Shown: positions 1 to 64,000 of the stretch, in pieces
Numbering within the stretch: position 1 is the first letter of the stretch
Layout of the letters: each line of letters starts with the position of its first letter
NCBI RefSeq assembly: GCF_000739875.1
Contig: NZ_BBJR01000001.1
Span: 124,001-188,000, forward strand
Source: Comamonas aquatica NBRC 14918
GTDB taxonomy: Bacteria > Pseudomonadota > Gammaproteobacteria > Burkholderiales > Burkholderiaceae_C
Reading direction: 5' to 3'
DNA length: 64,000 bases
Notes under the pieces: generated by a model
What the model was told of the DNA's origin: nothing
What the model saw: only the letters and a program-made list of their open reading frames with translations
Database searches by the model: none
Program-made: the position numbers and the translations under genes

Positions 1-303
1 CAATTGCTGGGCGCGCTGCACGGCGGGGGGCTCACCGCGCAGCGGCTGGCCGGGGTCGACCCCGGGCGCACCGGATTCGACCGGCAGCCACCACACCCGC
101 AGCGCGCGCACCAGTTGCAGATGCTGCGGGGTGAACACCGGCAGGGGGGCCGCGCGGAACACCTGCTGCACCATCTCGGCATGGCGCGGGGTGGAGGCTG
201 TGGCCAGCACCACGATGCGCCAGCCCACCAGCACCAGCACGGCCGCCCCCAGGCCCAGCAGCAGGCGCAACAACACACGGAACAGGCGACGAAGGATAGG
301 CAT
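1..303 (-). CDS. N-terminal part of an unrecognised membrane-anchored protein (cut by left edge)
   Basis: The minus-strand frame is open for 101 codons from an ATG at 303 to the window edge, so only the N-terminus is visible. It begins MPILRRLF followed by a long hydrophobic stretch (about residues 8-35), which looks like a signal anchor with positive residues on the cytoplasmic side. The rest of the visible part is polar, with a [17 protein letters not shown] segment. I do not recognise the family. It is divergent from ruvC with 138 bp between the two starts. GC-rich third positions support coding. An alternative frame on the same strand (32-436) has an unnatural Arg/Gly/Pro-rich composition and was rejected. 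Confidence 0.55.
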
Positions 304-441
304 GGGCAGACACGGCAAGGGACACACAAGGGGCGCAGTGTACCCAGGGCAGTGCCAGTTCCACGGCGGCCATGCGGGCATGCGGCACAATCGCAAGCAA
401 GCGCAGCCTGCGCCGCCCTCCCCTTGTTCCCAGCACTTTCC

Positions 442-999
442 ATGCGAATCCTTGGCATTGACCCCGGCCTGCAGACCACCGGCTTTGGCGTGATCGAACG
501 CGACGGCCACCAGCTGCGCTATGTGGCCAGCGGCACCATCCGCACTACGCGCACCGAAGGCGTGGCGCTGGGCGATCTGCCGGGGCGCCTGAAGATCCTG
601 TTCGAGGGCGTGAGCGAGGTGGTGGCGCGCTACCAGCCCGACACGGCGGCCATCGAGATCGTGTTCGTCAACGTGAACCCGCAATCCACCCTGCTGCTGG
701 GCCAGGCGCGCGGTGCAGCGCTGACCGCCCTGGTGACCCAGGACCTGCCCGTGGCCGAGTACACGGCGCTGCAGATGAAGAAGGCCATCACCGGCCATGG
801 CCGGGCGGCCAAGGGGCAGATCCAGGAAATGGTCAAGCGCATGCTGCAGCTGCCCGGCCTGCCCGGCACCGATGCGGCCGACGCGCTGGGACTGGCCATC
901 ACCCACGCCCACGCCGGCGCCATGCTGGACAAGCTGGCCCAGGACTCCGGCCTGCAGCGCCGGCAGCACGCCATGCTCAAGGCCGGCCGCGCCTACTGA
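442..999 (+). CDS. ruvC: Crossover junction endodeoxyribonuclease RuvC
   Basis: RuvC is the Holliday-junction resolvase that nicks four-way junctions symmetrically during recombinational repair, acting with RuvAB. The 185-residue product has the family length. The catalytic acidic residues are all present: Asp7 in GIDPG, Glu72 in AAIEIVF, and Asp144/Asp147 in TDAADALG. The start is the ATG before RILGIDPG, which matches the family N-terminus; upstream in-frame sequence has no homologous character. ruvA and ruvB do not follow. The downstream neighbour is convergent and belongs to another pathway, so ruvC is transcribed apart from its partners here. Confidence 0.97.
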
Positions 1000-1189
1000 A
1001 CCGCTGTCGCCTGGCTGTGCCGAAAGGCCACACGCCAAAATCGCCCGTAGCGCTTACCCCGTCAGCGCAGAGTGCTCTGCTTTTGATGCAATCGACCATG
1101 GCCTGCCACTGGGCACAGCAGGCCATGGCAAAGGGCCATCACGGCGGGGCGCCCCATGCACAGCGCTGCGCCCCGGCGCCAAGCGCCCC

Positions 1190-1630
1190 TCAATACATGC
1201 TGTGGATGATGAGCTGCGAGATCACGCCGGTCGCAATCGCCACCAGCATGTAGTCACCGCCGTAACGCACCCAGTGGTAGCCGCGGGGCGGCTGGTGCAG
1301 GCGGTGGCCACGCCAATCGTGCACCACGTAGCGTGTGGCACGGTACTGCGGCGGCAGGCGCGTGCCCTTGACCCAGTTGTGCTGCGGGCCCGCGCCGCGG
1401 TAGTAGCGGTGGCCCGGAGGCGGTGGTCGGTGGCCGGGGTGCGCCTGCGGACCATGTGGCCCACGGTCACGGTGCCAGCCGGCAGAAGGCCCGGGCTTGT
1501 GGCGGTGCTGCTGGGCGTAGGGTGCGTCATGGTGGCGGCCGCCGTGCGGCTGTGCCTGGGCCACGGCGCTCACCCCCAGGGTCAGGGCCACAGCGGTGGC
1601 GATCGAAGCAGTGAAACGTTGCAGTTGCAT
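1190..1630 (-). CDS. RcnB-like periplasmic protein
   Basis: This 146-residue protein begins with a typical Sec signal peptide (MQLQRFTASIATAVALTLGV, cleavage near AQAQ). A His/Gly/Pro-rich segment follows (residues 26-75), then a C-terminal part with YVVHDWRGHRLHQPPRGYHWVRYGGDY. That C-terminal pattern is typical of the RcnB family, periplasmic proteins linked to nickel/cobalt homeostasis in E. coli. The His-rich middle would suit metal binding, but that is inference. The ATG at 1630 is chosen because it opens the signal peptide and has AAAGGA upstream. It is convergent with ruvC, and no rcnA or rcnR is nearby. Confidence 0.8.
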   Translation of the reverse strand: MQLQRFTASIATAVALTLGVSAVAQAQPHGGRHHDAPYAQQHRHKPGPSAGWHRDRGPHGPQAHPGHRPPPPGHRYYRGAGPQHNWVKGTRLPPQYRATRYVVHDWRGHRLHQPPRGYHWVRYGGDYMLVAIATGVISQLIIHSMY

Positions 1631-1815
1631 GGTGCGTCCTTTCCGAGGCAGAAAGCAAGCAGCCGGAGCGGCTGCCACAACGCCATCATGCGAGAAAAAA
1701 CGGACCGCCCCGGCCGGTGCAGCCCAGCTTTACGGAACTTTGCCCCTGCCCCGCACCGCTTTGCACAGACTTTACAGATGCAAGCAAGTGCACAGCCCTG
1801 CACGGGCCCGTGCGC

Positions 1816-1998
1816 TCAGATCAGCAGGAAGCGCGACAGGCCGAGCACGGCAAAAAAGGCCAGCCCGGCGATCACGGCCCACTTCAGAATCACCAGCCCC
1901 CAGCGGCGATAGTGCGGCCGGCCCGTGCCCAGGTAGAAGACAAAGCACAGGGCCGAGGTGATCAACAAAGCAAAAAGCAGCCAGCGAAAAATCAGCAT
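1816..1998 (-). CDS. Small two-helix membrane protein, unknown function
   Basis: The 60-residue product consists of two hydrophobic segments (about residues 2-23 and 34-58) separated by a short basic turn (TGRPHYRRW). It starts 33 bp after the lpxC stop on the same strand, so it is probably read through from lpxC. The composition is that of a real bitopic or hairpin inner-membrane protein. I do not recognise a family and assign no function. The Shine-Dalgarno signal is weak. Confidence 0.6.
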   Translation of the reverse strand: MLIFRWLLFALLITSALCFVFYLGTGRPHYRRWGLVILKWAVIAGLAFFAVLGLSRFLLI

Positions 1999-2031
1999 GG
2001 CTGCTTTATACCGTGATTCCCAGGGCGGGAC

Positions 2032-2955
2032 TTACCAGGCCAGGGCGGTCTGGGCAAATCCGGCGGGGGCCTTGCGTTCGTTGTCGAAGGTGACGAATTC
2101 CCAGTTGGCGGCATCGGCCAGCACGGCACGGATCAGCTGGTTGTTCATACCATGGCCCGAGCGGAAGGCGCTGTAGGCACCCAGGATGGGATGGCCGATG
2201 ACGTACAGGTCGCCGATCGCGTCCAGGATCTTGTGCTTGACGAACTCGTCGTCGTAGCGCAGCCCGTCGCTGTTGAGCACCTTGTAGTCGTCCATGACGA
2301 TGGCGTTGTCCAGCCCGCCGCCCAGCGCCAGGCCATTGGTGCGCAGCATTTCCACGTCTTTGGTAAAGCCAAAAGTGCGGGCGCGCGCGATGTCGCGCAT
2401 GTAGTTGCCTTCGCCCATGTCGAACTCGAACGACTGGCCGGTGGAGTCCACGGCAGGGTGCGAGAAATCGATATCGAACTTCAGCTTGAAGCCGTGGTAG
2501 GGATCAAAGCGCGCCCATTTGAGGTTTTTTCCTTCCCCTTCACGCACCTCCACGGTCTGCTTGATGCGGATGAACTTCTTGGGCGCGTTCTGCAGCTCGA
2601 TGCCCGCGCTTTGCAGCAGGAACATGAACGAGGACGAGGAACCATCCAGGATGGGCACTTCCTCGGCCGTGATGTCGATGTACAGGTTGTCGATGCCCAG
2701 CCCGCACAGGGCAGACATCAGGTGCTCGATGGTGTGCACCTTGGCGCTGCCCACCCCGATGGTGGAGGCCATGCGCGTGTCCACCACCGCCTGGGCCGTG
2801 ATGGGAATGTCGACCGGCTCCGGCAGGTCCACCCGGCGGAACACGATGCCCGTATCCGGCTGCGCAGGGCGCAACGTCATCTCGACACGCTGGCCGCTGT
2901 GCAGCCCCATGCCGACGGCACGGGTGAGGGTCTTGATGGTACGTTGCTGGAGCAT
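2032..2955 (-). CDS. lpxC: UDP-3-O-acyl-N-acetylglucosamine deacetylase LpxC
   Basis: LpxC is the zinc-dependent cytoplasmic deacetylase that commits UDP-acyl-GlcNAc to lipid A synthesis. The 307 residues match the family. The N-terminus ([10 protein letters not shown]) and the zinc ligands are recognisable: His78 in [10 protein letters not shown], and His241/Asp245 in [10 protein letters not shown]. The catalytic His268 lies in GHGMNNQ. It is the last gene of the division/cell-wall cluster but is separated from ftsZ by a 160-bp gap holding an intrinsic terminator (3071-3098), so it should have its own promoter. I saw no convincing one. A 60-residue membrane protein follows closely. Confidence 0.97.
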
Positions 2956-3070
2956 GGGTCAATTTTAGCGGCGGAGGGCATTTTTCCGCCCCGCCAAGGA
3001 CATGGAAATTTCTATAACGCCGATTGACGCCTGCCGTTGACCCCGGTGTGTTGGCCAACGTTACAAGCAT

Positions 3071-3098
3071 AAAAAAACCGGGTTCAAGAACCCGGTTT
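3071..3098 (-). terminator. Intrinsic terminator after ftsZ
   Basis: On the minus strand an AACCGGGTTC / GAACCCGGTT inverted repeat (arms 3088-3097 and 3076-3085) is followed by a run of seven T. It lies 19 bp past the ftsZ stop and should end the dcw transcript before lpxC. Confidence 0.85.
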
Positions 3099-3116
3099 GG
3101 GGACCGCGCTGTCGGA

Positions 3117-4370
3117 TCAGTCCGCCTGCTTGCGCAGGAAGGCAGGGATTTCCAGATCGTCCATGCCACCCGAGGACAAGGCATCCACACGGGCTGCGGC
3201 CTGGGTACGGTTGGTGCGCCAGACGCTGGGCACGCTCACATCGGCATAGCCACCGCCCACGCTGGCGGCACCACCCATGGCAGGCGCTGTGGCAGCGCCC
3301 ATGCTCACGCCGCCCATGGCGGCCGTGGGGGCGCCGGCGTAGGCGAAATCGCCGTCCGTGCCGGTGCGCAGACCACCCTGGACCACGGACATGGCCTGGC
3401 GGCGGGCCGCAGGACGCGACAGGCCGGTGGCCACCACGGTCACACGGATGTCGTCACCCAGCGAATCGTCGTAGGCAGCGCCATAGATCACGTGTGCGTC
3501 GGGCGAAGCGTAGGCGTTGATGGTGGACATGGCCAGACGCGACTCGGCCAGCTTCAGGCTGCCTTTGGCGGCCGTCACCAGCACCAACACACCCTTGGCG
3601 CCGGACAGGTCAATGCCTTCCAGCAGCGGGCAGGCCACGGCCTGCTCAGCCGCGATGCGTGCTCGGTCGGGACCGGAAGCGCGGGCTGTACCCATCATGG
3701 CCTTGCCAGGCTCGCCCATCACGGTGCGCACGTCTTCGAAGTCGACGTTCACATGGCCGTACTCGTTGATGATTTCGGCGATACCGCCCACGGCGTTCTT
3801 GAGCACGTCGTTGGCCTGCGCGAAAGCTTCTTCCTGGGTGATGTCATCGCCCAGCACTTCCAGCAGCTTTTCGTTCAGCACCACAATCAGCGAGTCGACA
3901 TTGGCTTCCAGCTCGGTCAGGCCGCCATCGGCGTTCTGCATGCGGCGGCCACCTTCCCACTCAAAGGGCTTGGTCACCACGCCCACGGTCAGAATGCCCA
4001 TCTCCTTGGCCACGCGCGCGATCACGGGTGCCGCACCGGTGCCAGTACCGCCGCCCATGCCGGCCGTGATGAACAGCATGTGCGCCCCTTCGATCGCAGC
4101 ACGGATGTCTTCCACGGCGGCTTCCGCGGCTTCACGGCCTTTGTCGGGCTTGCTACCAGCACCCAGGCCGCTCAAGCCCAACTGGATGGTGCGGTGCGCG
4201 TTGCTGCGGATCAATGCTTGCGCATCGGTGTTGGCGCTGACGAATTCAACGCCTTGCACATTGCAAGCAATCATGTGCTCAACGGCGTTGCTGCCGCCGC
4301 CGCCCACACCGATCACCTTGATCTGCGTGCCTTGATTGAATGTTTCGGCTTCGATCATTTCGATGGTCAT
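3117..4370 (-). CDS. ftsZ: Cell division protein FtsZ
   Basis: FtsZ is the tubulin-like GTPase that forms the cytokinetic ring. The 417-residue protein has the GTP-binding signature GGGTGTG at residues 106-112, an N-terminal GVGGGGSNAV loop, and the conserved C-terminal peptide (IPAFLRKQAD) that binds FtsA and other partners. The ATG at 4370 is preferred over an upstream in-frame start at 4529 because the extra 53 residues have no FtsZ character and an AGGAG motif precedes 4370. The 121-bp gap from ftsA is the largest inside this division cluster and could hold an ftsZ-specific promoter. Confidence 0.98.
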   Translation of the reverse strand: MTIEMIEAETFNQGTQIKVIGVGGGGSNAVEHMIACNVQGVEFVSANTDAQALIRSNAHRTIQLGLSGLGAGSKPDKGREAAEAAVEDIRAAIEGAHMLFITAGMGGGTGTGAAPVIARVAKEMGILTVGVVTKPFEWEGGRRMQNADGGLTELEANVDSLIVVLNEKLLEVLGDDITQEEAFAQANDVLKNAVGGIAEIINEYGHVNVDFEDVRTVMGEPGKAMMGTARASGPDRARIAAEQAVACPLLEGIDLSGAKGVLVLVTAAKGSLKLAESRLAMSTINAYASPDAHVIYGAAYDDSLGDDIRVTVVATGLSRPAARRQAMSVVQGGLRTGTDGDFAYAGAPTAAMGGVSMGAATAPAMGGAASVGGGYADVSVPSVWRTNRTQAAARVDALSSGGMDDLEIPAFLRKQAD

Positions 4371-4491
4371 GTTGGTGCTCCTGGAGATTTTTGAAATGGG
4401 TTCAGTGGTGCTGTATAGGGGGCTTCTCTTCGTCGTCGGTATCGAAAATCCGTGGGAGGCCCGGTAATGCGCATACGTCGAGAGCACATAG

Positions 4492-5721
4492 TTAGAAGTT
4501 TCCCACAATGAAGTCTTTAAATCGACCAAAAGCGGTCTTCATGGACCCACTCTTTTGTGCCACCTTGAAACCGCGCAATCTTGCTTGTCGCGCTTCTTCC
4601 AGCAAACCCATCACCGTCGCGGAGCGCGGCTGCGCCACCATGTCGGCCAATGCACTGGAATACTTGGGCACGCCGCGGCGCACGGGCTTGAGGAAAATGT
4701 CCTCGCCCAACTCCACCATGCCCGGCATCACGGCACTGCCACCGGTGAGCACGATGCCCGAGGACAACACTTCCTCATAGCCGGACTCGCGGATGACCTG
4801 CTGTACCAAAGAGAAGATTTCTTCCACACGGGGTTCGATCACACCGGCCAGCGCCTGCTTACTGATCATGCGGGGGCCGCGATCGCCCAGGCCCGGCACT
4901 TCCACCTGGCTGTCGGGATCGGCCAGCATCTGCTTGGCATAGCCGCTTTCCACCTTGATGTCTTCGGCATCCTTGGTGGGGGTGCGCAACGCCATGGCGA
5001 TGTCGCTGGTGATCAGGTCGCCGGCGATCGGAATCACGGCGGTATGGCGGATCGCACCGCCCGTGAAGATAGCGACGTCGGTGGTGCCGGCGCCAATATC
5101 GACCAGGGCCACGCCCAGGTCGCGCTCATCGTCGGTCAGCACCGCCTGGCTGGCCGCCAGCGGGTTGAGCAGTAGCTGCTCCACCTCCAGGCCACAGCGG
5201 CGCACGCACTTGATGATGTTTTCCGCCGCGCTTTGCGCGCCGGTCACGATGTGCACCTTGGCTTCCAGGCGGATGCCGCTCATGCCCACGGGTTCCTTGA
5301 CGTCCTGGCCGTCGATCACGAACTCCTGGGGCTCCACCAGCAACAGGCGCTGGTCCGAGGAGATGCTCACCGCCTTGGCGGTTTCGATCACACGCGCCAC
5401 ATCGGTGGGCGTGACTTCCTTGTCCTTGATGGCCACCATGCCACTCTGGTTCAACCCGCGGATGTGGCTGCCGGTGATGCCGGTGTAGACACGCTGGATC
5501 TTGCAGTCGGCCATCAGCTCGGCCTCTTTGAGGGCCTGCTGGATGCTCTGGACCGTGGCTTCGATGTTCACCACCACGCCACGCTTGAGGCCGTTGCTCG
5601 GCGCCACGCCCAGCCCTGCCAGCTTGAGCTCGCCATTGGGCATGACCTCGGCGACCACGGCCATCACCTTGGCAGTGCCAATGTCCAAACCGACGACGAC
5701 GTCTTTGTACTCTCTTGCCAT
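4492..5721 (-). CDS. ftsA: Cell division protein FtsA
   Basis: FtsA is the actin-like ATPase that tethers FtsZ to the membrane and recruits the divisome. The 409-residue sequence starts with the ATPase phosphate-1 motif VVGLDIGTAKV and carries the second phosphate motif ALVDIGAGTTDVAIF and a C-terminal GGSAVMPGM adenosine motif. The C-terminus (SMKTAFGRFKDFIVGNF) is amphipathic and fits the membrane-targeting helix. The ATG lies one base past the ftsQ stop, so the two are translationally linked. Confidence 0.98.
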   Translation of the reverse strand: MAREYKDVVVGLDIGTAKVMAVVAEVMPNGELKLAGLGVAPSNGLKRGVVVNIEATVQSIQQALKEAELMADCKIQRVYTGITGSHIRGLNQSGMVAIKDKEVTPTDVARVIETAKAVSISSDQRLLLVEPQEFVIDGQDVKEPVGMSGIRLEAKVHIVTGAQSAAENIIKCVRRCGLEVEQLLLNPLAASQAVLTDDERDLGVALVDIGAGTTDVAIFTGGAIRHTAVIPIAGDLITSDIAMALRTPTKDAEDIKVESGYAKQMLADPDSQVEVPGLGDRGPRMISKQALAGVIEPRVEEIFSLVQQVIRESGYEEVLSSGIVLTGGSAVMPGMVELGEDIFLKPVRRGVPKYSSALADMVAQPRSATVMGLLEEARQARLRGFKVAQKSGSMKTAFGRFKDFIVGNF

Positions 5722-5722
5722 A

Positions 5723-6577
5723 TCAGTGCCTGCCCTCAGTAGGTCGTGTTTTTTTGCTATCTTTTTGTTGCTGTGCTGCCTGGCGTCTGGCCATTTCCAA
5801 TGCCTTTTCTCGAGACACGGTGGTCACGCCACGCAAGCGCAGGGCGTAGCCATCGGGGTAGCGCAGATCTGCGTACTCCAAGGCCTCGGCCGTGCGCTGG
5901 TATTGCTGGGTAATTTGCGGCAACGTCCGCACAAAACGCTGCGTACGCTGTAGGACTTCTTCCGGCTTGCCGCTGCCCAGCTCGATGCTGGCACCGTTGT
6001 CGAGCTGCACCAGCCAGCTACCGCGGTCACGCCAGGTCAGCGCATCCACTGGCGCCCCGATGGCAGTGAAGACGGGGTCCAGGGCGTAGTACATGCGCAG
6101 CACCTCGACGGCCGAGCCCTCGGGGCCAGAAAGGCGAGGCAAGCCTTCACGCTCCACCTCGCCCACATTAGCCTCGAACACCTCACCCATGGTGTTGACC
6201 ATCGCGGTCCCGGTCTCCGGCCCCCAGTACGCCTGGGGTTCGTGCTCGTGCAGGATGACGCGCAAGCTGTTCGGATACTCGCGCCGCACCTCGGCCTGGC
6301 GCACCCAGGGCACCTGCTCGAAGGCTTCGCGCGCGTCCTTCAGATCGATCGTGAAAAAATTGCCGGTCAGGTGCGGGGCCACATTCGCCCGCAGGGTCAC
6401 GGCATTGTTGTGCAGCATCTCCCCTTCGACCACGATGCGTGCAATCGAGAAGGCCGGATGGCGCACCGCCCACCAGCTCACCACCGCCAGCATGAGGATG
6501 GCCACCCCACCGAACATGGCCGTTGCGGTCACGTTCATGAGTTTGACATCCAAAGGGGCTGGCATGGAGTAGCTCAT
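5723..6577 (-). CDS. ftsQ: Cell division protein FtsQ
   Basis: FtsQ is a bitopic inner-membrane protein that links early and late divisome proteins through FtsB/FtsL. The 284-residue product has a short cytoplasmic N-terminus, one membrane segment (about residues 15-38), then the POTRA domain (FSIARIVVEGEMLHNN to HEHEPQAYWG) and the beta domain. The start is the ATG at 6577, which overlaps the ddl stop by one base (TGATG). A longer frame reaching 6640 would run into ddl. The C-terminal tail is Lys/Gln-rich. Confidence 0.95.
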   Translation of the reverse strand: MSYSMPAPLDVKLMNVTATAMFGGVAILMLAVVSWWAVRHPAFSIARIVVEGEMLHNNAVTLRANVAPHLTGNFFTIDLKDAREAFEQVPWVRQAEVRREYPNSLRVILHEHEPQAYWGPETGTAMVNTMGEVFEANVGEVEREGLPRLSGPEGSAVEVLRMYYALDPVFTAIGAPVDALTWRDRGSWLVQLDNGASIELGSGKPEEVLQRTQRFVRTLPQITQQYQRTAEALEYADLRYPDGYALRLRGVTTVSREKALEMARRQAAQQQKDSKKTRPTEGRH

Positions 6578-7557
6578 CAGGCCGCACGCTCCTCTGAAGA
6601 CGTGCTGTCCAGCGAGGCCGAAGCCAGGATGGTCAGGCACAGTTGCTCATAGCTCATGCCGCGCGCACGCGCGGCCATGGGCACCAGCGAATGGCTGGTC
6701 ATGCCGGGCGAGGTGTTGATCTCCAGCAGGAAGGGCTGGCGATCGCTCTGACGGATCATCACGTCGGCACGGCCCCAGCCACGGCAGCCCAGGGTGCGGA
6801 AAGCCTTTTCCACGATCTGCTGGATGCGCGCTTCCTCGTCCGCCGGCAGGCCGCTGGGGCAGTGGTACTGCGTGACGTCGGTGAAGTACTTGTTCTGGTA
6901 GTCGTAGTTGCCGTCGGGCGCCACGATGCGGATCACGGGCAAGGCCACAGCCGCTGCGCCTTCGCCCAGGACGGCGCAGGTGGTTTCCTCACCGGCGATG
7001 AACTGTTCGCACAGCACTTCGTCGTCGTACTTGGCGGCCAGGGCATAGGCTGCAGCGCACTGACTGGCGTCCGTCACCTTGGTCAGGCCCATGCTGGAGC
7101 CATCGCGGGCGGGCTTGACGATCATGGGAGCGCCCAGGGCCGCCAGGGCCGCCGTGGTTGCCTCGGGGCTGGACACCATGCGCCAGTCCGGCGTGGGCAG
7201 GCCTTCGAAGCGCCAGATGCGCTTGGTCATGATCTTGTCCATGGCCATGCTGGAAGCCATCACGCCGGAGCCGGTGTAGGGAATGCCCAGCAGCTCCAGC
7301 GCACCCTGCACCGAGCCGTCTTCACCGAAACGGCCATGCAAGGCGATGAAGCAGCGCGTAAAGCCCTGGGCTTTCAGCGCGCCCAGCTCCTGCTCGGCGG
7401 GATCGAAGGCGTGGGCATCCACCCCCTGGGCACGCAGGGCGTCGAGCACGCCCTGCCCCGACATCAGGGACACCTCGCGCTCGGACGAACGGCCGCCCAT
7501 CAGCACGGCCACTTTGCCCAGGGCACGCGGATCGATTTTCTTCATGGAATTGCTCAT
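6577..7557 (-). CDS. ddl: D-alanine--D-alanine ligase
   Basis: Ddl is the ATP-grasp enzyme that makes D-Ala-D-Ala for the peptidoglycan stem. The 326-residue protein has the early motif [17 protein letters not shown], the central [13 protein letters not shown] loop and the C-terminal metal/ATP region [18 protein letters not shown]. The ATG overlaps the murC stop (ATGA) and the stop overlaps the ftsQ start. The position between murC and ftsQ is that of DdlB in other proteobacteria. Confidence 0.97.
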
Positions 7558-8987
7558 AGCGCAGATCCTTTCTGCGCTTGCAGCTCTTTTTTCTCTAGCA
7601 TTTCAACCAGTTGCGCGGGGACCGCGCCAATCGACCCTGCGCCCATGCACAGCACCACATCCCCAGGCTGCGCATTGTCCGCAATTGCCTGGGGCAAATC
7701 CGCAATTGTCTCAATAAAAATGGGCTCCACACGCCCTGCGACACGCACGGCGCGTGCCAGTGCGCGCCCATCCGCGGCCACGATGGGGGCTTCGCCGGCG
7801 GCGTAGACCTCGTTGAGCAGCACCGCATCGGCAGCGCCCAGGACTTTGACGAAGTCTTCGAAGCAGTCGCGCGTGCGGGTGTAGCGGTGGGGCTGGAAGG
7901 CCAGCACCAGACGGCGCCCAGGGAAAGCCCCCCGCGCAGCGGCCAAGGTGGCGGCCATTTCCACGGGGTGGTGTCCGTAGTCGTCGATCACGGTGAACGT
8001 ACCGCCCTGTGCGCAAGGCAGATCGCCATAGCGCTGGAAACGGCGGCCGACGCCCTTGAAGCCCTCCAGGGCGCGCAGCAAGGCGGCATCGGGCAGCTCC
8101 AGCTCCATGGCCACCGCCACGGCCGCCAGTGCGTTGAGCACATTGTGCTCGCCCGCCAGGCTCAGGGTCACGTCCAGTTCGGGATAGGTCTGGCCGTTCT
8201 GGCGCAGCACCTTGAAGCGCATCTGGCCATGCTCGGAGCGCACCTCCAGGGCCCGCACCTGCACATCGGGGGCGAAACCATAGGTGGTCACAGGCCGCGC
8301 CAGCGCGGGCAGGATATCGCGCACCGCCGGGCTTTCGGCACAGACAATGGCACGCCCGTAAAACGGCATGCGGTGCAGGAAATCGACAAAGGCCTGCTTC
8401 AGCTTGCCGAAGTCGTGGCCATAGGTTTCCATGTGGTCGGCATCGATGTTCGTGACCACCGCCATCACCGGCAGCAGGTTCAAGAACGAGGCATCCGACT
8501 CGTCGGCCTCGACCACGATGTAGTCACCCTGGCCCAGCTTGGCATTGGCACCGGCGCTGTTGAGCTTGCCACCGATGACGAACGTGGGGTCCAGCCCGGC
8601 CTCGGCCAGCACGCTGGTCACCAGGCTGGTGGTGGTGGTCTTGCCATGGGCGCCAGCGATCGCGATGCCCTGCTTGAAACGCATCAGCTCGGCCAGCATC
8701 AGGGCCCGGGGCACCACGGGAATCTTGCGCGCACGCGCTTCCAGCACCTCGGGGTTGTTGGCCTGCACGGCGGTAGAGGTCACGACCACATCGGCGGCCT
8801 GCACCTGGGACGCGGCATGGCCCACAAACGTCTGGATCCCCAGCGCCTGTAGGCGCTGCAGGGTAGCGCTTGGCGCCAGATCGGAGCCGGAGACGGTATA
8901 GCCGAGGTTGTGCAAAACCTCGGCTATACCGCTCATGCCGGAGCCACCCAGACCCACGAAGTGGATGTTTTGAATGGCGTGTTTCAT
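7554..8987 (-). CDS. murC: UDP-N-acetylmuramate--L-alanine ligase MurC
   Basis: MurC adds L-Ala to UDP-MurNAc, the first stem residue. The product is 477 residues, with the N-terminal UDP-binding motif [15 protein letters not shown], the ATP-binding loop GAHGKTTTT (residues 112-120) and the later [10 protein letters not shown] motif. The start at 8987 overlaps the murG stop by four bases (ATGA); a start six codons upstream is possible but has no support. The extreme C-terminus ends in a short Lys/Gln-rich tail. Confidence 0.97.
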
Positions 8988-10048
8988 GCGGCGAGCTCCT
9001 CGCACGCAGCGACCACCTCGCGGGTGGCATGAATCTTCTGCATCGTTTTCGCTTTAAGGGCAACGTTCAAGAGTGTTGAACGCTGCATATTCTGTAGCAT
9101 TTCTGCCAGTTTTTGTGCATTCAATGCAGGTTGTGGCATTAACCATCCACCCCCGGCATCCACCATGAAGTGCGCGTTCGTGGTCTGGTGGTCATCGACC
9201 GCGTGCGGGAAGGGCACATAAATCGCCGCCACACCAACGGCCGCCAGCTCGGTCACGGTGCTCGCACCGGCGCGGCAGATGACCAGGTCCGCGTCGGCAA
9301 AGGCCTGCGCCGTGTCCTCGATGAAGGGGGTCAGCTCGGCCTGCACCCCGGCGGCCGCATAGTTGGCACGCAGGGCATCGATCTGCTTGGCGCCGCTCTG
9401 GTGCACCACCTGCGGGCGTGCCTCGACCGGCAGCAGGGCCACGGCCTGGGGCACGATGTCGTTCAAGGCCTTGGCACCCAGGCTGCCGCCCACCACCAGC
9501 ACCTTGAGTGGGCCGCTGCGGCCGGCAAAGCGCTCGGCCGGCTCCGGCTGCTGCAGGAAGGCCTGGCGCAAGGGGTTACCCACCCACTGCGCCTTGGGCA
9601 GCGCATTCGGAAATGCTGCAAACACCTTGTCGGCGACGCTGGCCAGCACCTTGTTGGCCATGCCGGCCACGGAGTTCTGCTCGTGCAGGATCAACGGCTT
9701 GCCCGCCAGCACGGCCATCATGCCGCCGGGGAAGCTGATGTAGCCCCCCAGGCCGATCACCACGTCCGGCTTGACGCGGCGCACCACCGACAGCGACTGC
9801 GCGAAGGCCTTGAGCAGGCGCAGCGGCAGCAGGGCCAGGGTGAGCAGGCCCTTGCCGCGCACTCCTGCAAAATCAATCGTTTCCAGCGGGAACCCCTGGG
9901 GCGGCACCAGCCGCTCTTCCATGCTGCCGGGCGCCCCCAGCCAGTGCACACGCCAGCCTTGCTCGCGCAGCGCGTGGGCCACGGCCAAGCCCGGGAAGAT
10001 ATGCCCCCCGGTGCCGCCTGCCATGACCAAAGCCACTTTCTCTTGCAT
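8984..10048 (-). CDS. murG: UDP-GlcNAc:lipid I N-acetylglucosaminyltransferase MurG
   Basis: MurG transfers GlcNAc to lipid I to form lipid II on the inner face of the membrane. The 354-residue GT-B protein has the N-terminal [14 protein letters not shown] loop, the [12 protein letters not shown] motif and the donor-binding [15 protein letters not shown] segment followed by [11 protein letters not shown]. Two adjacent start codons exist, GTG at 10051 and ATG at 10048. The ATG gives a TGATG junction with ftsW and has a purine-rich GGTGAGGAAG before it, so it is preferred. Confidence 0.97.
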
Positions 10049-11313
10049 CACTTCCTCACCTTTGGACTGATGAGCTTGTTCTCATAGTCAATCCGCAATA
10101 CCACCGCCACCGCGACCAGGTTCATCAACACCGCCGAGCCACCGAAGCTCATCAGCGGCAACGTCAGCCCCTTGGTGGGCAAGGCCCCCAGGTTCACACC
10201 CATGTTGATGAAGGCCTGAAAGCCAAACCACAGCGCCACCCCCTGGGCCACCAGACCGGAAAACACCTTGTCGTGGAAGATCGCCTCCCGGCCGATTTCG
10301 ATGATGCGGCGGGTCAGCCAGACAAAGGCAACGATCAGGATCAGGATGCCGATGAAGCCGAACTCCTCGCCAATCACGGACAGCAGGAAGTCGGTGTGCG
10401 CCTCGGGCAGCCAGTGCAGCTTCTCCACACTGCGGCCCAGGCCCACGCCGAACAGCTCGCCCCGTCCGATGGCGATCAGGGCGTGCGAGAGCTGGTAGCC
10501 CTTGCCCAGCGCATGGTCCACCGAGAACGGGTCCAAGTAGGCAAAGATGCGCTCGCGCCTCCAGGGCGAGAAGGCGATCATTAGCACAAAGGCCCCGACC
10601 ACCAGCGCCGCCATCAGAAAGAACATGCGCGCATTCACGCCGCCCAAGAACAGGATGCCCATCGAGATCACCACGATCACGAGGAAGGCCCCCATGTCGG
10701 GCTCGGCCAGCAACAGCACGCCCACGACGAACACGGCCGCGGCCATGGGCAGCACGGCGCGGAAAAAGCGCTCCTTCACGTCCATGCGGCGCACCATGTA
10801 GTCGGCGGCATAGACCAGCACGGCAAACTTGGCCAGCTCTGAAGGCTGGAAATTCATCACCCCCAGCGGCAGCCAGCGCCGCGCGCCATTCACGACCAGG
10901 CCCACGCCGGGCACCAGCACCATCACCAGCAGCAGCAGGGCCAGCAGGAACATGGGCACGGCCAGCCGCTCCCAGGTTTTCATCGATACCTGGAAGGCCA
11001 GCAGCGCCGCCACAAAGCCCACGCCCAGGCTCATCGCATGCCGCAACAGGAAGTGGTAGTGCTCGATCTTGCCGAAGCGCGGGTTGTCCGGCATGGCGAT
11101 CGAGGCCGAGTACACCATCACCAGCCCCCAGGCCAGCAAGGCAATCACCACCCAGATCAGGGCCTGGTCCAGCCCCAGGGCCGTGGGCGGCAGGGCCCGG
11201 GTGTTGCGGTACTCCGTGCCCCCCACGCGCACGGGCAGCACGTCGACAGGCTTGTCGGCCGCGCCGGCCAGCCAGCCTTGCAGGCGTTCGCGCACATGGG
11301 TCAGGGCGTTCAT
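10048..11313 (-). CDS. ftsW: Lipid II polymerase FtsW (SEDS family)
   Basis: FtsW is the divisome SEDS glycosyltransferase that polymerises lipid II together with FtsI. The 421-residue protein has about ten hydrophobic segments after a cytoplasmic N-terminus of some 50 residues. The family signature near the end, [20 protein letters not shown], is intact. The start overlaps the murD stop (ATGA). Its place between murD and murG is the canonical order. Confidence 0.97.
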
Positions 11314-13211
11314 GCGTCGTACCCTCCGAGGATCTGTCCGGCCTCATCGGCCAGCTCCTGCACCGCCGCCACAAACACCTGGGCGCGGTGGGCATAGTCA
11401 CGGAACATGTCCATGCTGGCGCAGGCGGGCGACATCAGCACGGCATCGCCCTCCCGGGCCTGGGCACTGGCCAGTTGCACGGCCTGCGCCATGTCGGCGG
11501 CCTCCAGCAGGGGCACGCCTTCGCCCTGCAGGGCTTGCTTGATCAACGGGGCATCGCGCCCGATCAGCACCACGGCGCGCACATAGCGCGCCACCGGGGC
11601 GGCCAGCGGGGTGAAATCCTGCCCCTTGCCCAGCCCGCCCAGGATCAGCACGATGCGCCGATCGGCCCCCAGGCCGGTCAAGGCAGCGACGGTGGCCCCC
11701 ACGTTCGTGCCCTTGCTGTCGTCAAAATATTCCACGCCCTGCACGATGCCAATCGGCTCCACGCGGTGGGGCTCGCCACGGTATTCGCGCAGTCCGTACA
11801 GCATGGGGCCCAGCGCGGCACCGGCCGCCTGGGCCAGCGCCAGCGCGGCCAGGGCGTTGGTGGCGTTGTGGCGGCCGCGGATGCGCAGGGCATCGGCGGG
11901 CAGCAGGCGCTGCAGGTGCAGCTCTTCCTGCGGGTCGCGCGCGCGGCGGCCCGCCTGGTCCACCTCCAGCGCGCGCACCAGCCAGGCCATGCCAGCCACC
12001 ATCTCGATGCCATAGTCGCCGGGGTTGCGCGGCAGGTCGGCGCCAAAGCTGATGTGGGCGCGCTGCTGCGGCTTCTGCAGCTTGACCTTGACCGGCGCAG
12101 GCAGCATGTCCATGACAGTGCGGTCCTCGCGGTTCAGCACCATCAGGCCGTGCTCGCCGAAGATGCGGGCCTTGGCGGCGGCATACGCGTCCATGCTGCC
12201 GTGCCAGTCCAGGTGGTCCTGCGTGACGTTGAGTACCACGGCGGCGGTCGGCTCGAAACCCTGCACACCATCGAGCTGGAAGCTGGACAACTCCAGCACC
12301 CAGACCTGAGGCAGGTCCTGCGCGTCGATGCGCGCGCTCAGGGTGTCCAGCAAGGTGGGGCCGATGTTGCCGGCCACCCCCACGCTCAGACCGGCATGCT
12401 CCAGCAGCTTGCCGGTCAACGAGGTCACCGTGGTCTTGCCATTGGTGCCGGTGATGGCCAGCAGCTTGGGCTGGTAGCCATGCGCCTGGGCCATGCCCTG
12501 CAGGGCGGCGGCGAACAAATCCAGCTCGCCCCCGACGGGCAGGCCAATCGCACGCGCGGCGTCCGCCACGGGCGCGATCACATCCGGCGCCAGGCCGGGG
12601 GAACGGTACACGGCGTTCAGGCTCTGGCCGTCCACCAGGGCACTGGTCAACGGACCGCCCACAAACCGCGCCTGCGGCAGCTCGCTGTGCAACAGCGCCA
12701 GCTGGGGCGGGGCTTCGCGGGTGTCGGCCACGGTGACTTCGGCCCCGGCACGCACGCACCAGCGCGCCATGGACATACCCGAGGCGCCCAGGCCCAGGAT
12801 CAGCACGCGCCGGCCCTGCAGGTGCTGCGCCTGGTCCTGCGGCCATTGCGCAGGCACGGGGGGCAGCGCCACCGCAGGGGCGGCATCCACGGGCACGGCC
12901 ACGGCGGTGACGTCGGCATCGGCCGCATCCGACATGCTGGGGTCGGTGAAAATCTGCGCCACAAAGGCAGCCGCGTCCTTGGCGGCGCTCAGGCTGCTGA
13001 CGTCGGGCACGGGTTCCGCCCAGGCAGGTAGCGCCTCTTTTTCAGGAGCAGCTGGCGCTTGCGATTCGGCCACTTCAGACACTTTTGCATCGCCATCCAA
13101 GGATACATGCGCGCTGACTGCTCCTGAATTTTCCAGCTGTACCGCAGCGTCGACCGGCGCCACCGCAGTGTCGGGGTGGGGCTGGGCCGGTGTGAGGTCT
13201 TGGGTGTGCAT
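11310..13211 (-). CDS. murD: UDP-N-acetylmuramoylalanine--D-glutamate ligase MurD with long N-terminal extension
   Basis: MurD adds D-Glu to UDP-MurNAc-L-Ala. The catalytic core starts only at about residue 131 ([17 protein letters not shown]) and includes the ATP loop [13 protein letters not shown] and the later [12 protein letters not shown] motif. The first 130 residues are an Ala/Pro/Val/Asp-rich extension without recognisable fold, which makes the protein 633 residues against about 450-500 for most MurD enzymes. The ATG at 13211 has GAGGTAGG upstream and lies 5 bp after mraY; a start at 13253 would overlap mraY. No start codon with a good Shine-Dalgarno signal was noted at the core boundary. 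The extension holds an inverted repeat (13041-13128). Confidence 0.95.
13041..13128. repeat. 88-bp segment bounded by 11-bp perfect inverted repeats inside the murD extension
   Basis: TTCAGGAGCAG at 13041-13051 is the exact reverse complement of CTGCTCCTGAA at 13118-13128. The left arm runs into AGCTGGCGCTTGC, which resembles the start of the dispersed 42-nt repeat in this window (ATAGCTGNNNGCGCNNGC) without its three variable bases. The segment encodes part of the non-conserved MurD extension. The arrangement looks like a small palindromic element accepted in frame, but I have only this one copy. Confidence 0.5.
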
Positions 13212-13216
13212 GGAGC

Positions 13217-14395
13217 CTACCTCAGCTTCAGCGTGGACAGGCCGATCAGGCACAGCAGCATGGTGATGATCCAGAAGCGGATCACGACCTGCGTTTCCTT
13301 CCAGCCGCTCTTTTCAAAGTGGTGGTGCAGCGGCGCCATCTTCAGCAGACGACGGCCTTCGCCATAGCGCTTCTTGGTGTATTTGAACCACACCACCTGC
13401 AACATCACCGACAGGGCCTCGGCCACGAAGATGCCGCCCATGATGGCCAGCACGATCTCCTGGCGCACGATCACGGCGATGGTGCCCAGGGCGCCGCCCA
13501 GGGCCAGCGCGCCCACGTCGCCCATGAAGATCTGCGCGGGGTGGGCGTTGAACCACAGGAAGGCCAAACCGGCACCGGCCATGGCGCCGCAGAAGATCAT
13601 CAGCTCGCCCGTGCCGGGGATGCTGGGGAAGTGCAGGTACTTGGCGTAGCTGACGTTGCCGGTCACATAGGCAAAGATGCCCAGCGCCGTACCAACCATG
13701 ATCACCGGCATGATGGCCAGGCCATCCAGGCCGTCGGTCAGGTTGACGGCATTGCTGGCGCCAACGATGACCAGGTAGGTCAGGATGACGAAGCCCAACA
13801 CGCCCAGCGGGTAGCTAACTTCCTTGAAGAACGGCACCTGCAGCCCGGCCTGCGGCGGCAGGTCCATGGAGAAGCCCGACTGCACCCAGGTCACGAACAG
13901 CTCGAAGGCGCGGCTGTTGGTGTTTTCGGAAATGCTGAACACCAGGGCCACGGCGGCGATCAGGCCGATCACCGACTGCCAGAAATACTTCTCGCGCGAG
14001 CGCATGCCCTCGGGGTCCTTGTTGACCACCTTGCGCCAGTCATCGACCCAGCCGATGGCGCCAAAGCCCATGGTCACCACCAGCACGATCCAGACGAAGC
14101 GGTTGCTCAGGTCAAACCACAGCAGGGTGGACGCGGCGATGGCGAACAGGATCAGCACCCCGCCCATGGTGGGCGTGCCGTTCTTTACTAGATGGGTCTG
14201 CATGGCATAGCCGCGCACGGGCTGGCCCACCTTCAGCGCGGTCAGCATGCGGATGGCCTTGGGGCCAATCCACAGGCCGATCACCAGGGCGGTCAGCGCC
14301 GCCATCACGGCGCGGAAGGTGATGTACTGCACCACGCGCAGGAAACCGAAATCGGGCGACAAGGTCTGCAGCCACTCAGCCAAGATCAGCAGCAT
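13217..14395 (-). CDS. mraY: Phospho-N-acetylmuramoyl-pentapeptide-transferase MraY
   Basis: MraY transfers phospho-MurNAc-pentapeptide to undecaprenyl phosphate, forming lipid I. The 392-residue polytopic protein has about ten membrane segments. It carries the signature [13 protein letters not shown] near residue 70, the Asp-rich [13 protein letters not shown] loop and [15 protein letters not shown]. The C-terminal [11 protein letters not shown] motif is typical. The start lies inside the murF end (10-bp overlap). Confidence 0.98.
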
Positions 14396-15783
14396 GCTGC
14401 ACCCTCCCCACAGGCGCTTTCCAGGGCCTGCACCACGTGTTCCATCTTCATACTTCTCGAACCTTTGACCAGCACACTGCCGGTCTGCCCCATGCGGGCC
14501 TGCACCGCTGCCACCAGCGCTGCCATCTCTTCAAAATGCGTAGCACCCTGCCCAAATGCAGCCACGGCGTGCTGCATTTGTGGCCCCAATGCCAGGAAAG
14601 TTTCAATGCCGGCCTGCCGGGCACTGGCGCCGACTTCCGCGTGGAAGGCCGGCCCCTGATCACCCACCTCGCCCATGTCCCCCAGCACCAGCAGGCGCGG
14701 GGCGGGCAGCTCGGCCAGCACGGCAATCGCAGCCTGGACGGAGTCGGGGTTGGCGTTGTAGGTGTCGTCCACCACGTCCACGCGCCGGCCCGCGCACACC
14801 ACCGCGGTGGAGCGCGAGCGGCCCTTGACCGGCTGGAAGGCGCTCAGCCCCTGGGCAATCGCCGCCAGGGGCACGCCCGCCGCCAGGGCACAGGCCGCCG
14901 CCGCCAGCGCATTGCGCACGTTGTGGCGGCCGGCGATGTGCAGCGCGCAGTCGAAGCGGCCTTGCGGGGTCTGCACCTGCACCTGCCACGCGCTGTCGGC
15001 CCAGGTGGCCTGCAGACTGCGCACGTCGGCGTCCTCGCCCCCGAAGGTCAGCACCGGGCGTTCACCCGCCAGGCTGCGCCACAGGGGGGTGAAGGCCTCA
15101 TCGGACGGGAACACGGCCACGCCATCGGCGGGCAGGTAGGCCAGCACGCTGCCGTTTTCCTCGGCCACGGCCTGCACGGTGTGCATGAATTCCTGGTGCT
15201 CACGCTGGGCGTTGTTGACCAGGGCCACCGTGGGCTGGGCGATGCGCGCCAGCTCGGCAATCTCGCCGGGGTGGTTCATGCCCAGTTCCACCACGCCCAG
15301 CTGGTGCGCAGCGCTGAGGCGGAACAGGGTCAGCGGCACGCCGATCGCGTTGTTGAAATTGCCCTGGGTCGCAAACGCCGCATCGCCGGCCTGGGCCTTC
15401 AGGATGCTGGCGATCATCTGCGTCACCGTGGTCTTGCCATTGCTGCCGGTGACGGCAATCAAGGGCAGGCCAAACATGCTGCGCCAGCCGGCCGCCAGGG
15501 CCCCCAGGGCCTGGGTGGTGTCCGGCACCTCGATGCCGGGCAGGCCCAGCGCCTCCAGGCCGTCGTGGGCGATCGCCGCAGCGGCCAGGCCCTGCGCCCG
15601 CACCTGGGGCAGAAAGTCATGTGCATCCATGCGCTCACCCTGGAGCGCCACAAACAAATCGCCCGCCTGCAGGCTGCGGCTGTCCGTGTGCACACGCAGC
15701 AGGGGCGTGGCACCATCGCCCACCAGTCGCGCCTGCGGCTGGAAGGCCTGGATCCACTGCCATGCCTGTTGCAAAGTCATCAT
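14386..15783 (-). CDS. murF: UDP-MurNAc-tripeptide--D-Ala-D-Ala ligase MurF
   Basis: MurF adds the D-Ala-D-Ala made by Ddl to the UDP-MurNAc tripeptide. The 465-residue Mur ligase has the N-terminal substrate motif [17 protein letters not shown], the ATP loop [13 protein letters not shown] (residues 111-123), and the [15 protein letters not shown] motif. Two adjacent ATG codons open the gene; the first overlaps the murE stop. The C-terminal [15 protein letters not shown] is characteristic. Confidence 0.97.
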
Positions 15784-17279
15784 TGCTGCATTCCCTCTCG
15801 CCGGAGCAAGGCGGCACGCGCCTTGTCCATGTCGGAAAACGGGTGCTTCACACCCTGGATTTCCTGGTAGTCCTCATGGCCCTTGCCCGCCAGCAGCACC
15901 ACATCCTGGGTGCCTGCCTGGGCAATGGCCTGTTCAATCGCCTGCGTGCGGTCCACCACCACCTGCACGCGATCGAGCCGCATGCCGGCCGTGATCTGCT
16001 GCACGATGGTCTGGGGGTCTTCGCCACGTGGGTTGTCGCTGGTCACCCACACCACGTCGGCCTGGCGCTGCGCAGCCTGACCCATCAGGGGGCGCTTGCT
16101 GCTGTCGCGGTTGCCGCCACAGCCGAACACGCAGTGCAGCCGGCCACCCCGTGCACGCGCCACGGGCTGCAGGCCCTGCAAGGCCTGCTCCAGCGCATCG
16201 GGGGTGTGGGCATAGTCCACCACCACCAGGGGCTGATCAGCCTGGGCAATCTGCTGCATGCGCCCTGGCACCGGCGCCAGCCCCTGGCACAAGGCCACGG
16301 CGTCCGGCAGCGTCCAGCCCCAGCTGCGCAGCACGGCCAGCACGCCCAGCATGTTGCTGACGTTGTACTGGCCGATCATCTGGGTGGTCATGGTCACGGA
16401 CTGCCCGTCTTCCTGTACCTCGAAGCACAGGCCCTGCAGTCCATGGCGCACGTCCGTGGCCCGCAAGCGTGCCGGGGCGTTCACCGCCACGGTCCACAGA
16501 TCCAGGCCTGCGCGCCCCTGCAACTGCTGCGCCAGCAACTGCCCATGGGCATCGTCGACGTTGAGAACGGCCACCTGCAGGCCTGCCCAAGCAAACAGCT
16601 TGGCCTTGGCCTGCCAATAGGCTGCCATGCTGGCGTGGTAGTCCAGGTGGTCCTGCGTGAAATTGGTGAACACCGCGGTGTGGATGTGCGTGCCATCCAG
16701 GCGGTGCTCCTCGATGCCGATGGACGAAGCTTCGATCGCGCACGCGGCCAGGCCCTGCTGCACGTAATCGGCAAACGCATACTGCAGGCAGACAGGATCG
16801 GGCGTGGTCATGCCCGTGCTGACCACCTGGGGCGGCACGCCAATGCCCAGCGTGCCCACCATGGCACAGCCCTGGCGCCCTTGCAGCTGGAACCCGACCA
16901 GTGCATGCGCCAGCCACCAGGCGGTGGACGTCTTGCCGTTGGTGCCGGTGACGGCGACCACCCGCAGCTGCCGCGAGGGGTGCTGGCACCATTGCGCCGC
17001 CATCTCGGCCGTGGCAGCCTTCAAGCCGCGGTAGCTGGCCACCGCGCCGGGCAGGTTGAACGCCTCCACGCCGTCGTGCTCGACCAGGCATGCAACCGCA
17101 CCGCGCGCGATGGCCGAGGCCACATGGGCGCGGCCATCGGTCACGCCACCGGGCCAGGCGATGAAACCATCCCCGGGCTGCACCTGGCGACTGTCGGTGC
17201 GCAATTGGCCGGTGACGCGGGCGCGCAGCCAGGCCAGGGCCTGGGGCAGATCATGCAAAAACTCAGGGGCGCGACTCAC
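15780..17279 (-). CDS. murE: UDP-MurNAc-L-Ala-D-Glu--2,6-diaminopimelate ligase MurE
   Basis: MurE adds meso-diaminopimelate to the peptidoglycan stem. The 499-residue protein has the ATP loop VTGTNGKTSTAWW near residue 111 and the motif VTSDNPRGEDP, whose DNPR sequence specifies meso-DAP rather than Lys. The start is a GTG at 17279 that overlaps the ftsI stop (GTGA), followed by a plausible N-terminus. No better ATG is available upstream of the conserved RTDSRQVQPGDGF segment. Confidence 0.96.
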   Translation of the reverse strand: MSRAPEFLHDLPQALAWLRARVTGQLRTDSRQVQPGDGFIAWPGGVTDGRAHVASAIARGAVACLVEHDGVEAFNLPGAVASYRGLKAATAEMAAQWCQHPSRQLRVVAVTGTNGKTSTAWWLAHALVGFQLQGRQGCAMVGTLGIGVPPQVVSTGMTTPDPVCLQYAFADYVQQGLAACAIEASSIGIEEHRLDGTHIHTAVFTNFTQDHLDYHASMAAYWQAKAKLFAWAGLQVAVLNVDDAHGQLLAQQLQGRAGLDLWTVAVNAPARLRATDVRHGLQGLCFEVQEDGQSVTMTTQMIGQYNVSNMLGVLAVLRSWGWTLPDAVALCQGLAPVPGRMQQIAQADQPLVVVDYAHTPDALEQALQGLQPVARARGGRLHCVFGCGGNRDSSKRPLMGQAAQRQADVVWVTSDNPRGEDPQTIVQQITAGMRLDRVQVVVDRTQAIEQAIAQAGTQDVVLLAGKGHEDYQEIQGVKHPFSDMDKARAALLRREGMQQ

Positions 17280-19018
17280 AGCGATTCCTCCACGGGGTTG
17301 GCGACGATTTGCGGCTGTACCGCCATGTCGGGCGCCACCCCCAAGAGACGCAAGCTCTGCTGCACCACCGTGCTGAAGACGGGCGCCGCCACCGTGCCCC
17401 CGTAATAGGTGCCGTTGCTGGGCTCATCCACCATCACTGCCACAATCACGCGCGGATCTTCAATCGGCGCCATACCGGTAAACCAAGCGCGGTATTTTCC
17501 TTGGGCATAGCTTTTGCCCACTTGCTTGCGAGCGGTACCTGACTTGCCACCCACGGAATACCCGACCGTCTGTGCGCGCTGCCCCGTCCCGCCCGGGCCG
17601 GTGGCCAGGGCCAGCATCTTGCGCACCTGCTCGGCGGTCTTCTCGGAAAACACCGGCACGCCCACAGGGGGCCTGTCCAGCTTCAGCATGGTGGCGGGGA
17701 TCACCTTGCCGCCGTTCGAAAACACTGTGTAGGAGCGCGACATCTGCAGCAAGCTGGCCGACAGGCCATAGCCGTAGGACATGGTGGCCTGTTCCACCGG
17801 ACGCCAAGTCTTGTAGGGGCGCAGACGGCCACTGGCCGCGCCAGGGAAGGCGATCTGCGGCTTCTGGCCAAAGCCCACGGCCGAGAACGTCTCCCACATC
17901 TCCTGCGCAGTGAGCTGCTGGGAGATCTTGGTCGTGCCCACGTTGCTGGACTTCTGGATCACCCCTTCGACCGTCAGCACCCCGTAGTTGTGCGTGTCGG
18001 AAATGGTGGAGCCGGTCACATTGATGCGCCCGGGCGTGGTGTCCACGATCGTTGAGGGCTTGAACTTGCCGCTCTCCAGAGCGATGCCGACCGTGATCGG
18101 CTTCATGGTCGAGCCCGGCTCGAACACGTCGGTGATGGCACGGTTGCGCAACTGCTCCCCGGTCAGGTGCTTGCGGTTCGAGGGGTTGAAGCTGGGGTAA
18201 TTGGCCAGGGCCAGCAGTTCGCCGGTCTTGGCATCCATGACCACCACCGTGCCGCCCACGGCCTTGTGGGCCAGCACCTGCTCCTTGAGCTTTTGGTAGG
18301 CAAAAAACTGGATCTTGCTGTCGACCGACAGCTGGATGTCGCGGCCATCGATCGGGGGCACCTCTTCGCCCACGCCATCGACCACCCGCCCCAGGCGGTC
18401 CTTGATCACACGGCGCGAGCCGGGCTTGCCCGCCAGGTCCTTTTCGAAGGCCAGCTCCATGCCTTCCTGGCCCTTGTCCTCGACGTTCGTGAAGCCCACG
18501 ATGTGGGCCGCCGCCTCGCCTTCAGGATATTGGCGCTTGTATTCGCGGGTCTGATAGATGCCCTTGATGCCCAGGGCCTTGATCTGCAGACCCACATCCC
18601 AGTCCAGCTGGCGCTTGACCCAGACAAAGCTCTTGTCCTCGGCCAGCTTCTTCTTCAGCTGGTCCAGCGGCATATCCATCAGCTTGGCCAGCTTGGGCAG
18701 CTTGGCCAGGTCTTCCGGGGTGTTCTTCTCCACGTCCTCGGGAATCGACCAGATGCTGGCCGCCGGCACGCTGGAGGCCAGGATCAGTCCATTGCGGTCC
18801 AGGATGCGCCCACGGTTGGCCGACAGCTCCAGGGTCCGGGCAAAGCGGACCTCGCCCTGGCGCTGGAAGAAATCGTTGTCGATCACCTGCACCCAGGCCG
18901 CACGCGCAGCCAGGCCCGTGAAGGCCAGCACGATGCAGCCCATCACGAACTTGCTGCGCCAGGCCGGCGTCTTGCTGGCCAGCAAAGGGCTGGAGGTGTA
19001 GGCCAGACTGCGTCTCAC
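17276..19018 (-). CDS. ftsI: Division transpeptidase FtsI (PBP3)
   Basis: FtsI is the septal class B penicillin-binding protein that cross-links peptidoglycan made by FtsW. The 580-residue protein has one N-terminal membrane anchor (about residues 22-45), a dimerisation domain, and a transpeptidase domain with the active-site Ser303 in EPGSTMKP, the SSN triad in QKSSNVG and the KSG triad in GGKSGTA. The start is a GTG that overlaps the ftsL stop by four bases (GTGA). Confidence 0.97.
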   Translation of the reverse strand: MRRSLAYTSSPLLASKTPAWRSKFVMGCIVLAFTGLAARAAWVQVIDNDFFQRQGEVRFARTLELSANRGRILDRNGLILASSVPAASIWSIPEDVEKNTPEDLAKLPKLAKLMDMPLDQLKKKLAEDKSFVWVKRQLDWDVGLQIKALGIKGIYQTREYKRQYPEGEAAAHIVGFTNVEDKGQEGMELAFEKDLAGKPGSRRVIKDRLGRVVDGVGEEVPPIDGRDIQLSVDSKIQFFAYQKLKEQVLAHKAVGGTVVVMDAKTGELLALANYPSFNPSNRKHLTGEQLRNRAITDVFEPGSTMKPITVGIALESGKFKPSTIVDTTPGRINVTGSTISDTHNYGVLTVEGVIQKSSNVGTTKISQQLTAQEMWETFSAVGFGQKPQIAFPGAASGRLRPYKTWRPVEQATMSYGYGLSASLLQMSRSYTVFSNGGKVIPATMLKLDRPPVGVPVFSEKTAEQVRKMLALATGPGGTGQRAQTVGYSVGGKSGTARKQVGKSYAQGKYRAWFTGMAPIEDPRVIVAVMVDEPSNGTYYGGTVAAPVFSTVVQQSLRLLGVAPDMAVQPQIVANPVEESL

Positions 19019-19296
19019 CGGGCACCTCCGGCAGGTTGTTCATCGCGCACATAGTGCGTGATGGCGGGCGATGCGCCCTGCAAGCCCTGGGCCACAGCCA
19101 GGGACTCGATGCGCGAAGGCGAGGACTGCGCGCGCAGTTCCACCTGCAGCCGCTGGTACTCGGTCTCCAGGTTGCGGGCCTCGTTCGTCGCGCGGTGCAG
19201 CTCGGTGAACAGGCGGCGCGACTCGTACTGGGTCTCGACCAGGTACAGGCCACTGAGCAGCACCGCCACCAGCAGCAAGAGGTTCAGGCGCAGCAT
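19015..19296 (-). CDS. ftsL: Cell division protein FtsL
   Basis: FtsL is a bitopic divisome protein that forms a coiled coil with FtsB and activates FtsWI. The 93-residue product has a membrane segment at about residues 3-20 and then a heptad-rich periplasmic part (RRLFTELHRATNEARNLETEYQRLQVELRAQ). The ATG at 19296 is chosen over an in-frame GTG at 19320 because it has a strong AGGAGGT five bases upstream. Identification rests on size, topology and place between rsmH and ftsI. Confidence 0.93.
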   Translation of the reverse strand: MLRLNLLLLVAVLLSGLYLVETQYESRRLFTELHRATNEARNLETEYQRLQVELRAQSSPSRIESLAVAQGLQGASPAITHYVRDEQPAGGAR

Positions 19297-19333
19297 GCCA
19301 CCTCCTGGATGCTGGGCCACTGTGGGCGGGTGG

Positions 19334-20260
19334 TCATGCCGGCACCTCGGTGCGTTCAGCCACGCGCATCACCGCACTGCGCGAGCGCGGATTGGCGTCC
19401 ACCTCGGCCTTGCCAGGCTTGATGCGCTCCAGCGCCTTCAGGTGCATGGGCTTGGGTGCGGCAAACGGGGTGCGGCGGTCGTAGACCTCTTTGGCGTGTT
19501 CGGCAATGAACTGCTTGACGATGCGGTCTTCCAGCGAATGGAAGCTGATCACCGCCAGGCGGCCGCCCGGCTTGAGCACGCGCAGACTGGCCTGCAGTGC
19601 TTCTTCGAGCTCCACCAATTCGGCATTGATAAAAATCCGCAGGGCCTGGAAAGTGCGCGTGGCGGGGTTCTGTCCATCACGGCTTTTCACAATCTTGCCC
19701 ACCAGATTCGACAGCTCGGTGGTGGTCTGCAGTGGGCCATGCGCTTCGCGGTGCGCCACGATGGCCTTGGCAATCGGGAAGGCCATGCGCTCCTCACCAT
19801 AGTCACGGATCACATCGGTGATCTGCTGCACCTCGGCTTCGGCCAGCCACTCGGCCACACTCTGGCCGCGCGTGGTGTCCATGCGCATGTCCAGCGGACC
19901 CTCAAAGCGGAAGCTGAAGCCGCGGTCGGCTTGGTCGATCTGGGGCGAGCTCACACCCAGGTCCATCAGGATGCCATCGGCACTCGCCGGCGGCAGTTCG
20001 CCGATGTGGCGAAACCCTTCGTGGCGGATAGAAAAACGGGCGTCTTCGATACGCCCGGCTTCTGCAATCGCCAATGGGTCCTTGTCGAAGGCTATCAGCC
20101 GCCCCTGCGGGCGCAGCCGGGAGAGAATCAATCGCGAATGGCCGCCACGGCCAAAGGTTCCGTCCACATACGTGCCATCGGCCGCGGACGGATCATCGCC
20201 CAGCAAGGCATCGACGGCCTCGTGGAGCAAAACAGTGATGTGTTGGAGGGGCTGGTTCAA
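19334..20260 (-). CDS. rsmH: 16S rRNA (cytosine(1402)-N(4))-methyltransferase RsmH
   Basis: RsmH methylates N4 of C1402 in 16S rRNA using S-adenosylmethionine. The 308-residue protein has the conserved N-terminus [13 protein letters not shown], the SAM loop [11 protein letters not shown] and the later [13 protein letters not shown] motif. The start must be the TTG at 20260: the mraZ stop lies in the same frame only four codons earlier and no ATG or GTG intervenes before the conserved HITVLL. AAAAGGGCGAG precedes the TTG. Confidence 0.96.
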
Positions 20261-20272
20261 CGCTCGCCCTTT

Positions 20273-20701
20273 TCAGAAAGCAAAGTCTTGGAATACATCG
20301 GGCATGGGCGCCTGCATGGCTTGCGCCTCATGGGCTTCATAAGTGGCTTTATCCCAAAGCTCGAAGTGATTGCCCATGCCGAGCAGGATCACCTCTCTCT
20401 CAAGACCGACCGCCTGACGCAGCTCTGGCGAGACCAGCACACGCCCGGTGCCGTCCATGTCCACATCCATGGCGTTGCCCAGGAAGATGCGCTTCCACCA
20501 CTGGGCCGACATCGGCAACTGGCCGATGCGGTCGCGGAACAGCAGCCACTCGGGGCGGGGAAACAGCATCAGACAGCCATGGGGGTGCTTGGTGATGGTG
20601 AGCTGGCCTTGGGCCTGCGTGACCAGGGCGTCACGATGCCGGGTCGGCACTGAAAGCCGCCCCTTCGCATCGAGAGTCAGCGAAGACGCCCCTTGAAACA
20701 C
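20273..20701 (-). CDS. mraZ: Transcriptional regulator MraZ
   Basis: MraZ is a SpoVT/AbrB-fold regulator that binds short direct repeats before the cell-wall cluster and represses it. The 142-residue protein carries both repeats of the fold, each with the family signature ([16 protein letters not shown] and [18 protein letters not shown]). The start is GTG at 20701, which gives the conserved N-terminus [11 protein letters not shown]. It heads the dcw cluster, 12 bp before rsmH, and three putative MraZ boxes lie at 20766-20790. Confidence 0.96.
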
Positions 20702-20765
20702 GATGGATCACCCCGTTTGCTTGGACCTTGAGCGCCCGCATGTGGGCGGTTAAGGGAATTCTCAC

Positions 20766-20790
20766 CACTTAATTGCACTTTTTTGCACTG
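20766..20790 (-). promoter_or_regulatory. Putative MraZ operator: three direct repeats with 10-bp period
   Basis: CACT(T/G) occurs at 20766, 20776 and 20786 on the plus strand, i.e. AGTG repeats on the coding strand of mraZ spaced exactly 10 bp. Known MraZ sites are tandem repeats with a GTG core and one-helical-turn spacing just upstream of mraZ, so this is a good candidate for autoregulation of the whole cluster. Confidence 0.65.
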
Positions 20791-20819
20791 TAGCAGCAAT
20801 TTGATCCGGCGCCACCCGG

Positions 20820-20866
20820 AAAAGCACATGCTTTTGCAATGAAATCAACGACTTAGAAATTGCAAA
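20820..20866. repeat. Nested inverted repeats upstream of mraZ
   Basis: AAAAGCA at 20820-20826 pairs with TGCTTTT at 20829-20835, and TTTGCAAT at 20833-20840 pairs with ATTGCAAA at 20859-20866. They lie just upstream of the MraZ boxes. They could be operator sites or chance symmetry in A/T-rich DNA; no regulator is implied. Confidence 0.35.
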
Positions 20867-20969
20867 CTTGTGAAAGCTCGCAAAAAACCCATTGAATTCA
20901 ATCACTTAGCCACTCATCGAAAAGCAGCACTCGTCCTACGCACCATTTACGTTCTTTATCAAAACAAAT

Positions 20970-21000
20970 CCCCCCAGGCGCCATGGCAACGCGCGGGGGG
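20970..21000 (-). terminator. Terminator-like hairpin after hslU
   Basis: Six C at 20970-20975 face six G at 20995-21000, with an inner GGCGC/GCGC pairing. On the minus strand the stem is followed by ATTTGTTTTG, a moderate T-rich tail. It lies about 20 bp beyond the hslU stop. Confidence 0.6.
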
Positions 21001-21020
21001 ATGGGGAGGCTGTTTTTTAG

Positions 21021-22340
21021 TTACAGGATGTATCTGGACAGGTCTTCATCCTGGCTCAGCATCTGCAGGCGCGCATCGACGTACGCAGCATCGATGGTGA
21101 CCGTCTGGCCTGCCAGCTTGACGGCATCGAAGCTGACTTCGTCCAGCAGGCGCTCCATCACCGTGGACAGGCGGCGGGCCCCGATGTTCTCGGTGCGCTC
21201 GTTGACCGTGAAGGCCGTGTGGGCCAGGCGGGTGATGCCATCGGCGGTGAAGGCCAGGGTGACGCCTTCCGTCTCCAGCAGCGCCTGGTACTGCTTGACC
21301 AGGGACGCGTGGGTCTGCGTCAGGATGGCCTCAAAGTCCTGCACCGACAGGGAATCGAGCTCGACCCGGATCGGGAAGCGCCCTTGCAGCTCGGGAATCA
21401 GGTCGCTGGGGCGCGACAGGTGGAAGGCCCCGGAGGCGATGAACAGGATGTGGTCGGTCTTGACCATGCCGTACTTGGTGGACACGGTCGTGCCCTCAAC
21501 CAGGGGCAGCAGGTCGCGCTGCACGCCCTGGCGCGAGACATCGGAACCGCTGGTTTCCTGGCGCGTGGCCACCTTGTCGATCTCGTCGATGAAGACGATG
21601 CCGTTCTGCTCCAGGTTGGCCAGCGCGCGCGACTTGGTCTCTTCCTCGTTGACCAGCTTGGCCGCCTCCTCGTCGATCAGCTGCTTGAACGCCTCCTTGA
21701 TCTTGAGCTTGCGCGTCTTGCGCTTGTCCTGGCCCATCTGGCTGAACAAGCCGCGCAGCTGCTCGGCCATCTCTTCCATGCCCTGGGGGCCCATGATCTC
21801 CAGCTGGGGCCTGCCCTCTGCCAGATCGATCTCGATCTCCTTGTCGTCCAGCTGGCCCTCGCGCAGCTTCTTGCGGAAGATCTGGCGCGTGCTGCTGTCG
21901 GCGGGCACGGCGTCGTGCGTGCGCGCCTGCGGCAGCAGCACATCGAGGATGCGCTCCTCTGCCGCATCTTCGGCGCGCATGCGCAGCTTCTTCACCTCGC
22001 CCTCGCGCGCCTGCTTGACGGCGATCTCGGCCAGGTCACGGATGATGGAGTCCACATCCTTGCCCACGTAGCCGACCTCGGTGAACTTGGTGGCTTCGAC
22101 TTTGATGAAGGGCGCATCGGCCAGGCGCGCCAGGCGGCGTGCGATCTCGGTCTTGCCCACGCCCGTGGGGCCGATCATCAGGATGTTCTTGGGGGTGATT
22201 TCCTGGCGCAGGCCATCGGCGACCTGCTGGCGACGCCAGCGGTTGCGCAGCGCGATGGCCACGGCGCGCTTGGCACCGGCCTGTCCCACGATGTGCTTGT
22301 CCAGCTCGGAGACGATTTCCTGGGGGGTCATGGAGGACAT
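21021..22340 (-). CDS. hslU: ATP-dependent protease ATPase subunit HslU
   Basis: HslU is the AAA+ unfoldase that feeds substrates to the HslV peptidase. The 439-residue product has the N-terminal [17 protein letters not shown], the Walker A loop GPTGVGKT at residues 57-64, the Walker B region [12 protein letters not shown], and a C-terminal tail ending LSRYIL that docks into HslV. The ATG at 22340 (MSSMTPQEI) is chosen by family alignment over starts six codons upstream. It follows hslV by 122 bp, a gap that contains a copy of the dispersed 42-nt repeat. Confidence 0.97.
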
Positions 22341-22356
22341 GGTCAAAATATCCATC

Positions 22357-22398
22357 AAATCTGGCTTTGACGCTTATGCAGCAAGCGCCAACAGCTAT
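22357..22398 (-). repeat. Dispersed 42-nt repeat, copy A (hslV-hslU gap)
   Basis: The minus strand reads ATAGCTGTTGGCGCTTGC at its start and ends in ATTT. It shares the pattern ATAGCTGNNNGCGCNNGC with copies at 26983, 38008, 48520 and 52606, and over its full length it is closest to the copy at 58148 (both contain GCTGCATAAG). Confidence 0.75.
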
Positions 22399-22462
22399 CA
22401 ATTATTCAAATTCCACGCGCCAATGGCGTACGACGGTGCCGTGGCCGGCCAGCGGACCGCGC

Positions 22463-23008
22463 TCACAGCGTCTCGATGGTGTGGTTCATGTTGGTGTAGA
22501 TGCACAGCTCGCCGGCGATTTCCAGGGACTTCTTGACGATGTGCTCGGCCGACAGTTCGGTGTTGTTCAGCAGCGCCTTGGCCGCCGAATGGGCGTAGGC
22601 GCCGCCCGACCCGATCGCCACGATGCCCTGCTCGGGCTCCAGCACATCGCCGTTGCCGGTGATGATCAGCGAGGCCGTGTGATCGGCCACGGCCAGCATG
22701 GCTTCCAGCTTGCGCAGCACGCGGTCGGTGCGCCACTCCTTGGTCAGCTCGATGGCGGCACGCGTCAGGTGGCCCTGGTGCTTTTCCAGCTTGGCCTCGA
22801 AACGCTCGAACAGCGTGAAGGCGTCGGCCGTGGCGCCGGCAAACCCGGCCAGCACTTTGCCGTGGTAGAGCTTGCGCACCTTGCGCGCCGTGCCCTTGAC
22901 CACGATGTGGCCCAGGGTGACCTGGCCGTCGCCGCCGATCGCGACCTGGATGCCTTCGGGCGTCTGCCGACGCACGCTGATGATGGTGGTGCCGTGATAC
23001 TGTTCCAT
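22463..23008 (-). CDS. hslV: ATP-dependent protease peptidase subunit HslV
   Basis: HslV is the threonine peptidase of the HslUV protease. The 181-residue protein starts MEQYHG, a short propeptide, followed by TTIISVRR; the first Thr (residue 7) would be the catalytic N-terminal residue after processing. The [16 protein letters not shown] motif is typical of the family. The ATG at 23008 is preferred to an upstream start at 23059, which would add 17 unrelated residues. A sigma-32-like promoter lies directly before the start codon. Confidence 0.97.
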
Positions 23009-23019
23009 AGCGACTGCAG

Positions 23020-23045
23020 ATGGGGCCGGCATGCGGTTTTGCAAG
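23020..23045 (-). promoter_or_regulatory. Sigma-32-like heat-shock promoter for hslVU
   Basis: On the minus strand CTTGCA (23045-23040) is followed after 14 bp by CCCCAT (23025-23020). The heat-shock consensus is CTTGAA, 13-15 bp, CCCCAT, so only one base deviates. hslVU is a heat-shock operon in E. coli. Transcription would begin only a few bases before the hslV ATG at 23008. Confidence 0.65.
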
Positions 23046-23077
23046 CGCGCCGCTGCCACTTTTTACACATCCGCCGA

Positions 23078-24763
23078 TCAGGCGGCGACGGCCTGCACGG
23101 TGGCGTGCTCGTGGATGCCGATGATGTGGAAGAACTCCGCCACCAGCTGGTGCAGCTGCGTGAAGCGCAGCTCATGGCCGTGGTTCTGCATCTCGGCCGC
23201 CCAGTTCAGCACGCTGCCGGCGGCCACAAAGTCCAGGCGGATGAGGTCGGCACAGGAAATCTCCAGCACCTGCCCGCGGCGCGCCTGGGCGCCCAAGGCG
23301 TCCAGCCAAGGCTGGGCATCGCCTTCGATCACACCGGCCAGGCCCTGCCCCACCGGCATGGCCCCAGGGATTTCGCCTTCCTGCGGCAGCACCGCCCCCG
23401 CCTGCACCGACTGCAGGGAGGCCTCGTGCAGCACCGAGACATCGGCCTCGCCCTCTTCCTGCACGATGCAGTGGCACGCCGGCTCCACCCAGGACGGTGG
23501 CGACACCTCGTAGGTCACGCAATAGTCCAGCGCCACCTGCTCGTAGGCATCCATGCGGTACACCAGGCGCAGCACCGCCATGCGCAGCAGCCACCAGGCT
23601 GCCGGACGGTGCGACTCGCCCACGGCGGTCTGTTGCTCCAGCAATTGCAGCAACTTGCCGGCATCGGACAGCACGAACTGACCCTCGCTGTCGGCCCAGG
23701 CCGTGCACAGCCGGGTCAGCGGCTGCAGCGCGGCGTCGTCGATGGCCACCAGCCGCAGCCAAGACATGCACCAGGGCTGGGGCGCATCCTCTTGGGACGC
23801 GCGCAGGGCCGTGACCGCGCCCACGGTCAGCAGCGCAGGGCTGGACCACAAGAACTGGCGCTTGCCGGGGTCCTTGCGCACCGCCCCCGCCAGGGCCGTC
23901 TGGCCCAGACGGGCCGGCAGGGAGGACCACAGCGGCGCTGAACGGCCAAAATGCTCGGCATAGTCGATCGCCAGGGGTTCGAAGGTGTCCTCGTCCCCGG
24001 TGGCGCGGCACCAGTCGAGCATGGCATGCCACAGCCGGCACACCTTGTCCTCATCCCGGGGCGTGGCACTGAGCGACTGCACCAGTTGCTCCAGCAAGCG
24101 GGTGCGGGCGCCTTCCAGGTCGCCATGGGCAAACAGGATGGCGGCTTCTTCCAGGTCCGGGTGGGGTTGGAACGCACGCACCACGGGTGGGGGCACCACC
24201 ACGGGCGCAGCGACCACTGCTGCGGCAACCACGGGAGCCGCAGTGGGTATGGCCGGCGGTTCGGTCGCGACGGGGGCCGCCGCCTCCACGCCGGGGGCGG
24301 CCGGTTGCACCACGCTGTCTTCGCCCAGCACCGGCAGGCGGCTCCAGCTGCGGGCCGGGCCCCGCCGGCCGGCAGCTGGAGCCGCAGCCGCACCTGCCGC
24401 GGGCGGCTGGCGCCACCACTGGCCGGACATCTGGGCCTCGATCTCGTCGATTTTCTGCAGGGTGGCCGTGCTGCGCGTCTCCTGGCCCAGCAGCGAGGAC
24501 AAAACCTCGGCCTCGCGCTCGGCCGCAGCATCGTGCACCTGGCCGATGGCCTGGTTGCGCTGGCGCAACTGCCGCAGCTGGGCAAACTCCTGCTGGCGGA
24601 TGGCGTCGTTGCGGCGCTTGCGCGCCATGACCTCCTGCAGCGCCTCACGGGCCGTCAGACTGTCGGGGTCGGGCGGAGCGTCAGCCTCCGTGGCGGATGT
24701 CCCGCGCACGATGTGCATGACCTTACGAAAGAAACCGCCGGATTTGCCGCTGTCTGGTTGCAT
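23078..24763 (-). CDS. STAS-domain protein, unknown function
   Basis: The 561-residue product has three visible parts: a charged N-terminal region with probable coiled coil (about residues 35-115, many Arg/Glu/Gln), a Pro/Ala/Val-rich linker (about 120-205), and a long globular region ending in a domain with IEGDAQPWLDALGAQARRG and LEISCADLIRLDFVAAGSVL. The latter pattern (secondary element, then a conserved Asp-rich turn and a helix) is that of STAS domains such as MlaB or anti-sigma antagonists. The ATG at 24763 (MQPDSGKSGGFFRKV) is preferred over 24796. It sits 42 bp after dksA and before hslV. I cannot assign a role. Confidence 0.7.
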   Translation of the reverse strand: MQPDSGKSGGFFRKVMHIVRGTSATEADAPPDPDSLTAREALQEVMARKRRNDAIRQQEFAQLRQLRQRNQAIGQVHDAAAEREAEVLSSLLGQETRSTATLQKIDEIEAQMSGQWWRQPPAAGAAAAPAAGRRGPARSWSRLPVLGEDSVVQPAAPGVEAAAPVATEPPAIPTAAPVVAAAVVAAPVVVPPPVVRAFQPHPDLEEAAILFAHGDLEGARTRLLEQLVQSLSATPRDEDKVCRLWHAMLDWCRATGDEDTFEPLAIDYAEHFGRSAPLWSSLPARLGQTALAGAVRKDPGKRQFLWSSPALLTVGAVTALRASQEDAPQPWCMSWLRLVAIDDAALQPLTRLCTAWADSEGQFVLSDAGKLLQLLEQQTAVGESHRPAAWWLLRMAVLRLVYRMDAYEQVALDYCVTYEVSPPSWVEPACHCIVQEEGEADVSVLHEASLQSVQAGAVLPQEGEIPGAMPVGQGLAGVIEGDAQPWLDALGAQARRGQVLEISCADLIRLDFVAAGSVLNWAAEMQNHGHELRFTQLHQLVAEFFHIIGIHEHATVQAVAA

Positions 24764-24805
24764 GATGCTGCGCATGAAAAACCGTGCACTGGGCACGGTC
24801 CTGAA

Positions 24806-25522
24806 TCAATCTCCGAACATCTTCTGCTTGAGTTCGCGCCGCTGTTGCGCTTCGAGCGACAGCGTGGCGGTCGGGCGGGCCAGCAGGCGGGGGACGCCGA
24901 TCGGCTCGCCGGTCTCATCGCAGTAACCATAGTCGCCGGCGTCGATCCGGGCAATGGCCTGTTCGATCTTTTTGAGCAGCTTGCGCTCGCGGTCGCGTGT
25001 GCGCAACTCCAGGGCGTGCTCTTCCTCGATCGTGGCGCGGTCGGCGGGATCGGGCACGACCACGGTGTCTTCGCGCAGGTTTTCTGCGGTTTCGCCGGCG
25101 TTCTGGTGCATGTCCTGCTTCAGCTTGACCAGCTTGGCGCGGAAATAGGCCTGCTGCACATCGTTCATGTACTCGTCATCGGACATGGCCACGATTTCAG
25201 CGTCGGTCAGTTCTTCGAGAGACTTGGTCTTCCAGTTGTTGGCGAGCTTGGGGTCGCGCTTGGTCACGATGGAAGTGGGCGCAGAAGTAGTCGTTGGCAT
25301 GGTCTTGTTGGAAGCGGCCTTGGTGACTGCAGCAGGGGCTGCTGCAGTGGCCTTGGTTGGTTCATGGGTCACAGTGCGGGATGGGCTGCCCGCGGCGGTC
25401 TTGGCAGCAGCGGTGCTGGACTTGGCGGCCGTTTTCTTGGCGACCGGCTGGTCCTTCTGCTCAGCGGTGGTGGCAGCCACTTTGATGGTGGCTTTTTTCT
25501 TGCTCGTCTCGACTGCTGTCAC
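24806..25522 (-). CDS. dksA: RNA polymerase-binding transcription factor DksA, zinc-finger-less type
   Basis: DksA binds the RNA polymerase secondary channel and, with ppGpp, adjusts rRNA and amino-acid promoters. The 238-residue protein has an Ala/Lys/Thr-rich tail (residues 1-95), then the coiled-coil domain (LVKLKQDMHQNAGETAENL; tip DPADRATIEEEHALELRTRDRERKL). The finger region keeps one Cys only: C-DE-T at 201-204 and S-LE-A at 222-225 replace the usual CxxC pairs with the same 17-residue spacing. The GTG at 25522 is preferred over a GTG five codons upstream because AGGAGA precedes it. The start choice is moderately sure. Confidence 0.92.
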   Translation of the reverse strand: MTAVETSKKKATIKVAATTAEQKDQPVAKKTAAKSSTAAAKTAAGSPSRTVTHEPTKATAAAPAAVTKAASNKTMPTTTSAPTSIVTKRDPKLANNWKTKSLEELTDAEIVAMSDDEYMNDVQQAYFRAKLVKLKQDMHQNAGETAENLREDTVVVPDPADRATIEEEHALELRTRDRERKLLKKIEQAIARIDAGDYGYCDETGEPIGVPRLLARPTATLSLEAQQRRELKQKMFGD

Positions 25523-25605
25523 TTCCTGTCTCCTCACAGTACTGGCACGGCCCCGTTGACGCCCCCTAGTGGCTGGAAGCTCCCGGGTTCTTCATTAGGG
25601 GCGCG

Positions 25606-25623
25606 ATTGTATCGGTCAGATAC
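25606..25623 (-). promoter_or_regulatory. Possible dksA promoter -10 with overlapping inverted repeat
   Basis: The minus strand has TACAAT at 25611-25606, a 5/6 match to a -10 box, about 85 bp before the dksA start. GTATC (25609-25613) and GATAC (25619-25623) form a 5-bp inverted repeat overlapping it. The -35 region is poor, so this is tentative. Confidence 0.35.
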
Positions 25624-25708
25624 TGCCATGCCCCCAAAGTTGCACATAACGCACAGACTTGTCTGGTTTAGCCCTGCCCTGCGCAGGGCAATGAAGACCC
25701 GCGCGGGC

Positions 25709-26821
25709 CTAGACCAGGCACTGATCCAGGCCTTGGCGCAGGATGTCTTGCGGCAGGTCAATCCCGATGAAGACCATCTTGCTCTGTCGTTTTTCATCCG
25801 CGGCCCACTCAGGGCCCAGGTCGCTGCCCATCAGCTGGTGCACGCCCTGGAAGATCACCTTGCGGGTGGTGCCGCTCATGTGCAACACGCCTTTATAGCG
25901 CAGCATCTTGGGGCCGTAGATGTTCACGATAGCGCCCAGGAAGTCCTCCAGCTTGGCGGGATCGAAGGCCTTGTCCGCACGGTAGACGAAGCTCTTCACA
26001 TCGTCGTCGTGGTGATGGTGGTGCGGGTGGTGGCAGTGCTCACCATGCGCATGGTCGTGGCCGCAGTCAGGGCCGTGGTCATGGTGGTCGTGCGCATGCC
26101 CGTGCTCGCAGTGGCCATGGTCGTGGTCGCAATGGCTGTGGTCGTGCGCATGGTCGTGGTCGTCTTCCTTGAGGAAGTCGGGATCGATGTCCAGCTTGGC
26201 GTTCAGGTTGAAGCCGCGCAGGTCGAACACCTCGTTCAGCGCCACATCGCCAAAGTGCACGGCCTTGATGGGCGCGCGGGGGTTCATGTGCTTGAGGCGG
26301 TGGATCAGCGCCTGCTTGTCGTCCTCGGTCACCAGGTCGGTCTTGGACAGGAAGATCTGGTCGGCAAAGCCCACCTGGCGGCGCGCCTCCTGGCGGTCGT
26401 CAAGCTGCTGGTTGGCGTGCTTGGCATCGACCAGGGTCAGGATGGAGTCGATCAGGTAGGTTTCCGCGATCTCGTCGTCCATGAAGAAGGTCTGGGCCAC
26501 GGGGCCGGGATCGGCCAGGCCGGTGGTCTCGATGACGATGCGGTCAAAGTCCACCAGGCCCTGGCGGCGCTTGGCGGCCAGCAGCTGCAGCGCTTCGCGC
26601 AGGTCTTCGCGGATGGTGCAGCAGATGCAGCCGTTGCTCATCTGCAGGATCTGTTCCTTGGATTCGGTGCGCAGGATGTCGGTGTCGATGTTTTCCTCGC
26701 CGAACTCGTTTTCGATCACGGCGATCTTCATGCCATGCGACTCGCTGAGCACGCGCTTGAGCAGCGTGGTTTTGCCCGAACCCAAAAAACCGGTGAGGAT
26801 GCTGACGGGAATGAGTGCCAT
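25709..26821 (-). CDS. CobW/COG0523-family GTPase with His-rich loop (putative metallochaperone)
   Basis: COG0523 proteins are GTPases that deliver or sense metals such as Zn or Co. The 370-residue product has the Walker A loop GFLGSGKTTLL near the N-terminus, the CxCC metal motif in NGCICCTI, a Walker B region IVIETTGLADPGP and the nucleotide motif SKTD. A His/Asp-rich loop (about residues 220-272, many HDH and CxH patterns) separates the GTPase from the C-terminal CobW domain. The ATG at 26821 (MALIPVSIL) precedes the fold directly. It is upstream of dksA on the same strand. Zinc is the likeliest metal, by inference from context. Confidence 0.9.
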   Translation of the reverse strand: MALIPVSILTGFLGSGKTTLLKRVLSESHGMKIAVIENEFGEENIDTDILRTESKEQILQMSNGCICCTIREDLREALQLLAAKRRQGLVDFDRIVIETTGLADPGPVAQTFFMDDEIAETYLIDSILTLVDAKHANQQLDDRQEARRQVGFADQIFLSKTDLVTEDDKQALIHRLKHMNPRAPIKAVHFGDVALNEVFDLRGFNLNAKLDIDPDFLKEDDHDHAHDHSHCDHDHGHCEHGHAHDHHDHGPDCGHDHAHGEHCHHPHHHHHDDDVKSFVYRADKAFDPAKLEDFLGAIVNIYGPKMLRYKGVLHMSGTTRKVIFQGVHQLMGSDLGPEWAADEKRQSKMVFIGIDLPQDILRQGLDQCLV

Positions 26822-26982
26822 GGAAATACAACCTTGTCGCAATGCGCGCGCAACCGCGGCTGCGCTGCGCGGAAAGAGAAATCAAACCAGGGTGCCCAGA
26901 CAGGGTGCCGGGCACCGAAGGCGGAAAGTGTAGCCATGCCGCGAAGCACGTGGCGCCACCAGGGGCGTGTGCATTCTGAAGG

Positions 26983-27024
26983 TTTTTGGCAGTAAACCCA
27001 GGCACAGCCAGCGCTATCAGCTAT
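26983..27024 (-). repeat. Dispersed 42-nt repeat, copy E
   Basis: The minus strand opens ATAGCTGATAGCGCTGGC, matching ATAGCTGNNNGCGCNNGC. It lies between the 3' end of the EAL-GGDEF gene and the CobW gene. The second half is less like the other copies. Confidence 0.65.
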
Positions 27025-27040
27025 GAATATTCATAGATCT

Positions 27041-29443
27041 TCACGCCACCACCCGGTTTTCCAGCAGGCTGGCCATGGACGCCAGGTTCAAATCCCCCAC
27101 CAGCACGCCGGTGAAACGCCCCTGCGGCCCGTGGATGGGCACGGCAATCGTCAGGCAGAAGTCCTCGGTGGCGCTGGACAGGTAGATGGGCGAGACAAAG
27201 GGCTGGCCGCTGTCGCGCACATGCACGAAGTAGGACTGGCTGCCGCGGTGGGCGCCGGCACCGCCGCCGCGGATGCGGCCGTACATGGCCGGGTTGATCC
27301 AGTTGGCGCAGATCTGCTGGCCATCGGCGTCCAGCTCGAACAGCACCTCGAAGAAGGGGTAGGCCTTGAACACATGGTCCAGCGCATGCGCGTCCAGCCC
27401 GCGCGGCTCCTGCAGCAGGCGCTGCAGGATGTCCAGCACCTGCACTTCCCAGCCGGACATGCTGGGACTGCTGCTCTCGGGCTGGACCACCCGGGGGTGG
27501 GCCGCCTCCACCACAATGACGTTGCCGCCCGAGGTCTTGCCCACCTTCTTGAGCTTGGCGGCGCGCGCCGAGGCCTCCACGCTGTCCTGGGGCATGCCGG
27601 TGCTGCCGTTGACGCAGGACACGGACATGCTGGCCACGGGGTGGGCCTCGCCGTCCTCGGTGACGAAATAGCCGCGCTGCAGGTCCTCGGTGTCGTACAG
27701 GTGCCGCGCCAGGGCATGGAACTGCGCCATGGCGCGCTGCAGCTGCGGAATCAGCAGGGCCACGGGGTGGTCGAACAGCACGATGAAGTCATCGCCGCCG
27801 ATGTGGCCCAGGATGCAGTCCGGGCTGCTGGCGAACACGTGGCGCAGGATTTCGGCCAGCGTGCGGATCATGGCGTCGCCGCGCACAAAACCATAGCGGT
27901 CGTTGAAGGCCTTGAAATGGTCCAGGTCGATGTAGACCAGCTCCAGCATGCCGTGCTTGCGCGCAATCCGCATGTCGATGGCCTGGCGCAGCGTGGGCCC
28001 GGTCGGCAGCTGCGACAGCGGGTGCAGGCTGGCGCCGTGCTCCTGGCGCGCCAGCAGGTGGGAGACCAGCATCATCGGCTCCAGCGTGCCGATGTAGCAG
28101 CCGCGCTCGTCGACCACGGCCCAGGGGGCGGCGTCCATGCGCTCCAGGTACAGGCGCCGGGACAGGGCCGTCAGCCCGATGTTGTAGGGCAGCATGCGCT
28201 GCAGCGGCTGCGCGCCCTGGGCCACGGTGCGCAGGCCGGGCGAGAGCGCCCTGCCGCGGTGCAGGACGCCCACCGGATGCCCGGAATCGGTCAGCATGCA
28301 CCAAGGCAGGTCGGGCGTGTCGCGAAACGCCTGGCGCACCAGCGTCAGCGGGGTCTGGATGTCGAAGGACGGCGGGGTCTCGATCACGTCGGTGATGGAA
28401 AACCGGTCCAGCCGCGCCATGGCGACCGTTTTGTCGGCCGTGGGCAGGGCCAGGCTGCCCCGCAACGGTGCATACGCCGGCTTGGCAAACAAAAAGCCCT
28501 GGACCAGATGGATGCCCAGCGAGCGGCAAAAGGCCACGTCCTCCTGGCGCTCCAGGCCTTCGGCGACCACGATGGAGCCCAGGCGCTCGGCCATGGAGAC
28601 CAGGGCCTCCAGCAGCACCGAGCGCACCCGGCTGCCGCGCGCCTGGTGCACCAGGCCCCGGTCCACCTTGATGAAGTCCGAGCGCACCATGGCCAGCACC
28701 GACAGGCAGTTGAAGCCGGCGCCCATGTCGTCCAGCGCAATCCGCAGCCCCTGGGAGCGCAGCGCGTCACAGCGCTGGGCCAGGCCTGCGGGGTCGACCT
28801 GCTCGCTCTCGACCACCTCGATCACCACCTCGTGGTGCGGTATATCCAGGTCGTGCAGCCACTGCAGGAACTGGCTGGCCCAGGCCGGCTGCAGCAGGGT
28901 GGACGGCAGCACGTTGAGGAACAGGATGGCGCCGGGCTCCAGGTCGGCCACCTTGCGCTGCAGCGCCTTGTACTGCAGCGCCACGTCCAGCGCGTCCAGC
29001 CGGCCCAGGTGGCGCGCCAGGGTGAAGGTCTCGTAGCCCGACAGCAGCTCGCCCTGGGGGGTGCGCAGCCGGCACAGGGCCTCGTGGGCATAGATGCGCC
29101 CGCCGTCGGCCAGATCGACGATGGGCTGGAAGTGCACCTCCACGTACTTGTCCATGCCCGCCTGCAGCCAGGGGTAGCGCAGCCGCGTCAGCAGCACCAT
29201 GAAGGGCACTGCGTTGTCCAGCAGCAGGGCCGGCGACTGCTGGTCCGCCACGCGCACCACCGCCACCAGGGTCAGGGCCAGCACCTCGGCCTCGGTCTCC
29301 TGCGCCAGCTGGTCCATCACGCCCTGCAGCGCATCCGGGTGCGGCAGGCGGAACACCCAGACATTGCGCCCCATGCGCATGCCGTGCAGTCGGGCCCAGA
29401 CCCGGGGAATGTGGTGACCTTCGTATTTCAGGAGCAGTTCCAT
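27041..29443 (-). CDS. EAL-GGDEF cyclic-di-GMP protein with C-terminal Cache-like domain
   Basis: The 800-residue protein has an N-terminal segment of about 95 residues, an EAL domain with EAL at 121-123, LNVLP, VVESEQ, LDDMGAG, IKVDR and VAEGLE, then a CBS-like region (about 330-450), a GGDEF domain with GGDDF at 549-553, and a C-terminal part (about 640-800) with FVHVRDSGQPFVSPIYLSS, typical of PDC/Cache sensors. The EAL metal and catalytic residues look intact, so c-di-GMP hydrolysis is likely. The RxxD inhibitory site before GGDDF is absent (SPDC). No membrane segment is evident. Start: ATG 29443 with a palindrome just upstream. Confidence 0.88.
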   Translation of the reverse strand: MELLLKYEGHHIPRVWARLHGMRMGRNVWVFRLPHPDALQGVMDQLAQETEAEVLALTLVAVVRVADQQSPALLLDNAVPFMVLLTRLRYPWLQAGMDKYVEVHFQPIVDLADGGRIYAHEALCRLRTPQGELLSGYETFTLARHLGRLDALDVALQYKALQRKVADLEPGAILFLNVLPSTLLQPAWASQFLQWLHDLDIPHHEVVIEVVESEQVDPAGLAQRCDALRSQGLRIALDDMGAGFNCLSVLAMVRSDFIKVDRGLVHQARGSRVRSVLLEALVSMAERLGSIVVAEGLERQEDVAFCRSLGIHLVQGFLFAKPAYAPLRGSLALPTADKTVAMARLDRFSITDVIETPPSFDIQTPLTLVRQAFRDTPDLPWCMLTDSGHPVGVLHRGRALSPGLRTVAQGAQPLQRMLPYNIGLTALSRRLYLERMDAAPWAVVDERGCYIGTLEPMMLVSHLLARQEHGASLHPLSQLPTGPTLRQAIDMRIARKHGMLELVYIDLDHFKAFNDRYGFVRGDAMIRTLAEILRHVFASSPDCILGHIGGDDFIVLFDHPVALLIPQLQRAMAQFHALARHLYDTEDLQRGYFVTEDGEAHPVASMSVSCVNGSTGMPQDSVEASARAAKLKKVGKTSGGNVIVVEAAHPRVVQPESSSPSMSGWEVQVLDILQRLLQEPRGLDAHALDHVFKAYPFFEVLFELDADGQQICANWINPAMYGRIRGGGAGAHRGSQSYFVHVRDSGQPFVSPIYLSSATEDFCLTIAVPIHGPQGRFTGVLVGDLNLASMASLLENRVVA

Positions 29444-29455
29444 GACGCCATGCCG

Positions 29456-29473
29456 CAGATTTGTATAAATCTG
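29456..29473. promoter_or_regulatory. Palindrome just upstream of the EAL-GGDEF start
   Basis: CAGATTT (29456-29462), GTAT, AAATCTG (29467-29473) is a perfect 7-bp inverted repeat 13 bp before the start codon of the EAL-GGDEF gene. It could be an operator or an RNA hairpin masking the start. Confidence 0.4.
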
Positions 29474-29616
29474 TAAAAAGCAAAATTTGCACCACCTGCC
29501 GCTGGAGAAAATGTGAGCACGTTGCGCTTATAGCGATAGATGATCCAGCGCAAAAACACCTGAAAGTCATGAAGAATCAGCGCTGACAGCTCCTGTTCAA
29601 GGAGCCCCCCCCCGCC

Positions 29617-30558
29617 TCAGGGCGATTTCTTGCGCGCCCGCGGGTGGGCCTGCTCATAGGCCTGGGCCAGGTGCTGGAAGTCCAGCCGCGTATAGACCTG
29701 CGTGGTGGTGATGTTGGCGTGGCCCAGCAGCTCCTGCACAGCGCGCAAATCGCCGCTGGACTGCAGCACATGGCTGGCAAACGAATGGCGCAGCACGTGC
29801 GGGTGCACAGCAGCCGCCAACCCGGCCTGCTGGCTGCGCTGGCGCAGGCGCAGCCAGATGGTCTGCGGCGTGATGCGCGCGCCTCGCACGCCCAGGAACA
29901 GGGCCGGCGCACTCCAGCCGGCCGCAAAGCGCGTGGGACGGATCGCCAGCCAGCGCTGCACGGCGGCGCGCGCCGGCGCCCCCACGGGCACGCTGCGGCG
30001 CTTGCCGCCCTTGCCGGTCACATGCACCAGGCCGGCCTGCAGGTCCAGCCAGCCCAGGCTGTCGCCGGCCTGCACATCCAGGTTCGCCAGCTCGCTGACG
30101 CGCAGACCGCTGCTGTACAGCAGCTCGGTCATGGCCGCGTCGCGCGCTTCTTCCCAGGGATCGGCTTCCGGGTTGCGGTAGTCCGCCAGCTGCACGGCGG
30201 CGTCCACCCCCAGCGCCTTGGGCAGGGGCTTGGGCGTTTTCGGCGCGCGGATGCCCTCGACGGGGTTGCGCTCCACCCAGCCCTGCCAGGCCGCCCAACG
30301 GAAAAAGCCGCGCCAGCACGACAGCCACAGCGCAATGCTGCGGCCATGCCGGCCTTTGGCGTGCAGGCTGGCCACGAAGCGGCGGATGTGCTGGGGCTGC
30401 AGCGCCAGCACCGCGGGCCCGGCCTCGGCCGCCAGGGCCTGCAGCTGCTGCAGGCCTTCGGTGTACAGGGCCACGGTGCGCGCGGCCAGCCGCCGCTCGC
30501 TGGCCACATGCTGCAGGTAGGCCTGCAGTTGCGGCGCGAGCGCGGCGGTGTCGGCCAT
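29617..30558 (-). CDS. xerC: Site-specific tyrosine recombinase XerC
   Basis: XerC acts with XerD at dif to resolve chromosome dimers. The 313-residue protein has an N-terminal SAM-like core-binding domain and the catalytic domain with Arg153 in SSGLRVSEL, the Lys in TGKGGKR, His254 and Arg257 in HPHVLRH, His280 in LLGHANI and the nucleophile Tyr289 in TQVYTRLD. The ATG at 30558 is chosen by family length. It follows the DUF484 gene by 10 bp; dapF-DUF484-xerC is the common proteobacterial order. A run of nine C lies just past the stop. Confidence 0.95.
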   Translation of the reverse strand: MADTAALAPQLQAYLQHVASERRLAARTVALYTEGLQQLQALAAEAGPAVLALQPQHIRRFVASLHAKGRHGRSIALWLSCWRGFFRWAAWQGWVERNPVEGIRAPKTPKPLPKALGVDAAVQLADYRNPEADPWEEARDAAMTELLYSSGLRVSELANLDVQAGDSLGWLDLQAGLVHVTGKGGKRRSVPVGAPARAAVQRWLAIRPTRFAAGWSAPALFLGVRGARITPQTIWLRLRQRSQQAGLAAAVHPHVLRHSFASHVLQSSGDLRAVQELLGHANITTTQVYTRLDFQHLAQAYEQAHPRARKKSP

Positions 30559-30568
30559 GCGGAGGGAC

Positions 30569-31273
30569 TCAGTTGCCCGCAGGCATGACGCGCAGGCGCC
30601 CCAGGGCGGCGCTGGCCTGTTCGGCAATCCGCGAGAGGAATTCCGTGCCCATGGTGGCATCGAAGCGCAGCGGATCGGTCGAACCCAGCACCAGCAGGCC
30701 GAAGGCGGGCGACTGGCTGTCGTTGGGGCCTTCGCGCAGCGTCAGCAGCGCCAGGGACTGCACCGCGTCGGGCTTGGGCAGCCAGGCCGTGGGCTCAAAG
30801 CCCAGGTTGGGGCCGCAGAACGGCATGGTCAGCGAGGTGGCGAAGGCCTTGGCGTCCTCGCTGACGCCCATGGTGAACATCGAGCCCAGGTAGGGACCGG
30901 CGACGCCCCAGACGCGGATGCCCACCTGGGGCACGTCGAACTCTTTCTGGATGCCTTCGGCAATCGCGTGCGGCAGCTGGCGCACGTCGGACACCGCCGC
31001 CAGGGCACAGCTCCAGCGGTGGATCTTGTGCGCGATGGCCGAGTTCTCGCTGCTGTTGCGCACCATCTCCATGATGCGCTGCTCCAGCCCCTTGATCTTG
31101 TCGCGCAGCATCTCCGCCTGGCGCTCCTGCAGGCTCACGGCACGCTGGCCATGACCGCTGCTGAGCTGCACGCTGGTCAGCATTTCGGCATGGCGCTCAA
31201 AAAACTCGGGGTGCTGCAGCAAATAGTCGGCAATGCTGGCTTCATTCATGGCGGGTGTATCGATGCTGTTCAT
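30569..31273 (-). CDS. DUF484 family protein
   Basis: The 234-residue product starts with the DUF484 hallmark [19 protein letters not shown], followed by a short coiled coil ([23 protein letters not shown]) and a GAF-like domain with [30 protein letters not shown]. The function of the family is not established; it is usually found between dapF and xerC, as here. The start overlaps the dapF stop (ATGA), so it is translationally coupled. Confidence 0.92.
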
Positions 31274-32148
31274 AGTTCGTCAGGAAGATGGATCTGGCCT
31301 TCAAACACGGTGGTGGCGGGGCCGGTCATCAGCACGGCATCCTGCGCGCCGCCGGCCCATTCGATGGTCAGCAGGCCGCCGCGAGTATGCACGTCCACGC
31401 GGTGATCCAGTTCACCCAGAAGGATACCGGCAACCACCGCCGCGCACGCCCCGGTGCCGCAGGCCAGCGTCTCGCCGGCCCCACGCTCGAACACGCGCAG
31501 CTTGACCGCCGTGCGCGACAGCACCTGCATGAAGCCGGCGTTGACACGCTGCGGAAAACGCACATGGGTTTCGACCTGCGGCCCGACCGTGGCTACCGGG
31601 GCGCTGTCCACGTCCGGCACCAACTGCACGGCGTGGGGGTTACCCATGGACACGACCACCACCTGCACCTGGGACACCGGGGCCGGGGCCTGCAGGACCA
31701 ACGGCCACACCAGGGCCTGACCCTGGCGCTGCTCGGGCAGCCCGCTGGCGTCGAACGGCACACGGGCCGGCTCCAGCACGGGCGCGCCCATGTTGACCGT
31801 GACGCGGCCATCGGCGGCCAGCGCCGGCGCGATCACACCGGCCAGGGTCTGCACCCGGATCACGGTCTTGGGGGTCAGGCCCTTGTCGTGCACGAAGCGC
31901 GCAAAGCAGCGGGCACCGTTGCCGCATTGCTCCACCTCGCCGCCATCGGCGTTGTGGATCACGTATTCAAAGTCCACCCCTTCGGTGGGCGCAGGGCGCA
32001 CGGTCAGAATCTGGTCGGCACCGACGCCGAAATGGCGGTCCGCCAGGAAGCGGTAATGGGCCGGCGTCAGCCCCAGGCGGCCCTGGGTTTCGTCGAGCAC
32101 GACAAAGTCGTTGCCAGCGCCTTGCATTTTGGTGAAGCGGATGTGCAT
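31270..32148 (-). CDS. dapF: Diaminopimelate epimerase
   Basis: DapF interconverts LL- and meso-diaminopimelate, supplying lysine and the DAP that MurE uses. The 292-residue protein has the N-terminus [19 protein letters not shown] and both catalytic Cys motifs, Cys75 in EQCGNGARC and the later Cys in [10 protein letters not shown]. The ATG at 32148 is the family start; the in-frame sequence upstream is unrelated. It heads the dapF-DUF484-xerC operon. Confidence 0.97.
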
Positions 32149-32303
32149 AGCAGTGCAGCGGTTGAGCAATGGTTTCAGCGCGGTCCGCGCGCACCCCGCC
32201 CACGGGGGGCACACTGGACCCAAACCCCGGCATCCTACCCCCCAAAACCTGGCCCTGCAGGCACCCTGTCAGACAAAGCACGGCCCACCCCCCGGGTTCG
32301 GCA

Positions 32304-32329
32304 TAAAAAAAGACCGGCAGGGCCGGTCT
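32304..32329 (-). terminator. Intrinsic terminator after the Ysc84-like gene
   Basis: AGACCGGC (32311-32318) and GCCGGTCT (32322-32329) form a perfect 8-bp stem with a 3-nt loop. On the minus strand it is followed by seven T. It lies 22 bp beyond the stop at 32351. Confidence 0.9.
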
Positions 32330-32350
32330 TGGGGGTGCCGCACGGGGCGC

Positions 32351-32941
32351 TTACATGCTGATCTTGCTGATCTTGCTGCCGTTGACCGACACGCCGGCTT
32401 CCAGCCCGGTGTTGTTCAGCACGTAGCTGCTGACCGGCGCGTTGGCCGTGGTGGTGTCGATGCCGCCATTGGCGCCGGCCTTGCCAACGGCCACATTGGC
32501 GTCCGCCCCGACGGACCAGCCATCGCTGTTCAAGAACTTGTTGTAGGCATCCTGGGCGCTGAACACATAGATGACGGCCTTGGACTGCCCCCCCGCCTGC
32601 CAGCCGATCGAGGCCGCCGTGGTGCTGTAGTAGCCGCGCGTGGTGCCGTTGGAGCGCAGCACGCACTTGCCGTGCTCGGCACCGATCACGAAGCTGCCGC
32701 CGATCACGGCCGGGCACACCAGCACGCCGCGCGATTTGGCCACCAACTCACGGGTGCCAGGCATGGCGCTATACAGGCGGTTGAGCGCCGCCGTGGCCTG
32801 GGACTCCAGCTCGGCTCGGCTGGAGGGTGCTGCCCCCTTGCCCTGGGTGTTGCCCGTGGTCGTACAGCCCACCATCGCCACGGCCGCCGCCGCCATGCCG
32901 GAAGCCAGCACCAGGGAACGCACAGAAAAAGACTTTTGCAT
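32351..32941 (-). CDS. Ysc84-family lipoprotein
   Basis: The 196-residue product begins with a lipoprotein signal (SLVLASGMAAAAVAMVGC; lipobox MVGC with Cys26) and so is probably anchored in an envelope membrane. The rest matches the Ysc84/SYLF domain: SRGVLVCPAVIGGSFVIGAEHG, then YYSTTAASIGWQAGGQSKAVIYVF and a Gly-rich end. SYLF domains bind lipids in eukaryotes; the bacterial role is unknown. The ATG at 32941 has GAGG upstream. It is divergent from the DoxX gene, with a 278-bp gap. Confidence 0.88.
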   Translation of the reverse strand: MQKSFSVRSLVLASGMAAAAVAMVGCTTTGNTQGKGAAPSSRAELESQATAALNRLYSAMPGTRELVAKSRGVLVCPAVIGGSFVIGAEHGKCVLRSNGTTRGYYSTTAASIGWQAGGQSKAVIYVFSAQDAYNKFLNSDGWSVGADANVAVGKAGANGGIDTTTANAPVSSYVLNNTGLEAGVSVNGSKISKISM

Positions 32942-33219
32942 AGGAAACCCCTCGACAATGAAAAAGTTATGGAAACCTGCCCATCACCCTGGCGGTGTCC
33001 GTCTGGCCGACGTCCAGGGTGGTGGGCGGTGACAAGCATCCTAGGCGCTGCGCAACCGGCTGGCACGCACCCCGTCCAGTTCCCGCCGCCGGCCTACAGC
33101 CAGCCGGCTGCCTGTCTGCCATCGGTGCCGGAATGCGCGCACAAGTGCAGCAAGAAAGCCGTTTTTTCCCTGTTTTCCCGCAGACCATCCCCACACTGCA
33201 TGCTTTAGGCTGGGCAGCC

Positions 33220-33609
33220 ATGAGCTTCTGGAAACATTTTCACCATCCCCTGGCCGCCATGGTGCTGTTGCGCGTCACCCTGGCTGTGCTCCTGCTGTTT
33301 CACGGCTGGGCCAAGATCACCGGCGGCATTGCCGGCATTGAAGCCCTGGTGGTCAAGGCCGGGCTGCCCGCCTTCCTTGCCTATGGCGTGTTCATCGGCG
33401 AAGTCATCGCTCCGCTGCTGCTGCTGGTTGGCCTGTGCGTGGTGCCGGCCGCACTGCTGATCGCCGTCAACATGCTGGTGGCCCTGGTGCTGGTGCATGG
33501 CCCGCACTGGCTGCATATCAGCAAAAGCGGCGGCTGGGCACTGGAGTTGCAGGCCTTCTTCCTGATCACCGCCCTGGTCGTGGCGATGAGCCACAGCCGC
33601 AGCAAATAA
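33220..33609 (+). CDS. DoxX family membrane protein
   Basis: The 129-residue protein has four hydrophobic segments (about residues 15-32, 45-65, 66-90 and 105-125) and the DoxX pattern LLRVTLAVLLLFHGWAKITGG followed by FIGEVIAPLLLLVGL. DoxX proteins are small integral membrane proteins linked to respiratory or thiol redox systems; the exact role here is unknown. The ATG at 33220 gives the family N-terminus. It is convergent with the pseudouridine-synthase homologue. Confidence 0.85.
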   Translation: MSFWKHFHHPLAAMVLLRVTLAVLLLFHGWAKITGGIAGIEALVVKAGLPAFLAYGVFIGEVIAPLLLLVGLCVVPAALLIAVNMLVALVLVHGPHWLHISKSGGWALELQAFFLITALVVAMSHSRSK

Positions 33610-33622
33610 GTCCGCCGGGCAC

Positions 33623-33645
33623 AAAAAAGCGCGCCCGGGGCGCGC
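33623..33645 (-). terminator. Intrinsic terminator after the pseudouridine-synthase homologue
   Basis: GCGCGCCC (33629-33636) faces GGGGCGCGC (33637-33645), a very GC-rich hairpin; on the minus strand it is followed by TTTTTT (33628-33623). It lies between convergent genes. Confidence 0.75.
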
Positions 33646-33675
33646 GAGGGTGCGGGGTCTGCGTGCCGCCCCGAA

Positions 33676-34434
33676 TCAGAAGCGCTCCCAGGGCATGGCA
33701 TAGCGCCACTGCCCTTCGGCCAGCTTGGCCATGGAGATGCGGCCCATGCGCAGGCGCTTGAGGCCCAGCAGCTTCAAGCCCACGCCGGCGCACATGGCCT
33801 CGATCTCCTCGGGGTAGATGCCCTTGAGCGCAAAGCGCAGGTGGTGGTCGCTTTGCCAGCTGACCTTGGTGCGCGGCAGGCGCTTGCCGGGGATGGCCGT
33901 GCCGTTGCACAGGCGCTCCAGCCCCTCGGCATCGAGCTGGCCCTGCACCTGGGCGATGCACTCCTGCTCCAGGTACAGCACGTCCTCGGTCAGCTTGCGC
34001 GCCACGCGCCTGTCCTGGGTGAACACGGTCAGGCCGCTGGCGGGCACGGGCAGCGGCTCCAGACACTCCAGGTGCTGGAAATGCTTGTGCAGCAGGCGGA
34101 TGGGCGCCGGGGTATCGCCCTGGTTCCAGCGCTCCGGCACCAGCAGGTCCAGCGCGCTGCGCGGGCCGCCCGCCTGCACCGAATAACCGGCGGGCTTGTG
34201 CAGCAGCAGGGTGACAGGGGGCACCGGCTCGGGCTTGGCACCGGCGGTGACGGTCAGGACCTGCGCCGGGCCCACGCGGGCGCCGGCTTGCTCGACGGTC
34301 TGCCCGTCCACCTGCACGGCGCCGGCCTCGATGTACAGCTCCGCCTCGCTGCGCGAGCACTGCAGTTGCTCCGCCAATCGCTTGGACAGGCGCACGGTGT
34401 TGTCGTTGTTGTGGGGAAATTCAGTCGGTGACAT
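33676..34434 (-). CDS. S4-domain pseudouridine synthase homologue lacking the catalytic Asp
   Basis: The 252-residue protein has an N-terminal S4 RNA-binding domain (RLSKRLAEQLQCSRSEAELYIEAGAVQVDG) and a RsuA/RluB-type synthase fold (LLLHKPAGYSV; KGIYPEEIEAMCAGVGLKLLGLKRLRMGRISM). In active enzymes GRLDxxxxGL carries the nucleophilic Asp; here the aligned segment is EPLPVPASGL (residues 126-135), with Pro129 in place of Asp and Pro127 in place of Arg. It may therefore bind RNA without catalysis. The start overlaps the end of the upstream Nudix/MBL gene by 14 bp. Fold certain, activity doubtful. Confidence 0.85.
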   Translation of the reverse strand: MSPTEFPHNNDNTVRLSKRLAEQLQCSRSEAELYIEAGAVQVDGQTVEQAGARVGPAQVLTVTAGAKPEPVPPVTLLLHKPAGYSVQAGGPRSALDLLVPERWNQGDTPAPIRLLHKHFQHLECLEPLPVPASGLTVFTQDRRVARKLTEDVLYLEQECIAQVQGQLDAEGLERLCNGTAIPGKRLPRTKVSWQSDHHLRFALKGIYPEEIEAMCAGVGLKLLGLKRLRMGRISMAKLAEGQWRYAMPWERF

Positions 34435-36109
34435 GCAGCAAGCCTAAAGCACGAATGCGTTCCACGTGCGCCATCAGGCTTCTTTCGGCCAGCTTCCACA
34501 GCGCCGTGGGCGTGTCGGCATAGGCCTGGGCCACCCAGTCCTGGACCGAGCCCTCGGGCTGCTGGCGCATGGCAGCCAGCACCTTGGCCTCGCGCGCTAG
34601 GCGGTGGGCCTTGAGCCGGGCGATCACACCCAGCGCATCGCCCAGCACATAGCCATGGGCCGGCAGCACGAACTCCACGCCCTGCGCAGCGCACAGCGCG
34701 GCCAGCTTGTCCAGGCTGTCGAGGTAGTCGCGCATATTGCCATCAGGGATGTCGATGACCGGCGTGGTGCCGTTCAGGATGTGGTCGCCGCTGAACAGCA
34801 GGGCGTCCTCCTCCAGCAGCAGGCACAGGTGGTTGGCCGCATGGCCCGGCGTGTGCACGGCGCGCAGCGTGTGGCGGATGCTGGAGGCCTTTTCAGCCTC
34901 CAGCCCAAGCGGAGCGAGCGTGATGCGCTCTCCATCTTGCAGCACCACATCGGGCACGAACTGGCTGTTGGCACGCGCCGTCGGGGCCGAGGGCAGGCCA
35001 TGGATTAAGGGCTTGTCCCGCCCCTGCTGCACGCACAGCGCCTGCAGCAGGAAGGCGCCCGGCGAGTGGTCGGCGTGCGAGTGCGTGCAGACGATGTGGC
35101 GCACGTCGCCCCCGGCGGCCTCCCACAGGCGCTGCACGTGGTCGGCATCGGCCGGGCCGGGATCGATGGCGATGAAGCCCGTGGCCGCTTCGCCGACCAG
35201 GTAGCTGTTGGTGCCCGGGCCGGTCATCACATTCGCGTTGGGTGCCGTCAGGCGCCACAGGTTCTTGCGCAGCGGCACGGCGCGCTCGCTCTGCCAGTCC
35301 AGCGGGTGCAGGATCTGCCCATCGGGGCAGACCATGGCCAGCTCACCGAACGGGGCTTCGTCTTCCATGCAGCGGTGCTGCTCGCCACGTAGCAGGCCGG
35401 AGCGCGGTGCGCTGGCCCACAGTGGCCCGGCGGCCACGGCGTCCAGCACCGCCTGCACGCTGGGGTAGCGCGCCAAGCGCGCCAGGGTGCGCAGCGTGGG
35501 GAAGATCATGGGCATCTGCCCGGCGGCATGGCGGTCCAGGGCCTGCTGCGGCTGGATCCAGACCGGCTCGAACTGCTCGGCCTCGTCGGCCACCGGGGTC
35601 TGGCCGGCGGGCATGCGCGCCACGAAGAAGGGCACGGCAAAGCGCTTGGGCAGGTTGCGGTCGGCCGTCCAGTGCGCCAGCTGCCAGACGCCGCGCACGT
35701 CCAGGCGCAGGCCGCGCTGCGCCAGCTGCGGCCACAGCGGGGCGTGGCGGTCCAGGGCATCGACATCGGCCTGGGTGGCGGGCCGTCCGTCGGCATGCAC
35801 GGCCAGCAGCAGGCCCATCTCTTCCAGGCTTTCACGCAGGGCGGCGATGGCGGCGGTCAGCGCCCCGGGCGCCATGCCGTCGCGGTGCGCCACCTGGGCG
35901 TGGGCCTGGGCGTCCTGGGCCTCGATGCCGCCGCCCGGAAAGACGTAGGCACCGGGCACGAAGCTGGCCTTGTCGGAGCGGCGCGTCATCAGCACCTCCC
36001 AGCCCCCTTCGGGGCGGTCGCGCAGCAGCAGCAGGGTCGAAGCCTCCAGGGGCGTGACCGGCACGCGCTGGGGGTGGAGCAATTGTTCGGGTCGCAGCAT
36101 GGCGCCCAT
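34421..36109 (-). CDS. Nudix hydrolase / metallo-beta-lactamase fusion protein
   Basis: The 562-residue product joins two hydrolase domains. Residues 1 to about 250 are Nudix-like, with PGAYVFPGGGIE and the box ALRESLEEMGLLL (REx2EExG), separated by a long insertion. Residues 280 to 562 are a metallo-beta-lactamase fold of the LACTB2 type with TGPGTNSYLVG, the metal motif THSHADHSPG, HTPGHAANH, FSGDHIL and PAHGY. The substrate is unknown. Start at ATG 36109 or 36100, both with weak Shine-Dalgarno signals. The 3' end overlaps the pseudouridine-synthase homologue. Confidence 0.85.
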   Translation of the reverse strand: MGAMLRPEQLLHPQRVPVTPLEASTLLLLRDRPEGGWEVLMTRRSDKASFVPGAYVFPGGGIEAQDAQAHAQVAHRDGMAPGALTAAIAALRESLEEMGLLLAVHADGRPATQADVDALDRHAPLWPQLAQRGLRLDVRGVWQLAHWTADRNLPKRFAVPFFVARMPAGQTPVADEAEQFEPVWIQPQQALDRHAAGQMPMIFPTLRTLARLARYPSVQAVLDAVAAGPLWASAPRSGLLRGEQHRCMEDEAPFGELAMVCPDGQILHPLDWQSERAVPLRKNLWRLTAPNANVMTGPGTNSYLVGEAATGFIAIDPGPADADHVQRLWEAAGGDVRHIVCTHSHADHSPGAFLLQALCVQQGRDKPLIHGLPSAPTARANSQFVPDVVLQDGERITLAPLGLEAEKASSIRHTLRAVHTPGHAANHLCLLLEEDALLFSGDHILNGTTPVIDIPDGNMRDYLDSLDKLAALCAAQGVEFVLPAHGYVLGDALGVIARLKAHRLAREAKVLAAMRQQPEGSVQDWVAQAYADTPTALWKLAERSLMAHVERIRALGLLHVTD

Positions 36110-36235
36110 TATTGATGCGGACGTGGGCCGCGCGCTGTCGCCCGTGGGCACACCGCCAGGACCTTGTGCGGGTCTGCCGTGCACCGCCGCCAGGTGTGCC
36201 TGAGTGCGGGTGTGCCGAAGGACGGTACGGCCCCC

Positions 36236-36271
36236 AAAAAAGTACAGGGCCCGGTCGATGACCGGGCCCTG
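36236..36271 (-). terminator. Intrinsic terminator of RNase P RNA
   Basis: CAGGGCCCGGTC (36245-36256) and GACCGGGCCCTG (36260-36271) form a perfect 12-bp stem with a GAT loop. On the minus strand TACTTTTTTGGGGG follows. It lies about 20 bp past the rnpB 3' end. Confidence 0.92.
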
Positions 36272-36290
36272 CGGGGTGTCTGCAAAGTGT

Positions 36291-36624
36291 GAAGTCCGCC
36301 GATAAGCCGGATTCTGTGCATGGGCTTGCGCCCATGTGACTGCCATTACTCTGGGCCGGGGGTCGCCCCACCGGCTCGATGCTACCTACCCGCACACTCC
36401 GGGGGCCCCGTCAACGTGTGCCTACTTGGTATTGCTGCGCGTAGAGATTGCCCGTTTCACCCGGGCCGGTTTACCTTGCGGTACGCCTGCCCGACTACGT
36501 CTCTGTTGCTCTGATCCTCACCTCACGGTGGACAGCCGTTAGCTGCTACGCTGCCCTATGCAGTCCGGACGTTCCTCCAGTGCCGTGTTTCCACGCTTGC
36601 ACCAGCGGCAGTCTGGCGAACTTC
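36291..36624 (-). ncRNA. rnpB: RNase P RNA (type A)
   Basis: This is the catalytic RNA that matures tRNA 5' ends. On the minus strand it begins GAAGTTCGCCAGACTGCCGC and contains the conserved core GGAGGAACGTCCGGACT, the GTGAGGTGAGGATCAGAGCAAC-like and GGTAAACCGGCCCGGGTGAAACG segments (given here only in part), CAGAGTAATGGCAG, and the 3' end CAGAATCCGGCTTATCGG. These are the universally conserved P4 and J-region sequences of bacterial type A. Ends are estimated to within a few bases. A promoter and a strong terminator flank it. Confidence 0.95.
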
Positions 36625-36633
36625 ACGGGCGCC

Positions 36634-36662
36634 ATTATCGTCCATGGGGCCGGCGTTTTCAG
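36634..36662 (-). promoter_or_regulatory. rnpB promoter
   Basis: The minus strand has CTGAAA (36662-36657), a 17-bp spacer and GATAAT (36639-36634), placing the start of transcription close to the RNase P RNA 5' end near 36624. The -35 overlaps the stop codon of the 56-residue membrane protein gene. Confidence 0.7.
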
Positions 36663-36829
36663 GTGATCGCCGAAATCACCCGGATGTCGTAGACGATCAC
36701 CCCCATCAGGCCCAGCACCGCCAGTTGCATCAGCAGGATGCCCCAGCGGTTTTCACGGTAGGAAAAGCCCACCATCAGTGACACACAGACCACCGTCATG
36801 GCCACCATGTTGATGTGCAAAAGTGACAT
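36659..36829 (-). CDS. Small two-helix membrane protein, unknown function
   Basis: The 56-residue product has two hydrophobic helices (about residues 3-21 and 29-50) joined by SYRENRWG. The ATG at 36829 has a strong AGGAGGG upstream, and the codons show the local high-GC third-position bias, so it is a genuine gene although very short. It lies immediately upstream of rnpB on the same strand and divergent from cysK. I do not recognise the family. Confidence 0.7.
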
Positions 36830-36933
36830 GGACAACGCCCTCCTTCTTTTTGGTGCTGCAAAAAGTATGCGCCATGGCCCCGCAAAATCGAAGTGCGGCG
36901 CAAAGGCCGCCTGAAACACTGCGCTTATCCAGA

Positions 36934-36954
36934 CCGGCATATGCATATCGCCGG
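36934..36954. promoter_or_regulatory. Palindrome upstream of cysK
   Basis: CCGGC and GCCGG flank the self-complementary ATATGCATAT (36939-36948), with one unpaired base on the right. It lies 60 bp before the cysK start in the gap with the divergent small membrane gene. It could be an operator; no regulator can be named. Confidence 0.4.
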
Positions 36955-37014
36955 AGGTATGAACAAGTGCGCCAGAATGTGCAGCTTGTGCCCTCATCCA
37001 CCCAAGGAGATGCC

Positions 37015-37935
37015 ATGAAATTCGACAACGTCCTGCAGACCATCGGCAACACCCCCATCATCCGCATGCACCGCGTGTTCGGCGCCGGCGCCAACGTATG
37101 GATCAAGTCGGAGCGCGGCAACCCGGGCGGCTCCATCAAGGACCGCATCGCCCTATCCATGGTCGAGGATGCGGAAAAGTCCGGCGCGCTCAAGCCCGGT
37201 GGCGTGATCATCGAGCCCACCAGCGGCAACACCGGCGTGGGCCTGGCCCTGGTCGCCGCCGTCAAGGGCTACAAGCTGATCCTGGTGATGCCCGAGAGCA
37301 TGTCCATCGAGCGCCGCCGCCTGATGCTGGCCTACGGCGCCAGCTTTGACCTGACGCCCAAGGAAAAGGGCATGAAGGGCGCCATCGCCCGCGCTCAGGA
37401 GTTGGCCGCGCAGACGCCCGGCGCCTGGATTCCGCAGCAGTTTGAAAACCCTGCCAACGTGGCCGTGCACGCCGCCACCACGGCCCAGGAAATCCTGGCC
37501 GACTTCCCCGAAGGCCTGGACGTGCTGATCACCGGCGTGGGCACCGGCGGCCACCTGAGCGGCGTGGCCCAGGTGCTCAAGGCCAAGTTCCCGCACCTGA
37601 AGGTGTTCGCCGTGGAGCCCGCGGCCTCGCCCGTGATCTCCGGCGGCAATCCCGCGCCCCACCCCATCCAGGGCATTGGCGCGGGCTTTGTGCCCAAGAA
37701 CCTGGATACCAGCCTGCTGGACGGCGTGATCCAGGTCGAGGCCGAGCCGGCGCGCGAATATGGCCGCCGCGCTGCCCGCGAGGAAGGGCTGCTGGTCGGC
37801 ATCTCCTCCGGCGCCACGCTGGCGGCGATTGCCCAGAAGCTGCCCGAGCTGCCCGCCGGCGCCAAGGTGCTGGGCTTTGCCTACGACACGGGCGAGCGCT
37901 ACCTGTCGGTCGAAGGCTACCTGCCCACGGCCTGA
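37015..37935 (+). CDS. cysK: Cysteine synthase (O-acetylserine sulfhydrylase)
   Basis: The enzyme makes cysteine from O-acetylserine and sulfide using pyridoxal phosphate. The 306-residue protein has the PLP lysine Lys42 in GGSIKDRIA, the substrate loop PTSGNTG (residues 68-74), the phosphate-binding [10 protein letters not shown] and the SSGAT motif near the C-terminus. It fits the CysK (A) type better than CysM by length and motifs, though this split is not certain. The ATG has AAGGAG upstream. A palindrome precedes it and a strong terminator follows. Confidence 0.95.
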
Positions 37936-37978
37936 AGCCCCCTCGCGCTGCGGCCCGCAACACGGCCGCCGCCTCCGA

Positions 37979-38007
37979 CCACCACACCGGCGTGTGGTGG
38001 TTTTTTT
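37979..38007 (+). terminator. Intrinsic terminator after cysK
   Basis: CCACCACAC (37979-37987) and GTGTGGTGG (37992-38000) form a perfect 9-bp stem with a CGGC loop, followed by seven T. A copy of the dispersed 42-nt repeat starts directly after the T run. Confidence 0.93.
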
Positions 38008-38049
38008 ATAGCTGCTGGCGCACGCCCCTGGCCAAAACCCCAGGCTTTC
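38008..38049 (+). repeat. Dispersed 42-nt repeat, copy C
   Basis: The plus strand opens ATAGCTGCTGGCGCACGC, an exact match to ATAGCTGNNNGCGCNNGC. It lies between the cysK terminator and the ABC transporter. A second GC-rich stretch with ACAAGCGCC follows near 38070 and may be an extension of the same element. Confidence 0.7.
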
Positions 38050-38164
38050 ACGCTAAATCGCTGGCTGGACAAGCGCCATCCGCTCTTATTTTTGATTTTC
38101 ATTCTCCTTGCCCTGCCGAGGGCATGCCTGCCGCCTACCATCGAAGGCACAAGGAGAAGTCATC

Positions 38165-40009
38165 TTGTTCGGATATTTTGAAAAACGGGTGCCGCCCTAT
38201 CCGGCGGAAGATCCCCAACTGCCCCCTGCGGGCTTCATCGCTTTTCTGTGGGCCTGCACGCGCGGCATGCGCGGCTGGATCGTGCTGCTGACGCTGACCA
38301 GCGCGGCCCTGTCTATCTACGAAGCCTTTCTGTTTGCCGTCATGAGCCAGGTGGTCGACTGGCTCAGTGCCACGCCCATGGGCGATTTCTGGCAGCAGCA
38401 GCGCGGCAGCCTGCTGGGCATTGCCGCCATCCTGCTGGGCAGCATCGGCCTGCTGGCACTGCACACCATGGTCATGCACCAGGTGCTGGCCATCAACTTC
38501 CCGATGCGGCTGCGCTGGGTCTTCCACCGGCTGATGCTGGGGCAGAGCATGTCCTTCTACGCCGACGAATTCGCCGGCCGCATCACCACCAAGATCATGC
38601 AGACCGCGCTGGCGGTGCGCGAGGTGGTATTCATCGTCGTCGACGTGCTGGTCGGCGTGGCCGTGTACTTCCTCAGCATCCTGCTGCTGGCCGGCAGCTT
38701 CGACGCCTGGCTGCTGCTGCCCTTCGGCCTGTGGCTGCTGAGCTATGCCGGCGCCTGCTGGTACTTCGTGCCGCGCCTGGGCCAGATCGGCAAGCAGCAG
38801 GCCGATGCGCGCTCGCTGATGACCGGCCGCGTCACCGACGCCTACACCAACATCGCCACCGTCAAGCTGTTCGCCCACACGCGCCGCGAGGCCGAGTACG
38901 CGCGCAGCGCCATGGACGACTTCAAGCAGACCGGCTATGCGCAGATGCGCCTGGTCAGCCTGTTCGAGCTGACCAACCACATCATGATCACGCTGCTGAT
39001 CCTGAGCAGCGCCAGCATGGCGCTGTGGCTTTGGGCCCAGGGCCAGACCGGTGCCGGCGTGGTCGCCGCAGTGATCGCCATGGCGCTGCGCATCGCAGGC
39101 TACTCGCACTGGGTGATGTGGCAGATGACGGGCCTGTTCGAGAACGTGGGCACCATCCAGGACGGCATCACCACCCTGACCAAGCCGCGCACCATCACCG
39201 ATGCGCCCCACGCCCAACCGCTGCGCGTCACCCGGGGCGCCATCGCCTTCGAGGACGTGCACTTTGCCTACAAGGACGGCGGCAAGCAGGTCATCGACGG
39301 GCTGAACCTGCACATCCGCCCCGGCGAGCGCATCGGCCTGATCGGCCGCTCCGGCGCCGGCAAGTCCACGCTGGTGAACCTGCTGCTGCGCTTCCACGAG
39401 GCGCAGTCGGGCCGCATCACCATCGACGGCCAGGACATCACCCAGGTCACGCAGGACAGCCTGCGCGGCGCCATCGGCATGGTGACGCAGGACACCTCGC
39501 TGCTGCACCGCTCGATGCGCGACAACATCCTCTATGGCCGCCCCGACGCCAGCGAGGCCGAGATGCGCGCCGCCGCCGAACGCGCCGAAGCGGCCGAGTT
39601 CATCGACACCCTGACCGACCGCCATGGCCGCAGCGGCTACGACGCCCAGGTGGGCGAGCGCGGCGTCAAGCTGTCCGGTGGCCAGCGCCAGCGCGTGGCG
39701 ATTGCGCGCGTGATGCTCAAGGACGCACCCATCCTGCTGCTGGACGAAGCCACCAGCGCGCTGGACAGCGAGGTCGAAGCCGCCATCCAGCACAGCCTGG
39801 ACAAGCTGATGCACGGCAAGACCGTGATTGCCATCGCGCACCGCCTGTCGACCATCGCCGCCATGGACCGCCTGATCGTCATGGACCAGGGTCGCATCGT
39901 GGAAGCCGGCACGCACCAGCAGTTGCTGCAGCTGGGCGGCATCTACGCCAAGCTGTGGACCCACCAGAGCGGCGGGTTCCTGAGCGAGCTGGCCGAAGGC
40001 GAGGTCTGA
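38165..40009 (+). CDS. ABC transporter, fused permease and ATPase (exporter type)
   Basis: The 614-residue half-transporter has six membrane segments (about residues 25-310) and one nucleotide-binding domain: Walker A GRSGAGKS at 394-401, Q-loop VTQDTSLL, signature LSGGQRQR, Walker B ILLLDEATSALD and the switch His in IAHRLST. It should act as a homodimer exporting a lipid, peptide or drug; the substrate is unknown. The best start is a TTG at 38165, eight bases after AAGGAG, giving MFGYFEKRVPPYP. An ATG at 38108 has no ribosome binding site and adds unrelated residues. Confidence 0.92.
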   Translation: MFGYFEKRVPPYPAEDPQLPPAGFIAFLWACTRGMRGWIVLLTLTSAALSIYEAFLFAVMSQVVDWLSATPMGDFWQQQRGSLLGIAAILLGSIGLLALHTMVMHQVLAINFPMRLRWVFHRLMLGQSMSFYADEFAGRITTKIMQTALAVREVVFIVVDVLVGVAVYFLSILLLAGSFDAWLLLPFGLWLLSYAGACWYFVPRLGQIGKQQADARSLMTGRVTDAYTNIATVKLFAHTRREAEYARSAMDDFKQTGYAQMRLVSLFELTNHIMITLLILSSASMALWLWAQGQTGAGVVAAVIAMALRIAGYSHWVMWQMTGLFENVGTIQDGITTLTKPRTITDAPHAQPLRVTRGAIAFEDVHFAYKDGGKQVIDGLNLHIRPGERIGLIGRSGAGKSTLVNLLLRFHEAQSGRITIDGQDITQVTQDSLRGAIGMVTQDTSLLHRSMRDNILYGRPDASEAEMRAAAERAEAAEFIDTLTDRHGRSGYDAQVGERGVKLSGGQRQRVAIARVMLKDAPILLLDEATSALDSEVEAAIQHSLDKLMHGKTVIAIAHRLSTIAAMDRLIVMDQGRIVEAGTHQQLLQLGGIYAKLWTHQSGGFLSELAEGEV

Positions 40010-40348
40010 GCCACTGCCCCGCCGCCCAGCTCAGGGCGCGGGGCGGCGCCCGCAAGGATTGCGCGCGCGCACCAGTGGTGCGACAGGGGGGCACAACGGC
40101 ATCGCCAGGCCCCCGGCCCAGGGGGCATACAGGCTCCCACCAGGCGCCCCCAGGCAGACCGTGGCGGGGCGCAGACGCAGCGGCCGCCAACCCTTGATCC
40201 AGCACAAATCCCGCACACATTCGGCCCCGCAGGGCCGATGAACGGCCGCGTGTCTAGACCCGGTCTACCTAGCATGTGAGGCCGTTTGGCGCCACCCACC
40301 AACATCAGGCTGGGGGCACCGGCCCGCACTCACCCCAAGGGACACCAC
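40010..40348. other. Intergenic region between the ABC transporter and the chemoreceptor
   Basis: This 339-bp GC-rich gap contains no ORF with coding character on either strand. A short hairpin (CGGCCCC GC GGGGCCG-like, near 40221-40236) is the only structure I noted. The chemoreceptor promoter should lie in its right half, but I could not identify it. Confidence 0.5.
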
Positions 40349-41953
40349 ATGCACGCCACCATCGAACGCCCCGCTGCCGGGGCGGCCCCCCGCACGGCGC
40401 CGCCCCCCCAGCCCGTGGTGGCGCGCAATGAAGAGTTCCTGGTGCCCGAGTCCGAGCTGCTGATGTCCACCACCGACCGCACGGGGCGCATCACGCACTG
40501 CAACGCCGCGTTCACGCATGTCAGCGGCTATGCCATGGACGAGCTGATGGGCCAGCCGCACAACATCGTGCGCCACCCCGACATGCCGCGCGAGGCCTTC
40601 AAGGACCTGTGGACCACCATCGGCCATGGCCGCGCCTGGTCGGGCGTGGTCAAGAACCTGCGCAAGGATGGCCGCTACTACTGGGTGCGCGCCTACGTCA
40701 CGCCCATCATGGAACATGGCAAGCCCGTGGGCTACATGTCGGTGCGCGTCAAGCCCACGGACAACGAGGTGCGCGCCGCCAGCGCGCTGTACGAGCGCCT
40801 GAACAACGGCACCCAGGGCAACGCCTACCTCCACGCCGGCAGCGTGCGCCACCATGGCCTGCTGAACCAGCTCGGCAAGCTGCAGCGCGCCAGTTTCACC
40901 CAGCGCCTGGCGACGCTGCTGCTGCCAATGGTGGCCGTGGCCCTGCTGTTTCCGCTGATGGGCTGGACCCAGGGCTGGCAGACCGGCCTGCAGGCCGGCG
41001 TGCTGGCCCTGCTGACGGCCTTGACACTGTACCGCCAGCATGTGCGGGTGACGCGTCCCTTCGAAGATGTGGCCTTGCTGGCGGGGGACATCGCGGGCTG
41101 CAAGCTCGACGGCGCCCTGCCGGCCTACCAGGGCCGCCACCCCATGGCCTTCTTGCTGGAGCGGCTCAAGCAGGTCCACGTCAACCTGCGCGCCGTGGTG
41201 GGCGATGCGCGGCATGAGATCGACGGCTTCACCGTGATGTCGCGCCAGCTGACCCAGGGCTCGACCAACCTGGCGCAGCGCACCGACCGCCAGGCCCAGG
41301 ACCTGCAGGAGACCGCCGCCGCCATGGAGCAGCTGTCCGCCACGGTCGCCAACGCCCAGCAGTCCACCGAAGAGGTCAAGGTCCACAGCGAGCAAAGCGC
41401 CCAGCTGGCCGTGCAGGGCGGCAAGGCCATGGAGGAAGTGGGCGCGCTGGTGCAAGGCATGGCCCAGTCGTCGCAGCAGATGGGGCACATCATCTCCACC
41501 ATCGAAAGCATTGCCTTCCAGACCAACATCCTGGCGCTGAACGCCGCCGTCGAAGCGGCGCGCGCCGGCGAACAGGGCCGCGGCTTTGCCGTGGTGGCCG
41601 GCGAGGTGCGGGCCCTGGCCCAGCACAGCGCGCAGGCGGCCGGCGAGATCCGCCAGCTGATCGCGCAGTCCAGCGAGCAGATGGACCAGAGCGCCCGCCA
41701 CATGCAACAGGCCGGCCACACCATCCACCAGGCGGTCAACTCCGTCACCCAGGTCAGCGCCCTGATCCACAGCGTGGTCACCGCCACGCGCGAGCAGACC
41801 CAGGGCATTGCCCAGGTCAACGACGCCCTGAACGACCTGGATGCCGTCACCCAGGACAACGCCCGGCTGGCCGAGGAATCGGCCCACTCCGCCCAGCACA
41901 TGGATACCAACGCCGGCATCCTGCGCCGCACGCTGGACGTATTCCGCATGTAG
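40349..41953 (+). CDS. Aer-type methyl-accepting chemotaxis protein with PAS domain
   Basis: The 534-residue receptor starts with a Pro/Ala-rich leader, then a PAS domain (about residues 30-140) with [21 protein letters not shown] and NIVRHPDMP, the pattern of FAD-binding aerotaxis PAS domains. One or two membrane segments follow (about 185-235), then a HAMP-like stretch and the signalling domain with the hairpin tip [20 protein letters not shown]. It should report redox or oxygen to CheA/CheW. It lacks a C-terminal methylesterase-docking pentapeptide. The ATG at 40349 has AAGGGA upstream. No che genes are nearby. Confidence 0.93.
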
Positions 41954-41981
41954 GCTGGCCCACCCAGACCGCGCACCAGCC

Positions 41982-42004
41982 AGCCCCTTCGGGGGCTTTT
42001 TTTT
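41982..42004 (+). terminator. Intrinsic terminator after the chemoreceptor
   Basis: AGCCCC (41982-41987), a stable TTCG loop, GGGGCT (41992-41997), then a run of eight T. Confidence 0.92.
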
Positions 42005-42249
42005 GTTTTGGTAGCGGCCTGCGCCCGCCAGCGCTCGATATTCCACCGAAATCTGCAGCAAACGCCCTACCGGTGTGCGCTGGGCGCTCTGGTTTTTCAC
42101 ACCACCCGTGCGCCAGCGGCGTGGTCTCTGCGCTGCATCAAGCCCGGCGCAGACCCGGGCCTGGGCTGCACGGCGTTTGACCGCGTCGCTGGACAGGCAC
42201 GGCCCGTGTTTTCTATGGTGGCGATCCCCTCACCCAGCACCCAGCGCCC

Positions 42250-42504
42250 ATGAACGCCACCGCCACCCTGCCCGAATACCTGCACATCTTTGGCGAAGAC
42301 GGCCCCGTGGCCGTGGAAGTCCACGGCCCGGCGGGCCCCTTGCCACTGCCCGCGCGCCGCATCTGCGCCGAAGACATCGCCTGGCTGGTCAGCGGCGACG
42401 GCCAGCGCCTGCGCACGGCGCTGCAGTTCGACGGCCAGGAGCGCGCCGTGCTGGCCTGCGAGCTGGACCCCGTGCAGCAGTGCATCCGCCTGCGGGTGGC
42501 CTGA
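42250..42504 (+). CDS. Small hypothetical protein
   Basis: The 84-residue product (MNATATLPEYLHIFGEDGP...) is acidic, has no signal peptide or membrane segment, and contains two Cys (ICAED and LACEL). Codon use is that of the surrounding genes, with nearly all third positions G or C, which supports coding. There is no clear Shine-Dalgarno signal. It is convergent with the Bug receptor. I do not recognise a family. Confidence 0.55.
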   Translation: MNATATLPEYLHIFGEDGPVAVEVHGPAGPLPLPARRICAEDIAWLVSGDGQRLRTALQFDGQERAVLACELDPVQQCIRLRVA

Positions 42505-42521
42505 GGCCGCCCGCGCCGCGC

Positions 42522-43478
42522 TCAGTCCAGGCCGATGCCCTGGACGATGGCCTTTTCCTCGGCAAACGCCTGCTGCGCGAATGCCGCATAGGCCTGGTGG
42601 TCCCGGTAGTCGGTGCGGATGCCGTAGTTGGCCACCACCTGCTGGAAGCCGGGGTCGTTCATCGCTGCCTTGACGGCGGCATCCAGCTTGCGCACCACCT
42701 CCTGCGGCAGCCCCTTGGGCCCGGCAATGCCCAGCGGCGAAGGCACGTCAAAGCCATAGCCCGCCTCGCGGAAGGTGGGCACGTCGGCAAAGGCCTCGGG
42801 CCGGCGGTCGGCCGCGGTGGCCAGGGCGCGCACCTTGCCGGCCTGCAGCTGCGGCAGGATGCTGTTGGCAAAAATGGCCGACTGGATGTGCCCGCCGGCC
42901 AGGGCGCTGATGGCGTCCGCATCGCCCTTGAAGGGGGCGTGGTTCAGCTGGATGCCGGTCTTCTTCTCCAGCAGGGCCATGGCCACGTGGTTGGCCGTGA
43001 ACTTGCCCGGCGTGCCATAGCTCATCTGCCCTGGGTGCTGGCGCGCCCAGGCCACATAGTCCTGCAGCGTGCGGATGGGCGAGCTGGCCGGCACGGTGAG
43101 GATGAAGTCGTAGGTCATGAAGCTGGCGATGTAGGTCAGGTCGCGCACCGGGTCATAGGCCACCTTCTGGATGTAGGGCTGCCGGAAGATGCCCACGGGC
43201 GCCAGCGTCAGGCGGTAGCCATCGGGGCGGGCGGTCAGCATGTCCACCACGCCCATGGCGCCCGCCGCCCCGGCCTTGTTCTCCACCACCACGGTCTGCC
43301 CCAGGGTCTTGCCCATGCTGGCCCCCAGCGCCCGGGCAATCACATCGGTCACACCCCCCGGCCCGTAGGGCACGATCAGGGTGATGGGTTTGTTCGGAAA
43401 AGCGTCGCCCTGCGCCTGTGCCACCCCCATGCTGAGGGTGGTGGCCACCACCGCTGCCATCCAAGTCCGTCGCTGCAT
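42522..43478 (-). CDS. Bug-family tripartite tricarboxylate receptor (periplasmic binding protein)
   Basis: Bug (TctC-like) receptors capture carboxylates in the periplasm and are greatly expanded in Burkholderiales. The 318-residue protein has a signal peptide (cleavage after GVAQAQ), then the hallmarks PNKPITLIVPYGPGGVTDVIARALG, VVENKAGAAGAMGVV and GYRLTLAPVG, and a C-terminal SPLGIAGPKGLPQEVV. No tctA/tctB-like membrane genes are adjacent, so it is an orphan receptor. The ligand cannot be read from sequence. The ATG at 43478 opens the signal peptide; a start at 43517 is less likely. Confidence 0.93.
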   Translation of the reverse strand: MQRRTWMAAVVATTLSMGVAQAQGDAFPNKPITLIVPYGPGGVTDVIARALGASMGKTLGQTVVVENKAGAAGAMGVVDMLTARPDGYRLTLAPVGIFRQPYIQKVAYDPVRDLTYIASFMTYDFILTVPASSPIRTLQDYVAWARQHPGQMSYGTPGKFTANHVAMALLEKKTGIQLNHAPFKGDADAISALAGGHIQSAIFANSILPQLQAGKVRALATAADRRPEAFADVPTFREAGYGFDVPSPLGIAGPKGLPQEVVRKLDAAVKAAMNDPGFQQVVANYGIRTDYRDHQAYAAFAQQAFAEEKAIVQGIGLD

Positions 43479-43833
43479 GCCTGCCTCCTGGTCATCGTCC
43501 GTGGAACATGGGTGCAATCTACGGCCTGGCGTGCCGCCCGCCTTGCGGGTCTGCCCCAGGAAATGCCGTCCCTAGGGCAAACCACATCGTGCAGCGCAAC
43601 ACCTGGGTCCCACCGCCCGGCAGGCCCGGCCGGTGCTGGCGCGGGCCTTGGGCCCACGTGCTGCAGGACCTGCAGGAACGCCGCCGCCGCGTCCTGCAGG
43701 TGACAGGCTGGGGATGCGAATGCGCCCGTCCAATCCGCAGGCCCCTGCGGCGAAATGCGGCCCCGCACGGTGCTGCGGGGACAGGAGGTTGATAGCATCG
43801 ACCGTGATTGCCTCTTTTGGATCCCCCCTTCCC
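43479..43833. other. Intergenic region between the Bug receptor and sbcD
   Basis: This 355-bp gap between divergent genes has no supported ORF. It contains an imperfect GC-rich symmetry near 43595-43660 and a perfect 10-bp inverted repeat (43668-43701). Promoters for both flanking genes are expected here, but none is clear by eye. Confidence 0.5.
43668..43701. repeat. Perfect 10-bp inverted repeat upstream of sbcD
   Basis: ACCTGCAGGA (43668-43677) and TCCTGCAGGT (43692-43701) are exact reverse complements with a 14-bp GC-rich spacer. A further CTGCAGG lies just left at 43661. There is no T run, so it is more like an operator than a terminator. Confidence 0.45.
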
Positions 43834-45069
43834 ATGCGCCTGCTGCACACCTCGGACTGGCACCTCGGCCAGAGCTTCATGAACCACAGCCGCGAGCGCG
43901 AGCACACGGCCCTGATCGGCTGGCTGCTGGAGCAGGTGCAGGTGCAGCAGGTCGATGCCGTGCTGATCGCCGGGGACATTTTTGACACCGGCACCCCGCC
44001 CAGCTACGCCCGGGCGCTGTACTACCGCCTGATTGCCGAGCTGCACCGCCTGAACGTGGCCCTGCTGCTGCTGGGCGGCAACCACGATTCGGTCAGTGTG
44101 CTGGGCGAAAGCCTGCCCTTGCTGCAGCACCTACAGACCACCGTCATCGCCAGCACCGGCAGCGCCGCACAGCACCTGGTCACCCTGCCGCAGCGCGCCA
44201 GCGGCCAGCCCGGCTGCATCGTCTGCGCCCTGCCCTTCATCCGGCCGCGCGACGTGCTGCACAGCCAGGCCGGCCAGAGCGCGCAGGACAAGCAACGCAG
44301 CCTGCAGGCCGCCATCCAGGACACCTATGCCCAGGTCTATGCCGCAGCGCAGGCCCAACAGGCCGCCCACCTGCAGGCGCACGGCGTGCGCCTGCCCATC
44401 GTCGCCACCGGCCACCTGACCACCGTGGGGGCCAGCAGCAACGAATCGGTGCGCGAAATCTATGTGGGTGCGCTCGAAGCCTTCCCCACGACCGCCTTCC
44501 CGCCGGCCGACTACATCGCGCTGGGCCACATCCACAAGCCGCAGAAGGTGGGCGGCCTGGAACACATCCGCTACAGCGGCTCCCCGATCGCGCTGGGCTT
44601 CGACGAGGCCCGGCAGAACAAGGAGGTGCTGCTGGTCGAGCTGGGCGCGGACGGCCTGTCCTCGGTCACGCCGCTGCCCACCCCGGTGTGCCAGGCCCTG
44701 GTCTCGGCCAGCGGCAACCTGGCCAGCCTGCCCGCCACCCTGCGCGCGCTGGCCGCCCAGGGCACGGCGGAGCACCCGGCATGGCTGGAGGTCACCGTGC
44801 AGGACGACGACTACCTGCCCGATCTGGCCCCGCGCATCGAGGCCATGGTCCAGGACCTGCCGCTGGAGGTGCTGCGCGTCAAGCGGCAGCGCGGCACGGC
44901 CACGCCGGGCCTGTGGGCCGAGGACGCCGCCTCGCTGCATGAGTTGTCGCCGCGCGAAGTCTTTGCGCGCCGCCTGGCCCAGGAGACGCTGCCGGCGGAG
45001 CTGGAAGCGGCCTTGCGCGCCCGCTATGACAGCCTGCTGGCCACGCTGCACGCCGGAGGTGCGGCATGA
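43834..45069 (+). CDS. sbcD: Exonuclease SbcCD subunit D (nuclease)
   Basis: SbcD is the Mre11-type metallophosphoesterase that, with SbcC, cuts DNA hairpins and protein-blocked ends. The 411-residue protein has the metal motifs HTSDWHLG (residues 5-12), AGDIFDTG, GGNHDSV, ATGHLT and ALGHIHKPQ. The ATG at 43834 gives the canonical MRLLHTSDWHLG. The stop overlaps the sbcC start (ATGA). Confidence 0.96.
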   Translation: MRLLHTSDWHLGQSFMNHSREREHTALIGWLLEQVQVQQVDAVLIAGDIFDTGTPPSYARALYYRLIAELHRLNVALLLLGGNHDSVSVLGESLPLLQHLQTTVIASTGSAAQHLVTLPQRASGQPGCIVCALPFIRPRDVLHSQAGQSAQDKQRSLQAAIQDTYAQVYAAAQAQQAAHLQAHGVRLPIVATGHLTTVGASSNESVREIYVGALEAFPTTAFPPADYIALGHIHKPQKVGGLEHIRYSGSPIALGFDEARQNKEVLLVELGADGLSSVTPLPTPVCQALVSASGNLASLPATLRALAAQGTAEHPAWLEVTVQDDDYLPDLAPRIEAMVQDLPLEVLRVKRQRGTATPGLWAEDAASLHELSPREVFARRLAQETLPAELEAALRARYDSLLATLHAGGAA

Positions 45070-48000
45070 AGATCCTGAGCCTGCGGCTGAAGAACCTCAA
45101 CGCCCTCAAGGGCGAATGGCAGATCGACTTTCGCCAGCCCGCGTTTGCCGACAACGGCCTGTTTGCCATCACCGGCCCCACGGGCGCAGGCAAGTCCACC
45201 CTGCTGGATGCCATCTGCCTGGCGCTGTACCACGAGACCCCGCGCCTGAACGCCGTGGGCGGCCAGAGCAACGAACTGATGACCCGCCACACGGCCGACT
45301 GCCTGGCCGAGGTGGAGTTCGAGGTGCAATCCACGGTCTACCGCGCCTTCTGGAGCCAGCGCCGCGCACGCGACAAGGCCGACGGTGCGCTGCAGCCGCC
45401 CAAGGTCGAGCTGGCCCAGATCGAGGCCGCCACGGGCGCGGGCCACATCCTGACCACCCACAGCAAGGACAAGACCCGGCGCATCGCAGAGATCACCGGC
45501 CTGGACTTCGGGCGCTTCACCAAATCCATGCTGCTGGCCCAGGGCGGCTTTGCCGCCTTCCTGAACGCCAACGCCAACGACCGCGCCGAACTGCTGGAAG
45601 AGCTGACCGGCACCGAAATCTACGGCCAGCTGTCCCAGGCCGTGTTCGAGCGCGCCCGCGAGGCGCGCGAGGCCCTGGCGCGCACCCAGGCCCAGGCCGA
45701 CGGCGTGCAGCTGCTGGCGCCCGAGGCGCGCGCGGAACTGCAAGCCCGCCACCAGCAACTGCACACCGCGCTGGCCGAGACGCAGACGGCCTGGGCCACC
45801 GCCCAGGGCCAGCACGCCTGGCTGCAGCAATGCGCCAGCGCCCAGCAGGCGGTGGAGCAGGCCACCGCGGCCGAGCAGCAGGCCCTGCAGGCCCAGCGCC
45901 AGGCCCACGACGCACTGCAACGCCTGGAACAGGATGCCCCCGCACAGCGCTTGCTGCCCCTGCACCAGCACTGGCAGCGCAGCCAGGATGCGCACCGCCA
46001 GACGCAGGAGACACTGCAAAAACTGCAGCAATCACTGCTGAATCAGCAAGCGCTGCAGGCCTATTTGCACCAGCATGCGGCGCAACAGGCGCAAGCCGAG
46101 GCCAGCACCGCCCGGCAGCAGCTGCAGGCCCTGCAGGCGGCCATGGAGGAGCTGCAGCGCTACCAGCAACAGCATGCCGCCGATGCCCAGCTGGGCGAAC
46201 ACCTGGGCGGCTGGCGCGCCCAGGTGCAGCAGCGCCAGCATGCCCTGCAACAGCTGGCCGCGCAGCAGCGCAGCGCCGCGCAGCATGGCGCCGACGTGGA
46301 CCAACTGCAGCGCACGTTGGCGGCGCAAGCGGCCCAGCTGCACACCGCCGCGCAGGCGGAAACTGCCGCCAGCGACGCCCTGCAGGCCGCCACGGCGGCG
46401 CTGCACCAGTTGCTGGCCCAGCACGACAGCGCCAGCCTGGCCGAGCTGCGTGCACGCTGGCAAGCCGCGCTGCAGGCGGTCGCCCAGGCCGAACAGCGCC
46501 AGGCGTTGGCCGCCACCCGGCGCGAACACGCCCAGCACCAGGCGCAGCTGGAGACCGCCCTCGCGGCCGGCACGGCCGAGCTCGACAAACAGACGGCCGC
46601 CCTGGCCGACCTGCGCCAGCGCTACGCCGCCCAGCGCGACGTGGTGGCCGACAAGCGCCAGTTGCTGGAGCAGGAGCGCCGCATCCAAAGCCTGGAGGCA
46701 CACCGCCAGGCCCTGCAGCCCGGCCACGCCTGCCCCCTGTGCGGCGCACTGGAGCACCCGGCCGTGGCGGCCTACCAGGCGCTGGATGTCTCGGTCACGC
46801 AGACCGCGCTGAGCGCTGCCGAGGCGGCGCTGGAACAGTGCAAGGAACAGGGCGAAGCCGCCAAAGCCGCCCTGGCCGCCGCACAGCAACGCCAGTCGGG
46901 GCTGCACGACCAGCTCCAGCAACTGCACACCGCCAGCGCGCGCAGCGCCGCAGCCTGGCAGGCCCTGCCACCGCCCGAGGGCCCGACCGGCGACTGGCAG
47001 CAGCCCGGCCCGTGGGCCGAGGCACTGGCCCAGGCGCACCGCCAGGCCCACGCGGTACAGCACGCGCTGCAACAGGCCGAGGACGGCGAGCGGGCACTGC
47101 ACACCGCCACGGCCGCCCACTACCAGGCGACCCAGGCACGGCACGACGCGGCCCACCAGCACGACGGCCTGCAACAGCGCCTGCACGCAGCGCAGCAGCG
47201 TGTGCAGCAGGCACAGCAGGCCGTGCAGCAGCAGGCCGACGCACTGGCCACGCTGGAGGCGCAGTTGGAAGCCAGCCTGGCAGACCACGGCCAGCACCTG
47301 CCCGATCCGGCCGCCACCGCCGCCTGGCTGGACGCCCTGCAGCACGCCTGGCAGCGCTGGCAGGACAGCGGGCAACAACTGCAGCAACTGAGCCCGCACT
47401 GGGTGCTGCTGCAGCAGGCCTGTGCCCAGGCCGAGGCCACCGCGGCCCAGTGGCAGGCGCTCAGCGCCGCGTGCCCCATGCCCACGGCCCTGGCATCGCC
47501 AGCGCCAGACCCGGCCACGCTGCCCGCCACCCTGGCCGATTGCGCCCCGGCGATTGCCGCGCAGGCCCAGCACCTGGCCCAGCTGCAAGGCCGGATCACC
47601 CAGACCCAGAGCGCCGTGGAGGCCGAGCAGGCCGCCGTGGCCCAGGCCCACAGCGCCTGGCTGCAGGCCCTGCAGGCCAGCCCGTTTGCCGATGTGCAGG
47701 CCTTCCAGCAGGCCTGCCTGCCCGAGGCCGAACGCCTGCGCCTGCAGCAGTGGCAGCGCACGCTGGCGGACGCCGTGCAAGCGGCGGCCACCTGGCGGGC
47801 CCAAGCGCTGGCGCAGCAGGCGCAACTGCAGGCCCAGGCCCTGACGGACCAGCCGCCCGAGGCCGTGCTGAACCAGCTGGAGGCCCTGGAGCTGCAACGC
47901 CGCGCCCAGACCGAGCAGCTCGGCGCCACGCGCGCGCGCCTGGAAGACGATGACCGTTACCGCGAGAACCAGCAGGCCCTGCTGGCGCAGATCGCCACCC

Positions 48001-48521
48001 AGGCGCAGGACAGCGAGCTGTGGCAGCGCCTGAACGCGCTGATCGGTTCGGCCCAGGGCGACAAGTTCCGCAAGTTTGCGCAGGGGCTGACGCTGGACCA
48101 CCTGCTGCAGCTGGCCAACCAGCACCTGGCGCGCCTGCACGAGCGCTATGTGCTGCGGCGCAAGCCCACGGGCGAGCTGGAGCTGGACATCGTGGACCGC
48201 TGGCAGGGCGATGTGGCGCGCGACACGCGCACGCTGTCCGGCGGCGAATCGTTCCTGGTCAGCCTGTCGCTGGCCCTCGCGCTGTCGGATCTGGTGAGCC
48301 ACAAGGTCTCGATCGACTCGCTGTTCCTGGACGAAGGTTTTGGCACGCTGGATGGCGACACGCTGGAGACCGCGCTGGCGGCCTTGGACGTGCTGAATGC
48401 CCGCGGCAAGATGATCGGCATCATCAGCCACGTCGAGGCGCTCAAGGAACGCATTCCCACGCAAATCCATGTCGAGAAGGGCGGTGGCGTGGGCCATTCC
48501 CGCCTGAGCATTCGCAGCTAA
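45066..48521 (+). CDS. sbcC: Exonuclease SbcCD subunit C (Rad50-like ATPase)
   Basis: SbcC is the SMC-like ATPase that opens and closes the SbcD nuclease. The 1151-residue protein has Walker A GPTGAGKS (residues 37-44), very long Ala/Gln-rich coiled coils, a zinc hook CPLC at 556-559, the signature LSGGES at 1057-1062 and Walker B LFLDEGFGTLD. The coiled coils are unusually rich in Gln and Ala, which is compositional. The start overlaps sbcD by four bases. A copy of the dispersed 42-nt repeat begins at the stop codon. Confidence 0.96.
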   Translation: MKILSLRLKNLNALKGEWQIDFRQPAFADNGLFAITGPTGAGKSTLLDAICLALYHETPRLNAVGGQSNELMTRHTADCLAEVEFEVQSTVYRAFWSQRRARDKADGALQPPKVELAQIEAATGAGHILTTHSKDKTRRIAEITGLDFGRFTKSMLLAQGGFAAFLNANANDRAELLEELTGTEIYGQLSQAVFERAREAREALARTQAQADGVQLLAPEARAELQARHQQLHTALAETQTAWATAQGQHAWLQQCASAQQAVEQATAAEQQALQAQRQAHDALQRLEQDAPAQRLLPLHQHWQRSQDAHRQTQETLQKLQQSLLNQQALQAYLHQHAAQQAQAEASTARQQLQALQAAMEELQRYQQQHAADAQLGEHLGGWRAQVQQRQHALQQLAAQQRSAAQHGADVDQLQRTLAAQAAQLHTAAQAETAASDALQAATAALHQLLAQHDSASLAELRARWQAALQAVAQAEQRQALAATRREHAQHQAQLETALAAGTAELDKQTAALADLRQRYAAQRDVVADKRQLLEQERRIQSLEAHRQALQPGHACPLCGALEHPAVAAYQALDVSVTQTALSAAEAALEQCKEQGEAAKAALAAAQQRQSGLHDQLQQLHTASARSAAAWQALPPPEGPTGDWQQPGPWAEALAQAHRQAHAVQHALQQAEDGERALHTATAAHYQATQARHDAAHQHDGLQQRLHAAQQRVQQAQQAVQQQADALATLEAQLEASLADHGQHLPDPAATAAWLDALQHAWQRWQDSGQQLQQLSPHWVLLQQACAQAEATAAQWQALSAACPMPTALASPAPDPATLPATLADCAPAIAAQAQHLAQLQGRITQTQSAVEAEQAAVAQAHSAWLQALQASPFADVQAFQQACLPEAERLRLQQWQRTLADAVQAAATWRAQALAQQAQLQAQALTDQPPEAVLNQLEALELQRRAQTEQLGATRARLEDDDRYRENQQALLAQIATQAQDSELWQRLNALIGSAQGDKFRKFAQGLTLDHLLQLANQHLARLHERYVLRRKPTGELELDIVDRWQGDVARDTRTLSGGESFLVSLSLALALSDLVSHKVSIDSLFLDEGFGTLDGDTLETALAALDVLNARGKMIGIISHVEALKERIPTQIHVEKGGGVGHSRLSIRS

Positions 48522-48561
48522 AAAGCCCGCCAGCGCTTGCCCTGCCTGCGCTGGCAGCTAT
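48520..48561 (-). repeat. Dispersed 42-nt repeat, copy B (3' end of sbcC)
   Basis: The minus strand opens ATAGCTGCCAGCGCAGGC, an exact match to ATAGCTGNNNGCGCNNGC. GCCAGCGC (48529-48536) and GCGCTGGC (48548-48555) make it a perfect 8-bp hairpin, but no T run follows on the plus strand. Confidence 0.75.
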
Positions 48562-48674
48562 GCATTTGTGCGATGCAGATTCCCAGCGCACTGCCCGGCC
48601 AAGCCGGGCGGGCGGGATGCGGGGGCGCGCTTTGCACTACCATGCCTGCCCTTGCTTGATAGGTACAAGCCACC

Positions 48675-50456
48675 ATGATTCGCATCGCAGAACTGAAAAT
48701 CCCGCTCTCGGCCCTGGAATACCACCCCGAGAACCATTCCGAATTCCTGCCCACCGCCCGCCTGACCGCCCTGGCGGCCGAGCGCCTGGGGATTGCCGCC
48801 GATGCGATCGCCCAGGTCCATGTGCACAAACGCAGCTTCGATGCGCGCAAGGCCGAGCTGCTGGCCGTCTACATCGTCGACATCGCCCTGGCCGATGCCA
48901 GCCAGGAAGCGGCGCTGCTGGAACAATTTGCCGAGCACCCCCACGTCCATCCCACGCCCGACATGGCCTGGACGCCCGTGGGCCAGGCCCCTGCGGACCT
49001 GCGGCACCGCCCCGTGGTCGTGGGCTTTGGCCCCTGCGGCATGTTTGCCGCCCTGGTGCTGGCGCAAATGGGTTTCCAGCCCATCGTGCTGGAGCGCGGC
49101 AAGACCGTGCGCGAACGCACCAAGGACACCTGGCGCCTGTGGCGCAAGCGCGAGCTGACGCCCGAGTCCAACGTGCAGTTTGGCGAAGGCGGTGCCGGCA
49201 CCTTCTCGGACGGCAAGCTCTACAGCCAGATCAAGGACCCGCGCCACCTGGGCCGCAAGGTGCTGCAGGAGTTCGTGACCTATGGCGCGCCCCCGGAAAT
49301 CCTGTATGCCGCCCACCCGCACATCGGCACCTTCAAGCTGGTGAAGCTGGTGGAAGGCATCCGCGAGGAAATCGTGCGCCTGGGCGGCGAGATCCGCTTC
49401 GAGCAGCGCGTGACCGACCTGCAGATTGCCGGTGAGGGCGAGGAGCGCCACGTCACGGCCATCGAGGTACTCAACCAGGCCACGGGCGAGGCATACACCC
49501 TGGAGACCGACCAGGTGGTGATGGCCCTGGGCCACAGCGCGCGCGACACCTTCACCATGTTCTACGAACGCGGCGTGTACATGGAGGCCAAGCCCTTCTC
49601 GGTGGGCTTTCGCATCGAACACCCGCAAAGCGTGATCGACCAGGCCCGCTGGGGCAAGCACGCCGGCCACCCCCTGCTGGGTGCCGCCGACTACAAGCTG
49701 GTGCACCACGCCCAGAACGGCCGCGCCGTCTACAGCTTCTGTATGTGCCCCGGTGGCACCGTGGTGGCCGCCACCAGCGAGCCCGGCCGCGTGGTCACCA
49801 ACGGCATGAGCCAGTACTCGCGCGCCGAACGGAATGCCAACGCCGGCATGGTCTGCGCCATCGAGCCCAGCGACTACCCGCAGGACGCAGCTTCGTTCGC
49901 CTGGGCCTTCGACGGCAAGACCTATGGCGTGGAACACCAGCCGCCCGGCAGCCACCACCCGCTGTCCGGCGTGGTGTTCCAGCGCCAGCTGGAATCCAAG
50001 GCCTACGAGCTGGGCGGGTGCAACTACAACGCCCCCGGCCAGTTGGTGGGCGACTTCGTCGCCGGCCGGCCATCGCGCGAGGTGGGCCACGTGCCGCCCT
50101 CGTACAAGCCCGGCATCACCTGGGGCGACCTGCACCAGGCCCTGCCGGCCTTTGCCATCGAGGCCATGCGTGAAGCACTGCCCGCCTTCGGCAAGAAGCT
50201 GCGCGGCTACGACATGCACCAGGCCGTGCTGACCGGGGTGGAGACGCGCACCTCCTCGCCCGTGAAGATTACCCGGGGCGCCAACTTCCAGAGCGTGAAC
50301 ACCCGCGGCCTGTACCCGGCGGGTGAAGGCGCCAGCTACGCGGGCGGCATCCTGTCGGCCGGTGTGGACGGCATCAAGGTGGGCGAGGCCGTGGCCTGCG
50401 CCATCCTCGGCCTGGACGTGCCCTCGTCCGGCGTGCGCAACTCCGGCGCCTACTGA
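48675..50456 (+). CDS. FAD-dependent dehydrogenase (COG2509 type)
   Basis: The 593-residue protein has an N-terminal region of about 110 residues, then the FAD dinucleotide-binding motif VVVGFGPCGMFAALVLAQMG and the following EFGEGGAGTFSDGKL-like segment (QFGEGGAGTFSDGKLYSQI), and a C-terminal FAD motif GLYPAGEGASYAGGI. These mark it as the COG2509 group of predicted flavin dehydrogenases, which have no agreed substrate. It is single or begins a short unit with the VUT transporter gene 24 bp downstream. Confidence 0.88.
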   Translation: MIRIAELKIPLSALEYHPENHSEFLPTARLTALAAERLGIAADAIAQVHVHKRSFDARKAELLAVYIVDIALADASQEAALLEQFAEHPHVHPTPDMAWTPVGQAPADLRHRPVVVGFGPCGMFAALVLAQMGFQPIVLERGKTVRERTKDTWRLWRKRELTPESNVQFGEGGAGTFSDGKLYSQIKDPRHLGRKVLQEFVTYGAPPEILYAAHPHIGTFKLVKLVEGIREEIVRLGGEIRFEQRVTDLQIAGEGEERHVTAIEVLNQATGEAYTLETDQVVMALGHSARDTFTMFYERGVYMEAKPFSVGFRIEHPQSVIDQARWGKHAGHPLLGAADYKLVHHAQNGRAVYSFCMCPGGTVVAATSEPGRVVTNGMSQYSRAERNANAGMVCAIEPSDYPQDAASFAWAFDGKTYGVEHQPPGSHHPLSGVVFQRQLESKAYELGGCNYNAPGQLVGDFVAGRPSREVGHVPPSYKPGITWGDLHQALPAFAIEAMREALPAFGKKLRGYDMHQAVLTGVETRTSSPVKITRGANFQSVNTRGLYPAGEGASYAGGILSAGVDGIKVGEAVACAILGLDVPSSGVRNSGAY

Positions 50457-50480
50457 GCCCGCCGCAAAGGAAGCACCACC

Positions 50481-51029
50481 ATGCGCTACCCCCACCCCAG
50501 CCGTTCGCAACTGACCCTGGCCGTACTGGCCATGGGCGTGGTCGTGCTGTCGTCCAACATCCTGGTGCAGTACGCCATCAACGACTGGCTGACCTGGGGC
50601 GCCATCACCTACCCTTTTGCCTTCCTGGTGACGGAGCTGGTCAACCGCGCCTTCGGCCCTGCCCAGGCGCGGCGGGTGGCCTGGGTCGGCTTTGCCGTGG
50701 CCGTGGCCGCATCGGCCCTCCTGGCGCCGGCACGCATCGCCGCTGCGTCCGGTCTGGCCTTCCTGCTGTCGCAGATGCTGGACATCGCGGTGTTCGACCG
50801 CCTGCGCCAAAGCCGCTGGTGGCGCGCACCGCTGATCGCCACCGTGCTGGGCGCCGTGCTGGACACCGGCGTTTTCTGGGGCGTGGGCTTTGCCGGCGAA
50901 GACCTGCCCTGGGTCACCTGGGCGCTGGGCGATCTGGGCGTCAAGCTGGTCATGGCCGTGTGCCTGCTGCTGCCGTTCCGCCTGCTGATTGGCACACGCG
51001 CGACCACCAACGCCGCCCCGTCGGCCTAG
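50481..51029 (+). CDS. VUT/YhhQ-family transporter (putative queuosine precursor transporter)
   Basis: The 182-residue protein has about six membrane segments and the family signature ITYPFAFLVTELVNRAFGPAQARRV, followed by a conserved Asp-containing helix (SQMLDIAVFDRLR) and a TGVFWGVGF region. YhhQ in E. coli imports the queuosine precursors preQ0/preQ1; the same role is likely but not shown here. It follows the FAD dehydrogenase closely. Confidence 0.82.
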   Translation: MRYPHPSRSQLTLAVLAMGVVVLSSNILVQYAINDWLTWGAITYPFAFLVTELVNRAFGPAQARRVAWVGFAVAVAASALLAPARIAAASGLAFLLSQMLDIAVFDRLRQSRWWRAPLIATVLGAVLDTGVFWGVGFAGEDLPWVTWALGDLGVKLVMAVCLLLPFRLLIGTRATTNAAPSA

Positions 51030-51237
51030 GCGGGTAACCGCCCATCCAGGATGGGCGGGACACAGCGGCCGGCCATCGCCTGCGCCGGATGCGACCCAGT
51101 CTGCGCAAGTTCATACAGTCGTTACTTTTATGCACTGCGCTTGCAAGCGATTTGCAAGCCTGCGTGAAAAAAAATCCTCATGATTGCGTCCTGGCATCTT
51201 TTGGCGCTGGTTTTTCAGCGCCATGCCGACGACAACA

Positions 51238-52155
51238 ATGACGGAGACACCCTTGACCCCCTCCCCTACCTCCGGCCTGCGCATCGCCGTGCTGGGCTGC
51301 GGCCTGATGGGCGTGCCCATGGCCCGGCGCCTGCTGGCCGCCGGCCATGTCGTACACGCCTGGAACCGCACCCGCGCCAAGGCCGAGCCCCTGGCCGCGC
51401 TCGGTGCCTTCGTGCACGACACGCCGCGCCAGGCCTGCATCAAGGCCGACTACGTGATCAGCATGCTGGAGAACGGCCAGGTCGTGGGCGACGTGCTGTT
51501 CGGCATGGGCCAGGATGGCGCCATCCACGGCATGCGCGCCGGCACCCTGGTGGTGGACATGGCCTCCATCCAGCCGCGCGAAGCCCGCGACCACGCCGCC
51601 CGCCTGAGCGAGCGCGGCCTGCGCCACTTGGACGCCCCGGTCTCCGGCGGCACCGTGGGGGCGGAAAACGGCAGCCTGGCCATCATGGTCGGGGGCAAGG
51701 CCGAAGACTTCGAGGCCGCCCAGGCTCTGTTCGCCCCCCTGGGCCGGGCCACGCACGTGGGCCCGCACGGGGCCGGGCAACTGGCCAAACTGGCCAACCA
51801 GATGATCGTGGGCATCAGCATCGGCGCCGTGGCCGAAGCCCTGCTGCTGTGCGCCAAGGGCGGCGCCGACCCGGCCAAGGTGCGCGAGGCCATCACCGGC
51901 GGCTTTGCCGACAGCCGCATCCTGCAGCTGCACGGCCAGCGCATGGTGGAGCGTGACTTTGCCGCGCGCGGCAAAATGACGGTGCAGCTCAAGGACATGC
52001 GCAACGCCTTGGCCACGGCCCAGGAGATCGGTTTTGACGCCCCGATCACCAGCCTGTTCGAGCAGCTGTATGCCGACGGCGTGGAGCATGGCCTGGGCGA
52101 TCTGGACCACAGCGGCCTGTTCGTGGAGCTGGCCAGCCGCAACGCGATGCAGTAA
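51238..52155 (+). CDS. Beta-hydroxyacid dehydrogenase (3-hydroxyisobutyrate / tartronate-semialdehyde reductase family)
   Basis: The 305-residue NAD(P)-dependent oxidoreductase has the Rossmann motif VLGCGLMGVPMARRL, the substrate motif DAPVSGGTVGAENGSL, the catalytic Lys in QLAKLANQM and KDMRNAL near the C-terminus. The family reduces or oxidises beta-hydroxyacids; the exact substrate cannot be told. The start is uncertain: ATG at 51238 (MTETPLT) or 51223, neither with a good Shine-Dalgarno signal. Confidence 0.88.
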   Translation: MTETPLTPSPTSGLRIAVLGCGLMGVPMARRLLAAGHVVHAWNRTRAKAEPLAALGAFVHDTPRQACIKADYVISMLENGQVVGDVLFGMGQDGAIHGMRAGTLVVDMASIQPREARDHAARLSERGLRHLDAPVSGGTVGAENGSLAIMVGGKAEDFEAAQALFAPLGRATHVGPHGAGQLAKLANQMIVGISIGAVAEALLLCAKGGADPAKVREAITGGFADSRILQLHGQRMVERDFAARGKMTVQLKDMRNALATAQEIGFDAPITSLFEQLYADGVEHGLGDLDHSGLFVELASRNAMQ

Positions 52156-52204
52156 ATCGACGGGAAAAAGACCGTACTTTCCCGAGGCCGCCAAATTTTT
52201 GGTG

Positions 52205-52210
52205 CATAAT
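52205..52210 (+). promoter_or_regulatory. Possible -10 box for the tRNA-Lys array
   Basis: CATAAT (5/6 match to TATAAT) lies 28 bp before the first tRNA. The -35 region is poor. Confidence 0.4.
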
Positions 52211-52238
52211 GGCGATCTTGCTTGATTGGCAATGAAGT

Positions 52239-52314
52239 GGGCTCTTAGCTCAGCTGGTAGAGCAGCGGACTCTTAATCCGTTGGTCGAGTGTTCGAATCA
52301 CTCAGGGCCCACCA
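52239..52314 (+). tRNA. tRNA-Lys (CTT), copy 1
   Basis: The 76-nt sequence folds as a cloverleaf: acceptor GGGCTCT/AGGGCCC, D arm with AGCTCAGCTGGTAGAGC, anticodon stem GCGGA/TCCGT with loop CTCTTAA (anticodon CTT), T arm GAGTG-TTCGAAT-CACTC and encoded CCA. Same sequence as copy 3. Confidence 0.97.
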
Positions 52315-52350
52315 CTTCCCCCTCCAAGCAGCGATCTGGTTGATCCAGTC

Positions 52351-52426
52351 GGGCTCTTAGCTCAGTTGGTAGAGCAGCGGACTCTTAATCCGTTGGTCGA
52401 GTGTTCGAATCACTCAGGGCCCACCA
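52351..52426 (+). tRNA. tRNA-Lys (CTT), copy 2
   Basis: Identical to copies 1 and 3 except for one base in the D loop (CAGTTGG instead of CAGCTGG). Anticodon CTT and encoded CCA. The spacer from copy 1 is 36 bp. Confidence 0.97.
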
Positions 52427-52471
52427 AATTTTCTATTCACTGCACCGCGCAGTGATCCTTCCGGTTGCGAA

Positions 52472-52547
52472 GGGCTCTTAGCTCAGCTGGTAGAGCAGCG
52501 GACTCTTAATCCGTTGGTCGAGTGTTCGAATCACTCAGGGCCCACCA
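52472..52547 (+). tRNA. tRNA-Lys (CTT), copy 3
   Basis: Same 76-nt sequence as copy 1, with anticodon CTT and encoded CCA. It is followed 9 bp later by an intrinsic terminator that should end the three-gene transcript. Confidence 0.97.
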
Positions 52548-52556
52548 AACACAAAA

Positions 52557-52585
52557 AGCCGTCTTGGTCACAAGACGGCTTTTTT
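52557..52585 (+). terminator. Intrinsic terminator of the tRNA-Lys array
   Basis: AGCCGTCTTG (52557-52566), GTCA loop, CAAGACGGCT (52571-52580), then TTTTT. Perfect 10-bp stem. Confidence 0.93.
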
Positions 52586-52605
52586 GTTATGCACTCATAG
52601 ATTCC

Positions 52606-52647
52606 ATAGCTGCCCGCGCAGGCACCATAAGGATTTGGCGCTTGCAT
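52606..52647 (+). repeat. Dispersed 42-nt repeat, copy D
   Basis: The plus strand opens ATAGCTGCCCGCGCAGGC, matching ATAGCTGNNNGCGCNNGC, and continues CACCATAAGG, close to the CTGCATAAG of copies A and G. It lies between the tRNA terminator and the helicase terminator. Confidence 0.75.
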
Positions 52648-52727
52648 CAGGCTCCAACGATGGCCAGATCAGCGCCAACCGCTATGCTTTTCCCAACAGC
52701 GCACACATGACCACCGTGCAACAGGCA

Positions 52728-52758
52728 TAAAAAAACCGGCCCAAAGCCGGTTTTTTTT
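52728..52758 (-). terminator. Terminator after the DEAD-box helicase (bidirectional)
   Basis: ACCGGC (52735-52740), CCAAA loop, GCCGGT (52746-52751) with A and T runs on both sides. It suits the minus-strand helicase gene (stop at 52804) and would also stop read-through from the tRNA side. Confidence 0.88.
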
Positions 52759-52803
52759 ATGCATGCACACCAGGGCTGCGCACCAGGCGCAACCCCAGTT
52801 GCA

Positions 52804-54825
52804 TCAGCGGTCGCGCGAGAAGGTCTTGCGGCGGTCGCCACCAAAACCACCGCCATTGCGGTCATCACGGCCACCACCAAAGGACTTGCCTTCGCGACGC
52901 TCGCCGCCACCAAAGCCACCGCGGTCGCCACGGCCTTCAAAACGGGGACGATCGCCACCGAAAGGCTTGCGCTCGGCAAAGCCGCCTTCACGGCGCTGGC
53001 CGCCGCCGAAGCCGCCGCGATCGCCGCCACGATCTTCAAAACGGGGACGGTCACCACCGAAGCCACCGCGCTCTGGACGGTCACCAAAAGCGGGCTTGCG
53101 ATCGGCAAAACCACCTTCACGGCGCTGGCCGCCACCGAAGCCGCCGCGATCGCCGCCACGGTCTTCAAAGCGGGGACGGTCGCCACCAAAACCACGCTGG
53201 TCACGGTCACCGCCAAAGCGGGGACGGTCACCACCGAAGCTGCCACGCTCACGGTCGCCACCAAAGCTACCTTCGCGGCGCTGGCCACCACCGAAACCAC
53301 CACGGTCACCAAAGCCTGGCTTGCGGCCATAGCCGTCGCCGTCACGGCGACCACCAAAACCACCACGGCCACCGGCGCCGCCGCCACGACGGCCGTCGCG
53401 CTCACCGGCGGCCGGGAAGCGTTGCTGGGGTTCCAGACCCGGAATGACTTCGGCCTTGAACTGCTGGCGGGTGTAGCCTTCGATGTCGAACACGCGGCGA
53501 CGGTCGCGGAATTCCGCAAACGTCACGGCCACGCCTTCGCGGCCGGCACGGCCGGTACGGCCGATGCGGTGGGTGTAGTCCTCGGCCTTCATGGGCAGGC
53601 CGTAGTTGAACACGTGGGTGATGGTGGGCACGTCGATGCCGCGTGCTGCCACGTCGGTGGCCACCAGCACCTGGATCTGGCCATTGCGCAGCGCCATCAG
53701 GCGGCGGTTGCGCAGACCCTGGCTCAGCGCGCCGTGCAGGGCGGCGGCGGAGAAGCCGGCTTCCTGCAGGTCGGTCGCCAGGCCGTCGCACTCCACCTGG
53801 GTGGAGGCAAACACGATGGCCTGGTTGATCGAGGTGTCACGCAGCCAGTGGTCCAGCAGCTTGCGCTTGTGCTGGGCGTTGTCGGCCCAGAACAGCACCT
53901 GCTTGATGTTGGTGTGCTTTTCCTGCGCCGTGGAGATGGTCACCTTCTTCACGTTGGCGCCACCTTCGTGCATCACGCGCATGGCCAACTGCTGGATGCG
54001 GGGCGCGAAGGTCGCGCTGAACATCATGGTCTGCTTGCGCTGCTCGGTCAGTTGGTTGACTTCGGCCAGGTCATCGGCAAAGCCCAGGTCCAGCATGCGG
54101 TCGGCTTCATCAACCACCAGGAACTGCACCTTGTCCAGCTTGATCTGCAGCGAACGCTGCAGGTCCAGCAGGCGGCCAGGCGTGGCCACCACCAAGTTGG
54201 CGTTCTGCAGCTTGGCGATCTGCACCTGGTAGGGCATGCCGCCCACCACGTTGGCAATGCGCATGCCGCGGCAGTGCTTGACCAGCTCAATCGCATCGTG
54301 CGCCACCTGCTGTGCCAGCTCGCGCGTGGGGCACAGGATCAGGGCGCCGGGCACGGCGGCCTTGAAGTTGCGGGGGTTGGTGGGGTCCTTGCGCTTGTTG
54401 CGCTTGGGTGCAGGTTCACCACGGGCCGCCGCTTCGGCCGCCAGACGGTCGTATTCCGCTTTGGCTTCGGCTTCTTCCTCGTTCTTCTGCTGAATCAGGG
54501 TGTTCAACATGGGCAGCAGGAAAGCAGCCGTCTTGCCGGAGCCGGTCTGGCTGGAAACCATCAGATCGATGAAAGCGCCGGCATCTTCGCCAGCCCCCAT
54601 CGCCAGGGGAATGGCCTGTGCCTGCACGGGTGTGGGCTGGGTATAGCCCAGGTCACCCACGGCACGCACCAGCTCGGGCGCCAGGCCCAATTCTTCGAAA
54701 GGATTGGGACCTGCGGGCTCAGTGGCCTCCACCGTATCCACGTCGGCCAGCATCTGGTCCAGGGTAGCGTCCAAAGAGGTATCTGCAGCGGCCACCAGGC
54801 CCTGCTCATTCAGGATGTCGTTCAT
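52804..54825 (-). CDS. DEAD-box RNA helicase with Gly/Arg/Phe-rich repeat tail
   Basis: This ATP-dependent RNA helicase has 673 residues. The core has the Q motif, motif I SQTGSGKT (92-99), PTRELAQQ, DEAD at 239-242, SATFAPR, and the C-terminal lobe with TDVAARGID and HRIGRTGRAGR. A charged insertion (about 113-157) splits motifs I and Ia. Residues 474-673 are a low-complexity tail of FGG, RGG and GGDRPRF repeats. This fits the RhlE/DeaD group used in ribosome assembly or RNA decay, often at low temperature. Upstream lie a good promoter and a leader of about 245 nt. Confidence 0.94.
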   Translation of the reverse strand: MNDILNEQGLVAAADTSLDATLDQMLADVDTVEATEPAGPNPFEELGLAPELVRAVGDLGYTQPTPVQAQAIPLAMGAGEDAGAFIDLMVSSQTGSGKTAAFLLPMLNTLIQQKNEEEAEAKAEYDRLAAEAAARGEPAPKRNKRKDPTNPRNFKAAVPGALILCPTRELAQQVAHDAIELVKHCRGMRIANVVGGMPYQVQIAKLQNANLVVATPGRLLDLQRSLQIKLDKVQFLVVDEADRMLDLGFADDLAEVNQLTEQRKQTMMFSATFAPRIQQLAMRVMHEGGANVKKVTISTAQEKHTNIKQVLFWADNAQHKRKLLDHWLRDTSINQAIVFASTQVECDGLATDLQEAGFSAAALHGALSQGLRNRRLMALRNGQIQVLVATDVAARGIDVPTITHVFNYGLPMKAEDYTHRIGRTGRAGREGVAVTFAEFRDRRRVFDIEGYTRQQFKAEVIPGLEPQQRFPAAGERDGRRGGGAGGRGGFGGRRDGDGYGRKPGFGDRGGFGGGQRREGSFGGDRERGSFGGDRPRFGGDRDQRGFGGDRPRFEDRGGDRGGFGGGQRREGGFADRKPAFGDRPERGGFGGDRPRFEDRGGDRGGFGGGQRREGGFAERKPFGGDRPRFEGRGDRGGFGGGERREGKSFGGGRDDRNGGGFGGDRRKTFSRDR
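52807..53406 (-). repeat. Degenerate in-frame repeats encoding the helicase tail
   Basis: The 200-residue tail contains four FGGDRPRF units and several GGFGGGQRREG units. The longest repeat is about 43 residues (two near-identical units of FGGDRPRFEDRGGDRGGFGG type); the last is shortened to about 33. The DNA is correspondingly repetitive, so unequal recombination could change its length. Confidence 0.85.
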
Positions 54826-54876
54826 GTGTTCTCACGCGGAAAGCAAACACCAATGCCCAGCGGCAGTGCTGCTTTC

Positions 54877-54905
54877 TTGACGGTTAGGGAAACATCAACC
54901 GTCAA
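54877..54905 (-). promoter_or_regulatory. Leader hairpin upstream of the helicase
   Basis: TTGACGGTT (54877-54885) and AACCGTCAA (54897-54905) are perfect reverse complements with an 11-nt loop, about 50 nt before the start codon, within the predicted 5' leader. It lacks a T run on the minus strand and so is not a simple terminator. Confidence 0.55.
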
Positions 54906-55080
54906 ACAAAGCACTTCCACGCTGGTGGATGTGGTGGGCAGTCGTATCGGCATCGCTGGCGGCCCGTGTGGGGCGGCCATGGCGAGCGGGTGTCGGTGAG
55001 CCCGGTGAGTGATGGGAGATGCGCAAATGGCTGAAAAAAGCGCAGACCTTGCTCCAAGGTTGCGTTCAGACAAGATCGCT

Positions 55081-55109
55081 ATTATTGCACGCCCTGCTTT
55101 TTTCTTCAA
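55081..55109 (-). promoter_or_regulatory. DEAD-box helicase promoter
   Basis: The minus strand has TTGAAG (55109-55104), a 17-bp spacer and AATAAT (55086-55081). Both are good sigma-70 matches, giving a start near 55074 and a leader of about 245 nt. Confidence 0.65.
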
Positions 55110-55142
55110 TCCACAAGGGCTTATCCCCTGGGATTACACGCC

Positions 55143-55757
55143 TTATGGTGCGGGATCGGCCACCGCTTCCTCGGCCGGCACCGGGCTGAGGAAGTGCGCG
55201 CGGTAGTGCTGCAGCTCGTCGATGGACTCCAGCACGTCGGCCAGGGCGGTGTGGCGCTGGGCTTTCTTGAAGCTGCTGACCACCTCGGGTTTCCAGCGCC
55301 GCGCCAGTTCCTTGAGCGTGCTGACATCGACGTTGCGGTAATGCAGATAGGCCTCCAGCTTGGGCATGTAGCGCGCCAGGAAGCGCCGGTCCTGGCCGAT
55401 GCTGTTGCCGCACAGCGGCACTTTGCCCTTGGGCACGTACTTGCTCAGAAAGGCGATCAGCTGCGCCTGCGCCTGCTCTTCCGTCACCTGCGAGGCCTTC
55501 ACGCGCTCAATCAGGCCGCTGCGCCCGTGTGTGCCCTTGTTCCAGGCGTCCATGCCGTCCAGCAGGGCATCGCTCTGGTGGATGGCGAACACCGGACCTT
55601 CCACCCGCACATCGAGGTTGGCATTGGTGATCACCACCGCGATTTCGATGATGCGGTCGTGCTCGGGGTTCAGCCCCGTCATTTCGCAGTCCAGCCACAC
55701 CAGGTTGAGGTCGGACTTGGGCAGCACAGGGGTTTCGGGGGAGGCGGCAAGAGACAT
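55143..55757 (-). CDS. orn: Oligoribonuclease
   Basis: Orn degrades 2-5-nt RNAs and linear dinucleotides such as pGpG. The 204-residue DEDDh exonuclease has Asp23 and Glu25 in WLDCEMTGL, the second motif [23 protein letters not shown] and the final [11 protein letters not shown] with catalytic His and Asp. The ATG at 55757 is preferred over 55796, because the latter would overlap the divergent M48 gene. The two start codons are 29 bp apart. An Ala/Pro-rich tail is appended. Confidence 0.96.
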
Positions 55758-55786
55758 CCGCAAATTGTCGCCTACACTCGCCGCCA

Positions 55787-57109
55787 ATGCCGACACACAA
55801 CGCCCTTTCCCCTTCGCTGCTGCTGACGCTGGCCTTCGCGCTGATGCTGGCCCTGCACCTGCTGGTGCAGATGTGGCTCAACACGCGCCAGGTGCGCCAT
55901 GTGGCCCAGCACCGCCACCAGGTGCCGGCGGCATTCGCGCACCGGATCGCCCTGGCGGCCCACCAGAAGGCCGCCGACTACACCCTGGCCAAGGCCCGTT
56001 TCGGCCTGGTGCACATGGCCTGGGGGGCCGTGGTCCTGCTGGGCTGGACCCTGCTGGGCGGCCTGGACGCGCTGCACGCCGGCCTGCTGCAGTTCATGGC
56101 ACCCGGCCTGGGCCAGCAACTGGCGCTGCTGGCAGCCTTCGCCCTGATCTCCGGGGCCCTCGACCTGCCATTCGCGCTGTACCAGACCTTTGTGCTGGAA
56201 GCGCGCTTCGGCTTCAACAAAAGCACGCCGGCGCTGTGGCTGACCGACCTGTGCAAGTCCACCCTGCTGGCCGCCGCCATCGGCCTGCCGATCGCCTGGG
56301 CCATCCTGTGGTGCATGCAGGCCACGGGCAGCCTGTGGTGGCTGTGGGCCTGGGGCTTCTGGACCGCCTTCCAGCTGCTGCTGATGTGGGTCTTCCCCAG
56401 TTTCATCGCCCCGCTGTTCAACAAGTTTGAGCCCTTGACCGACGCCACCCTGCAGGCGCGCGTCACCCAGCTGATGCAGCGTTGCGGCTTTGCCGCCAAG
56501 GGCCTGTTCGTGATGGACGGCAGCCGCCGCTCGGCCCATGCCAACGCCTACTTCACCGGTTTTGGCACGTCCAAGCGCGTGGTGTTCTACGACACCCTGC
56601 TCCAGCAGTTGAATGCCGACGAGGTCGAAGCCGTGCTGGCGCACGAGCTGGGCCATTTCAAGCACCAGCACATCACCAAGCGCATGCTGGGCATGTTCGC
56701 CGTCAGCCTGCTCGGCTTTGCCCTGCTGGGCTGGGTGTCGCAGCAGGCCTGGTTCTACGCCGGCCTGGGCGTGACGCCCAGCGTGGCCTTGGCCTTCGGC
56801 CAGCCCACCGACCAGCCGGGCCTGGCCCTGCTGCTGTTCGTGTTGGCCGTGCCGGTGTTCACCTTCTGGCTGTCGCCCCTGGTGGCCCATTTTTCACGCC
56901 GCGACGAATTCGAGGCCGATGCCTATGCCATGACCCAGGCCAACGGCGGCGCGCTGGCCAGCGCCCTGCTCAAGCTGTACCAGGACAACGCCTCGACCCT
57001 GACGCCCGACCCGGTGTATGCGCGCTATTACTACTCCCACCCGCCTGCGGTGGAGCGCCTGGCACGCATGCCAGCACCTGCCACCCCCCACCCCGTGAGC
57101 GCCGCATGA
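55787..57109 (+). CDS. M48 family metalloprotease (Ste24/CAAX prenyl protease type)
   Basis: The 440-residue membrane protease has several membrane segments, an N-terminal M48 domain and the zinc motif HELGH at 286-290, with the third ligand Glu in [11 protein letters not shown]. The length and the N-terminal domain place it with the Ste24 group, whose bacterial role is probably membrane-protein quality control. It is divergent from orn, and its stop overlaps rsgA (ATGA). Confidence 0.9.
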
Positions 57110-58086
57110 GCCGCAAGCACAGCAAAGCCGCCGTCGCCTCGGCGGCCGCCTCCACCGAAGGCCTGGTTGTCGGCAGCCATGGCCGCCATTGCATCGTGGA
57201 AACCGAGGACGGCAGCCGCCGCATCTGCCACCCGCGCGGCAAGAAGAGCCAGGCCGTCGTCGGCGACCGCGTGCTGTGGCAGGCCCCGCCCCCCGGCCAG
57301 GGCGAGGAAGGCACGATCGAGAAAGTGCTGGAGCGCAGCAACCTGCTGTACCGCCAGGACGAGATCCGCACCAAGATGTTCGCCGCCAACCTGGACCAGG
57401 TGCTGATCCTGATCGCGGCCGAGCCGGTGTTCTCCGAAAGCCAGCTGGCGCGCGCCCTGATCGCGGCCGAGGATGCCGGCATCCAGCCCATCATCGCGCT
57501 GAACAAGTTCGACCTGCCCGAAGCCTTTGCCCTGGCCTGGCAGCGCCTGGAGGCCTACCGCGCCCTGCAGCGCCCCGATGGCAGCCCGCACTACCCCGTC
57601 ATCCCGCTGAACCTGACCAGCGACGACCCCGAGCAGAAAGAGGCCTTGATGGACCTGCTGGCCGGCAAGCGCACCTTCGTGCTCGGCCCTTCGGGCGTGG
57701 GCAAGAGCACGCTGATCAACCTGCTGGTGCCCGGCGCACAGGCGGCCACCAACGAGATCTCGCGCGTGCTCAACACCGGCAAGCACACCACCACCACCAC
57801 CACCTGGTACTGGATGGACACCGCGCGCACCACGGCCCTGATCGACTCCCCCGGTTTCCAGGAATTTGGCCTGTACCACATCGCCCCCACCGACCTGCCG
57901 CGCTGCATGCCGGACATCGGCGCCCTGGCCAACCAGTGCAAGTTCTACAACTGCACCCACCTGCACGAGCCGGGCTGCGCCGTGATGGCCGAGGTGGACC
58001 AGGAAGGCAGCCCGCACTGCATCCACCCCAACCGCTACCGCATCTACGCCGAGCTGTTCGATGAGCTGAGCCAGATGCGCTACTGA
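57106..58086 (+). CDS. rsgA: Small ribosomal subunit biogenesis GTPase RsgA
   Basis: RsgA is a circularly permuted GTPase that checks late 30S assembly. The 326-residue protein has an N-terminal OB-fold after a basic leader, the G4-like NKFD in ALNKFDLP, the G1 loop GPSGVGKS, G3 DSPGFQEF, and a C-terminal zinc knuckle CKFYNCTHLHEPGC. The permuted G4-G1-G3 order is typical. It is translationally coupled to the M48 protease gene and followed by a terminator. Confidence 0.96.
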   Translation: MSRKHSKAAVASAAASTEGLVVGSHGRHCIVETEDGSRRICHPRGKKSQAVVGDRVLWQAPPPGQGEEGTIEKVLERSNLLYRQDEIRTKMFAANLDQVLILIAAEPVFSESQLARALIAAEDAGIQPIIALNKFDLPEAFALAWQRLEAYRALQRPDGSPHYPVIPLNLTSDDPEQKEALMDLLAGKRTFVLGPSGVGKSTLINLLVPGAQAATNEISRVLNTGKHTTTTTTWYWMDTARTTALIDSPGFQEFGLYHIAPTDLPRCMPDIGALANQCKFYNCTHLHEPGCAVMAEVDQEGSPHCIHPNRYRIYAELFDELSQMRY

Positions 58087-58106
58087 AGCGACGGCACATG
58101 CCCCAC

Positions 58107-58142
58107 AAAAAAAACCGCCAGGCAATCCCTGGCGGTTTTTTT
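58107..58142. terminator. Bidirectional terminator between rsgA and the CobD/CbiB-like gene
   Basis: AACCGCCAGG (58113-58122), CAATC loop, CCTGGCGGTT (58128-58137), flanked by A and T runs, so it works in both directions between convergent genes. Confidence 0.92.
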
Positions 58143-58147
58143 ATGGG

Positions 58148-58189
58148 AAATTAGCCTCTAACCCTTATGCAGCCTGCGCAGAGTGCTAT
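58148..58189 (-). repeat. Dispersed 42-nt repeat, copy G
   Basis: The minus strand opens ATAGCACTCTGCGCAGGC and continues CTGCATAAGGGTTAGAGGC, ending AATTT. It differs from the core in the two bases after ATAGC but aligns over its whole 42 nt with copy A (22357-22398). Confidence 0.7.
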
Positions 58190-58193
58190 CCAA

Positions 58194-59180
58194 TCAGCCG
58201 ATGAGGCGCGCCAGACTGAGCAGCGCCAGCAGCAGCATCCACACCACCACGCTGCGCCACACCAGGCCCACCAGAGCGCGCAGGTGGCCCACGTCGGCCT
58301 CACGCCCCGGGGTCACACCGGGGTCCTGCCAGCCGTCCTCGTCGTCGTACACGGGCGCGGTCTGCAGCTCCTCGCGCATCTTCAGCGCGTTGCCGCCCAG
58401 GCGCACGTTGATGGCGCCGGCGGTGGCCGCCAGAATCACGCCATCGTTGTCGTTGGGAAAGTGCTTGGTGTGAAAGCGCCAGCCATCGATCGCTTCCTCA
58501 AAGCTGCCCACCACGGCAAACCCCAGCGCCGTCATGCGCGAGGGCAGCCAGTCGATCACCGTCCATGCCTGCTTGGCCGATTGCTGCAGCCGCTCGCTCA
58601 CCGGTGCGGCGCCACCAATCGACTTGCGCGACCAGTAGCGCGACAGGTATTCCGCCATGCGGTAAAGCACAGCGCCCGCCGGCCCCAGGCCCAGGGCCGC
58701 CAGCAGCGCAAACCAGAACAGCACGCCGAACACGTGGCGGTGGGCGCAAATGACCGAGTACTCGATCACATGGCGCACCACTTCACTGCGCGGGACCTCG
58801 GCCGCATCCACCTGGCGCCAGTCCGCCAGACCTTCGCGTGCCGCCTGCTCATCGCCGCTTTCCAGCGCGTCGCGGATGCGGGTGAAATGGTGGCTGAACT
58901 GGCGAAAGCCCAGGGTGACGTACAGCACGGCCACATTCCACAGCATGGCCGCCGGCCAGCCGACCCAGCGCATCAGCAGCCAGTACACCCCGACGACCAG
59001 CAGCACGGGTGGCACCATGGCCAGTCCCCAGGCCACCCAGCCATGGTGTTCACGACCCGCATCGAAGTTACGACGCACCGACACCGACCAGGCCCGAACG
59101 CCAGCGTGCACCGGGTTGCCCCGTGACAGCGGACGGGCCTGCTCCAGCAAGAGAGCAAGCAAGATGGCAAAGAAACTCAT
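58194..59180 (-). CDS. CobD/CbiB-like membrane protein
   Basis: The 328-residue protein starts MSFFAILLALLLEQARPLSRGNPVH, which is typical of CbiB/AmpE-like proteins, and has about four membrane segments with a conserved GFRQFSHHFTRIRDAL region and SRMTALGFAVVGSFEEAIDGWRFH. CobD/CbiB make adenosylcobinamide phosphate, but no other cobalamin gene is nearby and the protein could be a paralogue with another role. A cobalamin function is therefore unproven. Confidence 0.75.
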   Translation of the reverse strand: MSFFAILLALLLEQARPLSRGNPVHAGVRAWSVSVRRNFDAGREHHGWVAWGLAMVPPVLLVVGVYWLLMRWVGWPAAMLWNVAVLYVTLGFRQFSHHFTRIRDALESGDEQAAREGLADWRQVDAAEVPRSEVVRHVIEYSVICAHRHVFGVLFWFALLAALGLGPAGAVLYRMAEYLSRYWSRKSIGGAAPVSERLQQSAKQAWTVIDWLPSRMTALGFAVVGSFEEAIDGWRFHTKHFPNDNDGVILAATAGAINVRLGGNALKMREELQTAPVYDDEDGWQDPGVTPGREADVGHLRALVGLVWRSVVVWMLLLALLSLARLIG

Positions 59181-59237
59181 GGGACGATGATAGCGGCAAG
59201 CCTTCGCCTTGCCACCCCCGCGCCAGCGCGGGCCGCC

Positions 59238-59954
59238 TCAAGCCACCATGAAACGGTAGAAGTTGCGCAGCATGCCCGCCGTGGCGCCCCAGATGTAGCG
59301 CTCGCGCCCGGCATCCAGGTACGGCATGGAAAACCACTCGCGCTCCTGGCCCTGCCAGTGCAGCCGGTGGCGCTGGTGGTGGGCCGGATCGAGCAAGAAG
59401 CGCAGCGGCACCTCGAACACATCCGCCACTTCGTAGGGGTTGGGATGCAGCGGCGCATCGGGCTGCACCAGGGCCACGACCGGGGTGACCATGAAGGCCG
59501 TGCCGGTCTCATAGACCGGCAGGCTGCCCAGCACCTCGACCTGCCCGGGATCCAGACCAACTTCCTCCTGGGCCTCCCGCAGGGCCGTGGCCGTGGCATC
59601 GGCATCTTCCGGGTCCTGCCGCCCACCAGGAAAGGCCACCTGCCCGGAATGCGTGGACAGCTGCTCCGTGCGCTGGGTCAGCAGCACCGTCAGCTCCTCG
59701 CGCAGCACCAGGGGCACCAGCACCGCCGCATGCGCCGGCGTGCGCGGGGCAAAGCGTGCCTCCTTGCGGACTTCGGGCTGCCACCGCGGCGGATGGGCGA
59801 AGCGCGCGCGCAAGGCCTGGGGGGTTTGGCCGGCGGCGGGCACGGCCGGCAGATGGCTGTCGGTACCGATGACCGGCACCTGGCGCGGATCGAAGTTGGG
59901 GATGCTGGCGGTCAGCGACGCTGGCTGCCGGGACGCGGGCGAGGGGGTCAACAA
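59238..59954 (-). CDS. Nudix hydrolase, CoA pyrophosphatase type
   Basis: The 238-residue protein has an N-terminal region of about 70 residues, then RKEARFAPRTPAHAAVLVPLVLR and the Nudix box GGRQDPEDADATATALREAQEEVGL with the upstream STHSGQVAFPGG that is characteristic of CoA pyrophosphatases (NudL type). The best start is TTG at 59954 with GGAG six bases upstream; no in-frame ATG or GTG lies before the conserved part. The start is therefore less sure than the function. Confidence 0.85.
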   Translation of the reverse strand: MLTPSPASRQPASLTASIPNFDPRQVPVIGTDSHLPAVPAAGQTPQALRARFAHPPRWQPEVRKEARFAPRTPAHAAVLVPLVLREELTVLLTQRTEQLSTHSGQVAFPGGRQDPEDADATATALREAQEEVGLDPGQVEVLGSLPVYETGTAFMVTPVVALVQPDAPLHPNPYEVADVFEVPLRFLLDPAHHQRHRLHWQGQEREWFSMPYLDAGRERYIWGATAGMLRNFYRFMVA

Positions 59955-59971
59955 AGCTTCTCCACGGGCAT

Positions 59972-60006
59972 AAAAAAAGCCGCCACAGCGAACTGTAGCG
60001 GCTTTT
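59972..60006 (-). terminator. Terminator after rplS
   Basis: AAAAGCCGC (59975-59983) and GCGGCTTTT (59998-60006) with an inner CACAG/CTGT pairing; on the minus strand seven T follow. Confidence 0.88.
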
Positions 60007-60025
60007 GCCTGACAAGGCTGCGCGA

Positions 60026-60415
60026 TTACTCGGCAGCTGCAACAGCAGTCTTGTTGACGCGTTGTGGCAGCTTTTCCTTGATACGTGCCGACTTGCCGCT
60101 GCGCTGACGCAGGTAGTACAGCTTGGCACGACGCACATCACCGCGGCGCTTGACTTCGATGCCAGCGATCAGGGGAGAGTAAGTCTGGAACGTACGCTCC
60201 ACACCTTCGCCGCTGGAAATCTTGCGCACGATGAACGCGCTGTTCAGGCCACGGTTACGCTTGGCGATCACCACGCCTTCGTAAGCCTGCACGCGCTTGC
60301 GATTACCTTCCACCACGTTCACGGACACGATGACGGTGTCACCAGGCGCGAAAGCAGGGATGGTCTTGTTCAGGCGAGCAATTTCTTCTTGCTCCAGAGT
60401 TTGGATCAGATTCAT
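60026..60415 (-). CDS. rplS: 50S ribosomal protein L19
   Basis: L19 sits at the 30S-50S interface. The 129-residue product has the family sequence [44 protein letters not shown] (shown here in parts: [17 protein letters not shown]) and [27 protein letters not shown]. The last 12 residues form an Ala-rich tail. It ends the rpsP-rimM-trmD-rplS unit and has its own strong promoter in the trmD 3' end. Confidence 0.97.
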
Positions 60416-60525
60416 GATTCATCCATCTTGATCTTGTCCGCGCCAGAATTGGCAAGCGCCGGGATTGGTGCTATGGCTGCATTCAAACCGATGCAGCGGC
60501 CGGATAGAGGATCAAAGAACCCAGC

Positions 60526-60553
60526 ATTATAGCTGGGACGCGTTTTTTGCCAA
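60526..60553 (-). promoter_or_regulatory. Strong promoter for rplS at the trmD 3' end
   Basis: The minus strand has TTGGCA (60553-60548), a 16-bp spacer and TATAAT (60531-60526). The -35 matches 5/6 and the -10 6/6. It overlaps the trmD stop codon; transcription would start near 60519, about 104 nt before rplS. A CCCAGC/GCTGGG inverted repeat surrounds the -10. Confidence 0.75.
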
Positions 60554-61297
60554 AAACCCTTCGTCTTTGGCATTCAACAAGCCCTGGGCGCGGGCCTGTG
60601 CGATCAATTCTGGGCGGTGCTGCGCCGTGATGCGCAGGCGCTGGTCACGGCGCCAGCGCTCGATGTTGCCGTGGTGGCCCGACAGTAACTCGGGCGGCAC
60701 CGGCTGGCCTTGCCAGACTTCGGGGCGGGTGTAATGCGGGCAGTCCAGCAGCCCGTCCAGCGCGGGGTTGAAGCTGTCCTGCTGGAAGCTGCCCGCGTCG
60801 TTGAGCACCCCGGGCTGCAGCCGCGTGACCGCATCCAGCAGCACCAGGGCCGCCAGCTCGCCGCCGGAGAGCACGAAATCCCCCAGGCTCAGCTGGTGGG
60901 TGACGTACTGATCGATGAAGCGCTGGTCGATGCCCTCATAGCGGCCGCACAGCAGGATGGCACCCTGGCTCTCGGCCCAGTCGGCCACCACCTCGTGCTT
61001 GAGGGTCTGGCCGATCGGCGAGAACAGCACCACCGGCGCCGGCGCGGATGCTCCGCCCTCGGCGTGCGCCGCACGGATGGCCTCCAGGCACAGCTGCAGC
61101 GGCTCGGCCATCATCACCATGCCAGGGCCACCGCCGAACGGGCGATCGTCCACGCGGCGGTAGTTGCCTTGGGCATAGTCGCGCGGGTTCCACAGATGCA
61201 CCGCCACCTGCCCGGAAGCATAGGCACGGCGCGTCACTCCGCTTTCCAGGAAAGGGGCGAACAGCTCGGGGAACAGGGTGATGATGTCGAAACGCAT
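60527..61297 (-). CDS. trmD: tRNA (guanine37-N1)-methyltransferase TrmD
   Basis: TrmD methylates G37 next to the anticodon and prevents frameshifting. The 256-residue SPOUT enzyme has the N-terminus [26 protein letters not shown], and the trefoil-knot SAM site [12 protein letters not shown] and [14 protein letters not shown]. The ATG at 61297 is the family start; upstream in-frame residues belong to the rimM 3' end. It follows rimM by 13 bp. Confidence 0.97.
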
Positions 61298-61310
61298 GCG
61301 TGCCAAGGGC

Positions 61311-61880
61311 TCAGTAGTCGGGCTGCCAGTCCGCGATGATGGTTTTGGCGACCACATCCACCTTGTCGATGTAGGCATCGACAAAGGGAATCATGCGCTC
61401 GCGCTCCTTACCACCTTCTTCGTAGGCCAGCACCAGCGTGGTCTGGGGCCCGGTGGCCAGCAAATCCTTGACCACGCCCAGGTCCACGCCTTCACGGTTG
61501 CTGACTTGCAGGCCCATCAGGTCGACCCAGTAGTACTCGCCGTCCTCGGCCTGGGGGAAATGCTCGCGCGCCACGAAGATGCGGGCACCGCGCAGGGCCT
61601 CGGCCGCATTGCGGTCCAGCACGGCGGGCGAAGTGGCCACGATGGTGTCCGAGTGCGGGCGCACCTGCTTGACCGGCAGCAACACCGTGCCCGTGAAATG
61701 CTTGGCGCCTTTTTCGGCCGGTAGCAAGAACCACTGCTTGGCGGCGAACAGGGCCTCAGGATCCGCACTGTAGGCAATGACCTTGAACCAACCCTTCACC
61801 CCCCACGCATCGGCAATGCGGCCAATTTCCACCGCATCGTCCGGCAGTGCGGTGGGCTCCAGTTCAGGCATGTGGCTCAT
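61311..61880 (-). CDS. rimM: Ribosome maturation factor RimM
   Basis: RimM binds S19 during 30S assembly. The 189-residue protein has the family N-terminal [18 protein letters not shown] and a PRC-barrel part with [17 protein letters not shown] and [12 protein letters not shown]. The ATG at 61880 is preferred to a TTG four codons upstream and to an ATG three codons downstream. An intrinsic terminator lies between rpsP and this gene, so it should be expressed less than rpsP. Confidence 0.96.
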
Positions 61881-61890
61881 GACAATCTTC

Positions 61891-61946
61891 AAAAGACGAA
61901 AAAAGAAAAAACGGGTTCCGTCAGACTAGCCAACGGAACCCGTTTT
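61891..61946 (-). terminator. Intrinsic terminator between rpsP and rimM
   Basis: AAAACGGGTTCCGT (61908-61921) and ACGGAACCCGTTTT (61933-61946) form a perfect 14-bp stem with an 11-nt loop; on the minus strand a T-rich TTCTTTTTTCG tail follows. It lies about 16 bp after the rpsP stop and before the rimM start, inside what is otherwise one operon. Confidence 0.85.
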
Positions 61947-61961
61947 CAATGGGGGTGCTGA

Positions 61962-62216
61962 TTAGGCAGCAGCCTTGGCGGCAGCTTGCTTGAGCAGGCG
62001 TTCGACGGTGTCGGAAGCCTGGGCGCCAACGCCCTTCCAGTAGGTCACGCGGTCCAGCGCAATGCGCAGACCTTCTTCAGCGCCACGGGCGGTGGGGTTG
62101 TAGAAACCCACGCGCTCAATGAAAGCGCCATCGCGACGAACGCGCTTGTCGGTCACGACGATGTTGAAGAAAGGACGTGCCTTGGAGCCGCCGCGGGAGA
62201 GTCGAATAACGACCAT
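61962..62216 (-). CDS. rpsP: 30S ribosomal protein S16
   Basis: S16 is an early 30S assembly protein. The 84-residue product has the family sequence [36 protein letters not shown] and [21 protein letters not shown] clear promoter lies about 100 nt upstream. It heads the rpsP-rimM-trmD-rplS unit. Confidence 0.98.
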
Positions 62217-62320
62217 GATTTATCCTTCGGGTGGTCGCAGCAAATTTGCTGCAAGAGTTTTTCACGGCGTTTGAGACACGCGACATGGCCACCCGGCCAG
62301 CGACACGCCGAAAACGCAAG

Positions 62321-62349
62321 ATTATATAGGGTTCTGATTTTTATGCCTA
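62321..62349 (-). promoter_or_regulatory. rpsP promoter
   Basis: The minus strand has TAGGCA (62349-62344), a 17-bp spacer and a perfect TATAAT (62326-62321). Transcription would start near 62314, giving a leader of about 98 nt. The -35 overlaps the first codons of the divergent acetyltransferase gene (ATG at 62343). Confidence 0.75.
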
Positions 62350-62867
62350 ACGTCCGCCCCAGCCAACCCCTGGATTTGACCGCCATCACGGCCATTTACC
62401 GCCACCACGTGCTGCACGGCACCGGCACCTTCGAGATCGAGCCGCCCTCCTTGGCCGACATGACGACCCGCCGCCAGGACGTGCTGAACAAGCACCTGCC
62501 CTGGCTGGTGGCCGAAGGCGAGGACGGCAGCATCCTGGGCTATGCCTATGCCAACTGGTTCAAGCCGCGCCCGGCCTACCGGTTCTCGGCCGAGGATTCC
62601 ATCTACGTGTCGGATCAGGCCCGCGGCCAGGGCATTGGCCGCTTGCTGCTGGATGCGCTGTGCCGGGAGTGCGAAGCCGTCGGCGTGCGCAAGCTGATCG
62701 CCGTGATCGGCGACAGCACGAATGCCGGATCGGTGGGCGTGCACCGCGCCGCGGGCTTTGCGCATGTGGGCACGCTCAGCGCCGTGGGCTGGAAGTTCGA
62801 CCGTTGGCTGGATGTGGTGATGATGGAGAAGTCCCTAGGTGCCGGCGCCAGCACCTCACCCGAATAA
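62343..62867 (+). CDS. GNAT family N-acetyltransferase
   Basis: The 174-residue protein matches the phosphinothricin/methionine-sulfoximine acetyltransferase group: ITAIYRHHVLHGTGTFE, then YANWFKPRPAYRFSAEDSIYV and the acetyl-CoA loop ARGQGIGRLLLDAL, and HRAAGFAHVGTLSAVGWKFDRWLDVVMME. The natural substrate may be a toxic amino acid or analogue. The ATG at 62343 lies within the -35 of the divergent rpsP promoter, so the gene has almost no leader space. Confidence 0.9.
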   Translation: MPNVRPSQPLDLTAITAIYRHHVLHGTGTFEIEPPSLADMTTRRQDVLNKHLPWLVAEGEDGSILGYAYANWFKPRPAYRFSAEDSIYVSDQARGQGIGRLLLDALCRECEAVGVRKLIAVIGDSTNAGSVGVHRAAGFAHVGTLSAVGWKFDRWLDVVMMEKSLGAGASTSPE

Positions 62868-62874
62868 TGGGGGC

Positions 62875-63321
62875 ATGAAGAACAAGACCGTTGCAGCGTG
62901 GTTGGCATTCGTCGGAGGCCCCCTGGGGCTGCACCGGTTTTATCTGCATGGGATGGGCGACACCCTGGGCTGGGCCCTGCCCATTCCCACGGCGCTGGGG
63001 CTGTATGGCATCCAGCGCGTGCAACAGTTCGGCCAGGATGACCAGCTCAGCTGGGTGCTGATTCCGCTGCTGGGCTTCACCATCGCCGCCTGCGCCCTGG
63101 TGGCCATCCTTTACGGTCTGCGCCAGCCGCAGCAATGGAACGCCCGCTTCAACCCGCAGGCCAGTGCCGATGCGCCGGCCGGCCATACCAACTGGTTCAC
63201 GATTGCCGCCATCGCGGCCGCCCTGATGGTGGGGGCGGCGGTGCTGATGGCCAGCCTGGCCTACAGCTTCCAACACTACTTCGAATACCAGATTGAGGAA
63301 GCGCGCAAGATTTCCCAATGA
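62875..63321 (+). CDS. TM2-domain membrane protein
   Basis: The 148-residue protein begins MKNKTVAAWLAFVGGPLGLHRFYLHG, the TM2 signature, followed by a second hydrophobic segment and a third and fourth (about residues 58-82 and 105-130). The role of TM2 proteins in bacteria is unknown. The ATG at 62875 lies 7 bp after the acetyltransferase stop and has GGGGG upstream, so the two genes are co-transcribed. Confidence 0.85.
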   Translation: MKNKTVAAWLAFVGGPLGLHRFYLHGMGDTLGWALPIPTALGLYGIQRVQQFGQDDQLSWVLIPLLGFTIAACALVAILYGLRQPQQWNARFNPQASADAPAGHTNWFTIAAIAAALMVGAAVLMASLAYSFQHYFEYQIEEARKISQ

Positions 63322-63363
63322 GGACTTGGCTGCTTCCAACAGGGTAGCAGCTTGCGCAGAAAG

Positions 63364-63403
63364 AAAAAGGACTTCAGAGCCATTCCACTCTGAAGTCCTT
63401 TTT
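63364..63403. terminator. Bidirectional terminator between the TM2 gene and the phosphate transporter
   Basis: AAAAAGGACTTCAGAG (63364-63379), CCATTCCA loop, CTCTGAAGTCCTTTTT (63388-63403), a perfect 16-bp stem with A and T runs at its ends, between convergent genes. Confidence 0.95.
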
Positions 63404-63425
63404 GTATTAGCGCCAGGCGCTCTTT

Positions 63426-64000
63426 TTAATAGAGCTGCAGGCTGACCCAGTAGGCCACGGCCGCCACGAAGGCGCTGGCGGGGATGGTCAGAATCCAGGC
63501 CCAGACAATGTTGCCGGCCACGCCCCAACGCACCGCGCTCATGCGCTGGGTGGAGCCCACGCCGACGATGGCGCCGGTGATGGTGTGGGTGGTGGAGACG
63601 GGCACGCCCAGGAAGGTGGCGAAGAACAGCGTCATCGCGCCCCCGGATTCGGCACAGAAGCCGCCCACGGGCTTGAGCTTGGTGATCTTCTGGCCCATGG
63701 TCTTCACGATGCGCCAGCCGCCGAACATGGTGCCCAGACCGATCGCCGCGTAGCAGCTGACGATCACCCAGATGGGCGGGCTGGATTCGGTGCTCGACAT
63801 GTAGCCCGTGCCCAGCAGCAGCAGCCAGATGATGCCGATGGTCTTTTGCGCATCGTTGCCACCGTGGCCCAGCGAATAGGCGCCGGCCGACACCAGTTGC
63901 AGGCGGCGGAACCACTTGTCCACCTTGCTGGGGCGCGTGCGGCGGCAGATCCAGGCGACGATCACCATCATCAGCGAACCGAACAGGAAGCCCAGCAGCG
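63426..64000 (-). CDS. PiT family inorganic phosphate transporter, C-terminal part
   Basis: The visible 191 codons are the C-terminal part of a PiT-type phosphate permease; the N-terminus lies beyond the window. The PiT signature GGNDAQKTIGIIWLLLL and the later GGFCAESGGAMTLFFATFLGVPVSTTHTITGAIVGVG are intact, with about five membrane segments. It is convergent with the TM2 gene. Whether the ion coupling is H+ or Na+ cannot be told. Confidence 0.93.
   Translation of the reverse strand, partial: LLGFLFGSLMMVIVAWICRRTRPSKVDKWFRRLQLVSAGAYSLGHGGNDAQKTIGIIWLLLLGTGYMSSTESSPPIWVIVSCYAAIGLGTMFGGWRIVKTMGQKITKLKPVGGFCAESGGAMTLFFATFLGVPVSTTHTITGAIVGVGSTQRMSAVRWGVAGNIVWAWILTIPASAFVAAVAYWVSLQLY

Follow-up and report, generated by a model that had tools for sequence, protein, structure and literature searches.

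Does a gene that has lost the active site of a pseudouridine synthase still serve a purpose, and if so, which one? The question is raised by an open reading frame in the window, that is, the whole stretch of 64,000 nucleotides from Comamonas aquatica NBRC 14918 analyzed here. Its product resembles RluF, and the first-pass annotation had read EPLP in place of the GRLD motif, with a proline (Pro129) at the position of the catalytic aspartate. According to an excerpt of PMC7822408, this aspartate is essential for activity and is the one residue conserved absolutely among all known pseudouridine synthases. Having aligned the orthologs, predicted the structure and surveyed the distribution of the gene, we favor, with somewhat better than even confidence, the reading that we are dealing with a pseudoenzyme of RluF descent, a non-modifying RNA-binding factor that may act on pre-50S particles.

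The gene and its locus

The reading frame is intact, as had been claimed, and it is open in all 35 Comamonas orthologs as well (Table 1). None of these harbors GRLD, which rules out a frameshift or an assembly error. Of the named relatives, C. avium (76% identity in this protein) and C. denitrificans (68%) are the closest. Since the C. avium copy has the same proline, EPLP is neither a chance event nor a sequencing error.

Table 1. Features of the RluF-like gene and its surroundings (positions in the window)
Feature	Position	Strand	Basis
ORF, RluF-like protein predicted to be catalytically dead, 252 aa	33676..34434	-	ATG to stop; ortholog in 35/37 genus genomes
S4 domain, residues 14-57; R28 = RluB Arg17, kept in 85/85	34264..34395	-	Pfam and alignment columns; role of Arg17 from an excerpt of PMC3919597
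His118, 85/85 in dead clade, 13/41 in active RluF	34081..34083	-	Alignment columns
Motif II, EPLP (residues 126-129) replacing GRLD	34048..34059	-	Alignment
Motif IIa, EQEC (156-159) replacing EKEY; conserved Tyr replaced by C159	33958..33969	-	Alignment
KVSWQSD (190-196), clade-specific new constraint at S192, Q194 and E/D196	33847..33867	-	Alignment columns
Motif III region (204-215), EEIEAM replacing RQIRRM	33790..33825	-	Alignment
Terminator-like hairpin and T run, about 30 bases 3' of the stop codon	33629..33645	-	Terminator scan
NUDIX and metallo-beta-lactamase-fold gene, 5' neighbor, 14-base overlap with the ORF start	34421..36346	-	

The 5' neighbor is one frame of 641 aa in which a winged helix accompanies NUDIX and metallo-beta-lactamase-fold domains. 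Its overlap with the RluF-like gene and the 3' hairpin indicate that the RluF-like gene may end a short operon, and co-transcription of the two genes is likely. The terminator scan of the region listed 3 sites, two of which are the same hairpin, where shuffled sequences lead one to expect 1.4. A homolog of the upstream gene was present at 3 of 6 genus loci and at none of 14 other loci, most of which were seen with flanks of 1 to 1.5 kb. At these same 14 loci outside Comamonas, the gene context pointed to no pathway: neighbors were common only to two near relatives (L083 and L084), apart from a weak match between L084 and L072.

The active site is lost as a set

A profile-profile alignment of the clade against active RluF (240 columns, probability 100%) placed LAPAGRLDIDSTGLLVLTQD opposite LECLEPLPVPASGLTVFTQD at motif II without a gap, thereby ruling out a misalignment of this motif. 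The columns of E. coli RluF and RluB agree: Glu126 corresponds to Gly104/Gly107, Pro127 to Arg105/Arg108, Leu128 to Leu106/Leu109 and Pro129 to Asp107/Asp110. The replacement of GRLD by EPLP was thus read correctly, and the catalytic aspartate of GRLD is absent from the window protein. The loss reaches beyond this residue. RluB residues R108, D110, Y140 and R194 correspond to P127, P129, C159 and E209, so that the base-flipping arginine, the active-site tyrosine and the motif III arginine are missing too, as is the lysine of motif IIa. Eight other proteins with a pseudouridine synthase domain were found in the window's genome, and all of them have RLD or RID at this site.

The same set of losses characterizes the relatives of the protein. 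Here, a copy is called dead or active type according to whichever of two profile scores is higher. Among distinct rows, the GRLD arginine, the motif III arginine and the EKEY lysine were each present in 0 of 85 rows of the dead clade versus 41 of 41 active rows. The aspartate was kept in 4 of 85 versus 41 of 41, its column holding a glutamate in 33 of the 85. The tyrosine was kept in 40 of 85 versus 41 of 41, and in 0 of 35 within Comamonas. The two underlying alignments, A1 (active beta-type RluF) and A2, were built partly from rows that were scored later, but outside rows separate too. In 14 further rows plus the one from Pseudomonas aeruginosa, the GRLD arginine and the motif III arginine were each found in 0 of 15 and the aspartate in 3 of 15. 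All 100 rows taken together, the aspartate is present in 7 and either arginine in none.

Fold prediction and family models

The S4 domain, said to be kept, was indeed recognized by Pfam (PF01479, 5.1e-8, 33 bits against a cut-off of 22.8), and it was found in 28 of 28 members of A2. PseudoU_synth_2 reached 16.9 bits, below its cut-off of 26.8. An AlphaFold2 model computed from seven sequences was of moderate quality (pLDDT 75, pTM 0.54). Foldseek matched it best to RsuA (7e-15) and RluF (1.2e-13), with RluE and RluB also among the best matches. The predicted catalytic domain superimposed on that of RluF with a Z score of 15.1 and 2.8 Å over 161 residues, and whole-chain matches to RsuA and RluF gave a large rmsd of 8.6 to 10.8 Å and a TM score of 0.5. 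In this model of moderate quality, a pseudouridine synthase fold is predicted to be present. The statement that the rest of the fold is well kept can therefore be retained for the predicted fold but not for the active site (C159, EQEC and EEIEAM).

Among PDB sequences, RluF was closest (E. coli b4022; PDB 3dh3 and 2gml; best match 3.5e-10), followed by RsuA and RluB. The window protein shares the S4 domain and the synthase fold with E. coli RluF, from which it differs by lacking the catalytic aspartate, the arginine and the motif III arginine. RluB and RsuA likewise belong to the same family and fold, but they are active and retain the catalytic aspartate. The closest relatives are the active beta-type RluF proteins of Burkholderiales and their relatives, with about 32 to 43% identity and a whole-length profile match; unlike the window protein, they have GRLD, the EKEY-type lysine and tyrosine, and RQIRRM in 41 of 41 rows. 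All 28 A2 members matched the RluF equivalog NF007784 of NCBIfam at 1e-5 or better. The window protein scored 41.4 bits against its curated cut-off of 318, a weak criterion given that an active beta-type RluF falls short of it too (128.4 bits). No family model dedicated to the dead clade was among the Pfam and NCBIfam models seen. At five Comamonas loci with active RluF (L064, L065, L073, L118 and L145), the open frame extends about 300 to 490 residues upstream. This extension, whose true start is uncertain, is rich in Arg, Gly and Asp, of low complexity and absent from the dead paralog in the window.

Distribution and phylogeny of the dead-type gene

We next consider how widely the gene is distributed. 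All 35 Comamonas orthologs, from 37 genomes, were read, and they confirm that the loss is common to the genus: the aspartate column holds 34 prolines and 1 alanine, and GRLD, its arginine, the tyrosine and the motif III arginine are absent from every copy. In a survey of the order, 50 of 399 genomes matched the dead profile with at least 299 bits, and the 33 that were read were all of dead type; the 50 are a lower bound, as some dead-type copies score less, at 283, 275, 258 and 143 bits. In the class, 34 of 369 genomes had a match at 1e-20. All 34 were read: 12 have the active type only, and a dead-type copy occurs in the other 22, two of which carry an active copy too. In the phylum, 44 of 299 genomes matched at 1e-40, and 20 regions of 19 genomes were read. 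Five of these, out of nine matches from other classes, were all active; among the remaining 15, 14 lacked GRLD and the last was active, from a genome that has both types. In family f184, all 11 matches were read and found to be of dead type. The pairing of its member G222 with the P. aeruginosa record (95/98) makes Pseudomonadaceae the probable identity of this family.

The P. aeruginosa member of the clade (L203:5995-6705, NZ_CP131792.1), which by its gene order may be PA1110, keeps the aspartate and has lost the arginine and the motif III arginine. Its annotation reads rRNA pseudouridine synthase, a label it owes to its active cousins, and the annotation alone is thus no proof of pseudouridine at 23S position 2604. 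A literature search for PA1110 returned nothing related by title. The record itself is an 847-kb "plasmid" containing a stretch with flagellar, roeA and hcuABC genes that looks chromosomal.

Two other copies deviate strongly. One from the window's family (L221, genome G633) is very degenerate, with 143 bits to the dead profile and changes at H118 and S192. The other, from a Rhodanobacter metagenome-assembled genome (L085:4989-5411), is an in-frame version of 141 aa in which motif IIa and the C-terminal part follow directly on the S4 domain; its lack of motifs I and II is either a natural deletion or an assembly error.

The dead-type rows formed one clade (49 rows versus 8 active ones; support 100/96, 99% of bootstrap trees), and 48 dead-type rows also grouped together in a quick tree of 103 rows (SH-aLRT 99). 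This clade spans Burkholderiales and other Gammaproteobacteria, the P. aeruginosa record included, and shows long stem and terminal branches. The quick tree nests it inside active RluF, but an AU test did not reject it as the sister group of active RluF (p 0.70). Since 7 of 100 rows have the aspartate, the clade is united by the loss of the arginine and of motif III rather than by that of the aspartate, whose column changes residue at least 13 times across a 57-row tree. This pattern suggests that the arginine and motif III were lost first and the aspartate afterwards. The earliest-branching dead row, from the window's order (L072:998-1738, G040), reads GLDADAS, keeping the aspartate with neither the arginine nor motif III. 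It is possibly an intermediate, although its branch is very long and its placement unsure.

Selection and newly conserved residues

Twelve disjoint pairs of Comamonas orthologs, 90 to 99% identical, gave dN/dS values of 0.027 to 0.187, and two pairs of active RluF gave 0.091 and 0.096. Among close Comamonas pairs, the dead clade is thus under purifying selection. The median over 570 distant pairs was 0.455, which at face value would mean weaker constraint; we set it aside because dS is probably saturated in these high-GC pairs.

Like His118, Ser192 and Gln194 were each invariant in the dead clade (85 of 85), whereas active RluF keeps Ser192 in 10 and Gln194 in 26 of its 41 rows; each of the three was kept in 13 of 14 further dead-type rows. 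This is so even though mean identity after thinning was 50% in the dead clade versus 60% in active RluF. At two columns, the dead and active groups have each fixed a residue of their own (S132A and K157Q), and Arg28 of the S4 domain, R227, R229, W243 and R244 are conserved in both. The RluB counterpart of Arg28 is one of the main RNA anchors according to an excerpt of PMC3919597. Such a pattern of constraint points to a function that has changed, not to a gene in decay. The mean net charge is lower in the dead clade than in active RluF, both for the S4 domain (-0.7 versus +1.9) and for the motif III helix (0.2 versus 3.4), indicating that the ancestral contact with RNA is at least altered, which is a point against the reading favored below.

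A proposed non-modifying RNA-binding factor

Under the reading that we favor, the clade descends from RluF, and all its members lack the base-flipping arginine, the motif III arginine and the motif IIa lysine. The aspartate column then changed many times, ending as proline in nearly all Comamonas, while selection has retained the S4 domain and the core, along with a newly conserved polar set made of His118, Ser192, Gln194 and Glu/Asp196. With its S4 anchor and C-terminal arginines, the protein would in the simplest case bind RNA without flipping a base, and we infer from its domains that the bound RNA is structured and held through the S4 domain. It could serve as a chaperone or placeholder for RNA, with pre-50S particles as the most plausible site of action: a stem-loop of the rRNA of the assembling large subunit may be held or shielded, as by RluF and RluB, and left unmodified.

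A role in assembly on pre-ribosomal particles would be in line with what is described for the family. As far as excerpts of the sources go, RluB and RluF bind the same stem-loop of 23S rRNA, the hairpin 2588-2606, whose loop end is held by the S4 domain while motifs II and III lie in the stem grooves (PMC3919597); the title of PDB entry 9cl9 is that of an intermediate with RluB bound; and RsuA prefers an assembly intermediate, its S4-like domain being needed for recognition (PMC7356742). Human PUS1 offers a further analogy, since it takes part in mitoribosome assembly while bound in a way that precludes catalysis (excerpt of PMC13294482), although it belongs to another family and is an active enzyme. 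No description of an inactive protein of the RluF or RsuA family was found in the literature searched, which covers few subscription papers. Vibrio cholerae has an RluF homolog, and its tRNAs are reported to contain no RluF-dependent pseudouridine (excerpt of PMC12588516).

The main rival is that the dead enzyme binds an RNA other than 23S rRNA, namely tRNA-Tyr, an mRNA or a small RNA, as a chaperone or regulator. We consider this rather unlikely, but it has points in its favor: the annotation of E. coli RluF lists position 35 of tRNA-Tyr as a second substrate besides 23S position 2604, and the loss of the motif II and III residues with retention of S4 would have freed the protein for another RNA. 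However, nothing names such an RNA, and hardly any gene context is common to the loci outside the genus.

Occurrence with and without active RluF

Another explanation is that the protein acts as a partner, competitor or modulator of an active RluF paralog. In its favor, 28 of 37 Comamonas genomes have both genes (eight active copies were read, all with GRLD, the others being assigned by identity), and having both is usual in Burkholderiales at large, where 48 of the 50 genomes that score 299 bits or more against the dead profile contain a further match, mostly of a type that was not read. Against it, seven Comamonas genomes have only the dead gene, none has only the active one, and two, which are 85 and 75% complete, have neither. 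A search with the active profile confirmed the absence of active RluF from six of these seven; the seventh (G005, 85% complete) was covered by the genus survey only. In the window's genome, which is 99.99% complete, this profile retrieved at 1e-10 only the dead gene and two others, which by their motifs appear RsuA- and RluB-like. The dead protein thus needs no active partner, and we regard this explanation as unlikely. Five of the seven genomes were in the tree and formed one branch (96/91), as would be expected if the active enzyme was lost once and the pseudoenzyme retained.

In other orders of the class, none of the 19 tested genomes with the dead gene had a second match above 136 bits to the active profile, on a scale on which the active beta-type RluF proteins that were read reach at least 280 bits and E. 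coli RluF 174. A mutual exclusion of the dead and active genes outside Burkholderiales was considered and dropped, the genomes being too few for such a claim. A clade without an active site that is nevertheless kept by selection, even in the absence of an active paralog, separates a binding role from modification.

The protein could instead still be a pseudouridine synthase, slow or acting through another base residue, at least in members with aspartate or glutamate. Residual activity is conceivable in the few rows that keep the aspartate, 33 of 85 clade rows have glutamate there, and RluB R108A is not fully dead, with 0.6% of activity (Y140F keeps about 3%; excerpt of PMC3919597). Since these single mutants are nearly dead or weak, a protein without all four residues should not make pseudouridine, and the window protein, with Pro at the Arg, Pro at the Asp, Cys at the Tyr and Glu at the motif III Arg, is predicted to be unable to do so. 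Moreover, no new acidic column replaces the aspartate, described as essential. Within columns 110 to 149, acidic residues predominate in just two: the catalytic column (26 Glu and 4 Asp among 56 thinned rows), which is Pro in the window protein, and that of D141, which is also present in active RluF. The alternative alignment that could have overturned the first-pass annotation, with an aspartate elsewhere in the active site, was therefore not found in this region, and we deem residual synthase activity quite improbable. That the gene is a decaying relic of RluF, as its lost catalytic residues, long stem and end branches and the higher dN/dS of distant pairs (with dS probably saturated) might imply, is the least credible explanation, and is ruled out on the 12 close pairs by their dN/dS of 0.03 to 0.19, in addition to the open frames throughout the genus and the newly conserved residues.

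A possible wider family and the 23S rRNA hairpin

Returning to the non-modifying RNA-binding factor, we put forward a broader version only tentatively: the clade may be a widespread family of dedicated non-modifying RNA factors that arose from RluF and can outlive the active enzyme, with H118, S192, Q194 and E/D196 as a new binding surface, for example one that reads or guards the hairpin of the peptidyl-transferase center once modified by RluF. Such a family, if real, hides in the databases under the name of rRNA pseudouridine synthase, in Burkholderiales and other Gammaproteobacteria, Pseudomonas included.

We also looked at the hairpin itself. A search of the window's genome for the exact E. 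coli pattern found nothing, because the hairpin sequence differs there. Position 2607 (E. coli numbering, set from anchors in an excerpt of PMC3919597) is U in this genome (L227/L229, G000:C9:4896-4917) and in its sister G010 (L230), and G in the other 17 of the 19 genomes with a match; 28 had been searched, 9 being without match. Both genomes with U2607 have the dead gene only, but G2607 also occurs in dead-only genomes of other orders (G222, G137 and G072). As the two are sisters, U2607 represents one event and proves nothing yet. By base complementarity, it could pair with A2587 and so lengthen the stem beside the former target of RluF.
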